From Caldilineaceae bacterium (GTDB taxonomy: Bacteria; Chloroflexota; Anaerolineae; Caldilineales; Caldilineaceae), in the NCBI GenBank assembly GCA_028819675.1, contig JAPPKT010000038.1, positions 1 through 9,976 of the forward strand: 9,976 bases of DNA, read 5' to 3'. The notes below the pieces were generated by a model. It was not told the DNA's origin. It worked only from the letters and a program-made list of their open reading frames with translations, and searched no databases. This document shows, in pieces, positions 1-9,976 of this stretch. A program made the translations under genes and the position numbers. Numbering within the stretch: position 1 is the first letter of the stretch; each line of letters opens with the position of its first letter.

Positions 1-195
1 GCGGCAGCGATGTACGGCCTTGACTATAGTTGCATTTACGACCAAGACAGAGTTGCCCTGGACGAGGCGCTTTGCGCTTCGCTTCATGGCGATAGGCCGA
101 CGATCATCGAGGTGCGCACTGATGGCGCGAGAGATGAACGTCTGCGGCGAGAACTGATCCATGCTTTGAAAGACATTCAGGAGGATATTTCGTGA
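1..195 (+). CDS. menD: MenD C-terminal fragment (SEPHCHC synthase), 5' end outside the window
   Basis: This is the last 64 codons of an open frame that enters from the left edge and stops with TGA at 193-195. The visible protein begins AAMYGLDY and contains PTIIEVRTD followed by a helical tail with LRREL. This is the layout of the MenD C-terminus, where the third thiamine-diphosphate-enzyme domain ends in a '(T)VIEV.TDR..N..LHR' type segment. MenD condenses isochorismate with 2-oxoglutarate, using ThDP and Mg2+, to give SEPHCHC, an early step of menaquinone synthesis in the cytoplasm. The catalytic parts lie upstream and cannot be examined. The identification rests on this tail plus the immediate neighbour: the stop overlaps the GTG start of menB (GTGA), so the two are translationally coupled. 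The ATG at codon 4 is an internal methionine, not the start. Confidence 0.85.
179..185 (+). promoter_or_regulatory. Shine-Dalgarno sequence of menB
   Basis: AGGAGGA lies inside the end of menD, 6-7 bases before the GTG at 192. This near-perfect ribosome binding site decides the GTG start of menB and supports coupling with menD. Confidence 0.8.
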
Positions 196-1043
196 CGATC
201 CCGCAGAGTGCAGACTGGCAGGAAGTCGCCGAGTACAGCGATATCACCTTTCACAAAGCGGACGGCATGGCGCGCATTGCCTTCGACCGGCCGGAGAAGC
301 GCAACGCATTCCGGCCCGAGACAATCGATCAGATGACGGAGGCGTTCAGAGACGTTTGGGCTGACGACCAGATTGGCGTTGTTCTGCTGACGGGCAATGG
401 TCCTTCGCCCAAGGACGGTGTCCACGCCTTCTGCGCAGGGGGCGACCAGCATATCCGCGGGCACGCCGGATATCTGAATGAACAGGGGGAGGCGCGGCTG
501 AATGTGCTGGAAATGCAGCGCATCATGCGGAACATGCCTAAGCCGATAATTGCGCTGGTCAACGGTTTCGCCATTGGGGGCGGGCATGTGCTGCACGTGA
601 TCTGCGACCTTTCGCTGGCTTCGGAAAACGCTGTCTTCGGCCAGACGGGGCCGATTGTGGGCAGCTTTGACGGCGGGCTCGGGGCGTCGTACCTGGCTTC
701 TGTTGTCGGACAGAAGAAGGCGCGGGAGATCTGGTACCTGTGCCGGCGGTATTCGGCGCAGGAAGCGTTGGAGATGGGGTTGGTGAACAAGGTGCTGCCG
801 ACGGTGGAGGCGCTGGAGGAGGAGGGCGTGGATTGGGCGCAGGAGATTCTGCGCAAGTCCCCGATTGCGATTCGCTTTCTTAAGGCAGGTTTCAACGCCG
901 ATCTGGATGGACAGACGGGTTTGCAGGTCCTAGCGGGCGACGCCACGATGCTCTTCTATATGACAGATGAGGGCAAGGAAGGGAGAGACGCTTTCAATGA
1001 GAAACGCAGGCCGGATTTTCGTCAGTTCCCTTGGAGGCCGTGA
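192..1043 (+). CDS. menB: 1,4-dihydroxy-2-naphthoyl-CoA synthase (MenB)
   Basis: MenB closes the second ring of the naphthoquinone, converting o-succinylbenzoyl-CoA to DHNA-CoA in the cytoplasm. The 283-residue protein is full length for this crotonase-fold family. Visible landmarks are FCAGGDQ (80-86, oxyanion-hole region), the flexible loop with Tyr94, [17 protein letters not shown] (124-140), [12 protein letters not shown] (151-162) with Ser158 and Asp160, and [14 protein letters not shown] near 255-268 with Tyr256. It ends in the typical [13 protein letters not shown] tail. The Gly in QTG is the pattern of bicarbonate-using 'type I' MenB such as the E. coli enzyme; type II enzymes have Asp there. 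The start is GTG, chosen because a strong AGGAGGA sits at correct spacing and GTGA overlaps the menD stop. Neighbouring menD and menE support the role. Nothing looks damaged. Confidence 0.96.
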
Positions 1044-1123
1044 GGCGGTCAAGGAGAGCACCAGCAGTTGTTGACGTCTATCTGACCTGGAATTCGCGAT
1101 CCCGTCATGTTGCCAGTCCACGA

Positions 1124-1144
1124 GGGCACCCACAAGGGGTGCCC
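1124..1144 (+). terminator. Hairpin between menB and menE, possible weak terminator or mRNA processing site
   Basis: A perfect 8-bp inverted repeat, GGGCACCC and GGGTGCCC, with a 5-base loop (ACAAG), lies about 80 bases after the menB stop. The 3' side continues CTTCGG rather than with a run of T, so it is not a classical intrinsic terminator. It may attenuate transcription, stabilise the menDB message, or have no role. The rest of 1044-1225 shows only a poor promoter-like pair for menE (TTGGAA at 1163-1168, GATAAT at 1188-1193, 19-base spacer). Confidence 0.4.
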
Positions 1145-1225
1145 CTTCGGTGGGATGGCTGGTTGGAAGGAAATGTCAGCGAGACCTGATAATGTACTCC
1201 CTCGTCAGAGTGGAATGAATTTCAT

Positions 1226-2794
1226 ATGCTTTCAATGATGAAAGACTGGTTGCGCTGGCGTGCGCTGGCCACTCCTGGCAAAGAGGCCGCAGTTTTTGAA
1301 GGGCGATCGGTCAGTTACGGTGAATTGGACTGTATAGTCGATGGTCAAGCCGCCGGCCTAGCGGCTCAGGGTATTCACCCGGGCGATAGGGTGGCGGCGT
1401 TGATGGAAAACAGCGTAGAGGCGATCGCCCTTATCCATTCTGTCGCCCGAATTGGCGCGATACTCGTGCCACTCAACACGAGGCTGACGGCCGTTGAGAT
1501 TGCGCGGCAGTTGGGCTTGGTCAAACCTGCGCTTCTGGTGGTTGACCACGGACTGGGCGGCGCGGCCGGCGGCAGCAGGGGGTGGGGGCCGGCCGCGATG
1601 GCAGAGGTTCAGTCACTCCTGGAAGTGCCAATGCATACTGTGTCGCTGACAGGGCTGACGGAGGTCGAATCTTCAGACAGGAGAGGCGCGGACAGGAAAT
1701 TGCAGGAGCCGCTTCAACAAGAAGAGCAGGTTCACTCGATTGTCTTCACGTCAGGCTCGACTGGGACACCCAAGGGTGTGCAACTCAGTTTTGCCAACCA
1801 CTTTTGGAGCGCCACCGCCTCTGCATTCCGTCTGGGCGTTGGTCCGACAGACCGCTGGTTGAGCTGCATGCCGCTTTATCATGTGAGCGGTATGGCCATA
1901 GTGTTTCGTTCCTGTCTTTACGGCACGGCGATCGTGCTTCAACGTCGTTTCGAACTGGAAGAGTTTCAACGCAGCCTGCGCGAGGATGGGGTAACGCAGA
2001 CGTCGCTGGTGCCTACGTTACTCCACCGGTTGCTGCACAGTTCTCCGGCGACGGAGTGGCCGGAGAGCCTGAGAACAGTTCTGATTGGCGGCGCGGCTGT
2101 CACGCCTGAGCTTTTGCAGACAGCCCTAGACGCATGCGTGCCTGTAACCCCGTCATACGGCCTGACTGAAGCTGCGACGCAGGCGGCTACAGCTTTGCCG
2201 GCGGATGTACGACGAAAGCCGGGAAGCGTTGGGCGGCCACTGTTGTTTACGGAGCTTTGCATCGCCGATGCGGATGGGAGTCCTATTGCTCAGGGCGAGA
2301 TAGGGGAGATTCTGGTGCGCGGCCCGCAAGTGACCAAGGCATACTACCGCAATCCAGATGCGACTGCGTCAGCTCTGCGAGAGGGCTGGTTACATACCGG
2401 CGACATGGGCCGTCTTGACGGTGACGGCGACCTGTATGTTCTGCAGCGGCGAACGGACCTGATCGTAAGCGGCGGGGAGAACATCTATCCAGTCGAAGTG
2501 GAGTCGGTGTTACGGGAACATCCTGCGGTGGCCGACGTCTGCGTTGTCGGGTTGCCGGATGAGGAATGGGGACAGCGTTGTGCGGCTGCGGTGCAGCTTC
2601 ATGGGGGGGAGAGCGTGTCCCGCGACGCGCTCCTGGCCTTCAGCCGGGGGCGGCTTGCCGGTTACAAGCAGCCTGCGGCCAAACATATTCGCTTCGTTGA
2701 GGCGTTGCCAGAAACCGCTTCGGGAAAGATCTCGCGGCGGGCAGTCAGTTCATTGTTTGAGGATATCACTCTAACGCAAAAGGAATGCCAATAA
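1226..2794 (+). CDS. menE: o-Succinylbenzoate-CoA ligase (MenE)
   Basis: MenE activates o-succinylbenzoate with ATP and joins it to CoA, supplying the substrate of MenB. The 522-residue protein has the full set of adenylate-forming (ANL) motifs: P-loop TSGSTGTPKG (175-184), YGLTEAATQ (311-319, ATP/adenylate contact), LHTGDMG (389-395), the hinge region RRTDLIVSGGENIYP (408-422) and ASGKISRR with the catalytic Lys501. The 'KPGSVGRPL' stretch after YGLTE resembles MenE more than fatty-acyl ligases, and the gene sits among men genes. A Gly-rich patch around 109-123 looks like a small lineage-specific loop. ATG 1226 is preceded by only a weak GTGGA at 1210-1214, so ATG 1235 or 1238 cannot be excluded. 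A 182-base gap with a hairpin separates it from menB. Its stop shares a base with the next gene's ATG (TAATG). Confidence 0.92.
   Translation: MLSMMKDWLRWRALATPGKEAAVFEGRSVSYGELDCIVDGQAAGLAAQGIHPGDRVAALMENSVEAIALIHSVARIGAILVPLNTRLTAVEIARQLGLVKPALLVVDHGLGGAAGGSRGWGPAAMAEVQSLLEVPMHTVSLTGLTEVESSDRRGADRKLQEPLQQEEQVHSIVFTSGSTGTPKGVQLSFANHFWSATASAFRLGVGPTDRWLSCMPLYHVSGMAIVFRSCLYGTAIVLQRRFELEEFQRSLREDGVTQTSLVPTLLHRLLHSSPATEWPESLRTVLIGGAAVTPELLQTALDACVPVTPSYGLTEAATQAATALPADVRRKPGSVGRPLLFTELCIADADGSPIAQGEIGEILVRGPQVTKAYYRNPDATASALREGWLHTGDMGRLDGDGDLYVLQRRTDLIVSGGENIYPVEVESVLREHPAVADVCVVGLPDEEWGQRCAAAVQLHGGESVSRDALLAFSRGRLAGYKQPAAKHIRFVEALPETASGKISRRAVSSLFEDITLTQKECQ
2781..2784 (+). promoter_or_regulatory. 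Shine-Dalgarno sequence deciding the start of the PhyH-family gene
   Basis: AGGA (within AAAAGGA, 2778-2784) directly abuts an ATG at 2785 but lies 9 bases before the ATG at 2794. The second spacing is usable and the first is not. The start is therefore placed at 2794, forming a TAATG stop-start overlap with menE. Confidence 0.6.
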
Positions 2795-3672
2795 TGATCA
2801 ACCAGGAGCAGATTGACTATTTCAACGAGAATGGATACCTGCGATTCGGACGCGTGTTGGATATGACCGAAGTCGAGGAATTGCGCGCTGGGTTGGACAA
2901 TGTAATCGCCATCGAAAAGGCCGGCGGCGATGACTCTGAAATAGAATTCAAGTTCGGGCACCGGCGAGGCGCGTCGATGGGGGGCGACGCCGCGGAGCAG
3001 CAGAAGCGGGTAATCGTTCAGTATGTGAATATGTTCAAGCGGGAGCCAATCTATGAGCGCCTACTCCACCACCCCGTGATATCGGGTGTGGCCTGCGCAC
3101 TATTGAACACGCCGCGTGTGCGGCTGTGGCACGATCAGATCATCTCCAAGCTGCCGGAGGAGAACGGTCATTTTCGCTTTCACCAGGACTTCTATTTGTG
3201 GCCACTGAGAGAGCCGCGCATTGTAACTTGCTGGCTGGCTCTAGACGATGCGACGCCTGAGAACGGCTGCATGCACGTGGTGCCAGGGAGCCACAAGGAT
3301 CCGCGGTTCGGCCTGGAGTCGTATGCGGCTGAACTGGCGGCGCGGGCTGAGGCCGAGGCAGAAGGACGCGAAATTGAGGAGACCGATAGGCAGAAGATGG
3401 CCTACGAACCCGCGTCGATTGGGAAGCCGGTCGAGTTGAAGGCGGGTGAATGCATGTTCCACCACTGCCTCAACTTTCACGCCACGCCGGCGAATGTGAC
3501 CAACCGGCAGCGCCGCGCCCATGTCATGATATTCATGGCGGAAGGCGTCAGGGTCAAACTGGACCAGGCATCGGGCCATCCCTTGATTCCAAACTTCACT
3601 GTAGGAGACGGTGAAGAACTGGTGGGAGAAGGTTTTCCGCTTTCGGAGCCGGAGAGCGGCCGATGGGGGTGA
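2794..3672 (+). CDS. PhyH-family Fe(II)/2-oxoglutarate-dependent dioxygenase in the men cluster
   Basis: The protein (292 residues) belongs to the phytanoyl-CoA dioxygenase (PhyH) family of non-haem iron oxygenases, which hydroxylate diverse small molecules and lipids using O2 and 2-oxoglutarate. The cupin-type metal triad is visible: His130-Gln-Asp132 in HFRFHQDFYLW and the distal His229 in NFHATPAN. Arg240 or Arg241 in RQRRAH, 11-12 residues on, would bind 2-oxoglutarate. CWLALDDATPENGCMHVVPGSH (147-168, with WLALDD and PGSH) is the family's usual core segment. There is a charged, Glu/Ala-rich helix (177-199) before the last strands. The gene is coupled to menE by TAATG and is followed 80 bases later by menH, so it is very likely co-expressed with menaquinone genes. 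Its substrate is unknown; action on a quinone or its isoprenoid tail would be speculation. PhyH paralogues are often numerous in environmental bacteria, so chance placement is possible. Confidence 0.88.
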   Translation: MINQEQIDYFNENGYLRFGRVLDMTEVEELRAGLDNVIAIEKAGGDDSEIEFKFGHRRGASMGGDAAEQQKRVIVQYVNMFKREPIYERLLHHPVISGVACALLNTPRVRLWHDQIISKLPEENGHFRFHQDFYLWPLREPRIVTCWLALDDATPENGCMHVVPGSHKDPRFGLESYAAELAARAEAEAEGREIEETDRQKMAYEPASIGKPVELKAGECMFHHCLNFHATPANVTNRQRRAHVMIFMAEGVRVKLDQASGHPLIPNFTVGDGEELVGEGFPLSEPESGRWG

Positions 3673-3752
3673 TATTCAAGCGGGCGGCAAGGGCCGTACC
3701 AGAATGCCGCTCCAGCCGCGTTGGCGGGCAGTCAGGTTGCGGGACAATCTGA

Positions 3753-4607
3753 GTGTCTGTGTCTACGACCCTGGTTCAATCGTACCATTTGCACAGTTGG
3801 GGCAGCAAAGGGGATCCTCCTGTCCTGCTCCTGCACGGATTCACAGGGCATGGAGGAAGCTGGGCCGGACTTGGGCAGAGGTTTGCGGCGGCTGGATACA
3901 ATGTTCTGGCGCCGGACCTGCTTGGACACGGTCGTTCGGCTCACCCCAGTGATGCGACCCGCTACGGGATGGCCCACGCCGCCGCGGACCTGAATTCACT
4001 ACTGGATGAATCGCCAATAGAGGCCGTCCATCTGCTGGGCTATTCGATGGGTGGGCGGCTCGGGCTTTTCTTCGCTCTCAGCTGCCCGGAACGAGTTCGG
4101 ACACTGAGCCTAGTGAGCGCGTCGCCAGGTATCGCGTCGACTGCGGAACGGGATGAACGACGCGACAGAGACGATGCGCTGGCCGACCAGATCGAACGGG
4201 ACGGTATTGGGGCGTTTGTGGACCATTGGGAGTCTCTGCCGATGTGGGCGAGCCAGCGGCGGTATCTCTCTTCGGAGCAGCACCAGCAGTTGCGATCGCA
4301 GCGTTTGCGGAACCTTCCTGACGGACTCGCAAACAGCCTCAGGGGAATGGGAACGGGCAACCAACCTGCTCTTCACGAGAAACTGCCCACGTTGTCGATG
4401 CCTACTCTGCTCATTGCCGGAGCCGAGGACGAGAAGTTCGCCGACATCAACCGGCAGATGGAGCGAAGAATTCCTCAGGCGCGTCTGGTCATCCTCCCTA
4501 TGGCCGGTCATGCGGTCCAACTAGAGAGGCCGCGGGCATTTGAGCGGACGGTGCTTGAGTTTTGGCAGTCATATGAGGTTTCGCGACCAAAGGCGAGCAA
4601 GACATAA
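3753..4607 (+). CDS. menH: SHCHC synthase-type alpha/beta hydrolase (MenH)
   Basis: MenH removes pyruvate from SEPHCHC (the MenD product) to give SHCHC. The 284-residue protein has the alpha/beta-hydrolase plan: LLLHGFTGHGGSW (25-37, oxyanion region), PDLLGHGRS (54-62), the nucleophile elbow GYSMGGR with Ser98, Asp226 in GAEDEKF, and His253 in AGHAVQLERP. GYSMGGR together with GHGRS is characteristic of MenH among hydrolases, and the neighbourhood agrees. The start is GTG at 3753, directly after an in-frame TGA (3750-3752), so the gene cannot begin earlier; GTG 3759 is the other option. A weak GGGA lies about 9 bases upstream. An 80-base gap without its own obvious promoter separates it from the dioxygenase gene, so read-through from menE is likely. 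Other hydrolase roles remain possible but less likely. Confidence 0.88.
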   Translation: MSVSTTLVQSYHLHSWGSKGDPPVLLLHGFTGHGGSWAGLGQRFAAAGYNVLAPDLLGHGRSAHPSDATRYGMAHAAADLNSLLDESPIEAVHLLGYSMGGRLGLFFALSCPERVRTLSLVSASPGIASTAERDERRDRDDALADQIERDGIGAFVDHWESLPMWASQRRYLSSEQHQQLRSQRLRNLPDGLANSLRGMGTGNQPALHEKLPTLSMPTLLIAGAEDEKFADINRQMERRIPQARLVILPMAGHAVQLERPRAFERTVLEFWQSYEVSRPKASKT

Positions 4608-4646
4608 CGGTATCGCAGTCGCCAATCCACTGTCCGGCGCGCCAGA

Positions 4647-4676
4647 TTGAGATATCGCGCTGGCCAGGGATATAAT
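4647..4676 (+). promoter_or_regulatory. Sigma70-like promoter before the flippase-like/PHP gene pair
   Basis: TTGAGA (4647-4652, five of six consensus bases) is followed after 18 bases by a perfect TATAAT (4671-4676). Transcription would start near 4683 and leave a leader of about 57 bases before the ATG at 4740. It sits in the 132-base gap after menH, where a new transcript would be expected. No operator-like repeat was seen next to it. Confidence 0.6.
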
Positions 4677-4739
4677 TGCCGGACATCGTGAGCAGAGACG
4701 CCGACGTGCTGATGACAGGCTCACACCGACGGAAGATAT

Positions 4740-5735
4740 ATGGACCGAAAACGGCTGGGCGTTCAGTTTCTCTGGTCGCTGCTGCTGGCATTGCTGGTTT
4801 ACATCGGGCTGATAGTATACGGAGACTGGCGTCAGTTGTCTGCACTGCTGGCCGATTTCCCGTGGAGATGGCTACCGCCTACGCTGGGGTTGACGCTGGT
4901 GAACTTCGGTGTGCGATTGCTGAAGTGGCACTGGTACCTACGTTTGATCCGGACGCCAATCAGTTTCGGCCAGAGCGCCCGCATTTACGGCATCAGTTTC
5001 CTGATGATGATGACGCCGGGGAAGGTGGGAGAGTTTGTGCGGGCGTTTATGGTACGCAACGTAAGCGGTGCGCCATTTTCGGTCGTCGCTCCGGTCGTGC
5101 TGGCAGAGCGGATGACAGATGGGCTGGCGATGATTTTGCTGGCCGGGCTGGGTCTGCTGGCGATTGACGATGGGAGGATCAGGATGGCGGCGATGACAGC
5201 GCTGCTGGTGATAGCCGTCATTATCATCGCAATACAGGTGAGGCCCCTGGCGTTGTGGTTCCTGGCGCTGGGTCACCGATTGCCGCTGGTGAATCGTGTT
5301 GTCGACAAACTGGCGGCGTTTTACGAGAGTAGCTACTTTCTTTTGCGGCCAAAATATCTCATTGCTTCGGTCCTGATCGGGGTCGTCAGTTGGGCTAGCC
5401 AAGGGGTCGGGTTTTACCTGATATTGCTTGGCTTTGGGGTGGAGGCGAGTGTCAGTTCCATGTTAGCGGCAGTCTCGGCCTTCAACATAAGCACAGTCGT
5501 GGGCGCGGTGGTGGCGACGCCGGGGGGCCTGGGGGGCGTAGAAAGTTCGTTAGCGGCCCTCAGCATTCAGTTGTTGGACCTGTCGAGACCGGCAGCTGCG
5601 GCTGCAGCGCTTGTCATTCGGTTTGCAACGCTATGGTTCGGTGTTGCCATCGGCCTCGTCAGTCTGGCCCTTTGGCCCCACCTTCTGACGTTTCAGAAAG
5701 GAATGGCTGTAGAGGAGCAGGAGGCCCGTGCATAG
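4740..5735 (+). CDS. Flippase-like integral membrane protein (lysylphosphatidylglycerol synthase TM / UPF0104 family)
   Basis: The 331-residue protein is strongly hydrophobic, with about eight membrane segments. The clearest are near residues 8-27, 45-60, 112-141, 149-166, 207-232, 239-260 and 286-312. It carries the hallmarks of the family: MTPGKVGEFVRA (91-102), AERMTDG (122-128) and TPGGLGGVES (260-269), with Arg294 in the last helices. The family includes the membrane domain of MprF, which moves aminoacylated lipids across the membrane, and many stand-alone members thought to flip or transport lipid-linked compounds. No soluble aminoacyl-transferase (LPG synthase) domain is attached here, so lipid lysinylation should not be assumed. 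GGAAG (4731-4735) precedes the ATG by four bases. A good promoter lies upstream and a PHP-domain gene follows after 51 bases, probably in one transcript. The substrate is unknown. Confidence 0.88.
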   Translation: MDRKRLGVQFLWSLLLALLVYIGLIVYGDWRQLSALLADFPWRWLPPTLGLTLVNFGVRLLKWHWYLRLIRTPISFGQSARIYGISFLMMMTPGKVGEFVRAFMVRNVSGAPFSVVAPVVLAERMTDGLAMILLAGLGLLAIDDGRIRMAAMTALLVIAVIIIAIQVRPLALWFLALGHRLPLVNRVVDKLAAFYESSYFLLRPKYLIASVLIGVVSWASQGVGFYLILLGFGVEASVSSMLAAVSAFNISTVVGAVVATPGGLGGVESSLAALSIQLLDLSRPAAAAAALVIRFATLWFGVAIGLVSLALWPHLLTFQKGMAVEEQEARA

Positions 5736-5786
5736 GAGTGCGGCTGCCCTTTTTTCTGCCGCGCACTGCCTGGATGGAAAGACGTT

Positions 5787-6491
5787 ATGTGGAAAGTCGA
5801 CCTACATTCGCACACAATCTTCAGTAAAGACTGTCTCACACGGACCGAGGACGCAATCGCCCGGGCGCGTGAAATCGGTCTTGATAAGCTGGCGATCACC
5901 GAACACGACAATCTGGCCGGCGCGTTGAGAGCCAAAGAGCTAGCTCCCGACTTGATCATTGTCGGTGAAGAGATTATGACTACGCAGGGCGAGTTGATTG
6001 CTTATTTCGTCAAGGAAGAGGTTCCGCGCGGTCTGTCTCCGCAGGAGACGATCGGCCGCCTGCGCGAGCAGGGCGCGGTGGTGGCCATTCCCCATCCCCT
6101 GGACTCTCTGCGAAATTCGGCGATGGGAATGGAGAGTGTGCTGGAGGTAATCGGCCTGGTGGACGCGCTCGAGGTGCGCAACGCGCGCTGCGTGCGGCCG
6201 CAGGACAATCTCGCCGCGCTAGAACTGGCGCAGGAGCACGGCCTGCTGGTTACGGCTGGGAGCGACGCGCACATTCCATTCGAATTAGGGTACTGCTACG
6301 TGGAGATGCCGGAGTTTGAGGACGATCCGGAGTCGTTTGTTGACGCGTTACAGCGTGCGAAGCCGATGGGGAAGGAGAGTCCATTCTGGCCCCATTTTTT
6401 TAGTACCTATGCGAAATGGAGGAAGCGAATCAGGCCAGTCGCGTACGGCGGCGTGCTCCACACTTATGGTAAAGGGAGAAGCAGAAACTGA
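5787..6491 (+). CDS. PHP-domain metal-dependent phosphoesterase
   Basis: This is a 234-residue single-domain PHP protein (polymerase and histidinol phosphatase superfamily), predicted to hydrolyse phosphate esters with a multi-metal site. Conserved ligand motifs are present in order: DLHSHT (His7, His9), SKDCLT with Asp15, ITEHDN (His40, Asp41), GEE (Glu61/62), IPHP (His103), an Asn at 132 following LEVRN, and GSDAH (Asp160, His162). It is therefore expected to be active. The last ~30 residues are basic (KWRKRIRP and GKGRSRN) and lie outside the catalytic barrel. The substrate cannot be read from sequence; relatives act on nucleotides, histidinol phosphate or nucleic-acid ends. GGAAAG (5776-5781) sits five bases before the ATG. 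It follows the flippase-like gene by 51 bases on the same strand, suggesting joint expression, and converges with the gene on the right. Confidence 0.9.
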   Translation: MWKVDLHSHTIFSKDCLTRTEDAIARAREIGLDKLAITEHDNLAGALRAKELAPDLIIVGEEIMTTQGELIAYFVKEEVPRGLSPQETIGRLREQGAVVAIPHPLDSLRNSAMGMESVLEVIGLVDALEVRNARCVRPQDNLAALELAQEHGLLVTAGSDAHIPFELGYCYVEMPEFEDDPESFVDALQRAKPMGKESPFWPHFFSTYAKWRKRIRPVAYGGVLHTYGKGRSRN

Positions 6492-6548
6492 GCCAGGGCA
6501 GGTCTCTTCGCGATAGAGGAAATGACGATGCGTTTCGGTGTCCGGCCT

Positions 6549-7919
6549 CTATGCCCCGGTGGGCTCCACATTCCAATTCTTCGGCGCGCGTAAGAAGCCC
6601 TCGACCTCTGTGAAGAGCTCTGGCGAGAGCAGATCTCTGAAGAAATACCAGTTGAAGACAGAGAGCTTGTTGTCCTGGAGTGAGGCGCGCAGAATCTCTA
6701 CGGCATGGCGAAGGTTGCGGTGCAGGTGCTCCCGATGGCCGCCGATCCCCCATCCTAGCGCCGCCAGCCCCAGAACGAGTGGATCCCGCCGCGTATTCTG
6801 CTGTCCGAGCAGATTCAAAGCTACATGCAGTCCCTGGCGCAGTTCGTCCGAGAAGTCGCTACTGTCTGGGTTGGCCCCTTGTTCTGCGTTGTCGGTGGCG
6901 GAGCGGCCGGTGCCGTCCTCGTCGGACGCTGGGCGGGGCTGGAGGGCGTCCAGATAGTAGTGGGCCAGGATCCAGTCACCGACCGACGAGAGAGTCACAT
7001 CTTCGAGGGGAACCTGTGTGACGCGCCTCCATTCTGTCGCAGCGCCCTGGGGGTCGCCGGAGTAGTAGCCGGACAGGCCGCGCCAGAATCCCTGGGATAC
7101 GGATGAGCTTTCGCGGTTGAGCGCCCTTTGCGCCAAGCGGCCCTGGCTGTTCAATACGAGCGGGCGATAGAGCAGGTGCCAGCGGTCGCTATAGGCGTCG
7201 GACACTCTGGCAGCCATACCGAAAGCATCGGCAGCTTCTTGCCAGCGCTGCCTTTCCAACTCCACGCAGCTGCGCAGAAAGTGAAGGAGCCCAAACTGGA
7301 GTGATACCTGGTTGGTTTCGCTCTCACTGGTCAGCCGCTCTTTGACCTGAATCTGCACGTCTACGTCTTCGACGAGTGAGTCCGACAGGCCCTGTGAACG
7401 GAATAGACGCTGCAGCTCGGATAGCAGTGACTGCCTAACTCCGTCGGCTTCGTCGATCTTGTCGTCGTCGATCAGGATGGAGAAGAGTAACCAACGCAAG
7501 TCCACGTCGAAGGGAAGATCGTCCGACTCGGAGCGGACGATTCCGGCCGCTTCTTCGCAGCGGCCTTGCCACCAGTAGGCGCGTGCCTGGTTCTCCCGCC
7601 ACAGTGACTTGGCGTCTTCGCTCAGGATCTCAAAGAGCGCGTCATCGATTGCGGCCATCTCTTCCAGCCGGTTGCGCCTGGCGTAGTAAGACTGCAGGCC
7701 CAGCACACTCTGATCCAGGATGCGTTGCAGCCTTTCGTCCTGGGCGTTTCGTCGCGCCTGCGGCAGAGCGGCCAGACGCTCGATCAAGAAACCGTACTTA
7801 GCCAAGGCCTCGTCGTTGCCCTGTCGTGAAAGGGCCACGGCCTCGGCGTGCAAGGCTTCCCAAGAACCCTTTAGCGCGGCTGCGCTGCCTGATGTGCGCG
7901 TGTCGGTAGTCATCGACAT
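6549..7919 (-). CDS. TPR-like helical protein of unknown function
   Basis: I do not recognise a named family. The 456-residue protein is soluble-looking and acidic, with no signal peptide or membrane segment. It is almost wholly helical and has repeated TPR-like units (Trp/Tyr, Ala, Gly-x-x-x-E-A spacing): around 75-98, 109-130 (ARAYWWQGRCEEAAGIV), 140-165, 212-240 and 278-300 (GFWRGLSGYYSGDPQGAATEW). A low-complexity, Asp/Ser/Gly-rich linker (about 327-357) separates this array from a C-terminal helical block that ends in FNWYFFRDLLSPELF. TPR arrays mediate protein-protein contacts, so a scaffold or accessory role is the general expectation. It lies 82 bases downstream of the chelatase gene on the same strand and may share its transcript. 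The start is uncertain: ATG 7919 or ATG 7913, neither with a strong ribosome site. Confidence 0.75.
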   Translation of the reverse strand: MSMTTDTRTSGSAAALKGSWEALHAEAVALSRQGNDEALAKYGFLIERLAALPQARRNAQDERLQRILDQSVLGLQSYYARRNRLEEMAAIDDALFEILSEDAKSLWRENQARAYWWQGRCEEAAGIVRSESDDLPFDVDLRWLLFSILIDDDKIDEADGVRQSLLSELQRLFRSQGLSDSLVEDVDVQIQVKERLTSESETNQVSLQFGLLHFLRSCVELERQRWQEAADAFGMAARVSDAYSDRWHLLYRPLVLNSQGRLAQRALNRESSSVSQGFWRGLSGYYSGDPQGAATEWRRVTQVPLEDVTLSSVGDWILAHYYLDALQPRPASDEDGTGRSATDNAEQGANPDSSDFSDELRQGLHVALNLLGQQNTRRDPLVLGLAALGWGIGGHREHLHRNLRHAVEILRASLQDNKLSVFNWYFFRDLLSPELFTEVEGFLRAPKNWNVEPTGA

Positions 7920-7930
7920 ATTCTCGCTAT

Positions 7931-7999
7931 GCGCAATTGGGTACTTTGCGCGAATTGTTGAGGCGCTGGCAGCGCTCGCCGGCCAAGTGATGCCGGCGA
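7931..7999 (-). repeat. Cluster of three inverted repeats between chlD and the TPR-like gene
   Basis: The gap 7920-8001 is mostly dyad symmetry. On the - strand, immediately after the chlD stop, comes an 8-bp perfect stem (7992-7999 with 7976-7983, TCGCCGGC/GCCGGCGA, 8-base loop). Then follows a 5-bp stem GCGCT/AGCGC with a 3-base loop (about 7963-7975). Nearer the next start is a 6-bp stem GCGCAA/TTGCGC (7931-7936 with 7946-7951). None is followed by a T run, so intrinsic termination is not convincing. Possible roles are mRNA stabilisation, attenuation between the two genes, or an operator for the downstream gene. Confidence 0.5.
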
Positions 8000-8001
8000 T
8001 T

Positions 8002-8973
8002 CTAGCCGCCGATTTCCCGTTTTACGGTATTGAGAAGGGTGTCGGCCCGCAGCTCAGGCAGATTATAGCAGACGCCGCCCATTTGCTCGGCCAGGGCCTG
8101 TGCCAGCCCACGATCGAAGGCCATGTGCTCCATGTTGATTACGATGGTGCGGACGTCCTCGCTGTCGAAGAGGGAGGCCATTTTCATTGCCTCTTCCTGG
8201 GCGGGCATGCCGGTCATGCTTACGTTGCCGGCACCGTCGGTCAGCAGCATCACCAGCGGCCGGAGCTCCGGGTCGCGGCGCTGGGCGTTTTCGACTACCT
8301 GCCATGTTGCAAGGAGACCGCTACTGAGAGGCGTTTTGCCCCCCACGGGGAGATCCTTGAGGGCCCTTTCCGCCAGTTCGACGCTATTGGTGGGCGGCAG
8401 AACGACTCGAGCCTTGTCGCGCTGGAAGACGACCAGCCCGACCTGGTCCCGGCGCTGATAGGCTTCGACCAACAGGCTGAAAATGGCGCCTTTTGTGGCT
8501 TCCATCCGTTCGCTGGCCGCCATCGACCAGCTGGCGTCCACGACGAAGAGGATGAGATTGCCTGTACGGCGGACGCGGATTTTGCGCTGCAGATCGGACA
8601 TGCGCAACTGCAAGGCAAGGTCGCTCTCCCCGCTTGCGTGCCGTTCCTTCTGGTGGGGGGCGGCGTTACGCAAGGTGGCGTCGAAGGCGACGTCTTCGTA
8701 ATTTTCGTTGGCTGGACGCGCTTTAATGTAGCGGCCGCGCTTGCGGTCGGTCCGGCTGTAGGAGCGTTTGCCGGATTTTTCGCGCGTCATCTTGTCGAGC
8801 GGCGTATCGAGCTTACGTGCTTCGAAGACCTCACCGACGTCGACCGGTTTGCGGGCTCCCTTCTCGTCTCCGGGTGATGAACTCTGTTGGGGAGCTGCGT
8901 CCGGCTGTGCTACGCCGCCTTCACCGCTCTCCGGCGAGGAGTCTAGCTCCTCTGAGTCATCACCCTCTTCACT
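8002..8973 (-). CDS. chlD: ChlD-type chelatase medium subunit: acidic linker and VWA domain, reached by -1 frameshift from the upstream ATPase frame
   Basis: This is the second half of the chelatase gene, in the -1 frame relative to 8943-9976. After the A8 run it reads SEEGDDSEEL, a long Asp/Glu/Ser/Pro linker, then VGEVFEARKLDTPLDK, MTREKSGKRSYSRTDRKRG and a VWA/integrin-I domain. Counting from the Met at 8790, the MIDAS metal site is DASWS (85-89), Thr153 (GGKTPLS) and Asp185 (LLTDGAGN). Joined to the ATPase half it gives about 655 residues in the window, a normal ChlD length with a short N-terminus missing. ChlD is the medium subunit that couples the ATPase ring to the large metal-inserting subunit (ChlH or CobN). 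No ATG, GTG or TTG exists in this frame between the preceding stop (9022-9024) and ATG 8790, which itself lacks a ribosome site and lies inside conserved-looking sequence. Independent translation would lose the linker. A CobN partner is not in view. Confidence 0.85.
   Translation of the reverse strand, partial: SEEGDDSEELDSSPESGEGGVAQPDAAPQQSSSPGDEKGARKPVDVGEVFEARKLDTPLDKMTREKSGKRSYSRTDRKRGRYIKARPANENYEDVAFDATLRNAAPHQKERHASGESDLALQLRMSDLQRKIRVRRTGNLILFVVDASWSMAASERMEATKGAIFSLLVEAYQRRDQVGLVVFQRDKARVVLPPTNSVELAERALKDLPVGGKTPLSSGLLATWQVVENAQRRDPELRPLVMLLTDGAGNVSMTGMPAQEEAMKMASLFDSEDVRTIVINMEHMAFDRGLAQALAEQMGGVCYNLPELRADTLLNTVKREIGG
8936..8952 (-). promoter_or_regulatory. Hairpin downstream of the slippery site, with the 0-frame stop in its loop
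   Basis: On the - strand GAGGAG (8952-8947), loop CTAGA, CTCCTC (8941-8936) form a perfect 6-bp stem. The 0-frame TAG (8945-8943) is in the loop. The stem begins 20 bases after the A8 run, farther than the 5-9 bases typical of frameshift-stimulating structures, so its role in frameshifting is uncertain. Confidence 0.4.
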
Positions 8974-9976
8974 TTTTTTTCCGTTGTCGCCGCGTCGCCG
9001 TCCGCCTCTTCCATCGATTCTTCATTTTCCTCGGCTTCGGCGCGGGCCTGACGCATGTTGGCCTCGAGTTGCTCAGGTTGTAGCGCGGTATCCTGGAATG
9101 GCTGTTTCTTCATGCGGTGAGGAAGCGCCAGTTCTGCCGACATGAGGATATCCCTGTCGGTGATGGCATCTCGACCTTCAAATGCGGCCTGGGCTCGGGC
9201 TGTATTGAGAATGACGAGGTCGGCCCGGTGCCCGTCGACGCTGAAGCTGCTGGTGAGGGCGGCAATCGTGTAGAGATCTTTGTCTGTGTAACCGACGCTG
9301 TCATAGCGGCGACGGGCTTTTATGATTCGCTCACCCAGACTTTTTGCTTCGTCGGCAAAGTCTTCGAAGAAGCGGTCTGAATCCTGCTCAAAGCGCGTCC
9401 GCCGGCGCAAGATTTCCACGCGGGCGCGAGGCTCGTCGATGCCGACGACGTCAACGGCGTGTGCAAAACGGTCCAGCAGTTGGGGGCGCAGGTCGCCTTC
9501 TTCAGGGTTCATGGAGCCGACGAGAACAAAGCGGGCGGGATGCTGGACGCTAATGCCCTCGCGCTCGACGACGTTGACGCCCATGGCCGCGCTGTCCAGA
9601 AGCAGGTCGACAACGTGGTCGTCGAGGAGGTTTACCTCGTCGACGTAGAGGATTCCGCGGTTGGCGGCGGCGAGAATGCCTGGCTCGAAGTGGCGTTCGC
9701 CTTGACGAATTGCCTTCTCAATGTCCAGCGTGCCGACGACCCGATCCTCTGTGGCGCTGACGGGAAGGTCGATGAAAGGCGTGTTTCGCTGTCCGACTTT
9801 CAGTTCTCCATTGTGGGCCCCTGCCTCGCAGACATGGCAGAGACCGAGCGTGTCGTCCCGGTAACAGGCAAAGGGGCATCCATCTACCGCTTCGATTGCC
9901 GGCAACAGGGCAGCCAGGCCCCGGGCGGCGGTCGACTTGGCCGTGCCGCGTTCGCCCCTGATCAGCACACCGCCGA
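8943..9976 (-). CDS. chlD: ChlI/ChlD AAA+ ATPase domain: 0-frame product (small-subunit-like) and N-terminal half of ChlD; 5' end outside the window
   Basis: This is the AAA+ motor of a Mg/Co-chelatase (ChlI/CobS class side of ChlD). The frame enters from the right edge with GGVLIRGERGTAKST. Counting from the Val codon at 9968, Walker A is GERGTAKST (5-13), Walker B ILYVDEVNLLDD (106-117), sensor 1 GSMNPEEGDLRPQLLDRF (151-168) with candidate Arg fingers Arg161/Arg167, and sensor 2 GHRAD (Arg248). A four-Cys cluster (31, 35, 44, 47) follows Walker A, as in many ChlD-type cobaltochelatase proteins. The frame ends TEKKVKRVMTQRS then TAG at 8943-8945, giving a ChlI-like protein of roughly 341 residues plus the missing N-terminus. 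The C-terminal ~40 residues turn acidic, and the VWA domain follows in the -1 frame after an A8 run. So this product is probably the small subunit and the frameshifted one the medium subunit. The apparent start at 9968 is an internal GTG. Confidence 0.9.
   Translation of the reverse strand, partial: GGVLIRGERGTAKSTAARGLAALLPAIEAVDGCPFACYRDDTLGLCHVCEAGAHNGELKVGQRNTPFIDLPVSATEDRVVGTLDIEKAIRQGERHFEPGILAAANRGILYVDEVNLLDDHVVDLLLDSAAMGVNVVEREGISVQHPARFVLVGSMNPEEGDLRPQLLDRFAHAVDVVGIDEPRARVEILRRRTRFEQDSDRFFEDFADEAKSLGERIIKARRRYDSVGYTDKDLYTIAALTSSFSVDGHRADLVILNTARAQAAFEGRDAITDRDILMSAELALPHRMKKQPFQDTALQPEQLEANMRQARAEAEENEESMEEADGDAATTEKKVKRVMTQRS
8973..8980 (-). other. A8 slippery sequence, probable -1 programmed ribosomal frameshift site in chlD
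   Basis: On the - strand the 0 frame reads ACG GAA AAA AAA GTG. The last A of GAA plus two AAA codons makes A_AAA_AAA, the phase that allows both tRNAs to slip back one base. Reading then resumes AGT GAA GAG, entering the linker/VWA frame. Eight A residues could alternatively allow RNA polymerase to add one A, giving the same frame. A purine-rich AAGAGG (9010-9005) lies 24 bases upstream, farther than the ~10 bases usual for a stimulatory Shine-Dalgarno. Confidence 0.8.

Follow-up and report, generated by a model that had tools for sequence, protein, structure and literature searches.

Results

Organization of the locus

The DNA analysed here (the window, 9,976 nucleotides) carries on its minus strand a chlD-type gene whose two halves lie in different frames. 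A ChlI-like ATPase half and a half containing a linker and a VWA domain are joined at a run of eight adenines (A8). The 0-frame ORF encodes the AAA+ ATPase half (8943..9976, minus strand). It shows 343 residues, and its 5' end lies beyond the end of the window; taking the start of the gene in L001, the nearest relative, the short 0-frame product comes to 372 residues. The A8 run (8973..8980, minus strand) is read in the 0 frame as GAA AAA AAA GTG, which puts A_AAA_AAA in the phase for tandem -1 slippage. The short product ends with a nine-codon tail, VKRVMTQRS, and its stop (8943..8972, minus strand; TAG at 8943-8945). From the run, the -1 frame stays open for 323 codons (8002..8972, minus strand) and encodes the acidic linker and the VWA domain of the long ChlD-like product, of which 334 + 323 = 657 residues are visible in the window. 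A continuous 0-frame long product, the polarity seen in dnaX, is not found in the window gene. A preliminary description of this DNA had reported the two ChlD halves in different frames with A8 at the switch point and a 0-frame stop nine codons later. Its coordinates, A count, phase and tail are all correct, and its estimate of about 655 visible residues agrees with our count.

The assignment of the two halves is based on structure and model matches. The ATPase half matches PDB chain 1g8p (E 4.8e-84) and the VWA part matches chain 2x31 (E 2.3e-21), each a magnesium-chelatase subunit. The two halves align in the correct order to TIGR02442, with separate scores of 435.1 and 256.8; the cut-off of 779.45 applies to a full-length protein, and the window gene is split over two frames and truncated where the window ends. 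The ATPase half matches TIGR02442 and TIGR02030, both below cut-off. Four cysteines in this half (residues 33, 37, 46 and 49 in the first row of the alignment) are invariant in 11 sequences and are possibly metal-binding.

Directly after chlD is a gene for a 456-residue protein (6549..7919, minus strand) that matches nothing in Pfam or NCBIfam. In 17 of the 21 family loci compared, the window included, a relative of this gene is located near chlD. Upstream of chlD, L122 and other family loci contain a divergent ECF sigma factor, a zf-HC2 (anti-sigma-like) protein and a repeat-rich membrane protein. Each of these three and the 456-residue protein is found in 15 to 17 of the 21 family loci. Among 80 named loci of the class, three of the four neighbours occur only in L041 and L043 and the fourth in none. 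Being nearly absent outside the family, the four were rejected as defining the chlD system. Elsewhere in the window, menaquinone-type menB and menE, a PhyH-type dioxygenase and menH are arranged in a row (192-4607, plus strand). Rfam and tRNA scans of the window found nothing.

Conservation of the run and its phase

We searched 41 related genomes, the nearest of which shares 45% of sampled 31-mers with the window, and kept the best 30 loci. Among these best 30, 27 have the two-frame -1 layout and three are fused. Layout, A8 and phase are identical to the window in all 15 same-genus loci and in all eight other family loci, so the A count and phase of the preliminary description recur in assembled relatives. 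The genus loci L005, L009 and L015 come from one-contig genomes. A8 is also present in 10 of 10 further family loci, in which run length alone was recorded; altogether, run lengths come from 33 of the 40 family genomes that have the gene. Named relatives are mostly Chloroflexota of the class Anaerolineae, and the best match is a Caldilineaceae MAG at 75% identity.

The codons of the run are fixed more than chance would predict. GAA AAA AAA never varies in 16 genus sequences, whereas none of the 12 other all-lysine columns is fixed as AAA and only two of the 34 all-glutamate columns are fixed as GAA. The run and its phase stay constant while other lysine and glutamate codons vary, a check that the preliminary description had proposed. 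Judged by codon position, both halves of the gene are under purifying selection.

The same arrangement extends to the wider class. The 80 named loci include 63 scored as -1, eight fused, two scored as +1, six without a C half nearby and one with an in-frame stop; L117 (scored -1) and L116 (scored +1) are really separate genes. When the window, L001-L030 and L041-L120 are pooled, 91 loci are scored as -1, some of them repeats of one contig. An A7-A10 run is located in the overlap in 89 of these 91, and all 89 (not deduplicated) contain A_AAA_AAA in phase. L094, with an A10 run, is a 90th locus beyond those 89, and L117 has no run. This phase is automatic for A9 and A10 and is informative only for A7 and A8. 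All nine A7 loci are in the only one of three phases that gives A_AAA_AAA, and all 32 A8 loci, mostly from one family, are in phase as well. A +1 stop occurs within 10 codons in 53 of 58 deduplicated two-frame loci. One Anaerolineae locus, L084, has an A9 run with its C half in the +1 frame.

Probable production of two subunits from one gene

We consider the window gene, with a probability of about 0.88, to be an fs-chlD gene that gives ChlI-like and ChlD-like subunits by -1 slippage. Normal decoding would end nine codons past A8 and produce a ChlI-like AAA+ subunit of about 372 residues. In a share of events, a -1 slip on A_AAA_AAA would produce a ChlD-like subunit of about 686 residues, composed of the same ATPase half, the acidic linker and the VWA domain. 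The two products would share the motor domain and probably assemble into one mixed ring, with their ratio set by the slip rate. From these sequences we infer that slippage occurs in this host. The preliminary description had proposed a further fs-chlD instance, one gene with two chelatase-type products made through -1 slippage, and this proposal stands; it matches fs-chlD as described in PMC9227772 and PMC3711429.

Downstream stimulatory RNA structure is usual in fs-chlD, according to PMC9227772. In the window, a 6-bp hairpin, GAGGAG-CUAGA-CUCCUC, is predicted 20 nt past the run (8936..8952, minus strand). The structure 3' of the run is no better than shuffles in three computations (z -1.04, -0.36 and -0.7), and RNAalifold over 30 family sequences gives no consensus structure and no pair. 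A stimulator as in the published cases is no more than a possibility for the window, and we do not put the predicted hairpin forward as one: it is at shuffle level and has no family consensus. Its inner helix is paired in 63% of cells and has some both-side changes; when the helix is slid by +1 covariation is higher, and at +3 as many cells are paired. The outer helix is paired in 87% of cells and has no both-side changes.

Among 58 deduplicated loci, downstream folding relative to shuffles varies with run length. The mean z is -2.90 for A7 (n=7), -0.91 for A8 (11), -0.30 for A9 (36) and -0.99 for A10 (4); control stretches taken from the A7 genes average -0.44. A7 sites differ from the rest at p 2e-4. 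Over 116 rows, z <= -2 is reached in 12 of 18 A7 sites and in 6 of 98 longer runs. Strong hairpins are located just downstream of the A7 sites in L050, L061, L063, L071, L078, L087 and L165, and A9-A10 sites are mostly without them; the A7 sites of L104, L098/L099, L171 and L190 have no strong hairpin. A tree-aware test had only four independent pairs on starred branches, a number at which a sign test cannot reach 0.05. In E. coli, fs-chelatase cassettes with 11, 9 and 7 adenines gave 63, 40 and 10% frameshifting, according to PMC3711429. A hairpin seems to assist the weak short runs, which fits these efficiencies. With only four independent comparisons on the tree, we keep this link as a tendency.

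These data also bear on which enzyme slips. RNA polymerase could slip on the A-run and make both products from mixed mRNAs, as in Thermus dnaX, a known case of this kind (PMC5009743). The A8-A10 runs of most loci and the scarce downstream structure at the A9 sites of class relatives are consistent with such a mechanism. The A7 loci argue against it. All of them are in tandem-slip phase, and their tendency to strong hairpins points to ribosomes at least there, an argument limited by the weak hairpins of L104 and L098 and by the tree-aware test. Polymerase slippage is thus the most serious competitor, if an unlikely one, and ribosomal slippage is the likely mechanism. The near +1 stop was considered as a mark of polymerase slippage and rejected, as it is found at short and long two-frame runs alike (p 0.17).

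A different possibility is gene fission, with a ChlI-like protein, a separately started VWA protein and no frameshift. An ATG at 8790 opens a VWA ORF of 262 residues, and some of the 16 genus sequences have potential starts further upstream, within the linker (GTG at +59 in four, ATG or GTG at +143 in seven, TTG at +161 in two), so internal starts are conceivable in those relatives. In the window, however, the -1 frame contains no ATG, GTG or TTG between 8972 and 8791 (minus strand), and the ATG at 8790, +182 from the run, is the first possible start. About 60 linker residues upstream of it are conserved in the -1 frame. From the 0-frame stop to this ATG, the variable columns in the 16 genus sequences are distributed over -1-frame codon positions 1, 2 and 3 as 5, 1 and 38. 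As the linker is conserved as protein and, in the window, lacks a start before +182, translating it requires a frame switch. Plain fission would keep neither these residues nor A8, and we consider it very improbable. That an indel from sequencing or assembly splits what is one continuous gene, or that the gene has decayed, hardly deserves consideration: the site is a homopolymer and fused homologues exist, but the same A8 is found in every same-genus locus, three of them from one-contig genomes, and both halves show purifying selection by codon position.

The gene layout, the conserved run with its phase and the selective constraint on the linker as read in the -1 frame can be seen directly in the alignments.

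Predicted opposite polarity in single-frame relatives

Our class sample contained 396 genomes. Among the matches listed, the whole model lies in one frame at 57 places, the partial match G137:C58 having been left out. The linkers of these 57 distinct single-frame chlD genes contain one A7-A10 run in 42 cases and none in 15, again among the matches listed; the linker regions of L163-L219 are the source of these opposite-polarity runs. In the same listed set, 41 of the 42 run genes have A_AAA_AAA in phase, which is automatic for A9-A10, and one has A_AAA_AAG. The A7 runs listed are in phase in nine of nine cases. A -1 stop is located within 10 codons in 42 of the 42 listed run genes, compared with 16.7% of other linker positions, and the remaining sequence of the 57 listed genes (91,374 nt) contains a single A7 run. 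In single-frame genes, the long form would be the product of normal decoding and the short form that of -1 slippage.

Polarity changes at least 13 times on a quick tree of 132 rows drawn from two differently drawn sets, and well-supported branches force at least six changes per label. Like an earlier tree, the polarity and hairpin trees were built without L003-L014, L041 and L043; they are also without L084, L102, L106, L113, L116, L117, L118 and L120 and eight fused-locus duplicates. The rows dropped are long, +1 or separate-gene rows; L120 was scored as -1. Entire clades have a single polarity, a group of eight A7 genes being one example, and assembly errors of one base therefore cannot account for all the flips, although single cases may be errors. 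The off-frame stops near the run may in part be inherited from a two-frame ancestor in which a one-base change fused the gene. The distribution of polarities suggests that the supply of two products, and not one direction, is what selection keeps. A literature search, which did not extend to the main 2020 Mol Biol Evol paper, found no account of flipped chlD polarity.

CobN and B12 genes in relatives

B12 genes were counted in relatives only, in 17 genus genomes and 46 family genomes. CobN (PF02514) is present in 11 of the 17 genus genomes, the G012 copy having an internal TAA, and was not found in the other six. Three corrin ring synthesis genes were searched for in the 17 genomes: CbiC was found in none, CobJ was over the cut-off in none and CobB/CbiA was found in none at E <= 1e-20. 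A weak partial CobJ match in all 17 was taken for another methylase. As these three are absent, bacteria of this genus probably cannot make the corrin ring by known routes. A metal-free corrinoid taken up from outside may be the substrate of their CobN. In G010 (L161:2299-12081), CobN is located beside CbiB, a corrinoid adenosyltransferase and cobyric acid synthase, each above its model cut-off. The other six genus CobN loci compared (L151-L155 and L162) have similar adjoining ORFs, not all of them in each. G010 itself has CobN and no chlD match.

Apart from the fs-chlD gene itself, the strongest match to the ATPase half in the genus reaches 24.3 bits at 27% identity, and partial TIGR02442 matches reach about 50 bits. 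These are read as MoxR-like proteins. CobS was not found in the 46 family genomes at E <= 1e-20. Given these weak matches and the absence of CobS, the fs-chlD gene appears to be the only clear source of I and D subunits where CobN exists, and the subunit pair would probably serve CobN there. Three family genomes, G022, G057 and G061, have a second ChlI-like gene at 50-52% identity, which is on the CobN contig in G057 and G022.

A chlD-type gene at >= 67% identity is present in 40 of the 46 family genomes. CobN is over the cut-off in 18; both genes are found in 15, and the chlD-type gene is found without CobN in 25. These 25 include G004, a one-contig genome that is 99% complete; some of the others are incomplete. 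CbiC is present in three of the 46 family genomes, two of them with the chlD-type gene. By these counts, the fs-chlD gene is not tied to CobN. In relatives without CobN, the subunit pair would have to have another client.

The preliminary description had placed the gene with cases described in cobalamin producers that have cobN and chlD but no chlI. The relatives agree with it in having no clear second I or D source and in the presence of CobN in part of the genus. They depart from it in that six genus genomes are without CobN, CbiC is absent from all 17, and 25 of the 40 gene-bearing family genomes have no CobN over the cut-off. Judged from gene content, a simple B12 account does not hold for the lineage as a whole.

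Discussion

Our analysis places the window gene, on its sequence, within the published fs-chlD genes as a newly added member from a Caldilineaceae-like lineage. In PMC9227772 and PMC3711429, fs-chlD is likewise a chlD gene whose halves are divided by an A-rich site, in most cases with a -1 shift, and that gives a short ChlI-like and a long ChlD-like product; the portions consulted do not name a Caldilineaceae-like lineage. PMC9227772 reports fs-chlD in Chloroflexi and in 'stage 1' species without B12 or chlorophyll pathways, and describes the role of ChlI/ChlD in the absence of a large subunit as unknown. The genus differs from the fs-chlD accounts in that CobN is present in only part of it, beside late corrinoid genes, and the ring synthesis genes were not found. 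The AAA+ and VWA halves resemble the CobNST and ChlIDH chelatases through their matches to 1g8p and 2x31. Unlike those systems, the genus has no clear separate I or D gene, and the large subunit was not found in six of 17 genomes.

In E. coli dnaX, the slip yields the short form. The slip product of the window gene would be the long one. The two genes are otherwise alike, in that slippage on an A-run in one AAA+ gene gives long and short subunits, tau and gamma in dnaX (PMC5009743) and the predicted ChlD-like and ChlI-like products here. A dnaX-like layout is found in 42 of the 57 single-frame chlD relatives among the matches listed.

On balance, we favour a broader reading for the class. The chlD A-run of Anaerolineae would be a two-product switch, and one-base changes of the run could reverse its polarity over evolutionary time while both products are kept; A7 runs would tend to be backed by a hairpin, and A9-A10 runs would not. 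Its retention in many genomes without CobN or B12 synthesis genes would reflect a chelatase-like motor with a second client.

With the window gene, a recoding system already described would reach a lineage many of whose genomes do not fit the usual explanation, a partnership with CobN in B12 producers. Such genomes offer a natural test of what ChlI and ChlD do alone. Because the polarity flips point to selection for a supply of both subunits, the subunit ratio would be directly testable.
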